Source of the DNA: Cytophagaceae bacterium ABcell3
Lineage (GTDB): Bacteria > Bacteroidota > Bacteroidia > Cytophagales > Cytophagaceae
Direction of reading: 5' to 3'
Assembly (NCBI GenBank): GCA_030913385.1
Contig: CP133159.1
Location: forward strand, 1,634,584-1,698,583
Length of the DNA: 64,000 bases
Of the stretch, positions 1 through 64,000 are shown one piece after another. Numbering within the stretch: the first letter of the stretch is position 1; each line of letters opens with the position of its first letter. The notes beneath the pieces were generated by a model. That model was given only the letters and a program-made list of their open reading frames with translations, searched no databases and was not told the origin of the DNA. The translations under genes were made by a program, and so were the position numbers.

Positions 1-3000
1 ACAGAACCTTATGTTTATATCATTGACGGTACTGAGCAATCAAGCAATACTTTCTCTGACCTATCAGCTGGAACTTATGAAATCCAGGTAAGAGACGAGA
101 ACGGCTGCGAGTTGGAGACTGCGCTTTCTGTAGAAATTACCGAGCCTTCAGAAACTTTAACTGCTTCAACCGAAGAGACAGACGTTAACTGCTTTGGCGG
201 ATCGGACGGAGAGATCACGGTTACTGCGCAAGGCGGAACAGAACCGTACATCTATATCATAGATGGCACTGAGCAATCAAGCAATACTTTCACAGACCTA
301 GCTGCCGGAACCTATGAGATCCAGGTGAGGGACGAGAACGGCTGCGAGTTGGAGACTGCACTTTCTGTCACTATCGGAGAGCCTTCTGAAACGTTGACCG
401 CTTCGACTGAAGAAACAGATGTTAACTGCCACGGCGGAACAGACGGAGAAATCACGGTAACGGCGCAAGGCGGTACTGAGCCATACACCTTTATAATAGA
501 TGGAGCAGAACAGTCAAGCAACACCTTCACGGATCTTGCTGCCGGAACGTATGAAATCCAGGTAAGGGACGAGAACGGTTGCGAGTTGGCAACTGCGATT
601 TCTGTAGAAATCACCGAGCTGTCAGAAACGTTAACCGCTTCGACAGAAGAAACCGACGTTAACTGCTACGGCGGAACTGACGGTGAGATCACGGTAACTG
701 CCCAAGGCGGTACCGAGCCGTACACCTTTATAATAGATGGAGCTGAGCAATCATCAAACACTTTTACTGACTTGTCAGCTGGAGCTTACGAGATCCAGGT
801 AAGGGACGAGAACGGTTGCGAGTTGGAGACGGCACTTTCTGTAGAAATCACAGAGCCATCTGAAACGTTAACCGCTTCGACCGAAGAAACCGACGTTAAC
901 TGCTACGGCGGAACAGACGGTGAGATCACGGTAACGGCCCAAGGCGGAACAGAACCTTATGTTTATATCATTGACGGCACTGAGCAATCAAGCAACATCT
1001 TCACAGACCTATCAGCCGGAACTTATGAAATCCAAGTTAGGGACGAGAACGGTTGTGAGCTGGAGACAGCACTTTCTGTAACTATCGCAGAACCGTCAGA
1101 GGCTTTAACCGCTTCGACCGAAGAAACAGATGTTAACTGCTTCGGCGGAACAGACGGTGAGATCACGGTAACTGCCCAAGGCGGAACAGAACCTTATGTT
1201 TATATCATTGACGGCACTGAGCAATCAAGCAACACCTTCACAGACCTATCAGCCGGAACGTATGAAATCCAAGTTAGGGACGAGAATGGCTGCGAGTTGG
1301 AGACGGCGATTTCTGTCACTATCACCGAGCCTTCCGAGACTTTAACTGCTTCAACCGAAGAAACGGATGTTAACTGCTTTGGCGGAACAGACGGAGAGAT
1401 CACGGTAACCGCACAAGGCGGTACAGAACCATATACCTTCATTATAGACGGAGCAGAACAGTCCAGCAATACTTTCACCGATCTTGCTGCCGGAACCTAC
1501 GAAATCCAGGTAAGGGATGATAACGGTTGCGAGTTGGAGACGGCACTTTCTGTAGAGATCACCGAGCCATCAGAGACGTTGACTGCTTCAACTGAAGAGA
1601 CAGACGTTAACTGCTTTGGAGGATCAGACGGAGAGATCACGGTAACTGCCCAAGGCGGTACCGAGCCATACACCTTTATAATAGATGGTACAGAGCAATC
1701 CAGTAATGTATTTACTGATTTGTCAGCTGGAACCTATGATATCCAGGTGAGGGACGATAACGGATGTGAGTTGGAGACGGCACTTTCTGTAACTATCGCA
1801 GAGCCTTCTGAGACGTTGGCTGCTTCGACAGAAGAAACCGACGTTAACTGCTTCGGCGGAACGGACGGAGAGATCACGGTAACTGCACAAGGTGGCACTG
1901 AGCCATACACCTTTATAATAGATGGTGCTGAGCAGTCAAGCAACACCTTCACAGACTTGTCAGCTGGAACTTATGAGATCCAGGTAAGGGACGATAACGG
2001 TTGTGAGTTGGAGACAGCGCTTTCTGTAACTATCAGCGAACCGTCAGAAACTTTAACTGCTTCAACTGAGGAAACGGATGTAAACTGCTTCGGCGGAACA
2101 GACGGGGAAATCACGGTAACGGCCCAAGGCGGCACTGAGCCTTATGTTTATATAATAGATGGTACTGAGCAGTCAGGCAACACCTTCACAGACTTGTCAG
2201 CTGGAACTTATGAGATCCAGGTGAGGGACGATAACGGTTGTGAGTTGGAGACGGCACTTTCTGTAGAGATCGCCGAGCCATCAGAGACGTTGACCGCTTC
2301 AACTGAAGAGACAGACGTTAACTGCTTTGGAGGATCAGACGGAGAGATCACGGTAACTGCACAAGGTGGTACAGAGCCTTATGTTTATATTATAGACGGC
2401 ACCGAGCAGTCAAGCAACACCTTCGCTGATCTTGCTGCCGGAACTTACGAGGTCCAGGTGAGGGACGAGAATGGCTGCGAGTTGGAAACAGCATTGAGTG
2501 TTGTTATCAGCGAACCGTCAGAAACTTTAACTGCTTCAACTGAGGAAACGGATGTAAACTGCTTCGGCGGAACAGACGGAGAGATCACGGTAACTGCCCA
2601 AGGTGGTACTGAACCATACACCTTTATAATTGACGGCACTGAGCAGTCAAGCAACACCTTCACAGACCTATCAGCCGGAACGTATGAAATCCAAGTTAGG
2701 GACGAGAACGGTTGCGAGTTGGAGACTGCGATTTCTGTAGAGATCACAGAACCTTCTGAAACTTTAACTGCTTCGACTGAGGAAACGGACGTTAACTGTT
2801 ATGGTGGAACAGACGGAGAGATCACGGTAACTGCCCAAGGCGGCACCGAGCCATACACCTATAGCATAGATGGCACTGAGCAGTCAAGCAACACCTTCAC
2901 AGATCTTGCTGCCGGAACCTACGAGATCCAGGTTAGGGACGAGAACGGTTGCGAGTTGGAGACGGCACTTTCTGTAGAAATCACCGAGCCATCAGAGACT

Positions 3001-3945
3001 TTAACTGCTTCGACAGAAGAAACCGACGTGAACTGCTACGGCGGAACAGACGGTGAGATCACGGTAACCGCGCAAGGCGGCACTGAGCCTTATGTTTATA
3101 TCATTGACGGAACAGAGCAGTCCAGCAACACTTTTGTTGACCTAGCTGCCGGAACCTACGAGATTCAGGTTAGGGACGAGAACGGCTGCGAGTTGGCAAC
3201 TGCGATTTCTGTAGAAATCACCGAGCCGTCAGAAACGTTAACTGCTTCGACAGAAGAAACCGACGTGAACTGCTACGGCGGAACAGACGGTGAGATCACG
3301 GTAACCGCGCAAGGCGGCACTGAGCCTTATGTTTATATCATTGACGGAGCAGAACAGTCAAGCAACACCTTCACAGATCTTGCTGCCGGAACTTACGAAA
3401 TCCAGGTAAGGGACGAGAACGGCTGTGAGCTTGCAACAGCACTTTCTGTAGAGATTACCGAGCCTTCAGAAACATTGACTGCTTCGACTGAAGAAACCGA
3501 CGTTAACTGCTTTGGCGGAACAGACGGTGAGATCACGGTGACCGCACAAGGTGGTACTGAACCTTATGTTTATATCATTGACGGCACTGAGCAATCAAGC
3601 AACATCTTCACAGACCTATCAGCCGGAACTTATGAAATCCAAGTTAGGGACGAGAACGGTTGCGAGTTGGAGACGGCACTTTCTGTAGAAATTACCGAGC
3701 CTTCCGAAACATTGACTGCTTCGACTGAAGAAACCGGCGTTAACTGCTTTGGCGGAACAGACGGAGAGATCACGGTAACCGCGCAAGGCGGAACAGAACC
3801 TTATGTTTATATCATTGACGGTACTGAGCAATCAAGCAATACTTTCTCTGACCTATCAGCTGGAACTTATGAAATCCAGGTAAGAGACGAGAACGGCTGC
3901 GAGTTGGAGACTGCGCTTTCTGTAGAAATTACCGAGCCTTCTGAG
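1..3945 (+). repeat. 237-bp in-frame tandem repeat array
   Basis: The motif encoding VNC recurs at 184, 421, 658 and so on to 3739 with an exact 237-bp period: 16 complete units plus a partial unit at the window start. Units differ at a few positions that occur in mixed combinations: F/Y/H before GG, T/S before DGE, and TFIIDGA, VYIIDGT or TYSIDGT. The two repeats after 3945 keep the fold signature but have diverged strongly in DNA sequence. Confidence 0.95.
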
Positions 3946-5181
3946 ACCTTGGCTGCTTCTGCTACTGCTAATGATATTACATGTTATGGGTACAATGATG
4001 GTAGTATTACAGTAAATGCACAAGGCGGTACAGAACCGTATATTTATACATTAAATGGTGTTGACCAGTCATCTAATGTCTTTGACAATCTCGGTGCTGG
4101 CACGTATTCCATAGATGTTATGGATGCCAATGGCTGTGTGGTCACTGATGCTGCTTCTGCTAGTATTTCCGCACCTACTGAACCTTTGACAGCTAGTGTT
4201 CACCATAGTGAGATGAGTTGTAATGGTGGAGATGATGGCTTTATTAGGGTAAATGCTTCGGGAGGCGTGTCGCCTTACCAGTACAATTTTGAGGGACAAG
4301 GTTTTGGTAGTACATCTATGTGGAACAACTTATCTTCTGGCACGTATACGGTACAAGTTATGGATGCCAATGGTTGCGTGCATGAGGAGGTTATAGAAAT
4401 GGATCTTCAGGTGTATCCTCAAACTGTTGCAGGGAATTTGGTTGGCAATGGGCCTGTGTGTTACAATGAACCTGCCGAAGAACTTCAATTGGTTAATTAC
4501 ATTGGTACGGTTGTAAGATGGGAAATTTCATTTAGCCCTTATACGAACTGGCGGACTGTACAGGAAGGCGGTACTAGTTTACAGCCAGGTGCGTTGACCC
4601 AAAATGTTCGTTATCGTGTGCTGGTACAGAGCGGTTCTTGTAACCATGAATATACCGAACCTGTGGAATATGTCGTTAACCCTGCGCCTAATGCCTATGC
4701 CGGTGAAGATACTCTTATTTATGAAGGGGATGCTGCCCAGCTTCAGGCGTCAGGAGGGGTAAGTTACTTGTGGGATCAAGATGCTTCCTTGGATGAATTG
4801 AACATTGCCAATCCTGTAGCACGTCCTTTGGAAACCACGACCTATTTTGTGGAAGTTACCAATGAGCATGGTTGTACTGCTGTTGCAGATGTTACTGTCA
4901 ATGTATCGGGACGTCCAAAGCCATTTATCCCTAACACATTCTCTCCTAACAATGATGGAATGAACGATGAATGGATGATAGATAACATTGAGGAATATCC
5001 TAACACGACAGTGGAAATTTACAATAGGTGGGGAATATTGCTGGTCAGATGGGATAAGGACTTTACCTCTTGGGACGGTAGGGTAAACGGTAGGGAAATG
5101 CCTGTCGGTACTTATTTCTACGTAATTGATTTTTCTGAAGACATGGAACCTGTAGCTGGTTCTGTAAGCATAATCCGATAA
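1..5181 (+). CDS. SprB-like giant repeat adhesin, 3' part (5' end outside window)
   Basis: The frame is open from base 1 to the TAA at 5179-5181, so this is the C-terminal ~1,726 residues of a larger protein. Most of it is a tandem array of 79-residue SprB-type repeats, each with a Cys in DVNC and another in ENGC. Two diverged repeats follow (around bases 3960-4400), then a region rich in beta strands with a PKD/Ig-like look. The end (about 4910-5181) carries FIPNTFSPNNDGMND and a WDGRVNGREMPVGTYFY stretch, the signature of the gliding-motility-associated C-terminal domain that acts as a type IX secretion signal. The protein is therefore expected to be exported by T9SS and displayed as a filamentous adhesin. 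It is six bases upstream of the porP/sprF gene, and SprF-family proteins are usually needed for export of the adjacent SprB. The full length and the N-terminus are unknown. An adhesin role is inferred from the family. Confidence 0.9.
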   Translation, partial: TEPYVYIIDGTEQSSNTFSDLSAGTYEIQVRDENGCELETALSVEITEPSETLTASTEETDVNCFGGSDGEITVTAQGGTEPYIYIIDGTEQSSNTFTDLAAGTYEIQVRDENGCELETALSVTIGEPSETLTASTEETDVNCHGGTDGEITVTAQGGTEPYTFIIDGAEQSSNTFTDLAAGTYEIQVRDENGCELATAISVEITELSETLTASTEETDVNCYGGTDGEITVTAQGGTEPYTFIIDGAEQSSNTFTDLSAGAYEIQVRDENGCELETALSVEITEPSETLTASTEETDVNCYGGTDGEITVTAQGGTEPYVYIIDGTEQSSNIFTDLSAGTYEIQVRDENGCELETALSVTIAEPSEALTASTEETDVNCFGGTDGEITVTAQGGTEPYVYIIDGTEQSSNTFTDLSAGTYEIQVRDENGCELETAISVTITEPSETLTASTEETDVNCFGGTDGEITVTAQGGTEPYTFIIDGAEQSSNTFTDLAAGTYEIQVRDDNGCELETALSVEITEPSETLTASTEETDVNCFGGSDGEITVTAQGGTEPYTFIIDGTEQSSNVFTDLSAGTYDIQVRDDNGCELETALSVTIAEPSETLAASTEETDVNCFGGTDGEITVTAQGGTEPYTFIIDGAEQSSNTFTDLSAGTYEIQVRDDNGCELETALSVTISEPSETLTASTEETDVNCFGGTDGEITVTAQGGTEPYVYIIDGTEQSGNTFTDLSAGTYEIQVRDDNGCELETALSVEIAEPSETLTASTEETDVNCFGGSDGEITVTAQGGTEPYVYIIDGTEQSSNTFADLAAGTYEVQVRDENGCELETALSVVISEPSETLTASTEETDVNCFGGTDGEITVTAQGGTEPYTFIIDGTEQSSNTFTDLSAGTYEIQVRDENGCELETAISVEITEPSETLTASTEETDVNCYGGTDGEITVTAQGGTEPYTYSIDGTEQSSNTFTDLAAGTYEIQVRDENGCELETALSVEITEPSETLTASTEETDVNCYGGTDGEITVTAQGGTEPYVYIIDGTEQSSNTFVDLAAGTYEIQVRDENGCELATAISVEITEPSETLTASTEETDVNCYGGTDGEITVTAQGGTEPYVYIIDGAEQSSNTFTDLAAGTYEIQVRDENGCELATALSVEITEPSETLTASTEETDVNCFGGTDGEITVTAQGGTEPYVYIIDGTEQSSNIFTDLSAGTYEIQVRDENGCELETALSVEITEPSETLTASTEETGVNCFGGTDGEITVTAQGGTEPYVYIIDGTEQSSNTFSDLSAGTYEIQVRDENGCELETALSVEITEPSETLAASATANDITCYGYNDGSITVNAQGGTEPYIYTLNGVDQSSNVFDNLGAGTYSIDVMDANGCVVTDAASASISAPTEPLTASVHHSEMSCNGGDDGFIRVNASGGVSPYQYNFEGQGFGSTSMWNNLSSGTYTVQVMDANGCVHEEVIEMDLQVYPQTVAGNLVGNGPVCYNEPAEELQLVNYIGTVVRWEISFSPYTNWRTVQEGGTSLQPGALTQNVRYRVLVQSGSCNHEYTEPVEYVVNPAPNAYAGEDTLIYEGDAAQLQASGGVSYLWDQDASLDELNIANPVARPLETTTYFVEVTNEHGCTAVADVTVNVSGRPKPFIPNTFSPNNDGMNDEWMIDNIEEYPNTTVEIYNRWGILLVRWDKDFTSWDGRVNGREMPVGTYFYVIDFSEDMEPVAGSVSIIR

Positions 5182-5186
5182 GTTTT

Positions 5187-6260
5187 ATGAAAAGATATAT
5201 AACACTTTTAATAATATTTTTCACAGGTGGCTATGTTTATGGCCAACAGGTTCCTCAGTATTCGCAGTATATCTGGAACAGTTATCTTATCAACCCAGCT
5301 ATAGGTGGAGCCGAAAAATACTTGGATTTCCGTGCTGGTTACCGAAACCAGTGGGTAGGTTTGGAAGGCGCCCCCCGGACTTTTACATTTACGATGAATG
5401 GCCAAGTAGGCAAGAAGCTGATCAATAGAGAGGATACCGATGTTGTGAACCGGCAACGCGGGCCTAAGGACAGAAAGCCTGTCAGCAAAGTGGGCAAGTT
5501 GATGGGCTTTAAGAAAAGGAAATACCCTACTTCCCCTGGAAGTTACCGGGTACGTCCGCACCATGGTGTAGGGGTGCAGTTGATGAGTGACTGGATTGGT
5601 CCTTTTTCTACTTTAGGTGTTTATGGCTCTTATGCTTACCATATTCCTATTACCAAAGAAATATATGCTTCTGCTGGAGCATTTGTAGGTATTAAGCAGT
5701 ACAATGTCTCGGTTAACAGGATGACCTTTACTGTTCCTGGCGACAATGCTTTGGGAAACTTGGGTGATTTGCGCGGGTTGGCTCCTGACGGAATGTTGGG
5801 GTTAATGGTGTATGCTCCTAAATTTTATGTAGGTATGTCGGTTAATCAAATTTTTAGTAACGAGCTTTCTTTCAGGACTGAATTGGAGCAGATTACAGGG
5901 CAAGCTCATTTGACACCACATATGTTTGGTATGGCAGGTTATAGGATCAAGTTGACAGACGAGATCGCAGTGGTCCCTTCCACCATGGTCAGGTATTTGC
6001 ACGGTACAATGCCGGCTGTTGACTTGACCATGAAGTTTAACTACATGGATATTTTATGGGCAGGGGGCTCTTTGAGAGCTGGCGATGCTATGGTTTTCTT
6101 GTTAGGCTTTTCTTATAATAATAAGATTGACTTTATGTATTCATATGACCATACAACTTCGGGTCTTCGCAGGCATAATAGTGGTACGCATGAAGTAGTG
6201 GTGGGCTTCCGTATGGTCAATAAACCGACTACCGGATGTAAACCAAGTTATGTGTGGTAG
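5187..6260 (+). CDS. PorP/SprF family type IX secretion membrane protein
   Basis: A signal peptide (residues 1-19, ending GYVYG before QQVPQYSQY) is followed by the family hallmark QYSQYIWNSYLINPAIGGAE and RNQWVGLEGAPRTFTF. The remainder alternates as expected for an outer-membrane beta barrel, and 357 residues is a usual length. PorP/SprF proteins sit in the outer membrane and assist secretion or anchoring of a T9SS cargo encoded next door, here the repeat adhesin ending at 5181. The five-base gap implies co-transcription. An odd feature is a strongly basic segment at about residues 73-125 (KKLINRED, RGPKDRKPVSK, FKKRKYP) between the first strands, longer than in the family members I know. 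The family call is secure; the specific partner is inferred from position. Confidence 0.92.
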   Translation: MKRYITLLIIFFTGGYVYGQQVPQYSQYIWNSYLINPAIGGAEKYLDFRAGYRNQWVGLEGAPRTFTFTMNGQVGKKLINREDTDVVNRQRGPKDRKPVSKVGKLMGFKKRKYPTSPGSYRVRPHHGVGVQLMSDWIGPFSTLGVYGSYAYHIPITKEIYASAGAFVGIKQYNVSVNRMTFTVPGDNALGNLGDLRGLAPDGMLGLMVYAPKFYVGMSVNQIFSNELSFRTELEQITGQAHLTPHMFGMAGYRIKLTDEIAVVPSTMVRYLHGTMPAVDLTMKFNYMDILWAGGSLRAGDAMVFLLGFSYNNKIDFMYSYDHTTSGLRRHNSGTHEVVVGFRMVNKPTTGCKPSYVW

Positions 6261-6756
6261 AGTATTTGCAAAGGGAAGTTGTTTTAGCTTCTCTTTACCT
6301 TGATTTGATTGCGCAACATGATTTCGTAGATGTAGGGTAGCGGGAGAGGTGTATGTTTATTACCTAGGGCCTGCTGAAAAAGTCACAAGTGTGGTTAGTC
6401 ACAAGCATGCTTGGCGGCTATACTACGTCTGGCCTACATGAAGGCGTATTTGAATATTTCGAATGTATGGCCATAAAGTTGATTGTGCGTTTGTGGCCAG
6501 TCCCAAAAAAAGGATTGGATTAAAAACTTCTCGATTATTTAAAATAAGAAATAACCGAGCCCCCTTGTACCTATACCTTATAATAGTTTATACAATATAA
6601 ACAGATCAATATTTTGGACATTTTTTAGTATTGCACTTATGAAATGTAGGCGGTTGCTGTTAGTTGATTATTTCAGGTTTTATAAGCTTTTAATGTTCTT
6701 TATCAACTGAATAATCCTTTCGCAGGTCAATTTGGTTTCGGGAAGTGCTTGTGAGC
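6261..6756. other. Non-coding gap between convergent genes
   Basis: About 500 bases with no convincing gene. Just after the porP/sprF stop is a weak hairpin (arms near 6270-6278 and 6288-6296, AAAGGGAAG against CTTCTCTTT) without a proper T tract, possibly the terminator of the adhesin operon. A stretch at about 6369-6386 (GCCTGCTGAAAAAGTCAC) resembles the ends of some insertion sequences, but I find no partner end or transposase remnant. Confidence 0.5.
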
Positions 6757-8322
6757 CTAGAACTTGTAGTGGTATAAAAATGATTTTTTGCCTAAGACGC
6801 CTTTTTTTCCTGCTATAATAAATTGTTTGTCATTCCAGACGGTATAATTTCTAACAAAAGTTAGCTTGTCTTCATTCTCTAGTTGAATGTCTTTTAACTT
6901 ATTTCCGTTATATTCATCATATTCTATGTAATTGATCAGGTTGAAGTTCATATTGTCCTTTTCAGAAGAACCGTAAATAATTCTTATTTTACCTTCTTCC
7001 GTATTGTCAAGATTGAATGAAGTCGTATTGAGTCCAGAACTTACATCTGCTAATTGTGATTTAAGGTAAACATTCTCCCAAAGTACATCATCTTTCATGT
7101 TAAAGGAAAACATGAGAATTGCTTCTGTATTAACTTTTCCTTGTTTCTCCACCCATTGGTCTGGATCGTTTGTGGCATTGATCTGGTAGGCAAAGTCCAT
7201 ACTTAATATTTCTCTTTTTTCTAAAACAAGTATAATCTTTTCATACTCATTGATTATGAAATCAGTAATATGGTAGTTTTCCCAGCTTTCTTTCCCTTTT
7301 AGGTTGTTCTTTGAGTCTCTTAAGGCGTTTAAGGTTTGCTTTAGGCCCGTTGAGATTTCATGATAATGTATTTTTTCTACCAGATGCTCCTTAAAATCAA
7401 ACTTGGAGTACATTATTCCGGCCAGTCGGTTGTTTTTAAGGTTGGTGTTAGCTACATAGATTATATCGTCTGAAAAAACTTTTAAGACCAAATTTTCTCT
7501 GTGAGTGCTGGCTGTCTTAATGTCAAGGAGTTTGCCTTCTTTTGAGGGAATATCATATTTGATTAGGACAATTCTTCCAGCCCTATCAGCATTTAAAATA
7601 TATACCTCTCCTTTATTATTAATATATAGCCCATAATTGGTGAAATTATTGTCTATTGGAATAGAAGCGGTATGAACAACATTTAACTTCCTGTCAAATA
7701 CTACTGCATCTGCCAATAGTTTATTCTGCCCATAGTCATATATGTAGGACATGATCAGGTTACTGTCAGGAGAATAGACTAATTGGTATTGATATTGGAA
7801 ATGAGGGACAAAGTCTGACTTTAAGCAGGAAGATATGCTGTTTTCAAAGCTTTCTTTCACCTTTCCTTTGGTCAAACCTCCTGTAAAAGGAGCTATTTCT
7901 TTTTCCTGGATTGTTTTTTCCCACTTCTTTTCTCCAGTTGATATGTCAAACCCGTAAGCGATTAAGTGGCTGGTCTTTTTAGAAGTATTATGGTTGACGG
8001 AAAACAAGATTATATCTTCTCCATTGAAAAATAACTCTTTGTAATCTTCATTTGCGCTTGCTGTTAAAGGTTCTGAAAAAACAGTTTCAAGCTCTTGGTT
8101 ATACTTTTCAAGTACAAAGCGGGAGTTTCCTGATAAGTTTCCCTTCGTTTTAGCTAGTATAACAAATTCATTTTTATTAATTTTTACCATCTCCACTCTT
8201 TTATCTGTTTCGATAAAAGGAGATGAAAGAGAAAATTGGGCTGTGTTTTTTAACACTTGAGCATTTGCATTACCAAGTATAAGAATAATAGCCGATATGA
8301 AAAAAAGTGAGGTTTTAGCCAC
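6757..8322 (-). CDS. Exported protein of unknown function, 521 aa
   Basis: I do not recognise a named family. The N-terminus (MAKTSLFFISAIILILGNANAQ) is a clear signal peptide with a cleavage site after NANA, so the product is periplasmic, outer-membrane associated or secreted. The mature part is rich in short beta strands spaced like propeller blades: repeated phrases of the type NEFVILAKTKG, DIILFSVNHN, NLIMSYIYDYG and KIILVLEKRE, with polar turns between. There is no Cys lipobox and no T9SS sorting domain at the C-terminus (it ends KSFLYHYKF). It stands alone on the minus strand, convergent with porP/sprF and 125 bases downstream of bioA. A beta-propeller fold is my inference. Confidence 0.75.
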   Translation of the reverse strand: MAKTSLFFISAIILILGNANAQVLKNTAQFSLSSPFIETDKRVEMVKINKNEFVILAKTKGNLSGNSRFVLEKYNQELETVFSEPLTASANEDYKELFFNGEDIILFSVNHNTSKKTSHLIAYGFDISTGEKKWEKTIQEKEIAPFTGGLTKGKVKESFENSISSCLKSDFVPHFQYQYQLVYSPDSNLIMSYIYDYGQNKLLADAVVFDRKLNVVHTASIPIDNNFTNYGLYINNKGEVYILNADRAGRIVLIKYDIPSKEGKLLDIKTASTHRENLVLKVFSDDIIYVANTNLKNNRLAGIMYSKFDFKEHLVEKIHYHEISTGLKQTLNALRDSKNNLKGKESWENYHITDFIINEYEKIILVLEKREILSMDFAYQINATNDPDQWVEKQGKVNTEAILMFSFNMKDDVLWENVYLKSQLADVSSGLNTTSFNLDNTEEGKIRIIYGSSEKDNMNFNLINYIEYDEYNGNKLKDIQLENEDKLTFVRNYTVWNDKQFIIAGKKGVLGKKSFLYHYKF

Positions 8323-8447
8323 GTTTGCCCTTTTTTAACTTTAAAGAAATATACGAAATATGGGTATAAATATTATTATACAACCTTTATAATCTGTTTC
8401 AGATACGGTAAAATTATTGGTTGTGTTATATGTTTATACCCAAAAAA

Positions 8448-9707
8448 TCATAATTGTTCTAATAGTTCACTTATTTTTGAATAAATGTACTTTATTTCAT
8501 GTGCTTCTATGACATAAGGAGGCAGAAGGTATATAGTATTCCCTAGTGGCCTCAATAAAATGTCATTATTAATAAAGAAGTCATACATGTAGTCTCTAAT
8601 ATTGTTAAAGTATCCAGGCTCATTATTTGTTTTAATTTCTATAGACAGAATTGTGCCAAGGCTTTTAATGTGAGCTATTTTAGGGTGATGCTCTAAAGAT
8701 TTCATAAATGCCTTATGCATTTCAGAAATCATGTTTATTTGGCTTAGCGTTTCTGGAGCTTTTAGTATTTCCATACTTGCATTGGCTGCGGCACAGGCAA
8801 GGGGATTTCCTGTGTAGGAATGTCCGTGGAAAAACATATTTTCCCTACTGCTGCTCAAGAAGGCTTGTTCTATTTTTGCATTGCAAGCCGTTGCCCCCAG
8901 TGGAATAAAGCCCCCGGTTATTCCTTTTGACATGCAAATTATATCTGGTGGGGTAGCGCAATATTCAGAAGCAAATAACTTTCCGGTACGTCCAAATCCT
9001 GTCATTACCTCATCTGCTATACAAATAATGTCATTGCTTTTGGCAATCTGGATAAGCTGTTCAAGGAGCTCTTTGGGATAAATCTTCATTCCGGCAGTGC
9101 CTTGGACTAAAGGCTCGTATAAGAAAGCTGCGACATCTTTGCCTTGGGCAATTTTTTCAAATGATTCTATAGGGTTTTCTAAAGAAACAAACTCCACGTT
9201 GAATAACCAATGGTCAAAAGGGCGGGTAAATGTACTTCTGGAACCTGTGGACATGGCTCCAAAAGTATCGCCATGGTAAGCACCTTCTAATGCTACTATG
9301 GTGCGTTTCTCCTTTTTCTGGTTGTACCAATATTGCATGGCCATTTTTAAGGCAGCCTCTACTGCTGTGCTTCCATTGTCCGAATAAAATATCCGTCTTT
9401 GCTGGCCCGGCAGTATTTCAATCAAGCTTTTGGCAAGCTTAATGGCTGGTTCATGGGTAAAGCCTGCAAATATTACTTGCTCAAGTTCCATGGCTTGTTT
9501 GTAAATGGCTTCTGCAATTTTTTTATTGGCATGACCATGGATATTTACCCACCATGACGAAACTGCGTCCAATATCTTTTTTCCGTCGGCAGTGTATAAG
9601 TAAACACCTTCTGCTGACTTTACTAAAAATGGTGGTTTGTCTTCCAGCAAAGGAGTGAAAGGATGCCAAATATGCTCTGTGTCGATATGTTGAAGTTCTT
9701 TACTCAT
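8448..9707 (-). CDS. bioA: Adenosylmethionine-8-amino-7-oxononanoate aminotransferase
   Basis: BioA transfers the amino group of S-adenosylmethionine to 8-amino-7-oxononanoate to give 7,8-diaminononanoate, in the cytoplasm. Class III aminotransferase features are present: HIWHPFTP near the N-terminus, SSWWVNIHGHAN, EGAYHGDTFGAMS, the PLP-binding ADEVMTGFGRTG with Asp232, and the Schiff-base Lys261 in MSKGITGG. I chose the ATG at 9705-9707, giving 419 residues (MSKELQHIDT). The same frame runs four codons further to a TTG, but the ATG matches family N-termini. The start overlaps the end of bioD by eight bases, so the two are translationally coupled. It is last in the bioF-bioD-bioA operon. Confidence 0.95.
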   Translation of the reverse strand: MSKELQHIDTEHIWHPFTPLLEDKPPFLVKSAEGVYLYTADGKKILDAVSSWWVNIHGHANKKIAEAIYKQAMELEQVIFAGFTHEPAIKLAKSLIEILPGQQRRIFYSDNGSTAVEAALKMAMQYWYNQKKEKRTIVALEGAYHGDTFGAMSTGSRSTFTRPFDHWLFNVEFVSLENPIESFEKIAQGKDVAAFLYEPLVQGTAGMKIYPKELLEQLIQIAKSNDIICIADEVMTGFGRTGKLFASEYCATPPDIICMSKGITGGFIPLGATACNAKIEQAFLSSSRENMFFHGHSYTGNPLACAAANASMEILKAPETLSQINMISEMHKAFMKSLEHHPKIAHIKSLGTILSIEIKTNNEPGYFNNIRDYMYDFFINNDILLRPLGNTIYLLPPYVIEAHEIKYIYSKISELLEQL

Positions 9708-10317
9708 TCCAGCTCTCAAAAAGTTTTATAGCGTATTTATTGATGGTATCTTCATTCAGATTTTCTTCTTTGTTTATTCGTAGAAGGCTTTTGTATCCTG
9801 AATGCTTTAGGATGATCTCCTCTGTATAAGGGTTTTCTGAACCGTTAAAGATAATTCCCTTGACTTTAATATTTTTTCGTTTTAATTCGTTTATAGTCAA
9901 AAGTGTATGGTTTATGCTTCCAAGGTAATGGTTCGAAACAAGCACCACTTCTGCATCTAATTGTGCTGCGAGATCAATGACAAAGTCTTGGTCATTGAGA
10001 GGGACGAGTACCCCACCTGCACCTTCTATTATAAGATCATTCCCATCTGTCGGAGGAGTTTTTATCTGACCCAGGTCTATAGTTGTATTTTCTATTTTAG
10101 CTGCTGCATGTGGAGACATGGGGCTTTTTAGGAAGTAAGCTTCATCATAGATAATAGAGTGGCGGCTTCTCAAGAGTTTAAAAACAGTATCACTATCTTT
10201 TGGAGTGCCGCATTGGATTGGCTTCCAATAATCGGCCTGAAGGGCATGGGCAAGTATTGTACTTACTACAGTTTTGCCACTGTCTGTACCTATGGCTGTT
10301 ACAAAATATTTTTTCAT
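9700..10317 (-). CDS. bioD: Dethiobiotin synthetase
   Basis: BioD uses ATP and CO2 to close the ureido ring of 7,8-diaminononanoate, giving dethiobiotin. The 205-residue protein starts MKKYFVTAIGTDSGKTVVS, whose GTDSGKT (10-16) is the P-loop. The IIEGAGGVLVPL segment is the second conserved block of the family. It lies six bases after bioF and overlaps bioA by eight, confirming the operon order F-D-A. bioB, bioC and bioH are not in the window. Fold and length are normal. Confidence 0.95.
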   Translation of the reverse strand: MKKYFVTAIGTDSGKTVVSTILAHALQADYWKPIQCGTPKDSDTVFKLLRSRHSIIYDEAYFLKSPMSPHAAAKIENTTIDLGQIKTPPTDGNDLIIEGAGGVLVPLNDQDFVIDLAAQLDAEVVLVSNHYLGSINHTLLTINELKRKNIKVKGIIFNGSENPYTEEIILKHSGYKSLLRINKEENLNEDTINKYAIKLFESWNE

Positions 10318-10323
10318 ATTTAT

Positions 10324-11457
10324 TTAAATATTTAAAGCTTTAACTATAGAAGAAGATAATTGATCAATATCTTCATCAGTGTTAAATATGTGAAGGCAAA
10401 CTCTTAACCTTTCTTCCCCTTTTTTGACTGTGGGCGATAATATTGGCCTCACATCAAACCCGTCTTTTTGAAGATTTTTCGCTATGTGTTTAGCTTTTTC
10501 GTTTCCTGAAACCTTTATTACATGTATTGGCGTATCGCTTTGTTTAAAATTATAATGATTAGGCAAAACATTCATCAAGGTTTGAGAAAACTTTTTTGTT
10601 TTTTGACCAATAATAGTTTGTAGTTTTTCGTGTTCTTGCAAATACTTGAAAGCCTCTTCTATAGAAATAAGGCTGTGCGGGGGTAGGGCAGTGGTATAGA
10701 TAAAGGGTCTAGCAAAGTTGATGAGGTAGTCAATGAGTGTTTCAGATCCAGCAATGCATGCGCCGTGCACTCCCATTGCTTTGCCAAAAGTATGTATTCT
10801 TGCAAAAATATATTCCTCTAGCCCTAAGGAACACACCAGGCCATTCCCCTTTTCTCCTAGTATACCTGTGCTATGTGCTTCGTCCACAATAATATGTGCA
10901 TTGTACTTTTGACATAAATCTATCATTTCCTTAACTGGTGTCATATCGCCATCCATGGAGTAGATAGACTCTACCACAACAAAGACCTCTCCTGAGGCGC
11001 GGCGGATTTTTTGTTCCAGGTGTTGAAGGTTGTTGTGTTTAAAAGTGAAATGGTTTGCAAAGCTTAACCTGGCGCTTTCCTTTAAGCTTGCATGGATCAG
11101 CTCATCAAGAATGATGGTGTCACCTTTTTGGGGCACGCAGGACAAAATCGATAAATTGGCATTGTAACCAGAATTAAACAGTAGGCATTTTTCTGTCTTG
11201 AATATTTTGGCCAACTTGCTTTCCAGGTCTTGAGCTAATAAAGAATTTCCTGAAAGAAGACGTGAACCTGTAGAACCGTTTATGTTTGTTTCCGCCAGTT
11301 CGCCAGATGCTTGACAAATCTTTTCGAAAAGGACTCTGTTACGTGCCAAGCCTAAGTAATCATTTGAGTAAAAATCTTTTAAGTTTGGGTTAATACTCAA
11401 ATTTCTGATATTGCCGGCTTCTTTACGTTTTATAAGCTTTTTATGTAGCTTTTCCAT
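10324..11457 (-). CDS. bioF: 8-amino-7-oxononanoate synthase (pimeloyl-thioester condensing)
   Basis: BioF is the PLP enzyme that condenses a pimeloyl thioester with L-alanine, the first step of biotin ring assembly. Visible marks of the alpha-oxoamine synthase family are YLGLARN, GSTGSRLLSGNS, NSGYNANLS, VDEAHSTGILG and the PLP lysine Lys226 in HTFGKAMGVHG. The length of 377 residues is typical. The HTFGKA context differs slightly from the more common SFSKA, as in many Bacteroidota members. It is the first gene of the operon, with 237 bases separating it from the divergent dut gene. Confusion with glycine C-acetyltransferase is excluded mainly by the bioD/bioA neighbours. Confidence 0.9.
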   Translation of the reverse strand: MEKLHKKLIKRKEAGNIRNLSINPNLKDFYSNDYLGLARNRVLFEKICQASGELAETNINGSTGSRLLSGNSLLAQDLESKLAKIFKTEKCLLFNSGYNANLSILSCVPQKGDTIILDELIHASLKESARLSFANHFTFKHNNLQHLEQKIRRASGEVFVVVESIYSMDGDMTPVKEMIDLCQKYNAHIIVDEAHSTGILGEKGNGLVCSLGLEEYIFARIHTFGKAMGVHGACIAGSETLIDYLINFARPFIYTTALPPHSLISIEEAFKYLQEHEKLQTIIGQKTKKFSQTLMNVLPNHYNFKQSDTPIHVIKVSGNEKAKHIAKNLQKDGFDVRPILSPTVKKGEERLRVCLHIFNTDEDIDQLSSSIVKALNI

Positions 11458-11664
11458 ACAAGGGATAAAGTAAATCAGAAAACAGCAATTTTCATATAAT
11501 GGAATGTGAAATCCTTTGTAGTAGTTTTTCCATGGATATTAATAGGGAAGTTAAGTTATTTTATATCAGTTTATTATGATTTTGCATTACTTTCAAGAAA
11601 TGGGTATAGGACATGGAAGTTTTATAGATGTTGATAAAGGCATTATTTATTAATTTTTTTCTTA

Positions 11665-11672
11665 TAATTTTG
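11665..11672 (+). promoter_or_regulatory. Possible -7 box upstream of dut
   Basis: TAATTTTG matches the Bacteroidota TAnnTTTG -7 consensus 22 bases before the dut start. No TTTG or TTG lies at the usual 19-21 base spacing upstream, so this is tentative. Confidence 0.35.
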
Positions 11673-11694
11673 TTACTTTGAGAACTCGAGAGAT

Positions 11695-12129
11695 ATGGAA
11701 GTAAATATTATCAATAAATCAAAGCATGATCTGCCGTGCTACCAAACGAATTGCTCTGCAGGAATGGATATACGTGCCAATATTGAGGCACCTATTGAGT
11801 TGAATCCTCTTGAAAGGGTATTGGTACCTACAGGTCTTTTTATAGAGCTGCCAGAAGGGCACGAAGCTCAAATTAGGCCTCGCAGTGGTTTAGCTTATAA
11901 ACATGGTGTTACGGTGCTTAACAGTCCTGGCACGATAGATGCAGATTATCGTGGGGAAATAAAGGTTTTGTTGGTAAATCTTTCTAATACAGTATTTAGG
12001 GTAGAAGATGGCGAAAGGATTGCACAAATGGTGGTTGCAAAGCATGAACAAATTACGTGGAAAACCGTTAATGAACTAACAGAATCTGCCAGGTCTGCTG
12101 GTGGTTTCGGAAGTACAGGCACAAAATAA
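11695..12129 (+). CDS. dut: dUTP diphosphatase
   Basis: Dut hydrolyses dUTP to dUMP and pyrophosphate, keeping uracil out of DNA and supplying dUMP for dTMP synthesis. All five trimeric dUTPase motifs are visible in order: [32 protein letters not shown] and the C-terminal glycine-rich GGFGSTG. The 144-residue length is standard. It opens a gene run (dut, nucleotidyltransferase, TPR lipoprotein, DUF4292 lipoprotein, EnvC-like protein) that is conserved in order across many Bacteroidota. Confidence 0.97.
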
Positions 12130-12226
12130 TCTGCAGAAAAGTATTTCTGTTCCCTTTTTGACGAATTCAGTTTTTGAAGATATTTAAGTTTTTTTAATCT
12201 AACTTTTAAAACCTTTTTTAGAAATT

Positions 12227-13231
12227 ATGAGAATAATAGTCCCAATGGCTGGTATGGGAAAACGTATGCGTCCCCATACACTTACAGTTCCCAAGCCACT
12301 TATCCCCATTGCAGGTAAGCCTATAGTTCATAGACTAGTTGAAGATATTGCTAAAGTTTGTGGCGAGAAAGTAGAAGAGGTCGCTTTTATTATAGGGAAC
12401 TTTGGCAAAGAAGTTGAAGACAGGTTAATGGGTATAGCCGAATCGATTGGTGCTAGAGGTAAGATCTACTACCAGGATAAAGCTTTAGGTACTGCCCATG
12501 CCATATTATGTGCACAAGATTCCCTACAAGGAAAATGTGTAGTGGCTTTTGCTGATACCTTATTTAAAGCTGACTTTAAGTTGGATACTTCAAAAGAAGG
12601 TATCATTTGGGTACAAAAAGTGGACGACCCAAAACCTTTTGGTGTTGTTAAGCTTGATCAAGGCAATGTAATTACAGATTTTGTAGAAAAGCCTGAAACT
12701 TTTGTTTCAGACCTAGCGATTATCGGCATCTATTACTTCAATGATGGTGAATACCTGAAAAATGAGCTTCAATACATTATTGATAAGGATATTAAGGATA
12801 AAGGTGAGTACCAACTTACCAGTGCGCTAGAGAATATGAAGAACAAAGGCACAAAATTTGAGCCTGGTAAAGTATCTGAGTGGCTGGATTGTGGAAACAA
12901 AGACTCTACCGCACAGACCAACGAAAGGTATTTGGAGTATATTAAAGACACTGACCTGGTTTCAAAATCAGCAAAAGTTAATAATTCAGTAATAATACCA
13001 CCTGTATTTATTGGAGATAATGTTGAAATAAATAATACAGTGCTGGGTCCGTACGTTTCTGTTGGTAACGGAACCAAAGTTTCTGATTCCGTTGTAAAAA
13101 AATCTATTATTCAGGAAAACTCAACAGTAAAGGACGCAAATATCAGTAATTCTATGGTAGGTAACTCTGCTGTATATGAAGGTAAGCCTGCGGACCTTAG
13201 CGTTGGGGACTTTAATGTAATTAAGTTATAA
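12227..13231 (+). CDS. Sugar-phosphate nucleotidyltransferase with left-handed beta-helix tail
   Basis: The N-terminal Rossmann-like domain has the nucleotidyltransferase signature (MAGMGKRMRPHTLTVPKPLIPIAGKP, residues 7-32) and later DFVEKPE and GIYYF blocks. From about residue 245 the chain becomes hexapeptide-like (NSVIIPPVFIGDNVEINN and following), forming a short beta helix. Such enzymes join a sugar-1-phosphate to an NTP. This one resembles glucose-1-phosphate thymidylyl- or mannose-1-phosphate guanylyl-transferases, but the substrate cannot be read from sequence. It follows dut by 97 bases and precedes the TPR lipoprotein by 29, in the conserved cell-envelope cluster, so a role in envelope precursor supply is likely. 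Confidence 0.85.
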   Translation: MRIIVPMAGMGKRMRPHTLTVPKPLIPIAGKPIVHRLVEDIAKVCGEKVEEVAFIIGNFGKEVEDRLMGIAESIGARGKIYYQDKALGTAHAILCAQDSLQGKCVVAFADTLFKADFKLDTSKEGIIWVQKVDDPKPFGVVKLDQGNVITDFVEKPETFVSDLAIIGIYYFNDGEYLKNELQYIIDKDIKDKGEYQLTSALENMKNKGTKFEPGKVSEWLDCGNKDSTAQTNERYLEYIKDTDLVSKSAKVNNSVIIPPVFIGDNVEINNTVLGPYVSVGNGTKVSDSVVKKSIIQENSTVKDANISNSMVGNSAVYEGKPADLSVGDFNVIKL

Positions 13232-13260
13232 TTGCATTAAAGATTTTATTTTAATATAAG

Positions 13261-14970
13261 ATGAATTTGATACGTTACATTCTGTTCCTTGGTTTTCTTG
13301 TAGCTTTTTCTTGCAACCGGTCCATGGAGCCGCATACTTCTAGTAAGAAAAAGGACAACAGCGCACTAGAAGCTGAGGGTTTTTTTATAGATGGTATGCG
13401 TTATTATGTGTTGGAAAACTATGATGATGCAAAGAGGTTCTTTGAGAAAGCTTATGGAGCCCATCCGGAGAATGCAGCGGTCAATTATATGCTCTCAAAA
13501 GTATATAACCATAAAAAAGAAAATGATTTAGCTGTCCAATACGGTGTAAAGTCCGTAAAGTATGACAGTAAGAACAAATACTATTATCTGCATCTTTCAG
13601 AATTGTATGAAAACAAGAAGCAGTATGCAGAAGCTATAAAAGTACTCAAAAAAATGCTTTCTGAGGTGCCGGATGCCTCAGAGCATTATTTTGACCTCGC
13701 TGCTTTTTATGTTTATGAGGGTGATTTCGAAGCTGGTTTAAAATATTACCAAAAGGCAGAGGACTTTTTTGGAAAAACTGCCGAACTGACCAGGCAAAAG
13801 CAGCAGTTGCTGTTACGTATGAACAAACTGGATGAAGCAATTGCTGAAGGTGAGTCATATATTAAGCAACATCCCGAAGAGAAAGACTTTCAAATTAACC
13901 ATATTGAAATGCTCTATCATAACGATAGGGTTGAGCAAGCCATAAAAAGGGCTGAAGGTTTGATCGCTAATAACCCGGAATTTGGTAATGGTTATTATAT
14001 ATTAGCGGGAATTTATCTGTCAGAAGGAAAGTATAACCAGGCATTTCCTCATTTGGATGCTGTGTTTGCACACCCCGAGGTAAATATTGATGCAAAATTA
14101 AGCATGCTCGAAAATCTCAAAAAACTTCCCGAAACAGAAGAGCGGAACAACAGGCTTAAAACATACTGTGGCAACCTTAGGGAACTCCATCCTGAAGATG
14201 CACGTTCGTTAGCAGCTTCGGGTGATGTTTATTTTTTGGTAGGGGATAAAAACAATGCATGGCTTAGTTATCTGGAAGCAAGGGAACTTAACAGTGATAA
14301 TTTTGGCTTATGGAATCAGATACTGATGCTTGATATAGAAATGGGTAATGCTGATAGCTTAATTACTCACTCTAACCAGGCGCTCGAACTGTTCCCAAAC
14401 CAAGCTGTACTTTGGTTGTATAACGGCTCTGCACACCTCATGAAGAAACAATATGAGGATGCTATTGACGCTCTTGAAGAAGGTCTTAAAATGTCTGCCA
14501 GTAATAAAGATTTAAACTTGCAGTTTAAATTATACCTTGCAGATGGGTATAACGGAGCCGAAGATTATGAAAAATCTGATGCTCTTTATACAGAAGTGCT
14601 TACATACGATAGCAACAACGCCCATGCACTCAACAACTTTAGCTACTTTCTATCCCTGCGAAACGAGAATTTAGATAAAGCTGTTGAAATGTCCGCTGCT
14701 TTAATCAGCAGATATCCTGATAACCCTAATTATCTTGATACACATGCTTGGGTATTGTACAAACAGCAGAAGTATGAAGAAGCGAAAGAACTGCTTAAGA
14801 AAGCGGCAAGTATGACTGAAAACGGAACCATTTGGGAGCATTATGGCGATGTACTTTTCAAGCTCGGTGATGTAGAAAAAGCCTTAGAAAAATGGCGTAA
14901 AGCCAAAGAGTTTGGCGATACTACAGATCAGATTGATAAGAAAATTCAGGATAAAAAACTTTATGAGTAA
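13261..14970 (+). CDS. TPR-repeat lipoprotein
   Basis: The signal peptide ends in a lipobox (FLVAFSC, Cys18), so the protein is membrane-anchored. The rest of the 569 residues consists of tetratricopeptide helices, recognisable in phrases such as NYDDAKRFFEKAYGAHPENAAVNYMLSKVY, KQYAEAIKVLKKML and KYEEAKELLKKAASM. TPR arrays scaffold protein-protein contacts; no catalytic motif is seen. It overlaps the following DUF4292 gene by eight bases and is followed by an EnvC-like gene. The same order recurs across Bacteroidota, which suggests a shared job in envelope biogenesis or peptidoglycan remodelling, but the exact function is unknown. Confidence 0.85.
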   Translation: MNLIRYILFLGFLVAFSCNRSMEPHTSSKKKDNSALEAEGFFIDGMRYYVLENYDDAKRFFEKAYGAHPENAAVNYMLSKVYNHKKENDLAVQYGVKSVKYDSKNKYYYLHLSELYENKKQYAEAIKVLKKMLSEVPDASEHYFDLAAFYVYEGDFEAGLKYYQKAEDFFGKTAELTRQKQQLLLRMNKLDEAIAEGESYIKQHPEEKDFQINHIEMLYHNDRVEQAIKRAEGLIANNPEFGNGYYILAGIYLSEGKYNQAFPHLDAVFAHPEVNIDAKLSMLENLKKLPETEERNNRLKTYCGNLRELHPEDARSLAASGDVYFLVGDKNNAWLSYLEARELNSDNFGLWNQILMLDIEMGNADSLITHSNQALELFPNQAVLWLYNGSAHLMKKQYEDAIDALEEGLKMSASNKDLNLQFKLYLADGYNGAEDYEKSDALYTEVLTYDSNNAHALNNFSYFLSLRNENLDKAVEMSAALISRYPDNPNYLDTHAWVLYKQQKYEEAKELLKKAASMTENGTIWEHYGDVLFKLGDVEKALEKWRKAKEFGDTTDQIDKKIQDKKLYE

Positions 14971-15724
14971 AACGAACATTCTATCCCTTCTGCTTTTAGC
15001 TTGTGTATTTACATTCTCTTGTAGCAGACAAAATATAACTAAATCTACCACAAAGGCAGACGAAGAAGCCGTTGCCAATTTTGACGTTCAGCAAATCGAC
15101 TTTCAATACTTCTCATCTAAAGCTAAAGTTCATTATAAAGATGGGAACAATGATATGAATGCCAATATGAACATCCGAATTAAAAAGGATGAAGTTATTT
15201 GGGCTTCTCTAACGCACCCTTTAGGTATTGAAGGTGCCCGCATTTTGGTCAAGCCTGACTCTATTTATATTCACGATAAAATCAATAATAGCAACACCGC
15301 TTATGGTCTTGACTTTATTAACCAAACCTTTGACCTTGATCTTTCTTTCCAGAACCTTCAAGCAATCTTGTTAGGCAACTTACCTATGCCAAAGGGAGAG
15401 CAAGACCGTTTGATGAACGATATGGCAAACGGTGTTTATCAGTTGCATCAGGAAAATGGTAATATTTTTGTAAATAATTACGTGCAGCACGAAAACATGA
15501 AGCTTGTGAAGTTGGATATAAGAGATGCTTTAACTGGAAATGCTTTTACTATTAACTATAATGACTTTGGGGATTTGGATGATTATTCTTTCCCGTACCG
15601 AAATGTGATTTCTGGCACAGTAGCAGGTGAGGATGGTAGCCAGGATGTTAATATATCGATTATCCATAATAGACCCAACATAACAGATAAGGAATTGAGC
15701 TTTCCTTTTAATATGCCTAATTAA
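14963..15724 (+). CDS. DUF4292 family lipoprotein
   Basis: The start is the ATG at 14963, giving MSKTNILSLLLLACVFTFSCSRQ with a lipobox Cys20; longer in-frame starts would bury the signal peptide. The mature region (FQYFSSKAKVHYKDGNNDMNANMNIRIKKDEVIWASLTHPLGIEGARILVKPDSIYIHDK) is typical of DUF4292, a LolA/LppX-like half-barrel family that may carry lipid. It is translationally coupled on both sides: an eight-base overlap with the TPR gene and a one-base overlap (TAATG) with the EnvC-like gene. The lipid-carrier role is inferred from the fold class. Confidence 0.85.
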   Translation: MSKTNILSLLLLACVFTFSCSRQNITKSTTKADEEAVANFDVQQIDFQYFSSKAKVHYKDGNNDMNANMNIRIKKDEVIWASLTHPLGIEGARILVKPDSIYIHDKINNSNTAYGLDFINQTFDLDLSFQNLQAILLGNLPMPKGEQDRLMNDMANGVYQLHQENGNIFVNNYVQHENMKLVKLDIRDALTGNAFTINYNDFGDLDDYSFPYRNVISGTVAGEDGSQDVNISIIHNRPNITDKELSFPFNMPN

Positions 15725-16887
15725 TGAGATATCTGTTTCCTGTATTATTTTTTGTTCTGATATTTTCCCTGCCAGCTTATTCTCAGAAGTCTAAGTCTCA
15801 GTTGGAGAAGGAGAAATCTGAGAACTTAAAGAAAATACGGGAAACAGAGAAAATTATTCAGGAGACACGTTCTCGTAAGGAGGCGACCCTTGGGCAGTTA
15901 AGCGCCATTCAGCAGCAAATAATGGCCAGACAAGGCTTAATAGCCTCTATTTCCAGGGAGATAAGCTTGTTGAGCAATGAAGTGTCCGAGCGTCAAGATC
16001 TTATAGATGCCTTGGAGTCAGATCTAGAAGCGCTCAAAGAGGAATATGCAGCAATGATCTATGCAGCTTCCAAAATTAACCACTCGCACGATAGACTTAC
16101 TTTTATTTTTTCCGCAGAAACCTTCAATCAGTTGATCAGGCGCTTGAGGTATTTTAGGCACTATGCTGATATGCGACAAATGCAGGTAGAGCAAATTGAA
16201 AAGCTAAAAGTTTACCTCAGCGAACAAAAAGAACAGCTTTCTAAAAAGAAAGATGCCAAAAGTTCATTGTTGGCAAGTAAAACCATTGAAAACGAAAACC
16301 TTAATAACTTGTTGAAAGAGCAAGACCGGGTGCTAAAGCAATTGAGTAGTAGGGAAAAACAGTTGAAAAGCGAACTGGATTCGAGAAAGAAAGCCGTTGA
16401 TAAGCTGGAAATTCTTATTGCAGACTTGGTCAGAAAGGAAATGGAGCGTGCTAAAAGAGCCGCAGAAATCGCTTCCAGCTCATTCGAAGAAAGTGCAAAA
16501 AAGCTTAAATGGCCCGTGAGTAGAGGGGAGATTTCTCATAAATTTGGTAAGCAGCCCCATCCAGTGCTAAAAAATGTGTATGTTGATAATTTAGGGGTAG
16601 ATATAATAACCCTAAGAGGTGAACCTGTTAGGGCTGTATTCAAAGGTAAAGTAATTACTGTAGCCTCAGTTCCTGGCATGAACAATGTCGTTATGATTCA
16701 GCATGGAGAGTATTTTACTGTGTATGCAAAATTGAAAAATGTAAAGGTTAAGACCGGGGATGAGGTGAATGTTAATGATATCCTTGGTGAAGTATACACT
16801 GATAAGAACGATGTTTCGGAATTGCAATTCCAGATTTGGAAAAACAATGAGAAACTGGACCCCGAAAAGTGGCTGCAAAAGAAGTAA
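15724..16887 (+). CDS. EnvC-like murein hydrolase activator, degenerate M23 domain
   Basis: A signal peptide (MRYLFPVLFFVLIFSLPAYSQ) is followed by a long coiled coil (about residues 22-250, heavy in K, E, L, Q) and a C-terminal LytM/M23 fold (about 258-387, starting WPVSRGEISHKFGKQPHP). In active M23 enzymes the zinc ligands are the His and Asp of HxxxD and a later HxH. Here the first is replaced by Asn in DNLGVDI, and the later HxH region reads LQFQIW. The enzyme is thus predicted to lack zinc and act as an amidase activator, as known for EnvC. It probably works in the periplasm at division or separation sites. Confidence 0.88.
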   Translation: MRYLFPVLFFVLIFSLPAYSQKSKSQLEKEKSENLKKIRETEKIIQETRSRKEATLGQLSAIQQQIMARQGLIASISREISLLSNEVSERQDLIDALESDLEALKEEYAAMIYAASKINHSHDRLTFIFSAETFNQLIRRLRYFRHYADMRQMQVEQIEKLKVYLSEQKEQLSKKKDAKSSLLASKTIENENLNNLLKEQDRVLKQLSSREKQLKSELDSRKKAVDKLEILIADLVRKEMERAKRAAEIASSSFEESAKKLKWPVSRGEISHKFGKQPHPVLKNVYVDNLGVDIITLRGEPVRAVFKGKVITVASVPGMNNVVMIQHGEYFTVYAKLKNVKVKTGDEVNVNDILGEVYTDKNDVSELQFQIWKNNEKLDPEKWLQKK

Positions 16888-17330
16888 TAAAACTTGTCCC
16901 TCATCACGAATCCTGTTACAAAATCAGAGTTACAACTCTTGCCACTACTAGGGAAGCATTTATTGTTTCTGTTTTCTTCTATCTGTATTCTTTAATTCCT
17001 GAACTGCTTTCAGCTGGAGCCAAGTGAATTTTTTCAGCTTTTATCTGTTATAGTAGTACTCTGCAACTGCTGTTTTAAATTGAAATATCTATAGGGATGA
17101 TTGTAATTTCCTTATTAAATACAATTTTTGTTTTGCAGGCAATGATTTAAATCATAAATTTGCGCACTGTTATGAAGAGATTATTAACGAACGCCCCCCT
17201 TACTCCACCTTGACTTTAAGTCAATCCTGATATTACATGTTGGCTGTGATTTGTGTCTAACTCTGTTGAACAATAGAGACAGGGATTCTTTTATCTATGC
17301 ATTTCTAAAAACATAATTTATTTACATTTT
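16888..17330. other. Intergenic region with a SulP leader
   Basis: No gene is seen in these 443 bases. The second half contains a good Bacteroidota-type promoter (17132-17162) reading towards the SulP gene and leaving a leader of about 160 bases. I find no clear riboswitch fold or terminator in it. Confidence 0.5.
17132..17162 (+). promoter_or_regulatory. Promoter for the SulP transporter gene
   Basis: TTTG at 17132-17135, a 19-base spacer and TAAATTTG at 17155-17162 match the Bacteroidota consensus TTTG-N19/21-TAnnTTTG exactly. Transcription should start near 17169, giving a leader of about 160 bases before the ATG at 17331. Confidence 0.7.
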
Positions 17331-18875
17331 ATGCTCATATTTAAACACTTAAAAAAGAACGACATTAACTATAAAAACGAAGTGCTGTCAGGTCTAACAG
17401 TGGCTTTGGCACTTGTACCTGAGGCTGTTGCTTTTTCACTTATTGCAGGCGTTAGTCCACTTATAGGCCTTTACTCCGCTTTTATTATTGGCCTTATCAC
17501 ATCTATAATGGGAGGTCGTCCGGGTATGATTTCTGGAGCTACTGGAGCTATTGCAGTAGTAGTGGTTAGTCTAGTGATATTGCATGGTGTTGAGTACCTC
17601 TTTGCAGCGGTTGTGCTGATGGGGTTGATTCAATTGGCCATTGGCTTTTTTAAGCTGGCAAAATTTATTCGCTTGGTGCCTCATTCTGTTATGTTTGGTT
17701 TCGTGAACGGTTTGGCCATTGTAATTTTTATGGCCCAGTTAAACCAGTTTAAAATAACAGGGGCTGATGGGACAATGGAGTGGCTTACAGGAACTCCTTT
17801 GTATATGATGATTTGTTTGGCTATAGTAACTATGGCTATTATCTTTTTCCTTCCTAAGCTTACTAAAGCTGTTCCTGCATCGCTTGTTGCTATTTTGAGT
17901 GTGTCAGTTGTAGTTATTTTTGGTGGCATTGAAACAAAGACAGTGGGAGACATCGCCAGCATATCTGGTGGTTTTCCTGAATTCCATATTCCTATGGTAC
18001 CGTTCAACTGGGAAACTTTGACTATTGTTTTCCCCTTTTCTCTAGTAATGGCACTGGTTGGTCTGATAGAAAGTTTGCTTACCCTCACAGTAGTAGATGA
18101 AATGACAGAAACTAGGGGAAACGGTAATAAGGAATGTGTAGCGCAGGGTGTTGCCAATACAGTAACTGGTTTTTTTGGAGGTATGGGAGGATGCGCAATG
18201 ATAGGTCAGAGCATTATCAACGTGAGTTCAGGAGGACGTTCCAGACTTTCTGGTATTGTTGCAGCTTTTGCGCTTCTGACTTTTGTACTTGTAGGATCAA
18301 CCTGGATTGAAATGGTACCTATGGCTGCACTGGTGGGGCTAATGTTTATGGTTTCAATCGGTACATTTGAATGGGCTAGTTTGAAGATCATTAAGAAAGT
18401 GCCTGCCACTGATGTATTTGTCATGTTCATTGTTGCTGGTATCACTGTTGTTTTTCATAATTTAGCAGTGGCGGTTATTGTTGGTGTGGTTATTTCGGCT
18501 TTGCACTTTGCATGGGACAATGCAAAAAAGATACGGGCACGCAAAATTTTTGATGAAAGTGGCGTGAAACATTATCAGATCCATGGACCCTTGTTTTTCG
18601 GGTCTGTTGCGGCTTTTAATGAAAAGTTTGATATCCTTAATGATCCAGAACATATTGTGATTGATTTTAAAGAGTCTCGTGTGGCTGACCATTCGGCTAT
18701 TGAAGCCCTTAACATGATTACCGAAAGGTACCATAGGGTGGGTAAAAGTGTAAAACTGAAAAATGTAGGTGGCGACTGTAGGAAGCTCTTGAACAATGCC
18801 GCTTCTATTATAAAAATTCACTATACGGAAGATGTGAATCCGAACAGTGATAGTCCTGTAGTTACAGCTTCTTGA
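17331..18875 (+). CDS. SulP family anion transporter with STAS domain
   Basis: The protein (514 residues) has the SulP membrane domain with many hydrophobic helices, beginning at [33 protein letters not shown], the family signature. It ends in a cytoplasmic STAS domain (about 405-500) with [20 protein letters not shown] and [16 protein letters not shown]. SulP proteins move sulfate, bicarbonate or other anions across the inner membrane. The substrate is not readable, and no carbonic anhydrase or sulfate-assimilation gene is adjacent. It is monocistronic, with its own promoter and a strong terminator. Confidence 0.9.
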
Positions 18876-18896
18876 TACTTTAATTTTTTTGATAAT

Positions 18897-18937
18897 AAAG
18901 CCGGCTCTTAAAAAAAAGAACCGGCTTTTGTTTTTTT
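18897..18937 (+). terminator. Rho-independent terminator after SulP gene
   Basis: The arms AAAGCCGGCTCTT and AAGAACCGGCTTTT surround an A-rich loop and are followed by a T tract. There is one mismatch in the stem. Confidence 0.85.
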
Positions 18938-19179
18938 CGTACAATAGGTTTGTTGACGAAGTGAACCATTTTATCATTGCATGAGCCTTTGTTTATGATA
19001 TTGCTCACCGCCTTTTACTGTATATGTCTCTTTTCGATAAAAAATGCTGATTTTTGGAGAAGAAAGTGAATGAAAAGCGCTAGGAAATTGTATTGCATAA
19101 TATTAATATTATGCTCAGATGAAAAAATGGTTTACTTTTTGTAATTAACTTTTTGCTTTTAACAAACATAAATAATACG

Positions 19180-19740
19180 ATGAATATCAAACAATTATTA
19201 CTCATTGGAATTTTGGTGGTCATAGGTTTTTCATGTAGGGGGCCAGAAGGCCCTCCAGGACCCAGGGGGCCAGAAGGGCCGGAAGGGCCGGGTGCTTTAA
19301 TGTGGGAAACAAACCCTTTTGATTTTAGGTTGAGGCATGGAGAATATCAATATTTTTGGCCATTGCCTTATCAGGATGTAGATTTTTATGATGAAGATAT
19401 GTTTTTAGCATATGCCTTGGTAGGCTTTAATCACTATAATGAACCGGAATGGGAGCCTTTGCCTATGACTGTGCTTGGAAGTGAGGGCGTCGCAAATTAT
19501 ACTTTTGCAGCTTCATTAGAAGAGATTCGCTTTATTATGACGGCCACAAATGATAACTTCTTTACGGACCCTAACCTGACAGATGACTGGGTAATGAGAA
19601 TTGTAATGATTCCAGCTTGGTGGGGAGATGATTGGCGTAAGGGACCCGATTGGAACAGTTATGAAAATGTGAAAGAAACATTTAATCTTCCAGATTTACC
19701 GGCTCCAAAGGTAGAGCCAAGGGACAGAAAGCTTCCATAG
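19180..19740 (+). CDS. Small lipoprotein with collagen-like repeat
   Basis: From the ATG at 19180 the product is 186 residues: a lipoprotein signal with Cys19 (VVIGFSC), then six or seven Gly-Pro-X triplets (GPEGPPGPRGPEGPEGPG), then an acidic, aromatic-rich globular part with no motif I know. Similar short collagen-like lipoproteins are common in Bacteroidota and are often wrongly named after enzymes. The collagen segment may act as a stalk holding the C-terminal part off the membrane; this is inference. An in-frame TTG nine codons upstream is a poorer start. The gene stands alone, with its own terminator. Confidence 0.8.
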   Translation: MNIKQLLLIGILVVIGFSCRGPEGPPGPRGPEGPEGPGALMWETNPFDFRLRHGEYQYFWPLPYQDVDFYDEDMFLAYALVGFNHYNEPEWEPLPMTVLGSEGVANYTFAASLEEIRFIMTATNDNFFTDPNLTDDWVMRIVMIPAWWGDDWRKGPDWNSYENVKETFNLPDLPAPKVEPRDRKLP

Positions 19741-19772
19741 AAAAGAGGCGGCCTATTTTGGCTGCCTCTTTA
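19741..19772 (+). terminator. Terminator after the collagen-like lipoprotein
   Basis: AAAGAGGCGGC and GCTGCCTCTTT form an 11-base stem with one mismatch, ending in a short T run. Confidence 0.7.
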
Positions 19773-19829
19773 ACCTGGATTATGCATTAGATTTCGTAAT
19801 TGAAAGTTCTAGTGCATATTTCAGGTTAA
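19770..19829. repeat. Short palindromic MITE-like element, copy 1
   Basis: Imperfect terminal inverted repeats of about 22 bases (AACCTGGATTATGCATTAGA against TCTAGTGCATATTTCAGGTT) enclose about 15 bases. The same ends recur at 35479-35652 with a longer interior. Both copies lie directly downstream of a gene end. Confidence 0.65.
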
Positions 19830-19907
19830 ATTACATACCCAACAGAACATCGGAGGTATTAATAAGGTTATAGCTATGATTTTCGTTAACACTTAGGTCC
19901 AGCTTGC

Positions 19908-19938
19908 TTTGTGGCCGTTGTTTTATTACTTATATTTG
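19908..19938 (+). promoter_or_regulatory. Promoter for tatA-gatA-lytic transglycosylase
   Basis: TTTG at 19908-19911, a 19-base spacer and TATATTTG at 19931-19938 match the Bacteroidota promoter consensus exactly. The -7 box is 19 bases upstream of the tatA ATG, so the leader is very short. Confidence 0.75.
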
Positions 19939-19957
19939 CATATTAAATCTATCTATT

Positions 19958-20161
19958 ATGACACAATCTGTTTTAGCCCTTCTAGGCCCACTGGGTCTCA
20001 ATGAAATGATCGTAATCTTACTGATCGTGGTGCTTCTCTTTGGTGCAAAGAAAATACCTGAACTTGCAAAAGGTCTTGGAAGAGGAATTAAAGAGTTCAA
20101 AGATGCTTCCAAAGACATTAAGGATGAAATTGAAAATAGTGTAAAGGACGAAAAGAAATAA
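19958..20161 (+). CDS. tatA: Sec-independent translocase TatA/E-type subunit
   Basis: The 67-residue product has one N-terminal membrane helix ([19 protein letters not shown]), the [21 protein letters not shown] amphipathic helix that defines TatA/E, and a charged tail. TatA assembles the pore for folded, twin-arginine-tagged proteins in the inner membrane. I chose the ATG at 19958; longer in-frame starts add unrelated residues before the conserved part. It is three bases upstream of gatA, an arrangement linking the two by operon only. tatC is not in the window. Confidence 0.92.
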
Positions 20162-20164
20162 ACA

Positions 20165-21595
20165 TTGAAATCTTACAGAACGCTCAGGGAGATTAGGGAA
20201 GATATAGACACTGGGAAACTTTCCTGCAGGCAACTGACCCAGTACTATTTGGACAATATTAAGGCAAACCAAGACCTGAATGCTTTTCTTGAAGTCTATG
20301 AAGAAGAAGCTTTGGCAAAAGCGGATGAGGTTGACGCCAAAATTAAAGCTGGTACAGCCGGAAAACTGGCAGGCATGGTTATAGGCCTCAAAGATGTCTT
20401 GTGCCATAAAGACCACAAGCTCCAAGCTGCCAGTAAAATACTTGATGGTTTTGTCTCTCAGTTCAATGGTACAGCGGTTCAACGGATTATCGATGAGGAT
20501 GCTATTATCATAGGCCGTCAAAATTGTGACGAATTTGCCATGGGATCTTCAACGGAAAATTCATCTTTTGGACCAACATTAAATGCTGCCGATAAAAACC
20601 GTGTTCCTGGTGGATCTTCTGGTGGCTCCGCTGTAGCTGTACAGGCCGAGATGTGTTTTGTTTCTCTTGGTTCTGATACAGGAGGTTCTGTAAGACAGCC
20701 AGCCGCTTTTTGTGGCGTTGTTGGCTTGAAGCCTACTTACTCTAGGATTTCTCGTTACGGTCTTATCGCCTATGCTTCATCATTTGATTGTATAGGTGTG
20801 TTTTCTAAAAGTATTGAAGATTCGGCTTTGGTATTAGAAACTATTGCTGGTCCTGATGATTACGACAGTACTGTATCGTTTAGAGAAGTTCCTAAGTATT
20901 CTCAAAAGTTAGCGCTGGACAGGAAAGTTAAGGTTGGTTACCTTAAAGCTTCAGTGGAAAGTGAAGGCGTGAGTCCTGAAATCAGAGAAAAAACTTCTAA
21001 AACCTTAGAACAACTAAAAAAGGATGGTCATACAGTTGAGGCTGTGGACTTTCCGTTGCTTGATTATTTTCTTCCTGCATACTATATTTTAACAACTGCC
21101 GAGGCAAGTTCTAACCTTTCTCGCTTTGATGGCGTTAAATATGGATACAGGAGTCCTGATGCGACCAACCTTGAGACCATGTATAAAAAGTCTAGGTCAG
21201 AGGGTTTTGGAAATGAAGTTAAACGCAGGATCATGTTAGGTACTTTTGTGCTTAGTGCCGGTTTTTATGATGCCTATTATACAAAAGCTCAAAAAGTAAG
21301 AAGGCTTATTCAGGAAGAAACTGAAAAAATTCTTAAAGAATATGACTTCTTAGTTATACCTGCAAGCCCTACTACAGCGTTTAAGTTGGGAGAGAACACA
21401 GAAGACCCTCTTGCAATGTACCTGGCAGATGTTTTTACAGTACAGGCAAACCTTACAGGAATTCCAGGCGTATCATTCCCTGTGGGCAATGACAGTAATG
21501 GACTTCCAATTGGACTGCAAGTATTGACGAAATGGTTTGGTGAACAGGAATTGCTGGCGTTTAGTAAATACTTATCCGACAAGCAAAAACTATGA
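20165..21595 (+). CDS. gatA: Asp-tRNA(Asn)/Glu-tRNA(Gln) amidotransferase subunit A
   Basis: GatA is the amidase subunit that frees ammonia from glutamine to convert Glu-tRNA(Gln) or Asp-tRNA(Asn). The amidase-signature triad is visible: Lys76 in GLKDVLCHKDH, the Ser cluster GGSSGGS (149-155) and the nucleophile Ser175 in GSDTGGSVRQPAAFCG. Length (476) is normal. The start appears to be TTG at 20165, three bases after tatA; no ATG fits without losing conserved N-terminal residues. It overlaps the next gene by four bases (ATGA). Confidence 0.93.
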   Translation: MKSYRTLREIREDIDTGKLSCRQLTQYYLDNIKANQDLNAFLEVYEEEALAKADEVDAKIKAGTAGKLAGMVIGLKDVLCHKDHKLQAASKILDGFVSQFNGTAVQRIIDEDAIIIGRQNCDEFAMGSSTENSSFGPTLNAADKNRVPGGSSGGSAVAVQAEMCFVSLGSDTGGSVRQPAAFCGVVGLKPTYSRISRYGLIAYASSFDCIGVFSKSIEDSALVLETIAGPDDYDSTVSFREVPKYSQKLALDRKVKVGYLKASVESEGVSPEIREKTSKTLEQLKKDGHTVEAVDFPLLDYFLPAYYILTTAEASSNLSRFDGVKYGYRSPDATNLETMYKKSRSEGFGNEVKRRIMLGTFVLSAGFYDAYYTKAQKVRRLIQEETEKILKEYDFLVIPASPTTAFKLGENTEDPLAMYLADVFTVQANLTGIPGVSFPVGNDSNGLPIGLQVLTKWFGEQELLAFSKYLSDKQKL

Positions 21596-22950
21596 AAATA
21601 AAGCAAATAGTACCCGGGTTTATGATGATGATGGCTGCTTTTACACAGCCATTATTTGTAAGTAATGCTATAGCTCAATCAGAGCAGGAACCTGAGTACT
21701 TTGCAGTGTGGGAAGATGAAGTGCCTGTGGTTTCTGATGAACTGATAATCGACAGGTTGGGGTGTCTTGAAAAAGATATTAAACTTACCTATAATGATAA
21801 GATCCGTAGCTTTATAGACTACTTTACTATCCGTAACAGGAACTACATGGTGGAAATGGAGAGGCGCAAAAACCTTTACTTCCCTATTTTTGAGGAATAC
21901 CTCGAAAAGCATGAAATGCCTGATGAACTAAAATACTTGGCTATTGTGGAGTCAGGTCTTAACCCCAAGGCCATTTCCAGGGCTGGGGCGGGTGGATTGT
22001 GGCAGTTTATGCCTACTACCGGCAAACATTACAAACTTAAGCAGGATGCTTTTATAGACGAGCGTTTTGATCCTTACAAAGCTACTGAAGCAGCTTGTGT
22101 ATACCTTAAAGATCTTTACCGTATTTTCGGTGACTGGGAGCTTGCTTTAGCTTCTTACAATTGTGGGCCAGGTAATGTCAGAAGGGCTATCAGGAGGTCT
22201 GGATACAAAGATACTTTTTGGGGAATATATAATTTCCTTCCTAAAGAAACCAGAGGGTATGTACCTCAATTTGTAGCTGTAACTTATGCGATGAACCATT
22301 TAAAGGATCATAACATTTTTGCAGATTCTTTAGAATACCCTATGTATTATGATACACTTTTGGTTTCTAAAACCATAGATGTAGAAGTGTTGGCAGAGCA
22401 GTTAGATGTTTGTCCTGAGGATATTTTAAAGTTAAACCCTTCAATTAAAAGAAATATCATTCCTGAAGAATGGAACCTTGTTTTGCGTATCCCTGCAGAC
22501 AGAATGGACTTTCTGGCAGAGAACAGGGAGGTGATTATGGGTTCGTCCGTAGTGAAGGATATGAAGAAGATTCAGCTGGCTATTGCTGCTGAACAAGCTG
22601 CAGCTATGCCTACAAAAAGGGTTTATACGGTTAGGCCTGGTGATAACTTGGGTAAAATTGCCATGCAGTATAAAGTTTCTGTGGCTGACTTGAAAAGATG
22701 GAACAATATTAAATCAACAACAATTTACTCTGGACAGAAGTTGACCGTGTATTCAAATAGTACTGGACAGGCTCCTACTTTGGCCTCTAACAATGGTAAA
22801 TCTGGCAAATCTCATGTGTACTTGGTGCAGCCAGGAGATACACTTTGGGCTATTTCTAGAAACAATAATATCCCAATAGAACGGTTAAAGCAGATTAATA
22901 ACCTTAAAAGCAACAACCTTAAGGTAGGTATGAAGCTGGTAATAGGATAA
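21592..22950 (+). CDS. Membrane-bound lytic murein transglycosylase D-like, LysM
   Basis: A signal peptide (to about residue 29) is followed by an SLT domain with catalytic Glu120 in YLAIVESGLNPKAISRAGAGGLWQFMPTTG and the ASYNCGPGNVRRA block. Two LysM peptidoglycan-binding repeats follow (about residues 338-385 and 405-451, YTVRPGDNLGKIA and YLVQPGDTLWAIS). It cleaves the MurNAc-GlcNAc bond to form 1,6-anhydro ends in the periplasm. At 452 residues it fits the MltD class. The start overlaps the gatA stop by four bases; a strong terminator follows. Confidence 0.93.
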   Translation: MKIKQIVPGFMMMMAAFTQPLFVSNAIAQSEQEPEYFAVWEDEVPVVSDELIIDRLGCLEKDIKLTYNDKIRSFIDYFTIRNRNYMVEMERRKNLYFPIFEEYLEKHEMPDELKYLAIVESGLNPKAISRAGAGGLWQFMPTTGKHYKLKQDAFIDERFDPYKATEAACVYLKDLYRIFGDWELALASYNCGPGNVRRAIRRSGYKDTFWGIYNFLPKETRGYVPQFVAVTYAMNHLKDHNIFADSLEYPMYYDTLLVSKTIDVEVLAEQLDVCPEDILKLNPSIKRNIIPEEWNLVLRIPADRMDFLAENREVIMGSSVVKDMKKIQLAIAAEQAAAMPTKRVYTVRPGDNLGKIAMQYKVSVADLKRWNNIKSTTIYSGQKLTVYSNSTGQAPTLASNNGKSGKSHVYLVQPGDTLWAISRNNNIPIERLKQINNLKSNNLKVGMKLVIG

Positions 22951-22971
22951 AGAATGATTGTTTTTATTTAA

Positions 22972-23004
22972 CGAGAGGCTCAAAAGGCCTCTTTTTTGTT
23001 TTTT
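22972..23004 (+). terminator. Terminator after the lytic transglycosylase gene
   Basis: GAGAGGC and GCCTCTT arms around a seven-base loop, followed by a long T tract. The roughly 290 bases from here to maeB hold no gene; TATTTTTG at 23282-23289 is a possible -7 box just before the maeB ATG but lacks a properly spaced upstream box. Confidence 0.85.
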
Positions 23005-23296
23005 TAGATACCATGGCCTTATCTTTGGCTATGAAACATACCTCTTGCGGCTTAAAACTTTTCTAAATGAAGGGCATTGGAAGTTGGGAAGAATAGTATT
23101 TTGCCGATGTCTGGGATGTTTTATGCCTTAGGTTTTGGGAATTGCTGCAGTAGAAGGCCTGTGAGATATTTAGGATTAAAATTGACAATAAATTTAGATT
23201 AATCCGTTTCTAATAGCAATTGCTTGCTTTGTTGTTTAAGAATAAGTGATAAATAAGCATTTTTTTGAAAATTAAATTAGTTATTTTTGTCCTCTT

Positions 23297-25570
23297 ATGG
23301 CTATAACAATTAGAAAAGAAGATGCCCTGAACTACCATTCACATGGGCAACCTGGTAAAATTGAAGTTGTTCCTACAAAAATCCTTAGCTCCCAAATTGA
23401 TTTGGCTTTGGCTTATTCTCCTGGTGTGGCAGAACCATGCAAGGAAATATCAGCTAATAAAGATGAAGCATATAAATATACTTCTAAAGGAAACCTTGTA
23501 GCTGTAATTTCTAATGGTACGGCTGTTTTAGGTTTAGGAAATATTGGACCTGACGCATCCAAACCTGTCATGGAGGGAAAGGGTGTTTTGTTTAAGAAGT
23601 TTGCAGGGATAGATGTTTTTGATATAGAGGTTGATTGTACAGACCCTAAAAAATTTATAGAAATAGTTAGGGCTTTGGAGCCAACTTTTGGAGGTATTAA
23701 CCTGGAAGATATTAAGGCTCCGGAGTGCTTTCTTATAGAAGAAGAACTCAAGAAACAGACCAATATCCCTGTCATGCATGACGATCAGCATGGTACGGCT
23801 ATCATATCTGCGGCGGCACTTTTAAATGCCCTTGAGTTGATCGACAAAGATATCAGTTCTGTAAAATTTGTTATTTGTGGGGCTGGGGCTGCGGCCATAT
23901 CTTGTACAAAGCTGTATATGTCTTTGGGGGTAAAAAAAGAAAACCTTATTATGGTGGACAAGGACGGCGTGATCCGTTCTGACAGACCATCTATAGACCC
24001 TACGCACGTTGCTTTTGCTACAGATAAAGATATTACCTCATTGGCAGAAGCTGTGGATGGTGCAGATGTCTTTATCGGATGCAGTACTGGCAATGTATTG
24101 ACTGCCGAAATGCTTAAAACAATGGCTTCTAACCCTATTGTTTTTGCTTTAGCAAACCCTGTGCCTGAAATTGATTATAACCTAGCCATTAGTACCCGAG
24201 ATGATGTGATCATGGCTACTGGACGTTCTGATTTTCCTAACCAGGTCAATAATGTACTAGGTTTCCCATATATTTTTAGGGGTGCTTTAGATGTAAGGGC
24301 TTCTGGTATTAATGAAGAAATGAAGCTGGCTGCTGTAAAAGCTTTGTGTGAGCTTACTAAAGAGCCAGTGCCTGATATTGTCAATAAAGCATATAGTGAC
24401 CATAAGCTTACATTTGGTAGAAACTATCTTATCCCAAAACCATTAGACCCTAGGTTAATTACCACTATTTCCCCTGCAGTAGCCAAAGCGGCTATGGAAA
24501 CAGGACTGGCAAGAACGGCCATTACGGACTGGGATGAATACCACATGGAACTGCAGAAAAGGATTGGTATTGACCAGAAACTGATGTCAAGGGTAATCAG
24601 TAGGGCTAGGCAGCATCCTAAAAGGGTGGTATTTGCCGAAGCTGATCATTACAAAATACTCAAAGCTGCACAGATTATTATTGACGAAGGTATCGGTGAG
24701 CCTATTTTATTAGGGAATAGACAGAAAATCAAAAGATTGATTGAGGAGCACAACCTTGACTTAGGGGATTGTCTGATCATGAACCCTCGTGAAGAGAAAG
24801 AAAAGATAAAGAGGTTTGGTGAGCTGCTTTATAAAAAACGTCAGCGTAAAGGGGTTACTCTATACGAAGCCCGACAAATGATGCGCCAAAGAAACTATTT
24901 TGGCTCTATGATGGTCGAAACTGGCGAAGCAGATGCGTTTATATCCGGCTTGACCAGAGATTATGCTTCTGCCATTAAACCAGCTTTACAAACTATTGGT
25001 GTTGAAAAAGGAACAGGTCGGGTTGCAGGTATGTACATTATTTTGAATAAAAACAATACCTACTTTTTCTCAGATACTACAGTAAATGAAAACCCTACGG
25101 CAGATGAGCTTTCTGAGATCGTTGGACTTACAGCACGGACAGTTCGGTTTTTCGATGTAGAGCCACGTATTGCCATGTTATCTTATTCAAACTTTGGCTC
25201 GAACAAGGGCGAGGTACCACTCAAGACAGCACTTGCTGCCGAAAAAGCAAGAGAGCGTTTCCCAGACCTCTTAATAGATGGAGATGTGCAGGCTAATATT
25301 GCGCTTAATACAAAACTTCTTAAGGAAAACTATCCTTTCAGCGTATTGGCAGAACAAGGGGCAAATACCCTAATTTTCCCTGATTTGGCATCTGGTAACA
25401 TTGCATATAAACTCCTGCAAGAAGTAGGGGGCGCCGAAGCCATTGGGCCAGTGTTGATGGGCATGCGTAAACCTGTACACATCCTTCAGTTAGGAAGCTC
25501 TGTAAGGGAAATCGTCAATATGGTGGCAATAGCTGTTGTTGAAGCTCAGTCTTACAGTTCAAAGAATTAA
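23297..25570 (+). CDS. maeB: NADP-dependent malic enzyme with C-terminal phosphotransacetylase-like domain
   Basis: This enzyme oxidatively decarboxylates malate to pyruvate with NADP reduction. The N-terminal part (to about residue 425) has YSPGVAEPCKEI, the catalytic-region VMHDDQHGTAIISAAALLNAL, and a nucleotide-binding ICGAGAAAISCTKLY. The C-terminal half (about 435-757) resembles phosphate acetyltransferase, which in MaeB is regulatory and not catalytic. The 757-residue length is that of the two-domain class. It is four bases upstream of ruvA, so co-transcribed with it. Confidence 0.95.
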   Translation: MAITIRKEDALNYHSHGQPGKIEVVPTKILSSQIDLALAYSPGVAEPCKEISANKDEAYKYTSKGNLVAVISNGTAVLGLGNIGPDASKPVMEGKGVLFKKFAGIDVFDIEVDCTDPKKFIEIVRALEPTFGGINLEDIKAPECFLIEEELKKQTNIPVMHDDQHGTAIISAAALLNALELIDKDISSVKFVICGAGAAAISCTKLYMSLGVKKENLIMVDKDGVIRSDRPSIDPTHVAFATDKDITSLAEAVDGADVFIGCSTGNVLTAEMLKTMASNPIVFALANPVPEIDYNLAISTRDDVIMATGRSDFPNQVNNVLGFPYIFRGALDVRASGINEEMKLAAVKALCELTKEPVPDIVNKAYSDHKLTFGRNYLIPKPLDPRLITTISPAVAKAAMETGLARTAITDWDEYHMELQKRIGIDQKLMSRVISRARQHPKRVVFAEADHYKILKAAQIIIDEGIGEPILLGNRQKIKRLIEEHNLDLGDCLIMNPREEKEKIKRFGELLYKKRQRKGVTLYEARQMMRQRNYFGSMMVETGEADAFISGLTRDYASAIKPALQTIGVEKGTGRVAGMYIILNKNNTYFFSDTTVNENPTADELSEIVGLTARTVRFFDVEPRIAMLSYSNFGSNKGEVPLKTALAAEKARERFPDLLIDGDVQANIALNTKLLKENYPFSVLAEQGANTLIFPDLASGNIAYKLLQEVGGAEAIGPVLMGMRKPVHILQLGSSVREIVNMVAIAVVEAQSYSSKN

Positions 25571-25574
25571 ATAA

Positions 25575-26165
25575 ATGATTGCTTTTGTTGATGGAAGGTT
25601 GGTTCAAAAAGATCCAACCTTTGTTATTATTGAAACCCACGGAATAGGTTATCAAATCAGGATATCTTTGCAAACTTATTCTTCACTTCAGGAGGGCGAA
25701 CGTTGTAAGCTGATTACCTTCCTCCACATTAAAGAAGATGCCCATACCCTATATGGTTTTTCTACAGAAAAAGAAAAAAAGGTGTTCATGGACTTAATCT
25801 CCATTTCTGGGGTAGGGCCTAACACCGCACTTACCTGTTTGTCTTCCATGAATGCCTCCGAGATTGTTCAGGCCATTGTGAATGAAGATGTTAAAACTGT
25901 TCAGAGTATCAAGGGGATAGGAGCTAAAACTGCGCAAAGGATTATCTTGGAACTAAAGGATAAAATGAAGAAGGAATTGCCTGCAGGAGAAGCCTCCCAT
26001 ATATCCGGAATCTCGCACAATACATTAAGAAATGAGGCGTTATCCGCATTGATGACTTTAGGAATAGCTAAAGGTGCTGCTGAAAAGAGCATTGATAGTA
26101 TTCTGAAAAAAGAAGGGAATATCTCTTTAGAACAATTAATTAAATACGCACTGAAATCAGCATAA
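25575..26165 (+). CDS. ruvA: Holliday junction branch-migration protein RuvA
   Basis: RuvA binds four-way junctions and loads the RuvB motor. The OB-fold N-terminus (MIAFVDGRLVQKDPTFVIIETHGIGYQIRISL) is followed by two helix-hairpin-helix motifs (LISISGVGPNTALTCLSSM and VQSIKGIGAKTAQRIILELKDKM) and the C-terminal RuvB-contact domain (from about residue 145). 196 residues is normal. It precedes sprA by 12 bases; ruvB and ruvC are not in the window. Confidence 0.96.
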   Translation: MIAFVDGRLVQKDPTFVIIETHGIGYQIRISLQTYSSLQEGERCKLITFLHIKEDAHTLYGFSTEKEKKVFMDLISISGVGPNTALTCLSSMNASEIVQAIVNEDVKTVQSIKGIGAKTAQRIILELKDKMKKELPAGEASHISGISHNTLRNEALSALMTLGIAKGAAEKSIDSILKKEGNISLEQLIKYALKSA

Positions 26166-26177
26166 TTTTTTCCGACT

Positions 26178-29100
26178 TTGTCAAAGTTCAGTAAAAATAG
26201 TTTTCTGTTTACGGGTATCTTTTGCTTAATACTTGCTGTATGGCTCTCTAATGCTAACACGGCAAGCAGCAAAATTGTTCCGTGGGATAAGGAATTAGCC
26301 CCAGCGGATACCAGTGATAAGGAAAAAGACAAAGAGAAAGAACAGCGGGAGAAGGAAAAAGAGCTAGAACGGCAAAGAAAAGAAAGCAGACGCCCTATTT
26401 ACTATGAACATGATAGGGAAGGCGACCCTTTTTCTAATGAATCTCCTGAGTCTCCCTTGCTAGGCCCTAAACCTAGTAACTTACACCTCGATGTAGAGCT
26501 TGATACTACGCTGGACAACTATATCATTCACGAGAAAGTTGGTGATGATATTGACGCCAGGCCTGACTCTGAGATGACTTTTGAGGAATATTCCCGTTAT
26601 AAAAATAGGCAAATGATGCGCCAGTACTGGAAAGATAAGAGTGCTGGTGACAAAGAGTTGGAAGACAATACCATTGGAGAAGCCAGTCTTAGGCTTCCGG
26701 CACCTGGTCTTGGGTCTATTTTTGGTAAAGACTTTGTTGAGATCAAGCCCAATGGTTATGTTACATTAGACTTTGGTGGTAGGTGGCAACGTACACAGAA
26801 CCCCGCTATGCCTATCAATATGCAGCGGATGGGAGGTTTCGAGTTTGATCAGATGATTGGTATGAACGTTGTCGGTACCATTGGAGATAAGCTTCAACTG
26901 ACGGCTAACTGGGATACCAAAGCTCAATTTGAATTTCAAAATAACCTAAAACTTGAGTTTACTGGTTATGAAGAGGACATCATTCAGAAAATTGAGGCTG
27001 GTAATGTAAGCATGCCTCTTAATACGCAGTTGATTTCTGGTTCTCAAAATCTTTTTGGTATCAAGACCAGGTTACAGTTTGGTAGGCTATCGGTGACTTC
27101 GATAGCTGCGTCTCAAAGGGGGCAGGCCGATGAAATTAGGATTGAAGGTGGGTCCCAAAGTCGCCAATTTGAGTTAAGGGCTGATAAGTATGATGAAAAC
27201 AAGCACTTTTTTATAGGACAGTTTTTCAGGAACAATTATGAACGGTCTTTAAAAACTACTCCTGTGATCATGTCTGGGGTTAAAATTACCAGACTTCAGG
27301 TTTATATCACCAACAGGACCAATGTTACTGAAAATACGAGAAACATGGTCGCCTACCTAGATTTGGGAGAAGCAAACCCACACAAAGAAACATTTAGGGA
27401 AGGTAACGGAGGGCGCCTTACACCAGCAGACAATGCTGCAAATAAGTTGTTCCGGTCAATTAGACAATATACACAGACCACGAGCCTTAGAGAAAATCTT
27501 GCCGCTTCAGGGCTGGAGGCTGGTGAGGATTTTGAGATTATTAATAACGCCAGAAGGTTAGAACCTAACCGGGAGTTTCACTACCATGAAGACCTTGGGT
27601 ATATTTCCCTTAACACGCCTCTTAGGGCTGATGAGGTTTTGGCCGTGGCTTATGAGTATACTTACAATGGTAAGAATTATAGGGTTGGACAGCTACAGGA
27701 TGAAACTCAAAACCTTAAGGATGAAGAGGTGATGATATTAAAAATGTTGAAGCCCTCTACTGTTCGACTGAACCTGCCAACTTGGGACCTGATGATGAAA
27801 AACATCTATCAGCTAGAGACAAACCAGTTGACGCGGGAAAATTTTCAAATGCGGATTATCTATAAAGACGATATCTCCGGTGCGGACAGGCCTAATATCC
27901 AAGAGGGTGCGGCAAGCAAAGCTCCTCTTTTGAGACTTTTGGGATTAGACCAGTTAAACCCTAACAATGACCCTCCGGCAGATGGTAACTTTGACTACAT
28001 TGAAGGGGTAACGGTAGACTCTAGGTATGGCCGGATTATGTTCCCTGTACTTGAACCTTTTGGGTCGAGCTTGAAGCAGCATTTTGATACAATTAATGAA
28101 TCTCACCTGGTCAATAAATATATTTTTCAGGAGCTGTATGATATGACCAGGATCGATGCGGAGCAGATAGCCAGTAAGAACAAATATTTCCTGAGCGGTC
28201 GTTACCAGTCAGCCTCTTCTAGCGAAGTCATGTTGCCTGGTATCAATATTTCACCAGGTTCAGTAATAGTTACTGCTGGTAGTTCCCCTTTGCAGGAGGG
28301 GGTAGACTATACCGTAGACTATAACATGGGCCGTTTAAAGATTATCAATGAAGGGGTGTTGGCTTCTGGAAATGAGATACGGATCCGTTTTGAAAAAGCG
28401 GATCTTGTAAATTTTCGGCAAAAATATTTTTTGGGTTCCCGTTTTGATTATAGGGTCAGCGATGATATAAATTTTGGGGCGACTATACTCCATCAAAGTG
28501 AGCGGCCTCAGGTTTCCAGGGTAGCTTTTGGAGATGAGCCTTCTGCCAATACCATTTGGGGCTTGGATGCGAATTATGCATCAGAGTCCAGGATTATCAC
28601 TAAGATAATTGATAAATTCCCATTGATACAGACCAAAGCACCTTCTTCTGTTACGGCTAGTGGGGAATTTGCGCACCTTATCCCTGGCTATTCGCGAGGG
28701 CTTAACCTAAACCAAGACGAAGGAGGTACCTCTTATATTGATGATTTTGAAGGTGCGGAAACGCCTTTTGACCTCACAAGGACTCCAACACTCAAGTGGC
28801 ACCTGGGAGCTACTCCAATGCGGTTTCCTGAAGCGAGAAGTCATGGCCTTGAATATGCGTATAAAAGAGCTCGGCTGGCGTGGTACACTGTAGACCTTTC
28901 ATTTTATACTGATAGGGGGCGGCCAGATCATATAACACAAGAAGATGTTGATAATCACTTTGTAAGACGGGTAGACCCTCAGGAGGTGGCGCCTGGGTTT
29001 CAAGAATTGCTAGGTAACATCAATGAGCCTGTCCTTGACCTCGCTTACTATCCTTCTGAGCGGGGGCCTTACAATTATAATCCAGACCTAACGTCTGATG

Positions 29101-32100
29101 GAAAACTTAAAAATCCCCAAGAAAACTTTGGTGCCATAACACGGGCGGTATCTGGTGATATCGATTTTGACAATTCAAATGTGCAGTATGTTGAGTTTTG
29201 GTTAATGAGTCCCTATATAAACTCTAATGAAAATACAATGATTGAAGGGGAGCCATTTGACCATAATACCCGAGGACAACTGTATTTTAACTTAGGTAGT
29301 ATATCTGAAGATGTTTTGAAAGACGGACGTCACTCTTTTGAGAATGGACTCCCTACAGAGCCCGATGATGAAGGGGTGGATGTTACTCCTTGGGGTCATG
29401 TGCCAAGACAACAGTATCTAACCAATGCGTTTGATAACACAGGTAGAGATCGTCAAGACGTCGGTCTTGATGGTTTGTCTAATGAAGAAGAAAGAGAGTT
29501 CTTTAATGATTTCTTGAATCAACTTCCTGGAAGTGCGAGGAATATCGTTCAGGAGGACCCTTCAGGTGATGACTTTAAGTTCTTCCATGATCAGGAGTAT
29601 GATGAAAGGGAAGCCTCTGTTTTGGAACGTTATAAACGCTTCAACGGTCTTGAGAACAACTCGCCTACAAGTACAGGAAATGTGCCACAAGCAAATAATC
29701 AGCTTCCCGATAATGAAGACCTTAACCAAGACAACACAGTTAATGACCTGGAAGAATACTATGAGTATAGAATAGATATAGATCCTAATAGGTTTTCTGT
29801 TGGTCAAAACTACATAGTAGACCAGAACGTGCAGAGCAATGTGAATGGAGATGAAGTGACTTGGTACCTTTTTAGAATTCCAATCCGTGAGCCAGATAAT
29901 ACAGTTGGTAATATCAGTGGTTTTAAGTCTATCAGGTTTATGCGGATGTATATGACCGGGTTTGAAAAACCTATTGTGCTACGTTTGGCAAAGTTTCAAA
30001 TGGTTGCCAACCAGTGGAGAACCTATCAGCACGATGATATTAATGACCCTGATTTTAGGGTTGTTAATGAGGCTGGTACAGAAACATTTACGGTATCTTC
30101 GGTTAACATCGAACAACATGGACAAGCGTCTGAGAATGCACCTGCTTATACATTGCCTCCTGGCTTTCATAGAGATATGGATGTGACATCTCCACAGCCG
30201 AGGGAGCTTAATGAGCAGTCTCTTAGCCTTTGTGCGGAGCGATTGCCTGACGGAAGATCAAGGGCAGTATTTAAGAACGTAAATATGGACTTTGTCAACT
30301 ATCGGAGGTTAAGGATGTTTATTCATGCCCATACCCAAGATATTAATGTGCAAGATGAAGATATGCAGGTCTTTATTAGGTTGGGTACTGACTTTGTTGA
30401 AAACTATTATGAAATCTCTATTCCTTTATATTTGACTCCTATAGGTGCTACTGACGAGCATGAAGTTTGGAGGTCTGAAAATGAGCTGGATATTTTGCTC
30501 GAAGACCTTGTAGAGGTAAAGATTAATAGAGACCGTTCTGAGGATTACGGTTTTGCTAATACTTATATAGAACAGCATGGAAACCGGACCATTGCCGTAA
30601 GGGGTAGACCTGAACTGAGTTCCGTACAGACTATTATGCTGGGTATACGAAACCCTGCCAGAGAAGGACCGTCTCGTGCTGAACGATCTATATGTGTTTG
30701 GCTAAATGAACTTAGGTTGGCAGAGTTCCAAACCCAAAATGGTTGGGCAGCAACCGCCATTCTGAATACCAAATTGGCAGATGTCGCTAATGTTACGGCT
30801 TCTGCTAGATATGTTTCGGCAGGCTTCGGTTCACTAGACCAAAGGATTTCTGAGCGCCAACGGCATAATACTTTAGAATATGGTATCGCCTCCAATGTCA
30901 GTGTAGATAAGTTCTTACCTGAAAAATTGGGATTGAAATTACCGTTTTATGTTAGTCATGACCGTATGGTTATTACGCCTGAGTTTAACCCTTTGAACCC
31001 TGACGTTCCTATGGACCGGGCACTCGATGGTTTGCCTGAAGAAAAACGGGCAGACTATGAACGGTTTATATTGGATCAAACCACTAGGAACAGTTGGAAC
31101 TTTACCAATATTCAAAAAGTAAAAACCAAAGAAGGGGCCAAAAGTCGGATATATGATATTGAAAACCTGACTTTGTCATTTGGGTATAGCCGTACTACCA
31201 GGACGAATGTTGATATTAAAGAGTATGATTTCAGGCATTACAGGGCCGCACTGGGGTATAATTATGCCTTTACCCCTAAGGTATATGAGCCATTTAAGAA
31301 GTTCCGTTTTCTGAAGTCCCCATATTTTAGACTTATTAAGGATTTTAATTTTAGCATTCTGCCAAATAGGATATCCGTACGGGGAGACCTGGACCGAAGG
31401 ATTATAAAAACACAGTTTTATGAAGGAAATCCATTAGATGGTTTTGTCCAGGATCCTTTTTACGAAAAAGCTTTTGCATTTAACAGGGTGTATGCTGTTA
31501 ACTGGAATGTGACGAAAAACCTGTCTGTTGATTATACCGCAAATGCTTTTGCGCTTATAGATGAACCGGAAGGGGACCCTGATGCCGACGGGTACAATAG
31601 GATACTCTTAGATCAGCTAAAGTATGGTGGTAGGATGAAGGATTTCAATCAAATGGTTGCATTAAATTATAAAGTACCTTTTGATAAAATACCACTTACT
31701 GACTGGATTGGTGCCGATGTCCGTTATTCGGGAGGATACACCTGGACCGCAGGAGCGCTTAGCGTAGCGGACTCATTGGGTCACTTGACAGCCAATAGCA
31801 GAGAACGGTCTATTAACTCTAGGATCAATTTTGAGAAGCTGTACAATAAAAACAAGTTCCTGAAAGAAATTAACAAACCTAAACCTAAACGCCGAAAACC
31901 CGGGCCACCAAGTGCCAAGAAAGACACTACGGAACAGCAGAAAAAGGAACTCAAAGGTTTGAAAGCGGGTATCCGATCGTTGATGAGTCTTAAAACCATT
32001 AATGCTAGCTTTACTGAAACAGAAGGTATTTCTTTACCAGGTTTTATGAATACGCCGCGGGTAGTTGGTTTGAGTCCGGGAGGAAATGCCACGTTGGATA

Positions 32101-33350
32101 TGACGCCATTTGTTTTGGGTTCTCAAAACATGGATATAAGGCATATGGCTTCGTATAACCAATGGTTGACGCACAGTCGGGCCCTGAACAATACATTTAA
32201 CTATTCGCGGAATCAGAATTTTAATGCTCGGGCTGCATTGGAACCTTTCAAAGACCTTAAAATAAGTGTAGATGCTAAAATGTCCAAAATGTCTAACTAT
32301 CAAGAGTTTTACAGGATGGATACGGCGTATGTGCAGAACCCGACTAGGGAAAACTATCGGTTTAACTCAGAAAACCCATTTCAAAACGGTAGTTATAGTG
32401 CCACTTTTATATCTATTAGAACTGCCTTTCGAGACCCTGACCAGTTGTTTAGTGAGTTAGAGCAAAACAGGGCAAGGTTTAGGGCCAGGCTAAATGCCGA
32501 ACGGAGGCATGATCAGGATTTTGAAGGATATGGGCTTAATTCGCAAGATGTGTTAATCCCTGCTTTTTTGGCTACTTATGCAGGAGAAGACAAAGGTACT
32601 TCACGTCTGTCGCCCCAAAGATTGCCCCTTCCAAACTGGCGGATAGATTTTAACGGGCTTACCCGCATTGAGAAGCTGAAAGATATTTTCCCTGCATTTA
32701 CTGTTTCACATGCTTACCAAAGTATGTATAACATTTCAAACTATACCTCATCGTTAATTTATGGGCCGAGCATGGTGGGACCTAACATGGGACTTTTTGA
32801 CCCTATTGACGGTAGCGATATGTTAACAAATGAAGACGGACGTTATATCCCGGTATTTGTTTTGGACCAGATTAGTATCGTTGAACGCTTTGCTCCTCTG
32901 ATAGGGGTCAACTTTAGGACAAAAAGCAAGCTTTCATTTAAACTAGACTATACAAAAGACCGTACTTTAACTTTGAATATGTCGAACAGTCAAGTGACGG
33001 AAATTAGGAACGAAGGGATTATTTTTGGTCTGGGGTATGCAAAAACAGGCATGAAGCTTCCTATTCCTATAGACGGGAACCCGTATACGGTATTGAAAAA
33101 TGAGCTTACCTTGCGGTTAGACGTTGCTGTAAGAAACGGTGTGACCGTTCAAAGAAAACTGGATGAACAAAGTACCGTTACCGCTGGTAATATTAACTGG
33201 CAGTTAAGGCCTACAATTAACTATATGGTCAACCAAAGGTTGACTTTGCAGTTTTACTTTGAGAGAAGTGTGAACGATCCATTGATCTCAACTTCATTTA
33301 AGCGGTCGACAACCGCATTTGGTGTGCAGCTAAGATTTACGCTTTCTTAA
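26178..33350 (+). CDS. sprA: Type IX secretion outer-membrane translocon protein SprA (Sov)
   Basis: SprA forms the very large single-chain beta barrel through which T9SS cargo crosses the outer membrane; it is also needed for gliding in Flavobacterium. At 2,390 residues the length fits. Translation begins at TTG 26178: it precedes a good signal sequence (FLFTGIFCLILAVWLSNA), and no ATG occurs before it would be lost. A highly charged linker (about residues 50-73, DKEKDKEKEQREK and onward) precedes the conserved N-terminal SprA domain (LRLPAPGLGSIFGKDFVEIKPNGYV). Repeated beta-strand regions fill the rest, with a basic Pro-rich insert near residues 1895-1920. It ends in a barrel-like strand pattern (FGVQLRFTLS). 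It probably secretes the adhesin at the window start. Confidence 0.97.
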   Translation: MSKFSKNSFLFTGIFCLILAVWLSNANTASSKIVPWDKELAPADTSDKEKDKEKEQREKEKELERQRKESRRPIYYEHDREGDPFSNESPESPLLGPKPSNLHLDVELDTTLDNYIIHEKVGDDIDARPDSEMTFEEYSRYKNRQMMRQYWKDKSAGDKELEDNTIGEASLRLPAPGLGSIFGKDFVEIKPNGYVTLDFGGRWQRTQNPAMPINMQRMGGFEFDQMIGMNVVGTIGDKLQLTANWDTKAQFEFQNNLKLEFTGYEEDIIQKIEAGNVSMPLNTQLISGSQNLFGIKTRLQFGRLSVTSIAASQRGQADEIRIEGGSQSRQFELRADKYDENKHFFIGQFFRNNYERSLKTTPVIMSGVKITRLQVYITNRTNVTENTRNMVAYLDLGEANPHKETFREGNGGRLTPADNAANKLFRSIRQYTQTTSLRENLAASGLEAGEDFEIINNARRLEPNREFHYHEDLGYISLNTPLRADEVLAVAYEYTYNGKNYRVGQLQDETQNLKDEEVMILKMLKPSTVRLNLPTWDLMMKNIYQLETNQLTRENFQMRIIYKDDISGADRPNIQEGAASKAPLLRLLGLDQLNPNNDPPADGNFDYIEGVTVDSRYGRIMFPVLEPFGSSLKQHFDTINESHLVNKYIFQELYDMTRIDAEQIASKNKYFLSGRYQSASSSEVMLPGINISPGSVIVTAGSSPLQEGVDYTVDYNMGRLKIINEGVLASGNEIRIRFEKADLVNFRQKYFLGSRFDYRVSDDINFGATILHQSERPQVSRVAFGDEPSANTIWGLDANYASESRIITKIIDKFPLIQTKAPSSVTASGEFAHLIPGYSRGLNLNQDEGGTSYIDDFEGAETPFDLTRTPTLKWHLGATPMRFPEARSHGLEYAYKRARLAWYTVDLSFYTDRGRPDHITQEDVDNHFVRRVDPQEVAPGFQELLGNINEPVLDLAYYPSERGPYNYNPDLTSDGKLKNPQENFGAITRAVSGDIDFDNSNVQYVEFWLMSPYINSNENTMIEGEPFDHNTRGQLYFNLGSISEDVLKDGRHSFENGLPTEPDDEGVDVTPWGHVPRQQYLTNAFDNTGRDRQDVGLDGLSNEEEREFFNDFLNQLPGSARNIVQEDPSGDDFKFFHDQEYDEREASVLERYKRFNGLENNSPTSTGNVPQANNQLPDNEDLNQDNTVNDLEEYYEYRIDIDPNRFSVGQNYIVDQNVQSNVNGDEVTWYLFRIPIREPDNTVGNISGFKSIRFMRMYMTGFEKPIVLRLAKFQMVANQWRTYQHDDINDPDFRVVNEAGTETFTVSSVNIEQHGQASENAPAYTLPPGFHRDMDVTSPQPRELNEQSLSLCAERLPDGRSRAVFKNVNMDFVNYRRLRMFIHAHTQDINVQDEDMQVFIRLGTDFVENYYEISIPLYLTPIGATDEHEVWRSENELDILLEDLVEVKINRDRSEDYGFANTYIEQHGNRTIAVRGRPELSSVQTIMLGIRNPAREGPSRAERSICVWLNELRLAEFQTQNGWAATAILNTKLADVANVTASARYVSAGFGSLDQRISERQRHNTLEYGIASNVSVDKFLPEKLGLKLPFYVSHDRMVITPEFNPLNPDVPMDRALDGLPEEKRADYERFILDQTTRNSWNFTNIQKVKTKEGAKSRIYDIENLTLSFGYSRTTRTNVDIKEYDFRHYRAALGYNYAFTPKVYEPFKKFRFLKSPYFRLIKDFNFSILPNRISVRGDLDRRIIKTQFYEGNPLDGFVQDPFYEKAFAFNRVYAVNWNVTKNLSVDYTANAFALIDEPEGDPDADGYNRILLDQLKYGGRMKDFNQMVALNYKVPFDKIPLTDWIGADVRYSGGYTWTAGALSVADSLGHLTANSRERSINSRINFEKLYNKNKFLKEINKPKPKRRKPGPPSAKKDTTEQQKKELKGLKAGIRSLMSLKTINASFTETEGISLPGFMNTPRVVGLSPGGNATLDMTPFVLGSQNMDIRHMASYNQWLTHSRALNNTFNYSRNQNFNARAALEPFKDLKISVDAKMSKMSNYQEFYRMDTAYVQNPTRENYRFNSENPFQNGSYSATFISIRTAFRDPDQLFSELEQNRARFRARLNAERRHDQDFEGYGLNSQDVLIPAFLATYAGEDKGTSRLSPQRLPLPNWRIDFNGLTRIEKLKDIFPAFTVSHAYQSMYNISNYTSSLIYGPSMVGPNMGLFDPIDGSDMLTNEDGRYIPVFVLDQISIVERFAPLIGVNFRTKSKLSFKLDYTKDRTLTLNMSNSQVTEIRNEGIIFGLGYAKTGMKLPIPIDGNPYTVLKNELTLRLDVAVRNGVTVQRKLDEQSTVTAGNINWQLRPTINYMVNQRLTLQFYFERSVNDPLISTSFKRSTTAFGVQLRFTLS

Positions 33351-33438
33351 TATTAATAGTGGTAAAATATAGCTATTTTTGAACGAATCGTTTTTATAAT
33401 GGTAATAAAATTGAAATTTTTAACTAAAAGCGTTTTTT

Positions 33439-33819
33439 ATGAATTTCCCTGAAAATTTAAAGTACACTGAGGAACATGAATGGGTTAGAGCCGAGGGCGA
33501 TGTTGCTTATATAGGTATCACTGATTTTGCCCAAAGCGAATTAGGCGATATTGTATATCTTGATATCGACTCTGTAGGAGTAACAGTGGACGGCAATTCT
33601 GTTTTTGGCTCTGTAGAAGCTGTGAAAACTGTTTCTGATCTTTATATGCCTGTTACCGCTGAAGTCCTAGAGGTAAATCCAGAGTTGGAGTCTAACCCAG
33701 AACTGGTAAACTCTGATCCTTATGGCAAAGGGTGGATTATCAAAGTGAAGCCTGTAGACCCTTCTTCGATAAATGATCTTCTTGATGCAGAAGGATATAA
33801 AAAAGTTATTGGGCAATAG
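33439..33819 (+). CDS. gcvH: Glycine cleavage system H protein
   Basis: GcvH carries a lipoyl arm that shuttles the aminomethyl group between the P, T and L proteins. The lipoylation site is Lys63 in [29 protein letters not shown] at the N-terminus and [13 protein letters not shown] are also family marks. The 126-residue length is standard. It follows sprA by 88 bases. gcvP and gcvT are elsewhere. TATTTTTG at 33374-33381 is a possible -7 box. Confidence 0.96.
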
Positions 33820-33828
33820 TAGAAGTTA

Positions 33829-34218
33829 ATGTTTCTCAGATACAATATTTTTGCGATTGCCTGGGGAATACTTGTATTATTTCTGACATTATTTCCCGGA
33901 CAGGAGATGCCTGATCTTTCTGTCTGGGATATGTTTAGCTTTGATAAATTTGCACATATTTTTGTTTTTGCTGTTCAGGTCTTTCTTCTAATTGTTGGGT
34001 TTACCAAACAATACACCTTCGATACACTGCGAAAGCATCCGGTTCGATATGCTATACTTTTTTCTTTCTTGCTTGGTTTTCTTATAGAGTTTTTCCAAAG
34101 TCTTATTCCTGGCAGAGGTTTTGATTATTTTGACCTTGTTGCTGATTTTGTTGGGTGCGTGCTTGGTTGGGTAGGCTTTTATTTCGTTTATCAATTTAGG
34201 TCTGAGTACAATGAGTAA
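33829..34218 (+). CDS. VanZ-like family membrane protein
   Basis: The 129-residue protein has about four hydrophobic helices and the VanZ-like signature: FDKFAHIFVFAVQVFLL in helix 2, and LLGFLIEFFQSLIPGRGFDYFDLVADFVGCVLGW near the end. The family function is unknown apart from low-level teicoplanin resistance in VanZ itself. Ten bases separate it from gcvH, and it overlaps the peptidase gene by eight. Confidence 0.85.
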   Translation: MFLRYNIFAIAWGILVLFLTLFPGQEMPDLSVWDMFSFDKFAHIFVFAVQVFLLIVGFTKQYTFDTLRKHPVRYAILFSFLLGFLIEFFQSLIPGRGFDYFDLVADFVGCVLGWVGFYFVYQFRSEYNE

Positions 34219-35482
34219 AAAGATTTTCTATAGCCTTGCCTTATTTCTGGTTACATTATTGTCCTTCTCCCTTTATTCGCAAGATATAAATAGGGCAAGA
34301 GAAACCATTGAGATATTATCCGCACCTGATATGCATGGCCGGGGATATGTAAACAATGGTGATAAGATTGCTGCTGAATATATTCAGGAAAGGTTTGAGC
34401 AAATTGGCCTTAAAAAAATTAAGAATAGTTATTTTCAAAAATTTACCTTCGATATCAATACTTTCCCTGGACAGGTGAAGTTGCATTCTAACAGGCGGAA
34501 GTTTGTTCCTGGAGAAGACTATATTTTAAAACCTTTTTCCGGTGCAGGTAAAGGCAGGGGCAGACTGGTATATTTTGATACCTTGGCATTGCAAGATTCA
34601 GAGGTGCGCAATGAGTTTCTTAAAAAGAATTTAAAAAGGAAAATAGTTGTCTATGATGGAGATTATTATGGTCGCATGATTGAGTTTCCAGGAATTGTAG
34701 AAAAAGTGCATGAAGCCAAAGCTGTCGTTGAACTGGAAAGTAATAAGTTGACGATGGGTCTTTCTTCAAAACAATATAGCCGACCTTTCTTTCAGGTGTA
34801 TGCCGACTCTTTTGATCAGAGTGCCCGTAGGGCGAGGTTTAAAGTAGAGGCTGAGCTAATTAAAGATTACGAATCGCAAAATGTAATTGGGTATGTGAGA
34901 GGTAAGACAAACCCTGATTCTTTAGTGGTAATATGTGCCCACTACGACCATTTAGGACGTTTGGGAGAAGATACTTATTTCCCCGGTGCTAATGACAATG
35001 CGAGTGGTACAGCTATGCTTTTGGAACTCGCAGATTATTATGCAAAGCCAGAAAATCAAATGAACTTTTCAATCGCTTTTATTGCTTTTGGTGCTGAAGA
35101 AGCGGGCTTGGTGGGATCTAAATATTTTGTGGACAATCCTTTGTTCCCTTTAAAGAATATCAAGTTTTTAGTGAATCTTGATATGATGGGGACTGGTGAT
35201 GATGGGGTAATGGTAGTTAACGGAAAAGTGTTTGAAAACGAATTTCAAACTTTAAAAGCAATCAATAAAGAACACAACTTGCTTCCTCAAATCAAAGCCA
35301 GAGGCGAAGCGGCCAATTCCGATCACTATTTTTTTTACTTAAGGGGTGTCCCATGTTTTTTCTTATATACCCTTGGAGGTATCGCTGCTTATCATGATGT
35401 TTTTGATAAGGCTGAAACACTCCCTCTTACAAGATTCGAAGAGGTTTTTACACTTCTTAATAAGTTTGTTGGAGGTTTTTAA
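34211..35482 (+). CDS. M28 family zinc aminopeptidase, exported
   Basis: A signal peptide (ending LYSQ) precedes an M28 peptidase. Its metal-binding and catalytic residues are visible in ICAHYDHLG (His), GANDNASGTAMLLELA (Asp), FGAEEAGLVGSKYFV (Glu pair), NLDMMGTGDDG (Asp) and SDHYFFYLRGVPCFFLYT (His). A PA-like insert lies between the signal and the catalytic part (about residues 95-225). It is expected to release N-terminal amino acids from peptides in the periplasm or at the surface. Its stop codon lies inside the left end of a palindromic element (35479-35652). Confidence 0.9.
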   Translation: MSKKIFYSLALFLVTLLSFSLYSQDINRARETIEILSAPDMHGRGYVNNGDKIAAEYIQERFEQIGLKKIKNSYFQKFTFDINTFPGQVKLHSNRRKFVPGEDYILKPFSGAGKGRGRLVYFDTLALQDSEVRNEFLKKNLKRKIVVYDGDYYGRMIEFPGIVEKVHEAKAVVELESNKLTMGLSSKQYSRPFFQVYADSFDQSARRARFKVEAELIKDYESQNVIGYVRGKTNPDSLVVICAHYDHLGRLGEDTYFPGANDNASGTAMLLELADYYAKPENQMNFSIAFIAFGAEEAGLVGSKYFVDNPLFPLKNIKFLVNLDMMGTGDDGVMVVNGKVFENEFQTLKAINKEHNLLPQIKARGEAANSDHYFFYLRGVPCFFLYTLGGIAAYHDVFDKAETLPLTRFEEVFTLLNKFVGGF

Positions 35483-35652
35483 CCTGGGTTATGCATTAGA
35501 TTTTGTTATGAGAGGCAAAAGAACAAAAAAACAGCGTATTTGGTTTGCAAAGCGTAGTGGTTCTATGGTTAAAAACCAAATGCGAGCGAAACGTCTGATT
35601 TGAAGTTATTTTGCCACGCAATAGAAAGTTCTAATGCATATTTCAGGTTTAA
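35479..35652. repeat. Palindromic MITE-like element, copy 2 (long form)
   Basis: Ends AACCTGGGTTATGCATTAGA and CTAATGCATATTTCAGGTT form a terminal inverted repeat, the same as at 19770-19829. Inside is a second pair of inverted arms (GCGTATTTGGTTT and AAACCAAATGCG), so the whole 174 bases can fold into a long branched hairpin. There is no coding capacity. It begins within the stop codon of the M28 peptidase gene. Confidence 0.65.
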
Positions 35653-35859
35653 GTAATGCATGCATATGGCCTTGCATGTGGATTAGAGTTATGTTCTGAT
35701 TCCCGTTCTGTTCTGAGCTATTTGAAAATGCTTGGTAGCTCTTTGTTGAATCTGTTTTTCCCTAATAAAACTGTATTTGTGACTCTGCAGTTCTTTTTTA
35801 TAGCAAATGACTTGTAGAGTGTAAGCACTTTTATCGGGTCACCGTATTTTTCTGGGGAT

Positions 35860-36780
35860 TTAAGCAAAAAGCTTAGAGAGCCTGAACAAGAAAAACCTGG
35901 TATCTACAACGCCTCTTAAGTTTGCCCTGAAGAGCTTTATTTTTGAATTAAAAGATTCCGCATTTGCATTGGTAGATCTATTGTCAAAGAAGTTTAGAAT
36001 ATTGCTCATATGGTTGCTTACTGTATTTGCTACCGTTAAAAATTCTTTAATTTCCATCTCATGAGTTTTATTGATCCATTCATTAAACTTTTTTTCAGCG
36101 GAAATTTTTGTGTTGCTTTCATATATTAGCCTAAACTCAAGAACATGGTCATAAGCTTTTTTGAGGTCTGGATAATTTTCAAAAGCTATGTTGGCTCTCT
36201 GCTCTTGGCTTTGAGTCCAATCAGCTTTCTTTTTGGCAAAGACATACCTGCAGCGGGCCAAAAGTTGCTTTGGGGTGTCCCCATTGGGCAATAAGGGTGC
36301 TTTATACCTAACGCCATTCTTTTTGGCAGCTTCGATAGCCTTGTTTTCCATATCCAGTTCAACCCATCTTTGATTGACCCTTATATGTTGTAGAGCCTCC
36401 AGGGCCAGCCTTACTACATGAAAGCGGTCTGTAACCAAATTTGCCATGGGGAAACATGTTCTTGCGGATGACTCCATGTTTTTTGCCATGTCAAGGGTTA
36501 CTTCCTTTACTTTATTCCTTTGTTCCAGAGGGATTTTCTCCAGAACTTGTATGATATTTGCCGACAATGTGCCTTTTACAGAAGCTACCAAAGAGCCTCT
36601 TTTGCCTCTCCCGTTTTTATTGGTAATAAAAGTGTACAACTCTCCTTTTGACAGTGCAACTTCGTCTATACTGAGATGCTCTCCGATATTGTCCGGAAAG
36701 ACCAAATAGTCTTCTGCATGCTCTTTTTGTTCCCACTGCTTAAACCCACTGCTTTTCTTCTTATAGTGCCTCCTCAACAA
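35860..36780 (-). CDS. ISL3/ISAon1-type transposase, catalytic part
   Basis: This is the DDE domain of the transposase. The likely catalytic residues are Asp in LSIDEVALSKGELYTF, Asp in LVTDRFHVVRLALEAL and Glu in STNANAESFNSKIKLFR, and the C-terminus FRLSKLFA is the usual end. The annotated start is a TTG; the frame is actually open upstream to 36849 (after a TAA at 36850-36852), overlapping the N-terminal frame by 38 bases. The phase requires a +1 (or -2) shift from the first frame. ISAon1-like elements in Bacteroidota are commonly found as such a two-frame pair, so it may still be active. Confidence 0.85.
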   Translation of the reverse strand: MLRRHYKKKSSGFKQWEQKEHAEDYLVFPDNIGEHLSIDEVALSKGELYTFITNKNGRGKRGSLVASVKGTLSANIIQVLEKIPLEQRNKVKEVTLDMAKNMESSARTCFPMANLVTDRFHVVRLALEALQHIRVNQRWVELDMENKAIEAAKKNGVRYKAPLLPNGDTPKQLLARCRYVFAKKKADWTQSQEQRANIAFENYPDLKKAYDHVLEFRLIYESNTKISAEKKFNEWINKTHEMEIKEFLTVANTVSNHMSNILNFFDNRSTNANAESFNSKIKLFRANLRGVVDTRFFLFRLSKLFA

Positions 36781-36811
36781 ATCCCCTTTGACCTCATAAT
36801 AGCTGCCAATG

Positions 36812-37198
36812 TTACCAATGGTATCTTCGCGGGTCTCGACCTGTACCTTTTAAAAAATCTGAAAGCTCTTGAGTGATTTTAGAGCCTTCAGCTACAAATG
36901 AATAGTCATTGTAAACTATTTTGTTCTTGCATGTTTTATGCCTCCACCTTCGTCGCTTAAATTCAAGATAAACGGCTTTTCCCCTTATAGGGAAATCTTG
37001 CACAATTTTAGGTTCATAAAAACCTTTAGACTCGTACTCTTCAGGATTATGTTTTCCTAATAGCCGGTTCTGCTCAATGAGGTTGATTTTATAAAAGGAT
37101 CTTTTGCTGTTCAGGTCACATAGCTCTATTACAGCTTCTATTTCAAAAAAATCTAGTATGCCTTCCGGCAAAAAAGGGGCAATAATATTTTCTTTCAT
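36812..37198 (-). CDS. ISAon1-type transposase, N-terminal region
   Basis: 128 residues that correspond to the N-terminal part of the transposase: an LPEGILDFFEIEAVIEL start, then ESKGFYEPKIVQDFPIRGKAVYLEFKRRRWRHKTCKNK. The QDFPIRGKxVYL block is the typical mark of this protein, followed by a basic DNA-binding stretch. The reading frame ends at 36812 inside the start region of the catalytic frame. A run of six T and four A at about 36848-36857 lies in the overlap and could be a slippage site. Confidence 0.82.
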   Translation of the reverse strand: MKENIIAPFLPEGILDFFEIEAVIELCDLNSKRSFYKINLIEQNRLLGKHNPEEYESKGFYEPKIVQDFPIRGKAVYLEFKRRRWRHKTCKNKIVYNDYSFVAEGSKITQELSDFLKGTGRDPRRYHW

Positions 37199-37513
37199 CT
37201 TGCCTTAAAATTAACAAATCAAACCAAAACTCCCCAACTTTTACGTGTGAGCCCTTTTATCTCCTACATAAAAAATGTTTGCAGAGGTGAGTTCTGCGCT
37301 GATTTTGGATATGTAAGCAAAAACTCAGTCCTAACAGTGCCATTGCCATTTAGGTTGGGCGTTGGAAGAAATATATTGCACAACTTTACGTTCATCAGAT
37401 GGAAACATATTCAGGAAAACTATTGACGAAAAGAAACTAAACCATTATGTTGCGGTTATCTATACGGTTACCCGTTTTTTTTGTCAAATTGTTTCATATC
37501 ACCATTGTATAAA

Positions 37514-39019
37514 ATGAATGTAAAGCAGATATCGATCATAGCATTGCTTTCCTCTGTAATGGGAGGCGGTGTGTCTTTGTTTGGGTACAAGATGTTCTCG
37601 GAGGAAGATAAAGTGTATCATACCGTTGAGCACACACAGCCAGTAAAGTTTTCTAATTATATAGCAGATACTACCATGCTGGTGCCTGAAGGTATGAATT
37701 TTATTCAGGCCGCTGAAGTTTCTACTCCTGCGGTAGTGCATATAAAAACCTATTTTGAATCAAATAGGGGAAGCGCTCAAAGGAGTCCCTTTGAAGATAT
37801 GCTTAGAGACTATTTTGGAGAGCAATTTCCTCAGCACAGAGGAGAAGAACGGGGTGGCGGTAATAGTCCTATGGAAGGAGGTACAGGATCCGGGGTTATT
37901 ATAACGTCTGATGGTTTTATTGCTACTAACAATCATGTTATTGACAAGGCTGACAAGATAGAAGTGACCCTCAATGATAAGCGGTCTTTCACCGCTACAG
38001 TGGTAGGTACAGACCCTTCTACAGATTTGGCAGTGTTAAAAATAGAGGAAGAAGGGTTAAAGCATTTAACGTTTGGAAATTCAGAATCAGTGAAGATAGG
38101 GGAGTGGGTATTGGCTGTTGGAAACCCATTTAATTTGACTTCTACTGTTACTGCGGGTATTGTAAGTGCAAAATCTAGAAATATAAATATACTTCGGGAC
38201 CGGGATAATCTGGCTATAGAATCTTTTATTCAAACAGATGCTGCCGTTAACCCAGGAAACAGTGGTGGGGCTTTGGTTGATCTTCGTGGCAATCTAGTTG
38301 GTATCAATACGGCAATTGCTACGCCTACCGGGTCATTTTCAGGATACTCTTTTGCAGTTCCTGCTGCAATCGTCAAAAAGGTTACTGGTGATATTATTAA
38401 GTATGGTGCCGTTCAGCGCGCCTTGCTAGGGGTAAGCATTATTGATATAAACTCTCAGCTAGCAAGGGAGAAGAGCCTTGAGAATATTAAAGGCGTTTAT
38501 GTGGCATCTGTCAATGAAACCAGTGCTGCGGCAGGTGCTGGTATTCAAGAAGGGGACGTGATAACCAAAGTCAATGATAGGGCGGTAAACTCTGCGGCAC
38601 AATTGCAGGAGAGTATAGCCATGCACAACCCAGGTGATGTGGTGAAGATAACTTTTGTGAGAAAGGGTAAAGTAAAAGAAGTGGACGCAACTTTGAAAAA
38701 TAAAAGAGGTGATACTAGTATTGTAAAAAGAGAAGTTGCTTCTACAAATGAATTTTTAGGGGCTAGCTTGTCTTCATTGTCAAACGAGGAACTAAAGAAA
38801 TTAAAGATAGAAAGCGGTGTGAAAGTAATGAAAGTGGGCCCTGGCAAATTTAGAGACGCTGGAATATCAGATGGCTTTATTATTACCTCTATTGATAAAG
38901 TTAAGGTTAAAGAGCCGAAAGATATAATGAGTATTTTAGACGAAAACCGAACTGGAGGTGTCTTGATAGAGGGTATTTACAGCAATGGGCAGAAAGGTTT
39001 TTATGCTATAGGATTTTGA
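37514..39019 (+). CDS. Deg/HtrA-type periplasmic serine protease
   Basis: Starting at the ATG at 37514 (501 residues), an N-terminal signal or anchor helix is followed by a trypsin-like domain with triad His141 (ATNNHVID), Asp171 (STDLAVLKIE) and Ser250 (NPGNSGGALVD). Two PDZ domains follow (about residues 300-390 and 415-500). The SPFEDMLRDYFGEQFP segment corresponds to the regulatory LA loop. It degrades or refolds damaged envelope proteins. An in-frame TTG 33 bases upstream is a weaker start. Its promoter was not found; the insertion sequence lies 260 bases upstream. Confidence 0.93.
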   Translation: MNVKQISIIALLSSVMGGGVSLFGYKMFSEEDKVYHTVEHTQPVKFSNYIADTTMLVPEGMNFIQAAEVSTPAVVHIKTYFESNRGSAQRSPFEDMLRDYFGEQFPQHRGEERGGGNSPMEGGTGSGVIITSDGFIATNNHVIDKADKIEVTLNDKRSFTATVVGTDPSTDLAVLKIEEEGLKHLTFGNSESVKIGEWVLAVGNPFNLTSTVTAGIVSAKSRNINILRDRDNLAIESFIQTDAAVNPGNSGGALVDLRGNLVGINTAIATPTGSFSGYSFAVPAAIVKKVTGDIIKYGAVQRALLGVSIIDINSQLAREKSLENIKGVYVASVNETSAAAGAGIQEGDVITKVNDRAVNSAAQLQESIAMHNPGDVVKITFVRKGKVKEVDATLKNKRGDTSIVKREVASTNEFLGASLSSLSNEELKKLKIESGVKVMKVGPGKFRDAGISDGFIITSIDKVKVKEPKDIMSILDENRTGGVLIEGIYSNGQKGFYAIGF

Positions 39020-39073
39020 CCTAATTAAGACGTAGACTATGTTATGAGTTTAAATTGACAAAGTCTGAACATT

Positions 39074-39110
39074 AAAAGGCGCTTTAAGTTTTATTAAAGC
39101 GCCTTTTTTA
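39074..39110 (+). terminator. Terminator after the Deg protease gene
   Basis: AAAAGGCGCTTTAA and TTAAAGCGCCTTTTTT form a perfect long stem with a seven-base loop and a T tract. Confidence 0.92.
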
Positions 39111-39145
39111 TTTAATTAGGGCGACACCAAAATATTTTTAGAATT

Positions 39146-40720
39146 ATGAGAATAAAAGTTACAAATCCGGATTTTGAAAAAGATATAGATGCGTTGCTGG
39201 AATCCCTGAATATGGATAAGGTAAATCCGGCAGGAGGCACTGGTTGTGATTTTTTCGCTTCTGATAAAAGAAGGACTGTCAAAGAAATTTTCTCTCCTAT
39301 CAATGGGCAGCTTATTGCCAGTGTTGAGATGGCCGATAAGCAAGATTATGAGCATGTGGTAAGTACGGCCCAGAAGGCATTTAAAGAATGGCGGACAGTC
39401 CCAGCTCCTGCCAGGGGAGAAGTTGTGCGTCAGATCGGTGATCAGCTTAGGAAGTACAAAGAGCCTCTAGGAAAACTAGTGACGCTTGAAACAGGCAAAA
39501 TCCTTCCTGAAGGCTTAGGCGAGGTTCAGGAAATGATAGATATATGCGACTTTGCTACGGGGCAGTCCAGGCAGTTGTATGGATTTACCATGCACTCAGA
39601 AAGGCCTGAACATCGAATGTACGAACAATATCACCCACTTGGTTTGGTCGGGGTTATTAGCGCATTTAATTTCCCTGTCGCTGTTTGGTCGTGGAATGTA
39701 ATGATAGCGGCCGTTTGTGGAGATGTCTGTATCTGGAAGCCATCTGAGAAAACGCCTCTTACAGCAGTAGCTTGTCAAAAAATTATTAAAGATGTTCTTA
39801 AGGCGAACAATGTGCCTGAAGGTGTTTTTAGCTTTTTGTCAGGGGATGCAGAAATTGGGGCGCAAATTTCAAAAGATGTGCGTATTCCTTTAGTGTCTGC
39901 GACAGGCTCTATCCGCATGGGTAAAAAGGTAGCTGAAACTGTGGGTGCGAGGCTAGGAAAATCTTTGTTGGAACTTGGAGGGAATAATGCCGTAATAGTT
40001 ACAGAACATGCCGACTTGGATTTGGCTGTAAGGGGTATAACTTTTGCTGCTGTAGGAACATGTGGTCAAAGATGTACTTCGACCCGGAGGTTGATAGTAC
40101 ACGAATCTGTTTATGATGAAGTGAAAAACAGGTTGTGTAAAATATATTCCGGCCTTCCTATTGGTAACCCTTTAGAAGATAAGATCCTTGTAGGGCCTTT
40201 GGTTGATAAAGATGCTGTCAATGCTTTTCTTAAAGCTTTAGAAAATGTACAGAAAGAGGGAGGAAAGTTAATAGCAGGAGGAAAAGCTTTGTCAGGGGAC
40301 GAGTTTCAATCTGGTACCTATGTAAGTCCTGCATTGGTTGAAGCTGAAAACCACTACGCAACTGTTCAGGAAGAAACCTTTGCGCCTATTCTTTATATGA
40401 TGAAATATTCTGGCGATGTACAAAACGCTATAGATATCCAAAATGATGTAAGACAAGGACTATCTTCTTCAATTTTCTCATCAAATATTTCTGAAACGGA
40501 GGCTTTTTTGTCTCACAAAGGATCTGATTGTGGAATTGCCAATGTTAATATTGGTACATCAGGTGCTGAAATAGGAGGTGCTTTTGGTGGTGAAAAAGAA
40601 ACTGGTGGTGGCAGAGAGTCTGGTTCTGATGCTTGGAAGTTCTATATGAGACGCCAAACAAATACTATTAACTATAGTAGCCAGTTGCCGCTCGCCCAAG
40701 GAATTAAATTTGATGTGTAA
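39146..40720 (+). CDS. ALDH7-type aldehyde dehydrogenase (aminoadipate semialdehyde / piperideine-6-carboxylate)
   Basis: The 524-residue enzyme has the ALDH catalytic set: Asn175 in ISAFNFPVAVW, Glu276 in LLELGGNNA and Cys310 in GTCGQRCTSTRR. The phrases YEQYHPLGLVGVISAFNFPVAVWSWN and NIGTSGAEIGGAFGGEKETGGGRESGSDAWK place it in the ALDH7/antiquitin group, which oxidises alpha-aminoadipic semialdehyde in lysine breakdown. NAD is the usual acceptor. No lysine-catabolism gene is next to it, so the substrate rests on family resemblance. Confidence 0.88.
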   Translation: MRIKVTNPDFEKDIDALLESLNMDKVNPAGGTGCDFFASDKRRTVKEIFSPINGQLIASVEMADKQDYEHVVSTAQKAFKEWRTVPAPARGEVVRQIGDQLRKYKEPLGKLVTLETGKILPEGLGEVQEMIDICDFATGQSRQLYGFTMHSERPEHRMYEQYHPLGLVGVISAFNFPVAVWSWNVMIAAVCGDVCIWKPSEKTPLTAVACQKIIKDVLKANNVPEGVFSFLSGDAEIGAQISKDVRIPLVSATGSIRMGKKVAETVGARLGKSLLELGGNNAVIVTEHADLDLAVRGITFAAVGTCGQRCTSTRRLIVHESVYDEVKNRLCKIYSGLPIGNPLEDKILVGPLVDKDAVNAFLKALENVQKEGGKLIAGGKALSGDEFQSGTYVSPALVEAENHYATVQEETFAPILYMMKYSGDVQNAIDIQNDVRQGLSSSIFSSNISETEAFLSHKGSDCGIANVNIGTSGAEIGGAFGGEKETGGGRESGSDAWKFYMRRQTNTINYSSQLPLAQGIKFDV

Positions 40721-40810
40721 TAAATTGACTGTAAATTAATTTATTTTTTGCAGTTGTTTTTAATTTATATAATTTAGTATTTAGATTTTTTTCAACAGGA
40801 GCAGAATAAT

Positions 40811-41227
40811 ATGACTACAAATGGCGGTAAAAAGTATCATGCAGTAATGCTGGTGGACGACAATGAGATTGATAATCTTATTAATCAAAAAATGATAGAG
40901 GCATCAGATCTGTGTGAACATATATTTGTGCATTCCGGAGCAAAAAGTGCTATTGAGTTTTTAAAGAATATCGAAAAACTTGCTACAGGACCTGTAGAAA
41001 TGTTTTTGCCTGAAATTATCTTTTTAGATATTGATATGCCTTTAATGGATGGATTTCAATTTTTGGATGAGTTTGATAAACTGTCGGAAAGTATTAAAAG
41101 CCAGTGTAAGATAGTTATGCTTACTTCTTCGCTTAATCCGCAGGATATGAACAAAGCAAAGAAAAATCAGTATGTACTGAAATATATAAATAAGCCTCTA
41201 ACACATGAAAACCTGAAAAAACTTTAG
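40811..41227 (+). CDS. Single-domain response regulator
   Basis: The whole 138-residue protein is a receiver domain: acidic pair Asp16-Asp17 in MLVDDNEI, phospho-acceptor Asp73 in IIFLDIDMPLMDGFQFL, switch Thr in VMLTSSLN and Lys in YINKPLT. There is no output domain, so it probably works by protein contact, as in the Rcp1/CheY-like group common in Cytophagales. A good ribosome-binding site (AGGAG) lies 10-15 bases before the ATG. No histidine kinase is adjacent. It converges on the unknown helical protein. Confidence 0.9.
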   Translation: MTTNGGKKYHAVMLVDDNEIDNLINQKMIEASDLCEHIFVHSGAKSAIEFLKNIEKLATGPVEMFLPEIIFLDIDMPLMDGFQFLDEFDKLSESIKSQCKIVMLTSSLNPQDMNKAKKNQYVLKYINKPLTHENLKKL

Positions 41228-41242
41228 TTTTTTCAGGTTTTC
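41208..41242. terminator. Bidirectional terminator between convergent genes
   Basis: GAAAACCTGAAAAAAC and TTTTTTCAGGTTTTC form a stem over a short loop, with A and T tracts on either side. It overlaps the last codons of the response regulator gene and serves both directions. Confidence 0.8.
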
Positions 41243-41253
41243 AATACCTCTTT

Positions 41254-42690
41254 TTAAGAAAGTTTCTCTATAAATTCATCGTCTAATTTTATATACTTCA
41301 AAGGCGAGAAGTGTCCAGGGTATGTCTTCTTCATTTTGCTTATATACCCAATGATCTTGGTTGTCTTATTTTTCTTCAAGTCATTTAGTGAAGTCTTGAG
41401 TATTTTAGTGAAAAATAAGATGTGCTGGCAATTTTGTTTCCCCAAAAGCCTAACCTGCCTTTGAATACTGTTGATCAACTGATTGAAAAGATCGTGGTCT
41501 TCCATCAGACAGTATTGAAGTGCTAAAAGCGTTTTTATTTCGAGTTGTGTATAAGGTACCTTTTTTAAGCTTAAATCATTAAGCATATTGTTTATCCAAC
41601 GTGCTGCTTCATCATATTTATTTGCATAATAACAGCTTATAGCCCTATATAGGACATATATAATATACTGAGGTACGTTGTTTTTGTCAATCTCGTAATC
41701 TTCGAACAAGCTTTTGTTTTCTTCGTATAGCTTGTGCTCGATTTCCAGCCTTTGGTGCCTTTCGATTTTTGTCAAGAGGAACTGTGCCGGAAATGTATAT
41801 AGGTTGTAATTCGTTAGAAGGGTCGGAGATGCGTCGTTTACCTCTTCAAAATACTTTTCTGCCTTTTTGAATATATGCTGTCTTGAGTAATATTCAAACT
41901 TCATATACTCAAAAACAAGTTTTAAGTGGTAGTAGATACTGTCGAGGTAATACTGGTCGAAAATATTCTGTATTTTTTCAAATATTTCCTCTAGCGGTTC
42001 TTCGCCTTCTTTAGAAACCTCTGGCTCAACATATAGTCTATGAAAGATGTTTATACAACTTTGGTTAACATACATTCTGTGCGACTGATATAAGTTGGCT
42101 AAGTTATCAACTTCGTCTCTCAGTAAGGTTAAGCCAAGCTTTTCGGTTTCATCATTGCTAAGAATATAGCTCCCATACTTTTTGAAGTATTCTGCAATTA
42201 AGTCTTCTGACTTGTCTATTGACAACATATATGCCACATGCCTGTTGTACAACTGGCTGTAAGCAAAATGGTCAGGAGAATTAATCTGTAGCTTTTTAAG
42301 GGTTTTGTAAATAATAGTCAATTCATTAGATAGATCATAGTCTAATAGCTCCTTCTCAAGCTTTTTGAGGGTTGCTACGGCTATGGCCTTCTTCTTGGTA
42401 AAGACTATCTCGTTTATGGTAGATACCTTTTTGAGTAATGAAGTCCGAGGGCTTTCCATTTGCTGCAAAAGGTATTCTTCAATCTTTTGGTTTAAACGTG
42501 ATCTAAGTGTGTAATACGCATTGGTATTTACGTCCAACTCGTCCATGATTTTCGCATCAGAGAGTTGCTTCTCACGCATAAACTTTAAAAGATATGCAGA
42601 TTTTTCTGCGTTGCTTTCCATCAGTGAGTCATAAATTGACCCATAGTCTTTTTGAGAAAGCTGTTTTATTATGTTCTTTAGTTTCGACAT
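41254..42690 (-). CDS. Helical protein of unknown function, 478 aa
   Basis: I do not recognise the family. The product is cytoplasmic (no signal peptide or membrane helix) and almost wholly helical. Residues about 25-75 (SAYLLKFMREKQLSDAKIMDELDVNTNAYYTLRSRLNQKIEEYLL) look like a small helix-turn-helix. The remainder resembles degenerate tetratricopeptide-like repeats (for example CYYANKYDEAARWINNMLN and LKTLLALQYCLMEDHDLFNQLINS). It converges on the response regulator. TACTTTTG on the minus strand at 42745-42752 is a possible -7 box about 55 bases upstream. A regulatory or scaffold role is conjecture. Confidence 0.75.
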   Translation of the reverse strand: MSKLKNIIKQLSQKDYGSIYDSLMESNAEKSAYLLKFMREKQLSDAKIMDELDVNTNAYYTLRSRLNQKIEEYLLQQMESPRTSLLKKVSTINEIVFTKKKAIAVATLKKLEKELLDYDLSNELTIIYKTLKKLQINSPDHFAYSQLYNRHVAYMLSIDKSEDLIAEYFKKYGSYILSNDETEKLGLTLLRDEVDNLANLYQSHRMYVNQSCINIFHRLYVEPEVSKEGEEPLEEIFEKIQNIFDQYYLDSIYYHLKLVFEYMKFEYYSRQHIFKKAEKYFEEVNDASPTLLTNYNLYTFPAQFLLTKIERHQRLEIEHKLYEENKSLFEDYEIDKNNVPQYIIYVLYRAISCYYANKYDEAARWINNMLNDLSLKKVPYTQLEIKTLLALQYCLMEDHDLFNQLINSIQRQVRLLGKQNCQHILFFTKILKTSLNDLKKNKTTKIIGYISKMKKTYPGHFSPLKYIKLDDEFIEKLS

Positions 42691-43158
42691 TAAAACTGCC
42701 CTGAAGGTTAGTTGACCAATTAATAGGTTACATTTTTACCTCTTCAAAAGTAAAAAAAAAATCAGCGTTTAAAAAAAGTTAATTTTTAGTTAGCGTTAAA
42801 ATGAGTATTTGCTGATTTTGAAATATTAACACCTTTCTAAAATTACAGGTTCATTTTTGAGCTCATAACAAATGGTGAAAGTATTGATTTATACATATTT
42901 GAAAAAAAATAAAAAAGTGCCATTGATATATAATTAGAGACGTATTTTTGCTCCTAAAGGTTGTTTTACGTTAATAAATAAATGTGATTATTTTTTTATT
43001 CTTTTATATAAAATTGCTTTAAAAGTTGCTTTTTTTATATCAGGCTTCTTTTTGCCCTTTATTAATTTTTATGAAAAATTTAATGTTAACCATCAATAGT
43101 GTTTGGCTTAACCTTGTGCTGTTTTTTATAACTAATTAATAATCAAATTGTTTGTTTT
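42691..43158. other. AT-rich non-coding stretch
   Basis: Very AT-rich, with many homopolymer A and T runs and no credible gene. TATTTTTG at 42943-42950 (plus strand) with TTG at 42923-42925 is a near-promoter with a 17-base spacer; nothing coding lies downstream. The minus-strand box for the 41254-42690 gene is at 42745-42752. Confidence 0.5.
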
Positions 43159-43238
43159 TTGTTGTAAAAAAAATGATTGACCACAACAAAAAAAGGTACT
43201 ATTATTGGGTATAATGCAATAGGAGGAAGACGGTTTGA
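43159..43238. repeat. 80-bp direct repeat A, copy 1
   Basis: An exact copy of 43475-43554, displaced by 316 bases, starting TTGTTGTAAAAAAAATG and ending GGAAGACGGTTTGA. The 316-base unit from here to 43474 ends in the damaged tRNA-Ala copy, so this is a tandem duplication of a tRNA-containing unit. Confidence 0.95.
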
Positions 43239-43276
43239 TGGTCTGAATCTGAATAAAAAAAGGCCACTTATTTTTT

Positions 43277-43310
43277 AGTGCCGGCGGCAGGGTGGAACAG
43301 ATGACCTCTT

Positions 43311-43317
<7 letters not shown>
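43277..43317 (-). pseudogene. tRNA-Ala 3'-half fragment, oldest-looking
   Basis: The stretch GGAACAGATGACCTCTTG followed by GATGCC matches the T-arm to anticodon part of the tRNA-Ala at 44560-44633, with substitutions. The acceptor part is replaced by CCGGCGGCAGGG, the remnant of a GC-rich palindrome. Confidence 0.6.
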
Positions 43318-43474
<157 letters not shown>

Positions 43475-43554
43475 TTGTTGTAAAAAAAATGATTGACCAC
43501 AACAAAAAAAGGTACTATTATTGGGTATAATGCAATAGGAGGAAGACGGTTTGA
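43475..43554. repeat. 80-bp direct repeat A, copy 2
   Basis: Identical to 43159-43238. It begins at the base following the truncated tRNA copy, which marks the duplication junction. Confidence 0.95.
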
Positions 43555-43610
43555 ATGTCTAATCCTGACAAAAATAGTCACTTATTTATTAGTATAAGGC
43601 TTTTGCTTCT

Positions 43611-43672
43611 AGTGGAGAATATTGGACTTGCCTGCCGGAGGCAGGGTCGAACGGATGACCTCTTGGATGCCT
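43611..43672 (-). pseudogene. tRNA-Ala 3'-half fragment split by a palindrome
   Basis: AGTGGAGAATATTGGA and GTCGAACGGATGACCTCTTG match the 3' half of the tRNA-Ala (two or three substitutions). They are separated by a 19-base GC-rich insert, CTTGCCTGCCGGAGGCAGG, that can fold on itself. The 5' half of the tRNA is missing. Confidence 0.75.
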
Positions 43673-43719
43673 AAAGGTTAATTTGTCTAGTCGTTAATTT
43701 ATTTGCCAAAATAAAAAAG

Positions 43720-43800
43720 CCGTTAGGGACGAAATATCGGAGGAAGAGTTATGCACCATTAATATAGGCCTGTAGGGACGAAACCTAAAATATATCTAGC
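43720..43800. repeat. Dispersed repeat D, copy 1
   Basis: CCGTTAGGGACGAAATATCGG, ATGCACCATT and TGTAGGGACGAAACCTAAAAT recur in the same order at 44175-44254 at roughly 85% identity by eye. Similar short phrases recur between genes in other Bacteroidota genomes; no coding potential. Confidence 0.8.
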
Positions 43801-44466
43801 CAAGGCTGACTGTAGCTTGCAGCTACAGAAACATGCCATCAAATAAAACGCATTGCCAGAGGTAGCCTGTGGCTACCCAAACGTACTACCTGACTGCAGA
43901 AGAGCTAATAAACTAACTTTGGTATTGCCTACTGTTTTTATTAAGGAATTTTCGGTTGGGTTCATTTCTATTGCGCCCCGTTGGGGCTTTACGAAGGCTG
44001 TTGTCATTAGCTATGGGCTATTTCCCATAGCTATTTTATTTCGCACCGTTGGTGCTATTTCTGGCTTTAACAAGAAGCGTTTTGAACAAGGAATACTGAT
44101 TTCACCATGACAGTTCTTTTAACCCGAATTAAATTCTACGTTACCGTTAGATATCCCTAACGTCTGTGGCAGTCCCGTTAGGGACGAAATATCGGTAGGG
44201 AGAATTATGCACCATTGCATAGCCCTGTAGGGGCGAAACCTAAAATGTACCTAGCTTTGTTCTGCTAATGCCCTCGTTACATATGTGCTTGCAAGTCTGC
44301 TAAAAACCCCGTTGGTGCTATTATTGCATTGCACACAATTTAACAAGAACGCAATCCCCCTTCTTTTGCTGCACGGCTTTGTGTGCCGCCTATCTTTTAT
44401 CGCTGAACTGTGGTGCGTAGCCTATACAGGAAGGGCTTGTTGGTGAAAACACCAACAAGAGGAGGA
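43801..44466. other. Palindrome-rich non-coding segment
   Basis: Contains several perfect or near-perfect hairpins: CTGTAGCTTGCAGCTACAG (43810-43828), GGTAGCCTGTGGCTACC (43861-43877), GCCCCGTTGGGGC (about 43975-43987), TAGCTATGGGCTATTTCCCATAGCTA (shown in part) near 44010-44035, and TTGTTGGTGAAAACACCAACAA (about 44438-44459). Repeat D copy 2 lies inside. Short reading frames here have no recognisable protein. It interrupts the third repeat-C copy, so it looks inserted. Confidence 0.65.
44175..44254. repeat. Dispersed repeat D, copy 2
   Basis: The partner of 43720-43800, with CCGTTAGGGACGAAAT, ATTATGCACCATT and TGTAGGGGCGAAACC. Confidence 0.8.
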
Positions 44467-44635
<169 letters not shown>

Positions 44636-44643
44636 TTGAGGTG

Positions 44644-44674
44644 CAAATATATTTGAGAATATATTCTTATGCAA
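44644..44674 (-). promoter_or_regulatory. Promoter of tRNA-Ala
   Basis: Read on the minus strand: TTG, a 20-base spacer, then TATATTTG at 44651-44644, ending 10 bases before the mature 5' end. This matches the Bacteroidota consensus; the damaged tRNA copy lacks it. Confidence 0.75.
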
Positions 44675-44727
44675 TAAGATTTTAATAAAAATCAAATTGC
44701 CGGCAAATTGGTTCCCTGTGTAAATAT

Positions 44728-45222
44728 TTAAAGCACCCTGACTGCTTTTTTGAAAATAGAAATGTAGTAAGGGGCATACAAATCTGCTTCTATAACCCCT
44801 GCTTTTGTACTGGCGTGGATAAATTTTATATCCTTTGGCCCATTCCTTTCCGTTACTATACCTACATGGGTAATTTTTCTTGAACGTTTTTTTGCTGAAA
44901 AAAACACAAGATCCCCTTTTTGAAGTTTTGATAGTTTTACCTTCTTCCCCGCTTGACTTTGCTCCGCAGAGGTTCTAGGTAGCTGTATACCGGCAGATTT
45001 AAATGAAAGTAATACTAAACCAGAGCAGTCAATCCCAGACCGCGAAGTGCCACCGTATTTATATTTTGTGCCAACATAAGATTTGGCTGTCTGTATTACC
45101 TTGTCTGTTGTTGTTCCTGGACCTGATTGTACTGTTGACTTGGTACTTTTACAGGAGGCTGAAAGAAAAGCCAGTAAAATAAAAAAAGGAACTATTCTAA
45201 TATTTGTGATAAACTTTCTCAT
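44728..45222 (-). CDS. NlpC/P60 (C40) family lipoprotein endopeptidase
   Basis: A lipoprotein signal with Cys24 (FLSASC) is followed by an NlpC/P60 domain with Cys66 (YGGTSRSGIDCSGLVLLSF), His119 (KITHVGIV) and His136 (FIHAST), the expected catalytic set. Such enzymes cut the peptide stem of peptidoglycan between D-Glu and the diamino acid. The 164-residue length fits the Spr/MepS group. CAAATATA just upstream (45228-45235, minus strand TATATTTG) could be its -7 box and would give a nearly leaderless transcript. Confidence 0.92.
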   Translation of the reverse strand: MRKFITNIRIVPFFILLAFLSASCKSTKSTVQSGPGTTTDKVIQTAKSYVGTKYKYGGTSRSGIDCSGLVLLSFKSAGIQLPRTSAEQSQAGKKVKLSKLQKGDLVFFSAKKRSRKITHVGIVTERNGPKDIKFIHASTKAGVIEADLYAPYYISIFKKAVRVL

Positions 45223-45490
45223 TGTTCCAAATATAATAATTTAGTGAATAAATGGCTAGTCCTTTTTTTGGCATAAGTTAGAAAGGACGCCGACCGGTGC
45301 CATATCATATTTTTGAAGATGGAGTTGTCAATCCTGAGTCATGCAACATTGTCATGAGGAGCAAAATGGAAGCTCACCAGCTTGTGGCAATAATATTTCA
45401 GGTTTAAATGTTACAGGAACAAAGTATTTTTAAGTTAACTTTACAGGATAAGCTTAGCAAGAGTTTTTTATTGATAAAGTTTTTTCATGT

Positions 45491-47386
45491 ATGTGTGGTA
45501 TAACAGGTATATTGGCCTTTAATGAAATCGGTAGTTTTTATATGATCAATATGGCAAAGTCAATTGATACTTTGTCAAAACGAGGACCAGATTCTAGAGG
45601 AAGTTTCGTTGACGATTTCATTGGCTTAGGACACAGGCGTCTGTCGGTGATTGATGTGAGCAGCAATGCCCGTCAACCTATGACAGATGAAAGTGGTCGG
45701 TATGTAATAGTATATAATGGAGAAATTTTTAATTACCGCCAGCTCAGAAAGGAACTCGAGAATAAAGGTGTAGTTTTCAAGTCTGAAAGTGATACTGAAG
45801 TTTTACTGTACCATTACATTAAGTATGGAAAAGAGGGGTTGAATGACTTAAATGGTTTTTTTGCTTTTGCCGTATATGATAAGGAAGAAAAGTCTTTGTT
45901 CCTAGCCAGAGACCGTTTTGGCATCAAGCCTTTGCTGTTCTATTACGATGAAGATAAATTTATATTTTCTTCAGAAATGAAGGCTTTGACCTCATATAAT
46001 ATTCCTAAGTCCTTAGATTACCATTCTCTTTATCAATACTTTCATTTTAATTATATTCCTTCTCCCAATACCATTTTTCAGGATGTTTATAAACTTGACC
46101 CCGGTCATTACTTGACTGTCCGTAATAGGCAAGTTGAGAATAAAGTATATTATAAGATACCTTATGAGGCGGGGAAATTTATCTCTTTAGACTATGAAGG
46201 GCAAAAAAAGCAGTTAGGGGAACTGCTCGAAGATGCGGTAAAGAGCAGATTGGTTAGCGATGTTCCTCTAGGTTCTTTTTTGAGTGGCGGGATTGATTCT
46301 TCTGTAATTACGGCACTGGCAGCTCGCCATACAGATAAGCTTCATACTTTCTCTATAGGCTATAAAGACGAGCCTTTTTTTGACGAATCTAATTATGCAA
46401 AGCTGGTTGCCAATAAACTTGGTACTGAACATACCATTTTTTCATTGACCAACGATACACTTTTTGAGCATGTAGATGAAGTACTTTCTTATATGGATGA
46501 GCCTTTTGCAGACTCTTCGGCGCTTGCTATGTACATGTTGAGCAAGTATACTTCAGAAGAGGTAAAAGTAGCCTTGTCTGGAGATGGTGCGGACGAGTTG
46601 TTTGCTGGTTATAACAAACACTTTGGAGATTATAAAATCCGGAAAGGCGGGACTGTTATAGATATTATCCAAAAACTAGGGCCTCTTTGGCATAAATTAC
46701 CTTCTTCTAGAAGTACATCGTTTGGTAACAAAGTAAGACAGCTACAAAAGCTGGCAGATGGCTGCAACATGTCAGTAAAAGACAGGTATTATACCTGGGC
46801 AGGGTTTACAAAAGGTGGTGGGCTGGATAGCTTGTTTACCGAAAGCACCATGTCTGCTATTGATAAGGGGGGAATTGAAAGTCGAAAAGGGGATATTTTA
46901 AAGTATTTAAAAGAAGACAGCACCGTCAATGATATCTTAAGGAGTGATATGGACCTGGTGCTTGTCAGTGATATGTTGCACAAAGTAGATATGATGTCTA
47001 TGGCGCATGGATTGGAAGTGCGCGTGCCTTTCTTAGATCATCGGGTTGTGGATTTTGCTTTTTCTCTTCCTGAAGAAAGCAAGATAGACAAAAAGATGAA
47101 AAAGAAGATCTTGCAGGACACTTATAGAGATATTTTGCCTAAAGAACTTTACAATCGCCCTAAGCACGGCTTTGAAGTCCCTCTTTTAAAATGGTTCCGC
47201 AAAGAAATGAAAAGTCTTATTGTTGACGATTTGTTAAGCAAGGAGTTTATTGAAGAACAGGATATTTTTGATCCTGAAGAAATTGAAAGGCTTAAACAGC
47301 AACTTTTTTCTTCTAATCCAGGCGATGTACATGCGCGGATATGGGCAATTGTTGTCTTCCAGTATTGGTGGAAAAAATACTTTTGA
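45491..47386 (+). CDS. asnB: Asparagine synthase (glutamine-hydrolysing) type amidotransferase
   Basis: The start is fixed by the nucleophile Cys2 (MCGITGIL). The N-terminal class II glutaminase domain shows RGPDSRG, GHRRLSVID and YNGEIFNY. The C-terminal synthetase domain has the PP-loop SFLSGGIDSS and later ALSGDGADELFAGY. It amidates a carboxylate with ammonia from glutamine; the classical product is asparagine. In polysaccharide loci such as this one, homologues often amidate a sugar acid, so the substrate is uncertain. It is followed after 201 bases by gmd. Confidence 0.9.
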   Translation: MCGITGILAFNEIGSFYMINMAKSIDTLSKRGPDSRGSFVDDFIGLGHRRLSVIDVSSNARQPMTDESGRYVIVYNGEIFNYRQLRKELENKGVVFKSESDTEVLLYHYIKYGKEGLNDLNGFFAFAVYDKEEKSLFLARDRFGIKPLLFYYDEDKFIFSSEMKALTSYNIPKSLDYHSLYQYFHFNYIPSPNTIFQDVYKLDPGHYLTVRNRQVENKVYYKIPYEAGKFISLDYEGQKKQLGELLEDAVKSRLVSDVPLGSFLSGGIDSSVITALAARHTDKLHTFSIGYKDEPFFDESNYAKLVANKLGTEHTIFSLTNDTLFEHVDEVLSYMDEPFADSSALAMYMLSKYTSEEVKVALSGDGADELFAGYNKHFGDYKIRKGGTVIDIIQKLGPLWHKLPSSRSTSFGNKVRQLQKLADGCNMSVKDRYYTWAGFTKGGGLDSLFTESTMSAIDKGGIESRKGDILKYLKEDSTVNDILRSDMDLVLVSDMLHKVDMMSMAHGLEVRVPFLDHRVVDFAFSLPEESKIDKKMKKKILQDTYRDILPKELYNRPKHGFEVPLLKWFRKEMKSLIVDDLLSKEFIEEQDIFDPEEIERLKQQLFSSNPGDVHARIWAIVVFQYWWKKYF

Positions 47387-47587
47387 TCTTTTATTATAGG
47401 AGACTTTGATTAATTGTGCATTCGATAAGCGTTATTAAATTTTACATATTTAAAGCATAAAGTTTAGTAAAATTGATATATTTACAGCTTTACATAACGA
47501 AATTATACTTCTGGATTAATGGAGTAGGACGAAGTGAAATTTAGGGGTATAATTTTATGAAAATTTTTAAATATTTTAAGTGTTAGC

Positions 47588-48700
47588 ATGAAAACAGCAT
47601 TAATAACTGGTATAACAGGGCAGGATGGAGCATATCTTACTGAATTTTTATTGAAAAAAGGTTATGAGGTGCACGGTATCAAAAGAAGGAGCTCTTTGTT
47701 CAATACAGATCGTATAGACCACCTTTACGAGGATCCTCATGAAGAAAATGTTAAACTTAAGCTTCATTACGGGGACTTGAGCGATTCTGCTAATATTATC
47801 CGCATTATACAGGAAGTGCAGCCTGATGAAATTTACAACCTGGGTGCCATGTCTCATGTAAAGGTTAGTTTTGATTCGCCTGAATACACTGCCAATGTGG
47901 ACGGTTTAGGAGCCTTAAGGATTTTAGAAGCGGTAAGGCTGCTTGGATTGACCAAAAAAACAAAAATTTATCAGGCCTCAACTTCTGAATTATATGGATT
48001 GGTTCAGGAGGTGCCACAATCTGAAAAAACGCCCTTTTATCCTCGCTCTCCTTATGCAGTGGCAAAAATGTATGGTTTTTGGATTACCGTAAATTACCGG
48101 GAAGCCTATGACATGTATGCTTGCAATGGTATATTGTTCAACCATGAGTCTCCAAATAGGGGAGAGACTTTTGTAACTCGTAAAATTACAAGGGCTGCTG
48201 CCAGAATTGCCTTGGGGCTTCAAGATAAACTTTACCTCGGAAACATGGATGCTAAAAGGGACTGGGGGCATGCCAAGGATTATGTAGAAGCTATGTACTT
48301 GATCCTTCAGCAGGAAAAGCCTGAAGACTATGTTATTGCTACAGGTATTACTACTACCGTTAGGGATTTTGTGAGAATGGCTTTTGGTGAATTGGGAATT
48401 GAACTTGAATTTTCCGGTGAGGGCGAAAAGGAGACTGCTAAAGTTACTAAATGCACAAATCCTGAGTATCAGATAGAAATTGGAAAAGAAATTGTTGCGG
48501 TAGATCCTAGGTATTTCCGCCCTACAGAAGTAGAACTACTTATTGGTGATCCTACAAAAGCAAAGAAGCAACTTGGTTGGGAGCCTAAATATGATTTGCC
48601 TGCTTTGGTAAAAGATATGATAGGCGCAGATGTTGCACTCTTTAAAAGGGATGAGTTTCTGAAAAAAGGTGGGCATAAGATTATGAATTATTTTGAATAA
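47588..48700 (+). CDS. gmd: GDP-mannose 4,6-dehydratase
   Basis: Gmd converts GDP-mannose to GDP-4-keto-6-deoxymannose using bound NADP. An extended SDR with [29 protein letters not shown] at the start, QASTSELYG (catalytic Thr/Glu region), [15 protein letters not shown] (Tyr and Lys), [19 protein letters not shown] and [19 protein letters not shown], all specific to this enzyme. 370 residues is typical. Together with fcl, 14 bases downstream, it makes GDP-L-fucose. Confidence 0.97.
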
Positions 48701-48714
48701 AAGTTCTGGAAGTT

Positions 48715-49647
48715 TTGGACAAGAATAGTAAAATATATGTTGCAGGGCACCGTGGAATGGTAGGTTCTGCTATAGTAAGGAAATTACAGAAAGAAGGTTA
48801 TAAAAACTTAATTTTTAGAACTTCAAAAGAGCTTGACTTGAGGAACCAGCAGGCTGTGGCTGATTTTTTTGCATCCGAGAAGCCGGAGTATGTTTTTATG
48901 TCAGCGGCAAAAGTCGGCGGAATAGTTGCTAATAACACCTATAGAGCTGAGTTTCTTTATGACAACCTAATGATTCAAAACAATGTCATTCACCAATCAT
49001 ATGTTCAGGGAGTCAAAAAACTGATGTTTCTGGGGTCGTCTTGCATATACCCAAAGTTTGCGCCACAGCCTTTAAAGGAAGAGTATCTATTAACAGGAGC
49101 GCTTGAACCTACGAATGAACCGTATGCCATTGCGAAGATTGCTGGGATAAAAATGTGCGATGCTTATAGGAGCCAATATGGTTGTAACTTTATTTCTGTT
49201 ATGCCTACCAACCTTTATGGCCCTAACGATAACTATGATTTGAAAAACTCTCATGTACTGCCTGCTTTGATCAGGAAGTTTCATGAAGCAAAATGTAATC
49301 AAGCGTCTTCCGTAGAAATCTGGGGGACAGGGGCGCCAAAGAGGGAGTTTCTGCACGCAGACGATTTGGCAGATGCTTGTTTTTTTCTGATGGAAAACTT
49401 TGACAAATCTGGGTTTGTGAACATTGGTACTGGTGAAGATATAAGCATAAAAGAATTGGCTATGCTTGTGAAAGGTATTGTCGGTTTTGAAGGGGAATTG
49501 AAGTTTGATACCTCTAAACCTGACGGAACACCACGCAAATTAATGGATGTGTCCAAGCTTCATGAGCTGGGATGGAAGCACCAAATTGAACTTCCAGGCG
49601 GTATTCAAACAGTTTATGAAGAAGTAAAAGGGACTGTTTTGGCATAA
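48715..49647 (+). CDS. fcl: GDP-L-fucose synthase
   Basis: The enzyme epimerises and reduces GDP-4-keto-6-deoxymannose to GDP-L-fucose. It starts [23 protein letters not shown], the family N-terminus, with TTG at 48715 as start codon. [24 protein letters not shown] and the catalytic Tyr-Lys pair in [11 protein letters not shown] follow, along with NLYGPNDNY. It is in an operon with gmd, so fucose is part of the surface glycan or a secreted polysaccharide. Confidence 0.96.
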
Positions 49648-49719
49648 GGCCAGAACAGCCATTTTTGCGGCACTAGTCCCATAAGATATTCATTAATAAA
49701 TCTATGTTTCGGGCGTTTT

Positions 49720-50739
49720 TCAGCGTGCCCTATATATTCTTTCTATAATGTCAACCACTTTATAGCCTTCTGTAGCGTTAGTGGTGGCAACAGCCCTGCC
49801 TTTTAAGGTGTCTATCACGTTTTTGATAATGAAATGGTGGTTAGCGGCAGATCCTTTGTAGGCGCCATAATCGTTAGGAGGGTTACAGGCTTGGAGTTCT
49901 GGCATACTATAATCCTTAATTTTACAATATTCTACCTCATTCATATATTGCCCCCCAACTTTAATGCTTCCATTTTGTCCGATTATGGTCATGCTACTTT
50001 CCAAGTTCTGGTTATAAACAGAGGTTGAAAAATTGAAAGTGCCTATTCCACCATTGACAAAGTCAAAACTGACAAATCCAGAGTCTTCAAAGTCGGTTAG
50101 TTGTTGGTGGTTGAAATCCCTTATCCTGGCTTGGATATTATCTATATCTCCAAAAAGCCAGAACATGATATCTATAAAATGAGAGAATTGGGTAAAGAGT
50201 GTTCCTCCATCCAACTTCTCGTCCCCGTGCCAACTCCCTTTTGAGTAATACCTTTCGTCTCTGTTCCAATAGCAGTTTATTTGAACCATAAAAATCTCCC
50301 CTAGTTTGTCAGATTCTACCACTTCTTTTAGCCATACAGACGGAGGCGAGTACCTGTTTTGCATGACGCAAAATATTTGGCGCTCTACTTGTTGAGCTTT
50401 GGAAATGAGTTGCTGACAAGAACTAGCTGTTAAGCCGAGGGGTTTTTCGACCACTACATGTATCTTTTTATCCAAAGCTTTTTGTGCATGAGGTATGTGC
50501 AGGCCATTGGGTGTACATATACATAAAACATCTATAGGAATATTAGACTCTAGCAAAGTATCAATGCTGGCAAAAAAGGGTATGTGGGAGTAGGTATCCA
50601 AATTGAGCACTGTTGGATCCTGAATATCGCATAGCGCAACCAGCTCAGCTTCCGGACTATGGCTGATCATTGCCGCATGCCTTTTGCCAATATGCCCGCA
50701 GCCTATAACTGCAAATTTTATATTTTCTGTATATACCAT
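49720..50739 (-). CDS. Gfo/Idh/MocA-type sugar dehydrogenase, WbpB/WlbA-like
   Basis: A Rossmann N-terminus (KFAVIGCGHIGKRHAAMI) binds NAD. Then CTPNGLHIPHAQKAL, VVVEKPLGLT with the catalytic Lys, and FCVMQNRYSPPSVWLKEVV, which resembles WbpB/WlbA, the UDP-GlcNAcA 3-dehydrogenase of the di-N-acetyl uronic acid pathway. It pairs with the WbpE-like aminotransferase 26 bases upstream in the same operon; together these two steps give a 3-amino sugar. The upstream WbpA and downstream WbpD/WbpI are not in the window. The exact substrate is inferred from the pairing. Confidence 0.8.
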   Translation of the reverse strand: MVYTENIKFAVIGCGHIGKRHAAMISHSPEAELVALCDIQDPTVLNLDTYSHIPFFASIDTLLESNIPIDVLCICTPNGLHIPHAQKALDKKIHVVVEKPLGLTASSCQQLISKAQQVERQIFCVMQNRYSPPSVWLKEVVESDKLGEIFMVQINCYWNRDERYYSKGSWHGDEKLDGGTLFTQFSHFIDIMFWLFGDIDNIQARIRDFNHQQLTDFEDSGFVSFDFVNGGIGTFNFSTSVYNQNLESSMTIIGQNGSIKVGGQYMNEVEYCKIKDYSMPELQACNPPNDYGAYKGSAANHHFIIKNVIDTLKGRAVATTNATEGYKVVDIIERIYRAR

Positions 50740-50765
50740 CCGGCAGGTTATAAAGGTAAAAATGC

Positions 50766-51887
50766 CTAATTAAAATAATCTTTTATTGTTTGGGTAATGA
50801 ACTCCAATTGTGCTTCTTCAAGCTCAGTATGCATAGGCAAAGATAGGACAGACTTGCTTAAATTTTCTGCTATTGGCAAAGAATTCTCTTTAGTAGCCTT
50901 AGTTGTAAAAGCTTTTTGTAAATGTATCGGCAAAGGGTAATAGATCATGGATGGAATCTCCTTGGCTTTAAGATGTTCTTTTAGCAAATCTCTCTTGTTT
51001 GCTTCTACTTTTATAGTGTATTGATGGAAAACATGTTTTGAAACCCTTTTGGGGATTTCAATTTCAGCAATATTACCCAAAGCCTGGTCATAAAATGCTG
51101 CCGCTTTTCTCCTGGCTTCTAAATAACTGTCTAACTTTTGTAGTTTTACTTGGAGAATAGCGGCTTGTAAAGTGTCGAGGCGCGAATTGACGCCTATAAT
51201 ATCATGATAGTATTTTTGCTTTTGTCCATGGTTGGCAATCATCCTGATTTTCTCTGCCAAAGCACCACTTTTAGTAAACAATGCCCCGCCATCACCAAAA
51301 CACCCAAGGTTTTTACTGGGAAAGAATGAGGTAATACCTATGTCGCCCATAGTGCCAGCTTGGGCTTCTTTGCCAGTAGAGAAAGTGTAAGAGCTTCCCA
51401 ATGCTTGGGCTGTATCCTCTATTACGTAAAGTTGATGTTTGCGGGCTATGTTTAAGATCTCCTCCATATTGGCGCACTGACCAAATAAGTGTACTGGTAC
51501 AATGGCTTTAGTTTTAGCAGAAATTTTACTTTCTATATCTTTAGGATCAATGTTAAAAGTGCTAGGCTCTGAGTCTGCAAAAATGGGCACCAGGCCTAAC
51601 AGTGCAGCTGCTTCTGCTGTAGCTATATAGGTAAAAGAAGGCAGAATAATCTCGTCTCCAGGTTTTAGGCCTAAGGCCATATAAGCGATTTGCAAAGCGT
51701 CTGTTCCGCTGGCACACCCAATGCAGAAGTTTGTACCTAAGTACTTTGCTAGTTGGGCCTCAAAATTTTTTACCTCGAAACCATTTATAAAAGCTGACTT
51801 TTCTATTACATTAGATATTGCCTGGTCTACTTCGGACTTTATTTTATGGTATTGCCCGTAAAGGTCGACCATTTGAATCTTATTCAT
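50766..51887 (-). CDS. DegT/DnrJ/EryC1-type sugar aminotransferase, WbpE-like
   Basis: A PLP-dependent aminotransferase of 373 residues: MVDLYGQYHKIKSEVDQAI, CASGTDALQIAYMALGLKPGDEII, VIEDTAQALGS, and the PLP lysine in TSFFPSKNLGCFGDGGAL. The set resembles WbpE, which aminates position 3 of a UDP-linked uronic acid. It is the first gene of a two-gene minus-strand operon with the WbpB-like dehydrogenase, divergent from legB. Substrate assignment rests on this neighbour. Confidence 0.82.
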   Translation of the reverse strand: MNKIQMVDLYGQYHKIKSEVDQAISNVIEKSAFINGFEVKNFEAQLAKYLGTNFCIGCASGTDALQIAYMALGLKPGDEIILPSFTYIATAEAAALLGLVPIFADSEPSTFNIDPKDIESKISAKTKAIVPVHLFGQCANMEEILNIARKHQLYVIEDTAQALGSSYTFSTGKEAQAGTMGDIGITSFFPSKNLGCFGDGGALFTKSGALAEKIRMIANHGQKQKYYHDIIGVNSRLDTLQAAILQVKLQKLDSYLEARRKAAAFYDQALGNIAEIEIPKRVSKHVFHQYTIKVEANKRDLLKEHLKAKEIPSMIYYPLPIHLQKAFTTKATKENSLPIAENLSKSVLSLPMHTELEEAQLEFITQTIKDYFN

Positions 51888-52151
51888 GCGTGTCTTTTTA
51901 TTTCAAGTATAAAAATAGACAGATTTTTTTGGTTGTAAAAATACGTATATTAAACCCAAAATATGGTATAGGCTTATATGGTGTGTAGAAGCAACCTTAC
52001 GTCAGCCACTTTGTTTGTGTTGGGGTTATAAAGGGAATAAAAAGTATTGTTTTTATTTCAAATTACGCTCATACACGTTGCCTAACCAAGTACTGATATT
52101 GTCATGTTTTTGAAAGAAGAATCAGTCGACTTGTATGTGTAGAAATCAACT

Positions 52152-53165
52152 ATGGACTTTCATTCGTTTATGTTAAAAGGTAAAAAAGTTTTAATAACAG
52201 GGGCTGATGGATTTATAGGGAGTCATCTGGCAGAAGCCTTATTGGCGGAAGGCTGTGAAGTAAGGGCTTTTGTCTATTATAATTCTCTGAATAGCTGGGG
52301 CTGGCTAGATACATTCTCTAAAGATCAGATAGCGGCCATTGAAGTTGTGTCTGGGGATATAAGAGACGCTAATTGTGTCAGAAAAGCGATGAAAGGGGTA
52401 GATGTCGTTTTTCATTTGGCTGCATTAATAGCTATACCTTATTCTTATGATGCCCCTGAGTCATATATAGATACCAATGTTAAAGGAACGTTAAATGTCC
52501 TTCAAGCTGCTCAGGATCTTGGCACATCAAGGGTTTTGGTCACCTCTACTTCTGAAGTGTACGGGACGGCCAACTATGTTCCAATAGACGAAAGTCATCC
52601 AAAACAAGCGCAGTCGCCGTACTCTGCTTCAAAAATAGCAGCAGATTGTTTGGCTGAGTCTTTTTTTAGGTCTTTTCAGACACCTGTTACCATTGTTCGG
52701 CCTTTTAACACGTATGGCCCAAGACAATCGGCAAGGGCGGTTATCCCAACCATTATTTCACAGCTGCTCAACGGGGCAGCGCAAATTAAGCTGGGAGACC
52801 TTTCTCCCACGAGAGACTTATTGTTCGTAAAGGATACAGTGCGTGGATTTATTCAAGTGGCCAATAGTTCGCAATTAGTAGGGGAGAGTGTGAACATTGC
52901 TACGAACGATGAGATTTCCATTAAGGAACTGGCTGAAAAAATTATTCTCCAGATTAACCCTTCTGCTACTATTGTTCAAGATTCGCAAAGGTTACGGCCT
53001 GCTAATTCTGAGGTTTTCCGTCTCTGTGGCGATAATTCAAAATTAACTGGTCAGACTGCCTGGAAACCGGAGTATAACATAGATCAAGGGTTGGCGCATA
53101 CCATAGAATGGATGAGAATACCTGAAAACCTTTCTAAGTACAAAGCAAATATTTATAATGTTTGA
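52152..53165 (+). CDS. legB: NDP-N-acetylglucosamine 4,6-dehydratase, LegB type
   Basis: An extended SDR with GADGFIGSHLAEALLAEGCEVRAFVYYNS (the YNS extension is typical of LegB), VTSTSEVYGTANYVPIDE, the Tyr-Lys pair in SPYSASKIAAD and RPFNTYGPRQSARAVIPT. It makes the 4-keto-6-deoxy sugar that starts legionaminic acid synthesis. In the Campylobacter route the substrate is GDP-GlcNAc; a PtmE-like enzyme further down this operon supports the GDP form here. It overlaps legC by eight bases. Translation may also start at the second Met (52170). Confidence 0.88.
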   Translation: MDFHSFMLKGKKVLITGADGFIGSHLAEALLAEGCEVRAFVYYNSLNSWGWLDTFSKDQIAAIEVVSGDIRDANCVRKAMKGVDVVFHLAALIAIPYSYDAPESYIDTNVKGTLNVLQAAQDLGTSRVLVTSTSEVYGTANYVPIDESHPKQAQSPYSASKIAADCLAESFFRSFQTPVTIVRPFNTYGPRQSARAVIPTIISQLLNGAAQIKLGDLSPTRDLLFVKDTVRGFIQVANSSQLVGESVNIATNDEISIKELAEKIILQINPSATIVQDSQRLRPANSEVFRLCGDNSKLTGQTAWKPEYNIDQGLAHTIEWMRIPENLSKYKANIYNV

Positions 53166-54300
53166 AGAGGTCATTCATTTCATAAAAGAAACATTTAAAC
53201 AAGAAGGTGCTATACCTCTTCACAAACCTAGGTTTGGAGGAAATGAAAAAAAGTATCTTTTAGATACGATAGATACCACTTATGTTTCTTCTGTAGGGGC
53301 TTATGTAGATCTTTTTGAAGAGAAACTGTGCATGTATACAGGAGCAAAGCATGCTGTAGCGGTTTCAAGTGGGACAAGTGGTCTGCATGTGGCGCTGAAA
53401 GTCGCTGGGGTGTCTAGTGGTTCTGTGGTACTTACGCAACCTTTTACCTTTGTGGCTACTTGCAATGCTATTTCATACCTTGGCGCCCAACCGTATTTTT
53501 TGGATATTGATAAAAATACCTTAGGGTTATCATATAGTAGCCTTCAAGCTTTTTTACAAGAAAAGGTAGATGTTGGCGAAGACGGGTGTTCTTATTTAAA
53601 AGAATCAGGGCAAAAGGTGGCGGCATGTGTACCTGTTCATACTTATGGTCACCCTGTAGAGATTGATAAAATCACCGAACTTTGCTCCAAGTTTGGTATA
53701 GTAGTGGTAGAAGATGCGGCAGAATCTTTAGGCAGTTTTTACAAAGGTACGCACACAGGGAGATTTGGGAAGGCCGGGGTGTTTAGCTTTAATGGGAATA
53801 AAATTATCACCTGCGGGGGAGGAGGTGCTATTGTTACAGATGACACGGAATATGCAGCGCAAGTCAGGCATTTGACCACACAGGCTAAAAAAACTCATTC
53901 TTGGGAGTTTTATCACGACGCAGTAGGTTATAATTACAGAATGCCCAATCTCAATGCAGCCTTGGCTGTTGCTCAGCTAGAACAGCTCTCTACGTTTTTG
54001 AAGAACAAACGGGCTTTGGCTACACTATATAAAGACTATTTTCATCGCAAGGGAATAGCTTTGGTTTGGGAGCCATCAGGTGCGGCGTCTAATTTTTGGC
54101 TTAACGCAATTCTGCTTGACAACCATAAGGAAAGGGATCTTTTTTTAGAGGAAACCAATACGGCAGGGATTATTACCAGACCTGCTTGGGTTTTGATGAA
54201 TAAGCTGCCTATTTTTAAAGATAGTTTGAAAAGTGATTTGAGTGTCGCAGAAGCGTTAGAGGGCGTTTTAGTAAACCTGCCTAGTAGTGTACGTTTATGA
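53158..54300 (+). CDS. legC: LegC-type aminotransferase
   Basis: A DegT/DnrJ-family PLP enzyme of 380 residues, with PLHKPRFGGNEKKYLLDTIDTTYVSSVG (typical of LegC), AVSSGTSGLHVALKVAG, VVEDAAESLGSFYKG and the PLP lysine in FSFNGNKIITCGGGGAI. It aminates C-4 of the 4-keto sugar made by LegB. Overlaps on both sides (eight bases with legB, four with legI) show translational coupling. Confidence 0.88.
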   Translation: MFEEVIHFIKETFKQEGAIPLHKPRFGGNEKKYLLDTIDTTYVSSVGAYVDLFEEKLCMYTGAKHAVAVSSGTSGLHVALKVAGVSSGSVVLTQPFTFVATCNAISYLGAQPYFLDIDKNTLGLSYSSLQAFLQEKVDVGEDGCSYLKESGQKVAACVPVHTYGHPVEIDKITELCSKFGIVVVEDAAESLGSFYKGTHTGRFGKAGVFSFNGNKIITCGGGGAIVTDDTEYAAQVRHLTTQAKKTHSWEFYHDAVGYNYRMPNLNAALAVAQLEQLSTFLKNKRALATLYKDYFHRKGIALVWEPSGAASNFWLNAILLDNHKERDLFLEETNTAGIITRPAWVLMNKLPIFKDSLKSDLSVAEALEGVLVNLPSSVRL

Positions 54301-55364
54301 GTAAGTTAAAAAAAACTATTATAATAGCAGAAGCTGGGGTAAACCATAATGGAGACTTGGATATGGCTTTTGAGCTAATCGATAAGGCGGCAGAAGCTGG
54401 TGCTGACTTTGTGAAATTCCAGACTTATAACACAGAGCGCCTGGTAAGTCCTTATGCTCAAAAAGCTAAATACCAAAAGGAGAATATGCCCGGAGGAGAA
54501 AACCAGTATGATATGTTGAAGCGGCTTGAGCTTTCTGAAAAAGATCATTATAAGCTGATAGATAGATGCCGTTTGAAAAATATTGGCTTTTTGTCCTCTT
54601 GTTTTGATGATACTAGCGCCGTTTTTTTGCATAATTTAGGTGTGGCATATATCAAAATTCCTTCAGGAGAATTGACGAATGTGCCTCTATTAAAGAAGGT
54701 GGCGTCTTTGGGGAGGCCTGTTATTTTGTCGACCGGAATGGCTACCATGGGTGAGGTTGAACAAGCAATTTTTACCTTGGAAAACCATGGTCTAGATAAA
54801 GGCAAGTTGACTGTTTTGCACTGTAGTTCCCAGTATCCTACCCCGTTTGAAGAGGTGAATCTCAAAGCCATGGTATCTATACAGCAAGCTTTTAAGGTTC
54901 AGGTAGGGTATTCAGACCATACGGAAGGTATCGAGGTGCCAATTGCCGCAACAGCTATGGGGGGGGTAATGATAGAAAAACATTTTACCTTAGACCAATC
55001 TCTTCCTGGGCCAGACCATAAAGCCTCTTTGGAACCGGAAGGTTTGAAAAAGATGGTTTCTGCCATAAGAAATATCGATATTGCTATGGGGGACGGTATT
55101 AAAAAACCTGGCAAATCTGAAATGCAGAATATGGAGGTGGTGCGGAAGAGTGTTCATGCAAGGTGCGATATACAGGCGGGGCAGGTGATTACAGAAACTG
55201 GTATTTGCTTGAAACGACCGGCAGCAGGTTTGCCACCATCCATGGTAGATGATATCATTGGGAAAAAAATAGCCAGAGGGAAGAAAGCAAATGAGCCAAT
55301 TACATTAGATGATTTCTTAAATAAGAAAAGTGAGGATAAAGATACTAACAAGTTCAAGAGCTGA
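54297..55364 (+). CDS. legI: N,N'-diacetyllegionaminate synthase (NeuB family)
   Basis: LegI condenses phosphoenolpyruvate with 2,4-diacetamido-2,4,6-trideoxymannose to give N,N'-diacetyllegionaminate. The NeuB domain is visible in IIIAEAGVNHNGDLDMAFELIDKAAEAGADFVKFQTY, KIPSGELTNVPLLKKVA and YSDHTEGIEVPIAATAMGGVMIEKHFTLD. A C-terminal SAF/antifreeze-like domain (about 285-345) contains RKSVHARCDIQAGQVIT. Assignment as LegI rather than NeuB or PseI follows from the LegB/C/G neighbours. Confidence 0.9.
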   Translation: MSKLKKTIIIAEAGVNHNGDLDMAFELIDKAAEAGADFVKFQTYNTERLVSPYAQKAKYQKENMPGGENQYDMLKRLELSEKDHYKLIDRCRLKNIGFLSSCFDDTSAVFLHNLGVAYIKIPSGELTNVPLLKKVASLGRPVILSTGMATMGEVEQAIFTLENHGLDKGKLTVLHCSSQYPTPFEEVNLKAMVSIQQAFKVQVGYSDHTEGIEVPIAATAMGGVMIEKHFTLDQSLPGPDHKASLEPEGLKKMVSAIRNIDIAMGDGIKKPGKSEMQNMEVVRKSVHARCDIQAGQVITETGICLKRPAAGLPPSMVDDIIGKKIARGKKANEPITLDDFLNKKSEDKDTNKFKS

Positions 55365-56436
55365 TTTTGGGATTTTGCTCCCATTGTTAAATAAACTGTT
55401 TCGGGATGATTTTTTTCAACCGGAATTGATTGTTTTTGGCGCTCATCTGTCGCACAGGTATGGATATACACTTCAGGAGATTGAGTCTCATGGGTTCTAT
55501 ATATACGATAAGGTAGATTCATTAATAGAAGGGGATACCCCACAGGCCCTTGCTGACTCTATGGGTGTCACTACTCTAAAGTTTTCTTCTGTATGGGAGA
55601 GGGTAAAAGACCATACAGATATCGTTTTGTGCTTGGGCGACCGATTTGAAATGCATGCGGCATTATTGGCTTCAATACCGTTTAATATAAAAATTGCCCA
55701 TTTGCATGGTGGAGAAACTTCGTTGGGAGCAATTGATAACTACTTTCGCCATAGTATTTCTCTTATGTCTAAATATCACTTTACAGCTACCGAGAAAGCT
55801 GCAAGTAAAGTTTCCGAAATGCTTGGGAGTGATGAACATGTGTACCATGTAGGGGCATTGTCCTTGGACAAGCTGCAAGACATTCCTTTATTAGATCCCG
55901 AAACATTTGAAAAGACTTATCAAATCCCTTTGTCTGAGGAAACCCTGTTGCTAACTTTTCATCCCGAAACAGTTGGAGGCGTTGATAATGGCGACAGCGC
56001 AGAAGTTATAGCCCATGCTTTGATGGGGGTAACCCATCCGGTAATTATTACTATGCCCAATGCTGATTTTGAAGGGCAAAAGATAAAGAAAGTTTTTTTA
56101 GAACTAACTGATAAACGACCTGATACCTATCTTGTTGACTCTTTAGGGGCTGTAGGGTATTTTTCTGCCATGAAATATTGTAAATGTGTAATAGGAAATT
56201 CTTCAAGCGGTATTATAGAAGCAGCCTCTTTTAATAAATACGTAATTAATATTGGCGAGCGACAAAAAAGTCGTGAACATGGTGATAATGTGATCCATTG
56301 CCCTGTCTCAAAAAAAGCTATTCTTGATGCTCTTGAGTCGGTAAATATGCGTGGTGCTTATCAAGGAGATAATTTATATGGGTGCGGTGGTACTTCTGAT
56401 AAAATTATCAATATTTTAAAATCAATTGTTGCCTAA
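55330..56436 (+). CDS. legG: Hydrolysing NDP-sugar 2-epimerase (LegG/NeuC family)
   Basis: LegG removes the nucleotide and inverts C-2, releasing 2,4-diacetamido-2,4,6-trideoxymannose for LegI. It starts RIKILTSSRADFGILLPLLNKL, the NeuC-type N-terminus, from a GTG at 55330 that overlaps legI by 35 bases. HLHGGETSLGAIDNYFRHSISLMSKYHF and GNSSSGIIEAASFNKYVINIGERQKSREHGDNVI mark the epimerase fold. The length of 368 is as expected. Confidence 0.87.
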   Translation: MRIKILTSSRADFGILLPLLNKLFRDDFFQPELIVFGAHLSHRYGYTLQEIESHGFYIYDKVDSLIEGDTPQALADSMGVTTLKFSSVWERVKDHTDIVLCLGDRFEMHAALLASIPFNIKIAHLHGGETSLGAIDNYFRHSISLMSKYHFTATEKAASKVSEMLGSDEHVYHVGALSLDKLQDIPLLDPETFEKTYQIPLSEETLLLTFHPETVGGVDNGDSAEVIAHALMGVTHPVIITMPNADFEGQKIKKVFLELTDKRPDTYLVDSLGAVGYFSAMKYCKCVIGNSSSGIIEAASFNKYVINIGERQKSREHGDNVIHCPVSKKAILDALESVNMRGAYQGDNLYGCGGTSDKIINILKSIVA

Positions 56437-57059
56437 TGGGAAAGTCTACTGTTATTGTTGGTTATTCAGGCCATGCCTTTGTAATTCTTGACGCTTTGGC
56501 AACTAATGGTGTGAAGGTGCAGGCTTATGTAGATATTGAGGAAAAGCAGAAAAACCCGTACAATTTAAAATATATAGGAAAAGAGCGTGACCATATTAAT
56601 TTTCTTAGAGAAAATGAGGCTTTTGTTAGTGTTGGGGAAAATGATGTACGAGCACGAATTTGTCAGTTTTTGTTGGACAGTCAAGTGCATTTGATAAATG
56701 TTGTTCATAGTCGCGCTAATGTGTCGGAAAGTATAACAATAGGTAAGAATGTGTTCATTAGTGGAGGGGCTAATGTAAATAGCCAGGCTTACCTTGCTGA
56801 TGGGGTTATAGTAAATACGGGAGCTGTAGTCGAGCATGAGTGTTATATAGAAGAATATGCGCATGTTGCACCAGGGGCAGTGCTGGCTGGAAATGTATCT
56901 GTGGGCGCTAAATCTTTTGTAGGTGCCAATTGTGTGGTCAGGCAAGGAGTGAAAATTGGAAAAAATGTAGTGATAGGCGCCGGTACAGTGGTTGTTGATG
57001 ATGTGCCGGATGGTTTGGTGGTAGTCGGGAATCCGCAAAAAGTACTTTATGGTAAGTAA
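56436..57059 (+). CDS. Sugar O/N-acetyltransferase, NeuD/PglD type (probable LegH)
   Basis: The N-terminal nucleotide-fold part (TVIVGYSGHAFVILDALATNGVKVQAYVD) and a C-terminal left-handed beta helix of hexapeptide repeats (about residues 95-195, VFISGGANVNSQAYLADGVIVNTGAVVEHECYIEEYAHVAPGAV) place it in the PglD/NeuD family. The position between LegG and PtmE suggests the acetyltransferase step (LegH), which adds the C-4 N-acetyl group. It overlaps legG by one base and the next gene by 11. Confidence 0.8.
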   Translation: MGKSTVIVGYSGHAFVILDALATNGVKVQAYVDIEEKQKNPYNLKYIGKERDHINFLRENEAFVSVGENDVRARICQFLLDSQVHLINVVHSRANVSESITIGKNVFISGGANVNSQAYLADGVIVNTGAVVEHECYIEEYAHVAPGAVLAGNVSVGAKSFVGANCVVRQGVKIGKNVVIGAGTVVVDDVPDGLVVVGNPQKVLYGK

Positions 57060-58101
57060 TCCTGATTTATATATTATAGATATCAATAGTACGGCCAAGA
57101 ATGGCTTGGAAAAACTGAATACCATCAGCAAGCAAGGGGCTGCGCTGTTTGTTGTGGACCAGGACAGGAAGGTGGTAGGTACTCTTTCCGACGGAGACAT
57201 TCGGCGTGGTTTGTTAAAAGGACTCTCTATCGATGATGGAGTAGCGCTTTTTGCCAATACCGACTATTGCTATTTAGAAGAAGGGAGTTTTAATAAAGGG
57301 GATATAAAGAAACTTCGTGACTATGACATTAAACTTGCCCCAGTGGTAAGCGATGACAAAAAGTTGCTGTATATAATCAATACATACACACAGCGGGGGG
57401 TATTGCCCGCCACAGCATTGATTATGGCCGGAGGCAAGGGAGAAAGATTGCGCCCGTTGACCAACGAGGTGCCTAAACCTATGTTGAAAGTGGGTGATAA
57501 ACCTATTTTGGAACATAATATTAATAGGTTAAAAGCTTATGGTGTCAGTACTTTTTATATCTCTGTTCGGTACCTAAAAGAACAAATCATCGATTACTTT
57601 GGGGATGGCAGTTCAATGGGGGTGGATATTCACTATCTAGAAGAGTGTGAACCATTGGGTACCATTGGTGCTGCGGGTCTTATTGATAATATTTTAGATG
57701 ATTATTTGCTGGTCATGAATGCTGATATTTTGACTAATGTTGATTTTGAGCATCTTTATGACAAGTTAATAGAACATGGAGCAGATATGCTGGTAGGTTC
57801 TGTTCCTTATAAAGTATCTGTCCCTTTTGCTGTGCTTTCTTTAAATGGGGCATTGGTAAAAGGGTTGGAAGAAAAACCAACCTACACTTACTATACAAAT
57901 TCGGGAATTTACCTGTTAAGGAAGCATTTGCTTGAATATGTGCCTAAAAACAGCTTGTGCAATGCTACGGATATAATGGAAAAAGTGGTGGAACATAAAA
58001 TGAAACTTGTGGCTGAGCCTGTTATTGGTTACTGGTTAGATATAGGCAGGATGGAAGATTACCAGAAAGCACAGGAAGACTGGAAATATATACAATTTTA
58101 A
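57049..58101 (+). CDS. CBS-domain nucleotidyltransferase, PtmE-like
   Basis: Two CBS domains (about residues 10-120: ISKQGAALFVVDQDRKVVGTLSDGDIRRGLL, then KLAPVVSDDKKLLYIINT) precede a nucleotidyltransferase domain with ALIMAGGKGERLRPLTNEVPKPMLKVGDKPILEHN. In Campylobacter PtmE uses this layout to make GDP-glucosamine for legionaminic acid. Finding it here, overlapping legH and directly before legF, suggests the GDP-linked pathway. The exact substrate is inferred. Confidence 0.82.
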   Translation: MVSNPDLYIIDINSTAKNGLEKLNTISKQGAALFVVDQDRKVVGTLSDGDIRRGLLKGLSIDDGVALFANTDYCYLEEGSFNKGDIKKLRDYDIKLAPVVSDDKKLLYIINTYTQRGVLPATALIMAGGKGERLRPLTNEVPKPMLKVGDKPILEHNINRLKAYGVSTFYISVRYLKEQIIDYFGDGSSMGVDIHYLEECEPLGTIGAAGLIDNILDDYLLVMNADILTNVDFEHLYDKLIEHGADMLVGSVPYKVSVPFAVLSLNGALVKGLEEKPTYTYYTNSGIYLLRKHLLEYVPKNSLCNATDIMEKVVEHKMKLVAEPVIGYWLDIGRMEDYQKAQEDWKYIQF

Positions 58102-58790
58102 TGTCTGATACTTTATTTTTGATACCGGCCAGAGGTGGTTCAAAAGGTGTACCTGGAAAGAATATTAAACTTTTGAATGGCGTACCGCTCATCCATATCT
58201 CAATTGATTTGGCAAGAGCGTTTTCCGATGATTCCCATATTTGCGTAAGTACAGACAGTGAGGAAATCAAGCATGTTGTTGAAGAAGCAGGTTTGAAGGT
58301 GCCTTTTACACGCCCTCTGGCTTTAGCATCTGACAATGCCGGTATGCATGAAGTTTTGCTGCACGCACTTGAATATTATAGTAGCCGAGGTATGCATTAT
58401 AAAAAACTGGTTTTGCTCCAGCCTACTTCACCTTTTAGGAAAAAGAAACATGTGCAGGAAGCGCTTGATCTTTACCGGCCGTCTTTGGATATGGTGGTTT
58501 CTGTCAAGGAAACGGTCAGTAACCCTTACTTTAAACTAATGAAAGAAACGGAGGAGGGGTATTTAAAGAAATTTGCGGAGGCTACTTTTTCCACTCGGCA
58601 ATCTGCTCCTGTAGTATATGAGTTGAATGGTGCTGTATATGTGATCAATACAGATGCGCTTAGAAGATCGCCAATGAATGAATTTTCTAAAGTTCAGAAG
58701 TATGTGATGGATGAAGCTTCTTCCTATGATATAGATACCATGCTTGACTGGCAGATTTGCGAACTTCTAGCAAAAAATGGATTTGTATAA
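58101..58790 (+). CDS. legF: CMP-legionaminic acid synthetase (NeuA family)
   Basis: The last enzyme of the pathway activates the free nonulosonate with CTP to CMP-legionaminate. It begins MSDTLFLIPARGGSKGVPGKNIKLLNGVPLI, the CMP-sialate synthetase signature. LQPTSPFRKKKHVQEAL and AVYVINTDALRR follow. At 229 residues it is a stand-alone synthetase. One-base overlap (TAATG) with the PtmE-like gene. Confidence 0.9.
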   Translation: MSDTLFLIPARGGSKGVPGKNIKLLNGVPLIHISIDLARAFSDDSHICVSTDSEEIKHVVEEAGLKVPFTRPLALASDNAGMHEVLLHALEYYSSRGMHYKKLVLLQPTSPFRKKKHVQEALDLYRPSLDMVVSVKETVSNPYFKLMKETEEGYLKKFAEATFSTRQSAPVVYELNGAVYVINTDALRRSPMNEFSKVQKYVMDEASSYDIDTMLDWQICELLAKNGFV

Positions 58791-58890
58791 TCTTGACACT
58801 ATAATCAATACAATTTCTCCTTTGCCACTTTGACAGGCAACCCCGAAAAAAATAAAAGAACTAAAATTTACCTCTCTCACAAAATCTAAT

Positions 58891-58921
58891 TTTTGGCAGC
58901 AAATAAGCTTTGTTGCCAAAA
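58891..58921. promoter_or_regulatory. 13-bp inverted repeat, probable AbiEi operator 1
   Basis: TTTTGGCAGCAAA and TTTGTTGCCAAAA (one mismatch) flank a five-base spacer, 18 bases upstream of the ATG at 58939. AbiEi antitoxins are known to repress their own promoter through inverted repeats. A related repeat lies at 59686-59716. Confidence 0.6.
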
Positions 58922-59031
58922 TATAGTTGTGTATATTTATGCCAAAATAGATAGAAATCGCAAAGGGCAAACTTCATATTGACGACTTAAGGAAGCATTT
59001 CCGGAACCAACCAAAATTCTCTACTTCAGAA

Positions 59032-59703
59032 TTGACGAGTTTTTATCGATTGAAAGAGCCGGAAGTGAAAAAGGCAACTATCAACTGGAGGATTTATTAT
59101 CTTGTTCAGGAAGGTGTTCTCACTAGGATTGGCCGTGGGAAATTTACGATTGGCGCTGGAAAGACTTATTGTCCTGAATTAACAAACAAACAAATCGCAG
59201 TCTATAAAAAGATCGTAGCAGAATTTCCTTTTATTTCAGTCTGCATTTGGAGTACTTCTATAATAAACGAGTTCATGCTTCACCAGCCCGGTAGATTCTA
59301 CCAACTTATAGAAGTTGAAAAGGTGGGAATGGAAAGTTTATTTTACTTCCTAAAAGATAATAACATGTCGGTTTATATGGATCCTTCTCCTGAATTCATC
59401 AGAAGATACTTAATTGATGAGAAGGAACCTTGGATTGTAAAACCTCTTGTTTCTGAGTCACCGACACAGCAAATAAAAGGAATTACTACTGTAACATTAG
59501 AGAAAATGCTGGTTGACATCTTTTGTGATCCATTAACTTTTAGTGCACAACAAGGATCAGAAATGGATCATATTTTTAAAGAAGCATTCGAAAAGTATGC
59601 AATAAGTGAAAATAAAATGCTCAGATATGCCAGTAGAAGGAGAAAAAGATCTGAACTTGATAATTATTTAAGTGAAATTTCTAAATATCGGCAGCAATAC
59701 TGA
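59032..59703 (+). CDS. abiEi: AbiEi-type antitoxin of type IV toxin-antitoxin system, damaged start
   Basis: The product (223 residues from the TTG at 59032) has a winged-helix N-terminus (EVKKATINWRIYYLVQEGVLTRIGRGKFTIG) and an AbiEi-like C-terminal part that holds toxin regulation. It sits 21 bases before the AbiEii-type toxin. The same frame continues upstream to an ATG at 58939 and reads MPK, stop TAG (58948-58950), then IEIAKGKLHIDDLRKHFRNQ (58951 on), which continues the expected N-terminal helix. That suggests a point nonsense mutation in codon 4. No ATG, GTG or TTG lies between the stop and 59032, so the antitoxin is either truncated by 31 residues or starts at a rare codon such as ATT 58978. 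See findings. Confidence 0.75.
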   Translation: MTSFYRLKEPEVKKATINWRIYYLVQEGVLTRIGRGKFTIGAGKTYCPELTNKQIAVYKKIVAEFPFISVCIWSTSIINEFMLHQPGRFYQLIEVEKVGMESLFYFLKDNNMSVYMDPSPEFIRRYLIDEKEPWIVKPLVSESPTQQIKGITTVTLEKMLVDIFCDPLTFSAQQGSEMDHIFKEAFEKYAISENKMLRYASRRRKRSELDNYLSEISKYRQQY

Positions 59704-59716
59704 TTTGTTGCCAATA
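59686..59716. promoter_or_regulatory. Inverted repeat, probable AbiEi operator 2
   Basis: TATCGGCAGCAATA and ATTTGTTGCCAATA form a near-palindrome with almost the same core (GGCAGCAA/TTGTTGCC) as 58891-58921. It spans the antitoxin stop codon and the toxin leader. Confidence 0.55.
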
Positions 59717-59724
59717 ATTTGATA

Positions 59725-60798
59725 ATGATAAGTAAGGATTCATTACATATTGAATGGATAACCAAAGTATCTACAGCCAACAGAAAGGCTGATAAGATAT
59801 TGGTAGAAAAAGTAATCAGAGCATTACTTCTACTTGAAGGATTAGTTAAGCAGAATGTAGATTTTGTATTTAAAGGAGGGACTGCTTTGATGTTGATTTT
59901 GAATTCATCAAAAAGACTCTCAATAGACATCGATATAATCATAGAAAATGAGCCAAAAGGTTTAGAGGAGAAATTAAATGGTTTGCTCAAATCCCAAGGG
60001 TTTACACGATTTGAACTTCAGGAAAGAAAAGCTGCAACCAAAATTCGAAAAGCTCATTACAAATTCTTCTACAAACCAGTTCATCAAACACAAGCTGAAG
60101 AGGAAAGTATTTTACTGGATATACTTTTTGAAAAAGTAGGATACCAAAAGATTGAAGAAATTGCAATTGATTCAGCATTCATTGTCTCAGATGGTGATCT
60201 AATTAAGGTAAAGGTTCCATCTAAAGAAGACATTCTAGGAGACAAACTAACCGCTTTTGCGCCCAACACGACGGGTATTCCATACTTCAAAGGAAAAACA
60301 AGTATGAGCATGGAAATATTAAAGCAGCTTTATGATATTGGTAATCTTATCGATATAGCTGAAGACGGTGAGTTGGCAAAAGCTACTTTCGAATCATTTG
60401 CCACTATTGAACTTGAGTACCGAGAATGTGAAGAGAAGGTTGATGGTGTACTTGAAGACATTTATCAGACTGCACTATGCATCGTCAGTAGAGGAGTTGA
60501 AGGAAAAGGGGATTTTGCAGAACTACAAACAGGTATTCAGAGGGTATCTAGATTTATTTTTTCAGAAACCTTCCATATTGACAAAGCCATTATTGCTGCT
60601 TCCAAAGCAGCTTATTTAGCGGTTCTAATGCAATTCAAGAAAGTGATTATCGAAAAATATGGAGATCCCAAAATCATGAAGGATTGGTCTATCGGAGAAC
60701 CATTATGGCCAAGATTAAACAGGCTTAAAAAATCAAATCCAGAGGCATTTTTCTACTGGTATAAAATATTTGAATTATACGGAGAAGGAAAGAGTTAA
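59725..60798 (+). CDS. abiEii: AbiEii-type nucleotidyltransferase toxin
   Basis: The fold is a DNA polymerase beta-like nucleotidyltransferase: Gly51-Gly52 in FVFKGGTALMLIL, then Asp68 and Asp70 in RLSIDIDIII, a later KVPSKEDILGDKLTAFAPNT block and a helical C-terminal half. AbiEii toxins transfer nucleotides to RNA targets and stop growth, giving abortive protection against phage. I start at the ATG 59725; a TTG at 59719 is two codons earlier. At 357 residues it is normal. Codon use and AT content look more foreign than the glycan genes on either side, suggesting insertion into the locus. Confidence 0.85.
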   Translation: MISKDSLHIEWITKVSTANRKADKILVEKVIRALLLLEGLVKQNVDFVFKGGTALMLILNSSKRLSIDIDIIIENEPKGLEEKLNGLLKSQGFTRFELQERKAATKIRKAHYKFFYKPVHQTQAEEESILLDILFEKVGYQKIEEIAIDSAFIVSDGDLIKVKVPSKEDILGDKLTAFAPNTTGIPYFKGKTSMSMEILKQLYDIGNLIDIAEDGELAKATFESFATIELEYRECEEKVDGVLEDIYQTALCIVSRGVEGKGDFAELQTGIQRVSRFIFSETFHIDKAIIAASKAAYLAVLMQFKKVIIEKYGDPKIMKDWSIGEPLWPRLNRLKKSNPEAFFYWYKIFELYGEGKS

Positions 60799-60896
60799 AG
60801 AGAAGATCTACAGTATATTGGGTATAGAACAAAACGAATCACGTACTTAAATCTTATACTTGACCGTTATTCTTAAAGCTGCGTATATCAAGGTGA

Positions 60897-62057
60897 ATGA
60901 GGATTTTAATAAACTGGGACTACCATCGCAAAGATTTGACACAGGCTTTTTTCTCAATGGCTGAGGAAATTGACTTTGTGTACCTTTATGATTTTGAGCG
61001 ACCCTCTCTTAAGTGCAGCGATGATTTGTCGGTAGTTTATTGGAATGACTTCAAAAGCGCTTATGATTTGTTAAACCAGGTCAAGCCTGACAAGGTCGTA
61101 TTTCATGATATAGAATCATTTTATCAGGTTGCGTTAAACATTGCCGCAAAAAATTATGGCATTCCTACCTTAGTTGTTGAACATGGCATTAAAGTACAGC
61201 ATTCAGCTTATGCCAAAGAGACTGTCAAGGTACAGAAAAGTAAAGGAGGATACAGGAGTAAAGTGCAGTCTCTAATATTTTATCTTAGAGCTTTTCGTCT
61301 TAAGAACACCTTTTCTTTAATCCCTTTTATTGCATTTATTTATTACCGTTATAGGTTTGGGATAACTAATGGGTTGGCCAAGTGCCGGTTTTCTTTACGT
61401 AAAGCAGACATGTATGTGAATTTTACAGAAACAAATGCGGCAGGATTGATAGAACGGGATGGGCTTAAAGAGGAGGATTTAAAGTATATCGGGAATCCAA
61501 ACTATGATGATTTCTTCCAGTATTGTAACAAAAATGCTTCTTTTGAAAGAAAAGATTTTTACTTGTTGATAGATGCGCCTTTTGTAGAGGATAGCAATTT
61601 TTCTATGCCTGTAGAGGTGAAAAATAAATTTTATGACAAACTAAATGCTTTTTGTAAAGCTAGGGGAAGTAGGTTGAAAGTGAAATTGCACCCAAAATCC
61701 TATTCCCAAAGTTATTTTTTGAGGGACAGCAACATAGAATATATCACTGAGTGCAGTACCATGGAGTATATCTTAAAAGCAAAGGGCTGCTTTTTGATCC
61801 ATATATCTACCTTGTCACCGCTGGCTATTTTGTATTCAAAATGTATATTTTTTGATACTTATCCCGTTTTTAATAAAAATATAACCGCTCTGAACGTTGT
61901 TCCGGTACTTGACTTTTGGGATTTTAATATTGAAAATATAGCTTTTAAGCATTTAGATACAAACAAGGAGCAGGTATTGAAAGAAACCTTTTTTAAGTAT
62001 ACTGACGGTAAGGCAACAGAAAGGCTTAGGAATATATTATTGGGAGGTGCAGTTTGA
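60897..62057 (+). CDS. Putative glycosyltransferase, candidate nonulosonate transferase
   Basis: 386 residues without signal peptide. The N-terminal half (KPDKVVFHDIESFYQVALNIAAKNYGIPTLVVEHGIKVQ) looks like a GT-B nucleotide-fold. The C-terminal half has KVKLHPKSYSQSYFLRDS and then HISTLSPLAILYSK, which together resemble the HP and Ser motifs of bacterial sialyl- and polysialyltransferases. I do not recognise an exact family. Its place, straight after the CMP-legionaminate genes (beyond the AbiE pair) and one base before the flippase gene, suggests it adds legionaminic acid from its CMP form. This is inference. Confidence 0.55.
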   Translation: MRILINWDYHRKDLTQAFFSMAEEIDFVYLYDFERPSLKCSDDLSVVYWNDFKSAYDLLNQVKPDKVVFHDIESFYQVALNIAAKNYGIPTLVVEHGIKVQHSAYAKETVKVQKSKGGYRSKVQSLIFYLRAFRLKNTFSLIPFIAFIYYRYRFGITNGLAKCRFSLRKADMYVNFTETNAAGLIERDGLKEEDLKYIGNPNYDDFFQYCNKNASFERKDFYLLIDAPFVEDSNFSMPVEVKNKFYDKLNAFCKARGSRLKVKLHPKSYSQSYFLRDSNIEYITECSTMEYILKAKGCFLIHISTLSPLAILYSKCIFFDTYPVFNKNITALNVVPVLDFWDFNIENIAFKHLDTNKEQVLKETFFKYTDGKATERLRNILLGGAV

Positions 62058-63532
62058 TGAAAATGCAAGCAAAAGCCACGGTTCTCTACTCCTTGTTAGG
62101 ATTTATCCCTTTTGTATCATCTTTTGTGCTGCTACCTGTCAATGTCACCTATTTGTCTCCGGCAGATTTTGGGGTGTTGGCTTTGGCTGCCATTGCTCAA
62201 TCATACATATCTTTATTGTTGCTTTTTGGGATGGATGGAGCTATAAACAGGTTCTATTTTGATCATAACGAAACACCCGAAAAGACTTCAGAATTTCTGA
62301 ATACCCTTCTGTCTGTAGTGCTGCTCAAGTGTACCTTAATGTCTGCTGTCCTGTACTTTACAGGTGATTGGATATTGCGTTTTTTTGGGGAAGGGAAATT
62401 GCCTTTTGAAGATTATGGCTGGTTTCTGTTTTTTCAAGCCATTTTTCTTTCGATGAATGCGCTGTTGTTTCAGTATTATAGAGTTGCTCAGAAACTGCAA
62501 AACGCTGTACTTGTCTCGCTTTTACCTTTTGTACTTTCAACAGCCGGTGGCTTGATCGGGGTGGTCTATTTGAAAGAAGGTGCTTGGGGAAGTGTAGCCG
62601 GAAAGGCTGTAGGAACCATTTTAGCCTCAGCGCCTATTTATATTTTGTTGTTTCTGAAGTCTGGGTTTAAGCTTAACTTTTCAGTAGTAAAAGACGTTTA
62701 CTTGTACTCATACCCTGTGGTTTTGTACACATTGATCAGCAATACCTCTGCTGCAATTGATAAAATCTTTTTGAACCAATTTTTTTCTTTATCGGAGTTA
62801 GGTATCTACAACTTGGCTGTCACCATCGCAGCGCCTATAGGTATTTTGTTGATGGGGTACTGGAATGCCGTTACGCCCAATTTGATGGAAACCTATATTG
62901 GGGAGGAGGAAAATAAAGGTGCTATTATAGAGCGGTACTATAACAATGTTTTGCTGATCTCTTTTATAGCTATTTGGGCTTTGATTGCAGTTGTCAATCC
63001 TGTCATCTTTAACTTCTTGAAAGAAGGTTACTGGGATTCCTATTTGTACATTCCGCTTTTGGCTTTTGCTTTTATTGGAAGGGCTTATTACATAGTTTAC
63101 TCTTTTAGTTTGTTCTACTATAAAAAAACTTATTTATTGCCAATAATTAATCTGGTAAGCTTGGTGCTTACAGCAGCGGCTATATATGTCTTGGCCCAAT
63201 ATTTAGGTATTGTTGGTGTCTGTATTGGGGTTGGAGTATCCCAGTTTTCCCAGTTTTTAATTGCTTATTATTTTGATAAAGAAATTAATGCGTTTAAGTA
63301 CCCTGTTAAAAATACGCTACTGCTCCTTGGAATGTCTTTCTTGATCATTTTTCTTAACTATGTATTAATTTATGAGGTTGTTGATATTTTTTGGGTAAAT
63401 ATCATTCATGTTGGCGAAGGGGTGTCAATGGTGCTTCTTGCCGTGTTTTTGATAAAGGGCAAAGTGGTAGTGAATTCTCTAAGAAATGGGTCTTTCGCAA
63501 GGGCTTCCGGTGCTGATCAGATAGGTCTTTAA
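62057..63532 (+). CDS. Wzx-type O-antigen/polysaccharide flippase
   Basis: A multi-spanning protein of about 491 residues with 12-14 hydrophobic helices and no soluble domain. The N-terminal FIPFVSSFVLLPVNVTYLSPADFGVLALA and GIYNLAVTIAAPIGILLMGYWNAVTPN blocks are typical of the MATE/MOP-like polysaccharide exporter family. It flips undecaprenyl-linked oligosaccharide across the inner membrane. The start is the ATG at 62057, overlapping the stop of the preceding gene (TGATG). It overlaps the next gene by one base. Confidence 0.88.
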   Translation: MKMQAKATVLYSLLGFIPFVSSFVLLPVNVTYLSPADFGVLALAAIAQSYISLLLLFGMDGAINRFYFDHNETPEKTSEFLNTLLSVVLLKCTLMSAVLYFTGDWILRFFGEGKLPFEDYGWFLFFQAIFLSMNALLFQYYRVAQKLQNAVLVSLLPFVLSTAGGLIGVVYLKEGAWGSVAGKAVGTILASAPIYILLFLKSGFKLNFSVVKDVYLYSYPVVLYTLISNTSAAIDKIFLNQFFSLSELGIYNLAVTIAAPIGILLMGYWNAVTPNLMETYIGEEENKGAIIERYYNNVLLISFIAIWALIAVVNPVIFNFLKEGYWDSYLYIPLLAFAFIGRAYYIVYSFSLFYYKKTYLLPIINLVSLVLTAAAIYVLAQYLGIVGVCIGVGVSQFSQFLIAYYFDKEINAFKYPVKNTLLLLGMSFLIIFLNYVLIYEVVDIFWVNIIHVGEGVSMVLLAVFLIKGKVVVNSLRNGSFARASGADQIGL

Positions 63533-64000
63533 TGAAAAAAGTTATACATATTGTTTCTAATGTATCCTCTTCAAATGGGTTGGAATGGATGATTGAAGGA
63601 GTAAGTTCATTGTATGCGTGTACTGTTGTTCTTATGAACCCTTCAGAAACGCCGCTTGAGCTTTCTTTGAAAGAAATGAAAGGGGTAGAGGTTCGACGGA
63701 TTAAGTTTAGAGGTAAAAAAGATCTTATACAGGTTTTCTTGAAAATGTATGTTTTATTAAAAGCCACTAAGCCGGACATAATCCATTGTCACCTATATGA
63801 TGCTTGTTTGGTTGGCCTTACTACATCTAGACTGGCAGGGGTGAAAAAAAGGATATATACGAGGCATTATTCAAATATTCATCACCAGTATCATCCAAAA
63901 GGGGTCTGGTTTGATAAAGTGTTCAATTGTCTGGCGAGCGATATCATAGCAATTTCTGAAAATGTCAAACAAGTTTTGATTAAAGAAAGGGCAAGGGCTG
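63532..64000 (+). CDS. Glycosyltransferase family 4-like protein, 5' part only
   Basis: The ATG at 63532 overlaps the flippase stop (TAATG). The frame is open to the window end (156 codons): MKKVIHIVSNVSSSNGLEWMIEGVSSLYA, then KPDIIHCHLYDACLVGLTTSRLAGVKKRIYTRHYSN and SDIIAISENVKQVLIKE. This is the donor-independent N-terminal half of a GT-B glycosyltransferase of the GT4 type, with the DIIHCH and ISENV phrases usual for it. Acceptor and donor sugar are unknown. Confidence 0.85.
   Translation, partial: MKKVIHIVSNVSSSNGLEWMIEGVSSLYACTVVLMNPSETPLELSLKEMKGVEVRRIKFRGKKDLIQVFLKMYVLLKATKPDIIHCHLYDACLVGLTTSRLAGVKKRIYTRHYSNIHHQYHPKGVWFDKVFNCLASDIIAISENVKQVLIKERARA

What the first reader, a model, noticed from the sequence alone, without database searches (positions are those of the whole stretch)
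58939..60798. AbiE toxin-antitoxin pair whose antitoxin has lost its start codon to an in-frame stop
The frame of the AbiEi-like antitoxin continues upstream of its first usable start (TTG 59032) to an ATG at 58939. It reads M-P-K-stop-I-E-I-A-K-G-K-L-H-I-D-D-L-R-K-H-F. The residues after the stop look like the missing first helix of the winged-helix domain, which must be present for DNA binding. The toxin frame is complete. A cell with a live toxin and a compromised antitoxin is unexpected. Possible explanations are a recent nonsense mutation, rare-codon initiation (ATT at 58978), stop readthrough, or a TTG start making a truncated antitoxin that still neutralises through its C-terminal domain.
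Basis: partly seen in the sequence, partly recalled or inferred. Interest (0 to 1): 0.72.

Follow-up and report, generated by a model that had tools for sequence, protein, structure and literature searches.

The report
Antitoxin gene starting with codon AUC
The antitoxin of this bacterial toxin-antitoxin pair is not broken: the "missing" start is a rare AUC codon that dozens of relatives across several bacterial phyla share, so cells apparently make this antitoxin from a start codon that gene-finding programs do not normally look for.

Summary
The reading "antitoxin broken by a nonsense mutation" is not supported. ATG 58939 overlaps the last base of the predicted promoter -7 box (TATATTTa), so it and the TAG lie before or in the short leader. 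The gene is intact and under purifying selection from ATC 58957 ("ATC GCA"). Of 76 non-redundant homologues from several phyla, 49 have ATC at exactly this point. Most of those have no ATG/GTG/TTG nearby, and 17 have a stop 2-5 codons upstream with no start between. ATC is only 19% of isoleucine codons inside these genes. Where ATC is lost, ATG or TTG stands at the same codon, or a usual start lies within two codons; four UUC members are the unexplained exception. Toxin genes of the same operons start with ATG (62) or GTG (3). TTG 59032 would delete helix 1 and split helix 2 of the DNA-binding domain.

Best explanation: a conserved AUC start codon limits antitoxin synthesis in an autorepressed AbiE (type IV) operon without Shine-Dalgarno sequences. 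Initiation at AUC is inferred from evolution, not shown biochemically.

The parts
58886..58926 (+). Operator: inverted repeat CTAATTTTTGGCAGCAAA-TAAGC-TTTGTTGCCAAAATATAG; 23-bp core GGCA-N15-TGCC at 58895-58917
   Evidence: 67 of the homologues examined have a GGCA/TGCC palindrome upstream of the antitoxin, nearly always 23 bp long
58909..58912 (+). Candidate -33 promoter element TTTG, inside the operator's right arm, 19 nt before the -7 box
   Evidence: consensus TTTG / TAnnTTTG from PMC7366714
58932..58939 (+). Candidate -7 promoter element TATATTTA (consensus TAnnTTTG; its last base is A here, which creates the ATG)
   Evidence: in most homologues TAnnTTTG ends 15-21 nt before the aligned codon, commonest 18-19
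58939..58950 (+). ATG CCA AAA TAG of the finding: promoter box plus 5' leader, not coding
   Evidence: the 12 codons upstream of the ATC show pN/pS 1.02 among homologues
58957..58959 (+). ATC: inferred start codon (AUC) of the antitoxin
58957..59703 (+). AbiEi-family antitoxin (DUF6577), 248 aa from the AUC, TGA stop at 59701-59703
   Evidence: PF20217 E 7.5e-76; PADLOC AbiEi E 3.6e-91
59032..59034 (+).
59690..59712 (+). Second copy of the 23-bp palindrome (GGCAGCAATACTGATTTGTTGCC) at the antitoxin/toxin junction; the antitoxin stop codon lies inside it
59725..60798 (+). AbiEii-family nucleotidyltransferase toxin, 357 aa, ordinary ATG start
   Evidence: PF08843 E 1.9e-20; PDLC02299 E 5.6e-132

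Best explanation
This is an intact type IV (AbiE) toxin-antitoxin operon whose antitoxin is translated from a non-canonical AUC start codon at 58957. Transcription starts from a Bacteroidota-type promoter (-33 TTTG 58909, -7 TATATTTA 58932) just upstream, giving a leader of roughly 10-13 nt that contains no ATG, GTG or TTG in any frame. The ribosome places initiator tRNA on AUC and makes the full 248-residue winged-helix antitoxin, which binds the GGCA-N15-TGCC palindrome over the promoter and represses its own operon. The weak start is kept by selection, most likely to hold antitoxin synthesis low relative to transcript and possibly to make it respond to initiation fidelity (IF3) as infC does. 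Shown here: the protein-coding frame begins at the ATC; ATC is conserved at this spot across a large clade; usual starts appear when it is lost; the toxin start is ordinary. Inferred: actual initiation at AUC, the leader length, repression through the palindrome. Speculative: the purpose of the weak start and any IF3 dependence.
For: (1) 49 of 76 non-redundant homologues with HMM score >= 280 have ATC at this codon (one further ATC, L052, is followed by a normal ATG). (2) In 46 AUC members scoring >= 330, ATC is the only codon used, although only 18% of Ile codons in the rest of those genes are ATC (213 of 1129, 19%); ATT or ATA stands there in only four members. (3) 32 of the 50 ATC rows have no ATG/GTG/TTG at all between the preceding stop and the ATC, and 17 true AUC members have a stop within 5 codons upstream and no start between. 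The first usual start downstream would cost a median of 45 codons, up to 108. (4) Codon changes are nearly all non-synonymous before the ATC and coding-like after it; pooled pN/pS is 1.02 upstream, 0.45 for codons 2-25, 0.23 for codons 26-60. (5) Start function moves: ATG at the same codon in L028, L050, L066, TTG in L048; members without AUC/AUU/AUA have a usual start within two codons (L005, L027, L030, L033, L040, L114). Fisher p 5e-8; on the tree, 9 independent pairs, opposite way 5.8 versus same way 0.1, median p 0.03. (6) Toxin starts in the same operons are ATG 62, GTG 3, so the method finds ordinary starts where they exist. (7) The tree spreads AUC through a clade of 68 rows with about 9 changes (shuffled 32). 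(8) A is the commonest base at -3 (62%), a positive initiation determinant in Flavobacterium (PMC6847099), and 12 AUC start regions folded show little structure. (9) All 14 genomes tested hold a normal initiator-tRNA stem-loop.
Against: No proteomic, ribosome-profiling or 5'-end data were available. AUC is a poor start in E. coli-type systems: IF3 discriminates against codons without a 3' G (PMC4611024), and known conserved AUU/AUA starts in Staphylococcus lean on an extended Shine-Dalgarno motif (PMC13009471) that is absent here. Four related genes (L064, L065, L067, L068) have TTC at the position, which no known rule explains as a start. The aligned sequences are homologues, so the counts are not independent; the phylogeny-corrected test is much weaker than the raw one.
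Confidence: 0.86

Rival explanations
1. The antitoxin of this copy is broken by a recent nonsense mutation (or assembly error) at codon 4; the intact ancestral protein began at ATG 58939.
For: An ATG and an in-frame TAG are really there.
Against: Homologues do not share the ATG: the place reads TTTG or TTTA in the nearest relatives. Stops at the same distance occur in L009, L010, L011, L019, L021, L025, L035. The upstream codons are unconstrained (pN/pS 1.02). The frame from 58957 to 59703 is open and conserved.
Confidence: 0.02
2. Translation starts at TTG 59032 and makes a truncated antitoxin that neutralises through its C-terminal domain.
For: In S. agalactiae AbiEi the C-terminal domain is sufficient for antitoxicity (PMC3985639). 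TTG is a usual start codon. Pfam's DUF6577 model also begins around residue 41 of the AUC-started protein.
Against: TTG 59032 is not conserved: the first usual codon in other members lies anywhere from 10 to 108 codons in. Codons 2-25 are under purifying selection. The truncation would remove helix 1 and part of helix 2 while the operator is conserved.
Confidence: 0.04
3. Initiation is at another near-cognate codon close by, or more than one, and the invariant 'ATCGCA' is partly an RNA or DNA signal rather than the start codon itself.
For: GCA as second codon is also favoured beyond codon bias (35 of 40 Ala), and the UUC clade keeps 'TCGC' while losing the A. The codon before the ATC is ATC or ATT in several members.
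Against: With a stop two codons upstream in L016, L023 and L029 only ACT, GCT or ACT separates it from the ATC. ATG or TTG replaces precisely this codon in four members. A preferred second codon is normal at true starts.
Confidence: 0.06
4. Translation begins further upstream from a read-through transcript, or in another frame with a programmed frameshift.
For: Some members have a usual codon upstream (for example TTG -7 in L007).
Against: 35 of 49 AUC members have no ATG/GTG/TTG in any frame between -14 and the ATC. 32 of 50 have none in frame back to the stop. No constraint is seen upstream.
Confidence: 0.02

Closest known systems
AbiE type IV toxin-antitoxin system (AbiEi/AbiEii, Streptococcus agalactiae; Rv2827c/Rv2826c, M. 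tuberculosis)
   Same: Bicistronic winged-helix antitoxin then nucleotidyltransferase toxin; inverted repeats over the promoter; best solved-structure match is AbiEi 6Y8Q.
   Different: S. agalactiae abiEi starts with ATG (PMC3985639). There two 23-bp repeats sit together in the promoter; here one palindrome is at the promoter and a second spans the antitoxin stop codon. The antitoxin belongs to DUF6577 and matches no solved structure by sequence.
Genes with conserved IF3-sensitive non-canonical starts: infC (AUU in E. coli, from own knowledge; AUA in S. aureus), cvfC1 (AUU) and ccpN (AUA) of Staphylococcus
   Same: A conserved AUH start codon that keeps expression low (PMC13009471; PMC4611024).
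   Different: Here the codon is AUC, in an antitoxin, without an extended Shine-Dalgarno motif, and conserved across several phyla of the FCB group. infC of the window's own genome has an ordinary ATG.
Type I toxin-antitoxin systems whose toxin has a non-canonical start codon
   Same: A weak start used to limit one partner of a toxin-antitoxin pair (PMC8167048).
   Different: There it limits the toxin; here it is the antitoxin, while the toxin starts with ATG.

Membership tests
AbiE type IV toxin-antitoxin system | Antitoxin of the AbiEi kind with N-terminal winged-helix domain and C-terminal domain | tested here: met
   PADLOC AbiEi E 3.6e-91; AF2 model pLDDT 89.7 with N-terminal helices and wing strands; Foldseek best hit 6Y8Q AbiEi E 3e-4, although the whole-chain TM-score is low (0.33-0.40), as expected if domain orientation differs
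AbiE type IV toxin-antitoxin system | Adjacent AbiEii nucleotidyltransferase toxin in the same operon | tested here: met
   PF08843 E 1.9e-20, PDLC02299 E 5.6e-132; 21 nt after the antitoxin stop
AbiE type IV toxin-antitoxin system | Inverted repeats over the promoter as operator | tested here: met
   23-bp palindrome over the -33 element, conserved in position and length in homologues; binding itself not tested
AbiE type IV toxin-antitoxin system | Autorepression and toxin neutralisation without a toxin-antitoxin complex | not testable with these tools
   needs wet-lab work
Non-canonical (IF3-discriminated) start codon genes | Start codon without 3' G, conserved in orthologues | tested here: met
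   ATC in 49 of 76 homologues, against 18-19% ATC among Ile codons inside the same genes
Non-canonical (IF3-discriminated) start codon genes | Extended Shine-Dalgarno motif helping the weak start (Staphylococcus cases) | tested here: not met
   G is only 2-16% of bases at positions -17 to -4 in AUC members; the leaders are A/T-rich
Non-canonical (IF3-discriminated) start codon genes | Initiation raised when IF3 is low | not tested
   no expression data

The most novel reading that the evidence does not exclude
A whole clade of AbiE antitoxins in the FCB bacteria uses AUC as its dedicated start codon, and the weak start is a sensor: antitoxin synthesis follows initiation fidelity or initiator-tRNA state, which a tRNA-modifying nucleotidyltransferase toxin would disturb, so the start codon itself closes a feedback loop. 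The second palindrome spanning the antitoxin stop would couple toxin translation to antitoxin translation.
Probability: 0.15. Interest if true: 0.88.

Novelty: new variant of a known kind. Interest (0 to 1): 0.7.

Why it matters
Gene finders accept ATG, GTG and TTG, so these antitoxins are likely to be missed, truncated or called pseudogenes and their toxins to look like orphans. If confirmed, this would be one of few conserved AUC starts in bacteria (none was found for antitoxins in the papers searched), in a phylum that does without Shine-Dalgarno sequences. It would give a natural reporter of start-codon stringency in Bacteroidota. It also corrects a tempting but wrong reading: a live toxin beside a dead antitoxin.

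Tried and rejected
Nonsense mutation or assembly error at 58948: rejected by homologues. TTG 59032 start: rejected by non-conservation and by selection on codons 2-25. ATT 58978 start: homologues diverge there while ATC 58957 is the conserved codon. A special initiator tRNA with anticodon GAU that would read AUC (and UUC): the stem-loop pattern GGGNTSATRACCC found the normal CAU initiator form in all 14 genomes and the exact GAU counterpart GGGCTGATAACCC in only three, so there is no consistent variant (a pattern search, not a full tRNA scan). An organism-wide habit, such as an odd infC start: infC of the same genome begins with ATG. PDB sequence search with the family profile: no hit. Viral contigs (3 distant loci), phages (2) and plasmids (4) hold only distant relatives. 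NCBIfam: no family. No paper mentions DUF6577. [quoted passage not shown] coli (Hecht 2017) was not held in the library.

Full report
What was checked. The letters in the finding are right: ATG 58939, TAG 58948, an open frame from 58951 to TGA 59701-59703, first usual start TTG 59032, and a complete toxin frame. The proteins are a DUF6577 / AbiEi-type antitoxin (PF20217 E 7.5e-76; PADLOC AbiEi E 3.6e-91) and an AbiEii-type nucleotidyltransferase toxin (PF08843 E 1.9e-20; PADLOC E 5.6e-132).

Homologues. A scan of genome contigs gave 58 loci, and searches of whole genomes in the phylum, class, order and selected families added more. Translating the frame around the start showed at once that most relatives also have no ATG, GTG or TTG where the protein begins, and that they share 'ATC GCA' at window 58957. 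In the final set of 76 non-redundant homologues with HMM score of at least 280, the codon at this column is ATC in 50, of which 49 are real (L052 has a normal ATG two codons on). It is ATG in L028, L050 and L066, TTG in L048, ATT or ATA in four, TTC in four, and the rest mostly have an ATG or GTG one or two codons later. In three of the 49 (L049, L115, L116) the ATC was aligned one codon later by hand to allow for a one-residue shorter N-terminus.

Why this is a start codon and not an isoleucine. First, constraint: upstream of the ATC codon changes are almost all non-synonymous and stops are common; from the next codon on the pattern is that of a protein. Pooled pN/pS is 1.02 for the 12 codons upstream, 0.45 for codons 2-25 and 0.23 for codons 26-60. 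Second, codon choice: ATC is 18-19% of isoleucine codons elsewhere in the same genes, yet at this column it outnumbers ATT and ATA 49 to 4. Third, no alternative: 32 of 50 have no usual start back to the preceding stop; 17 true AUC members have a stop within five codons upstream and no start between; the first usual start downstream would cost a median of 45 codons. Fourth, replacement: members without AUC/AUU/AUA have a usual start close by, and members with it mostly do not. For scores of at least 280 the table is 8 (AUH, usual start near), 46 (AUH, none), 18 (no AUH, usual start near), 4 (neither), Fisher p 5e-8. Nine independent pairs on the tree go the opposite way 5.8 times and the same way 0.1 times, median p 0.03. 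Fifth, control: the toxin starts of the same operons, read by the same method, are ATG in 62 and GTG in 3.

Spread. The tree built without the first three codons puts the AUC members in a group of 68 rows (support 97/33, so its outer edge is uncertain; inner clades are starred) with Bacteroidota, Balneolota, Ignavibacteriota, Fidelibacterota and Chlorobiota among the hosts named in the records. AUC needs about 9 changes there, against 32 for shuffled labels. Losses include a group of gut-symbiont Bacteroidia with ATG two codons on, L005 with TTG two codons upstream, and single ATG or TTG cases. More distant DUF6577 proteins start with ordinary ATG.

Anatomy of the operon. A 23-bp palindrome GGCA-N15-TGCC (58895-58917) covers a TTTG 19 nt before TATATTTA (58932-58939). 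The Bacteroidota primary promoter is TTTG at about -33 and TAnnTTTG at -7 (PMC7366714). In homologues TAnnTTTG mostly ends 17-20 nt before the ATC. The window's box ends in A instead of G, and that single base makes the ATG of the finding; it should not even be transcribed. The leader is therefore about 10-13 nt (inferred), without a Shine-Dalgarno motif, and A is the commonest base at -3, a known positive determinant in Flavobacterium (PMC6847099). A second copy of the palindrome (59690-59712) spans the antitoxin stop; the stop lies inside it in 43 of 46 homologues that have both copies, and the base triplet next to GGCA agrees between the copies more often than by shuffling (23 of 46 against 10.5). 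This fits a second binding site for the antitoxin. As RNA it would form a hairpin just before the toxin ATG that ribosomes finishing the antitoxin would open (inferred).

Structure. The AlphaFold2 model of the AUC-started protein has mean pLDDT 89.7, with helices at 3-14, 23-33 and 39-51 followed by wing strands. TTG 59032 is residue 26. The best solved match is AbiEi of S. agalactiae, 6Y8Q, E 3e-4. In that system the winged helix is needed for repression and the C-terminal domain is enough for antitoxicity (PMC3985639), so a truncated product could in principle still neutralise; but the conserved operator and the selection on codons 2-25 argue that the whole protein is made.

How it most likely works. 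Shown: the frame begins at a conserved ATC and usual starts replace it when it is lost. Inferred: initiator tRNA decodes AUC, as in other genes with non-canonical starts; a normal initiator tRNA stem-loop is present in all 14 genomes tested. IF3 discriminates against starts without a 3' G (PMC4611024), and conserved AUU/AUA starts in Staphylococcus keep expression low (PMC13009471). The simplest purpose is a low, tuned antitoxin level in an autorepressed operon. Whether IF3 or the toxin's action feeds back on it is open.

What is not explained. Four related genes (L064, L065, L067, L068; one starred clade) have TTC GCA or TTC GCC at this place. Three of them have another candidate within four codons upstream (ATC, GTG, ATT); L068 does not. 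No reads, proteomics or transcript data could be examined.

Verdict. Ordinary system, unusual start: a new variant of a known kind.

Noticed in passing
window 59690-59712, and the junctions of most homologous loci: The promoter palindrome GGCA-N15-TGCC recurs across the antitoxin stop codon, just before the toxin ATG; the core letters agree between the two copies in 23 of 46 operons against 10.5 by shuffling.
   Followed up: partly
L064, L065, L067, L068: A starred clade has TTC where its relatives have the ATC start, followed by the same GCA or GCC; UUC is not a known start codon.
   Followed up: partly
window 58957-59703: Pfam's DUF6577 model matches only from residue 41 of the AUC-started antitoxin (P0002 residue 43), as though its source proteins were cut at the N-terminus by start-codon annotation.
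   Followed up: no
window 54297-58790 and 60897-63529: The AbiE pair sits inside a sialic/nonulosonic-acid type surface polysaccharide cluster: NeuB, UDP-GlcNAc 2-epimerase, acyltransferase, nucleotidyltransferase and CMP-sugar synthetase before it; polysialyltransferase-like protein and flippase after it.
   Followed up: partly
window 59719-59727: The ORF list starts the toxin at TTG 59719, but homologues align to ATG 59725.
   Followed up: yes
L028, L006, L030: Some homologous operons carry a frameshifted antitoxin (L028) or an apparently interrupted toxin frame (L006, L030), so decayed copies of this system may exist elsewhere.
   Followed up: no
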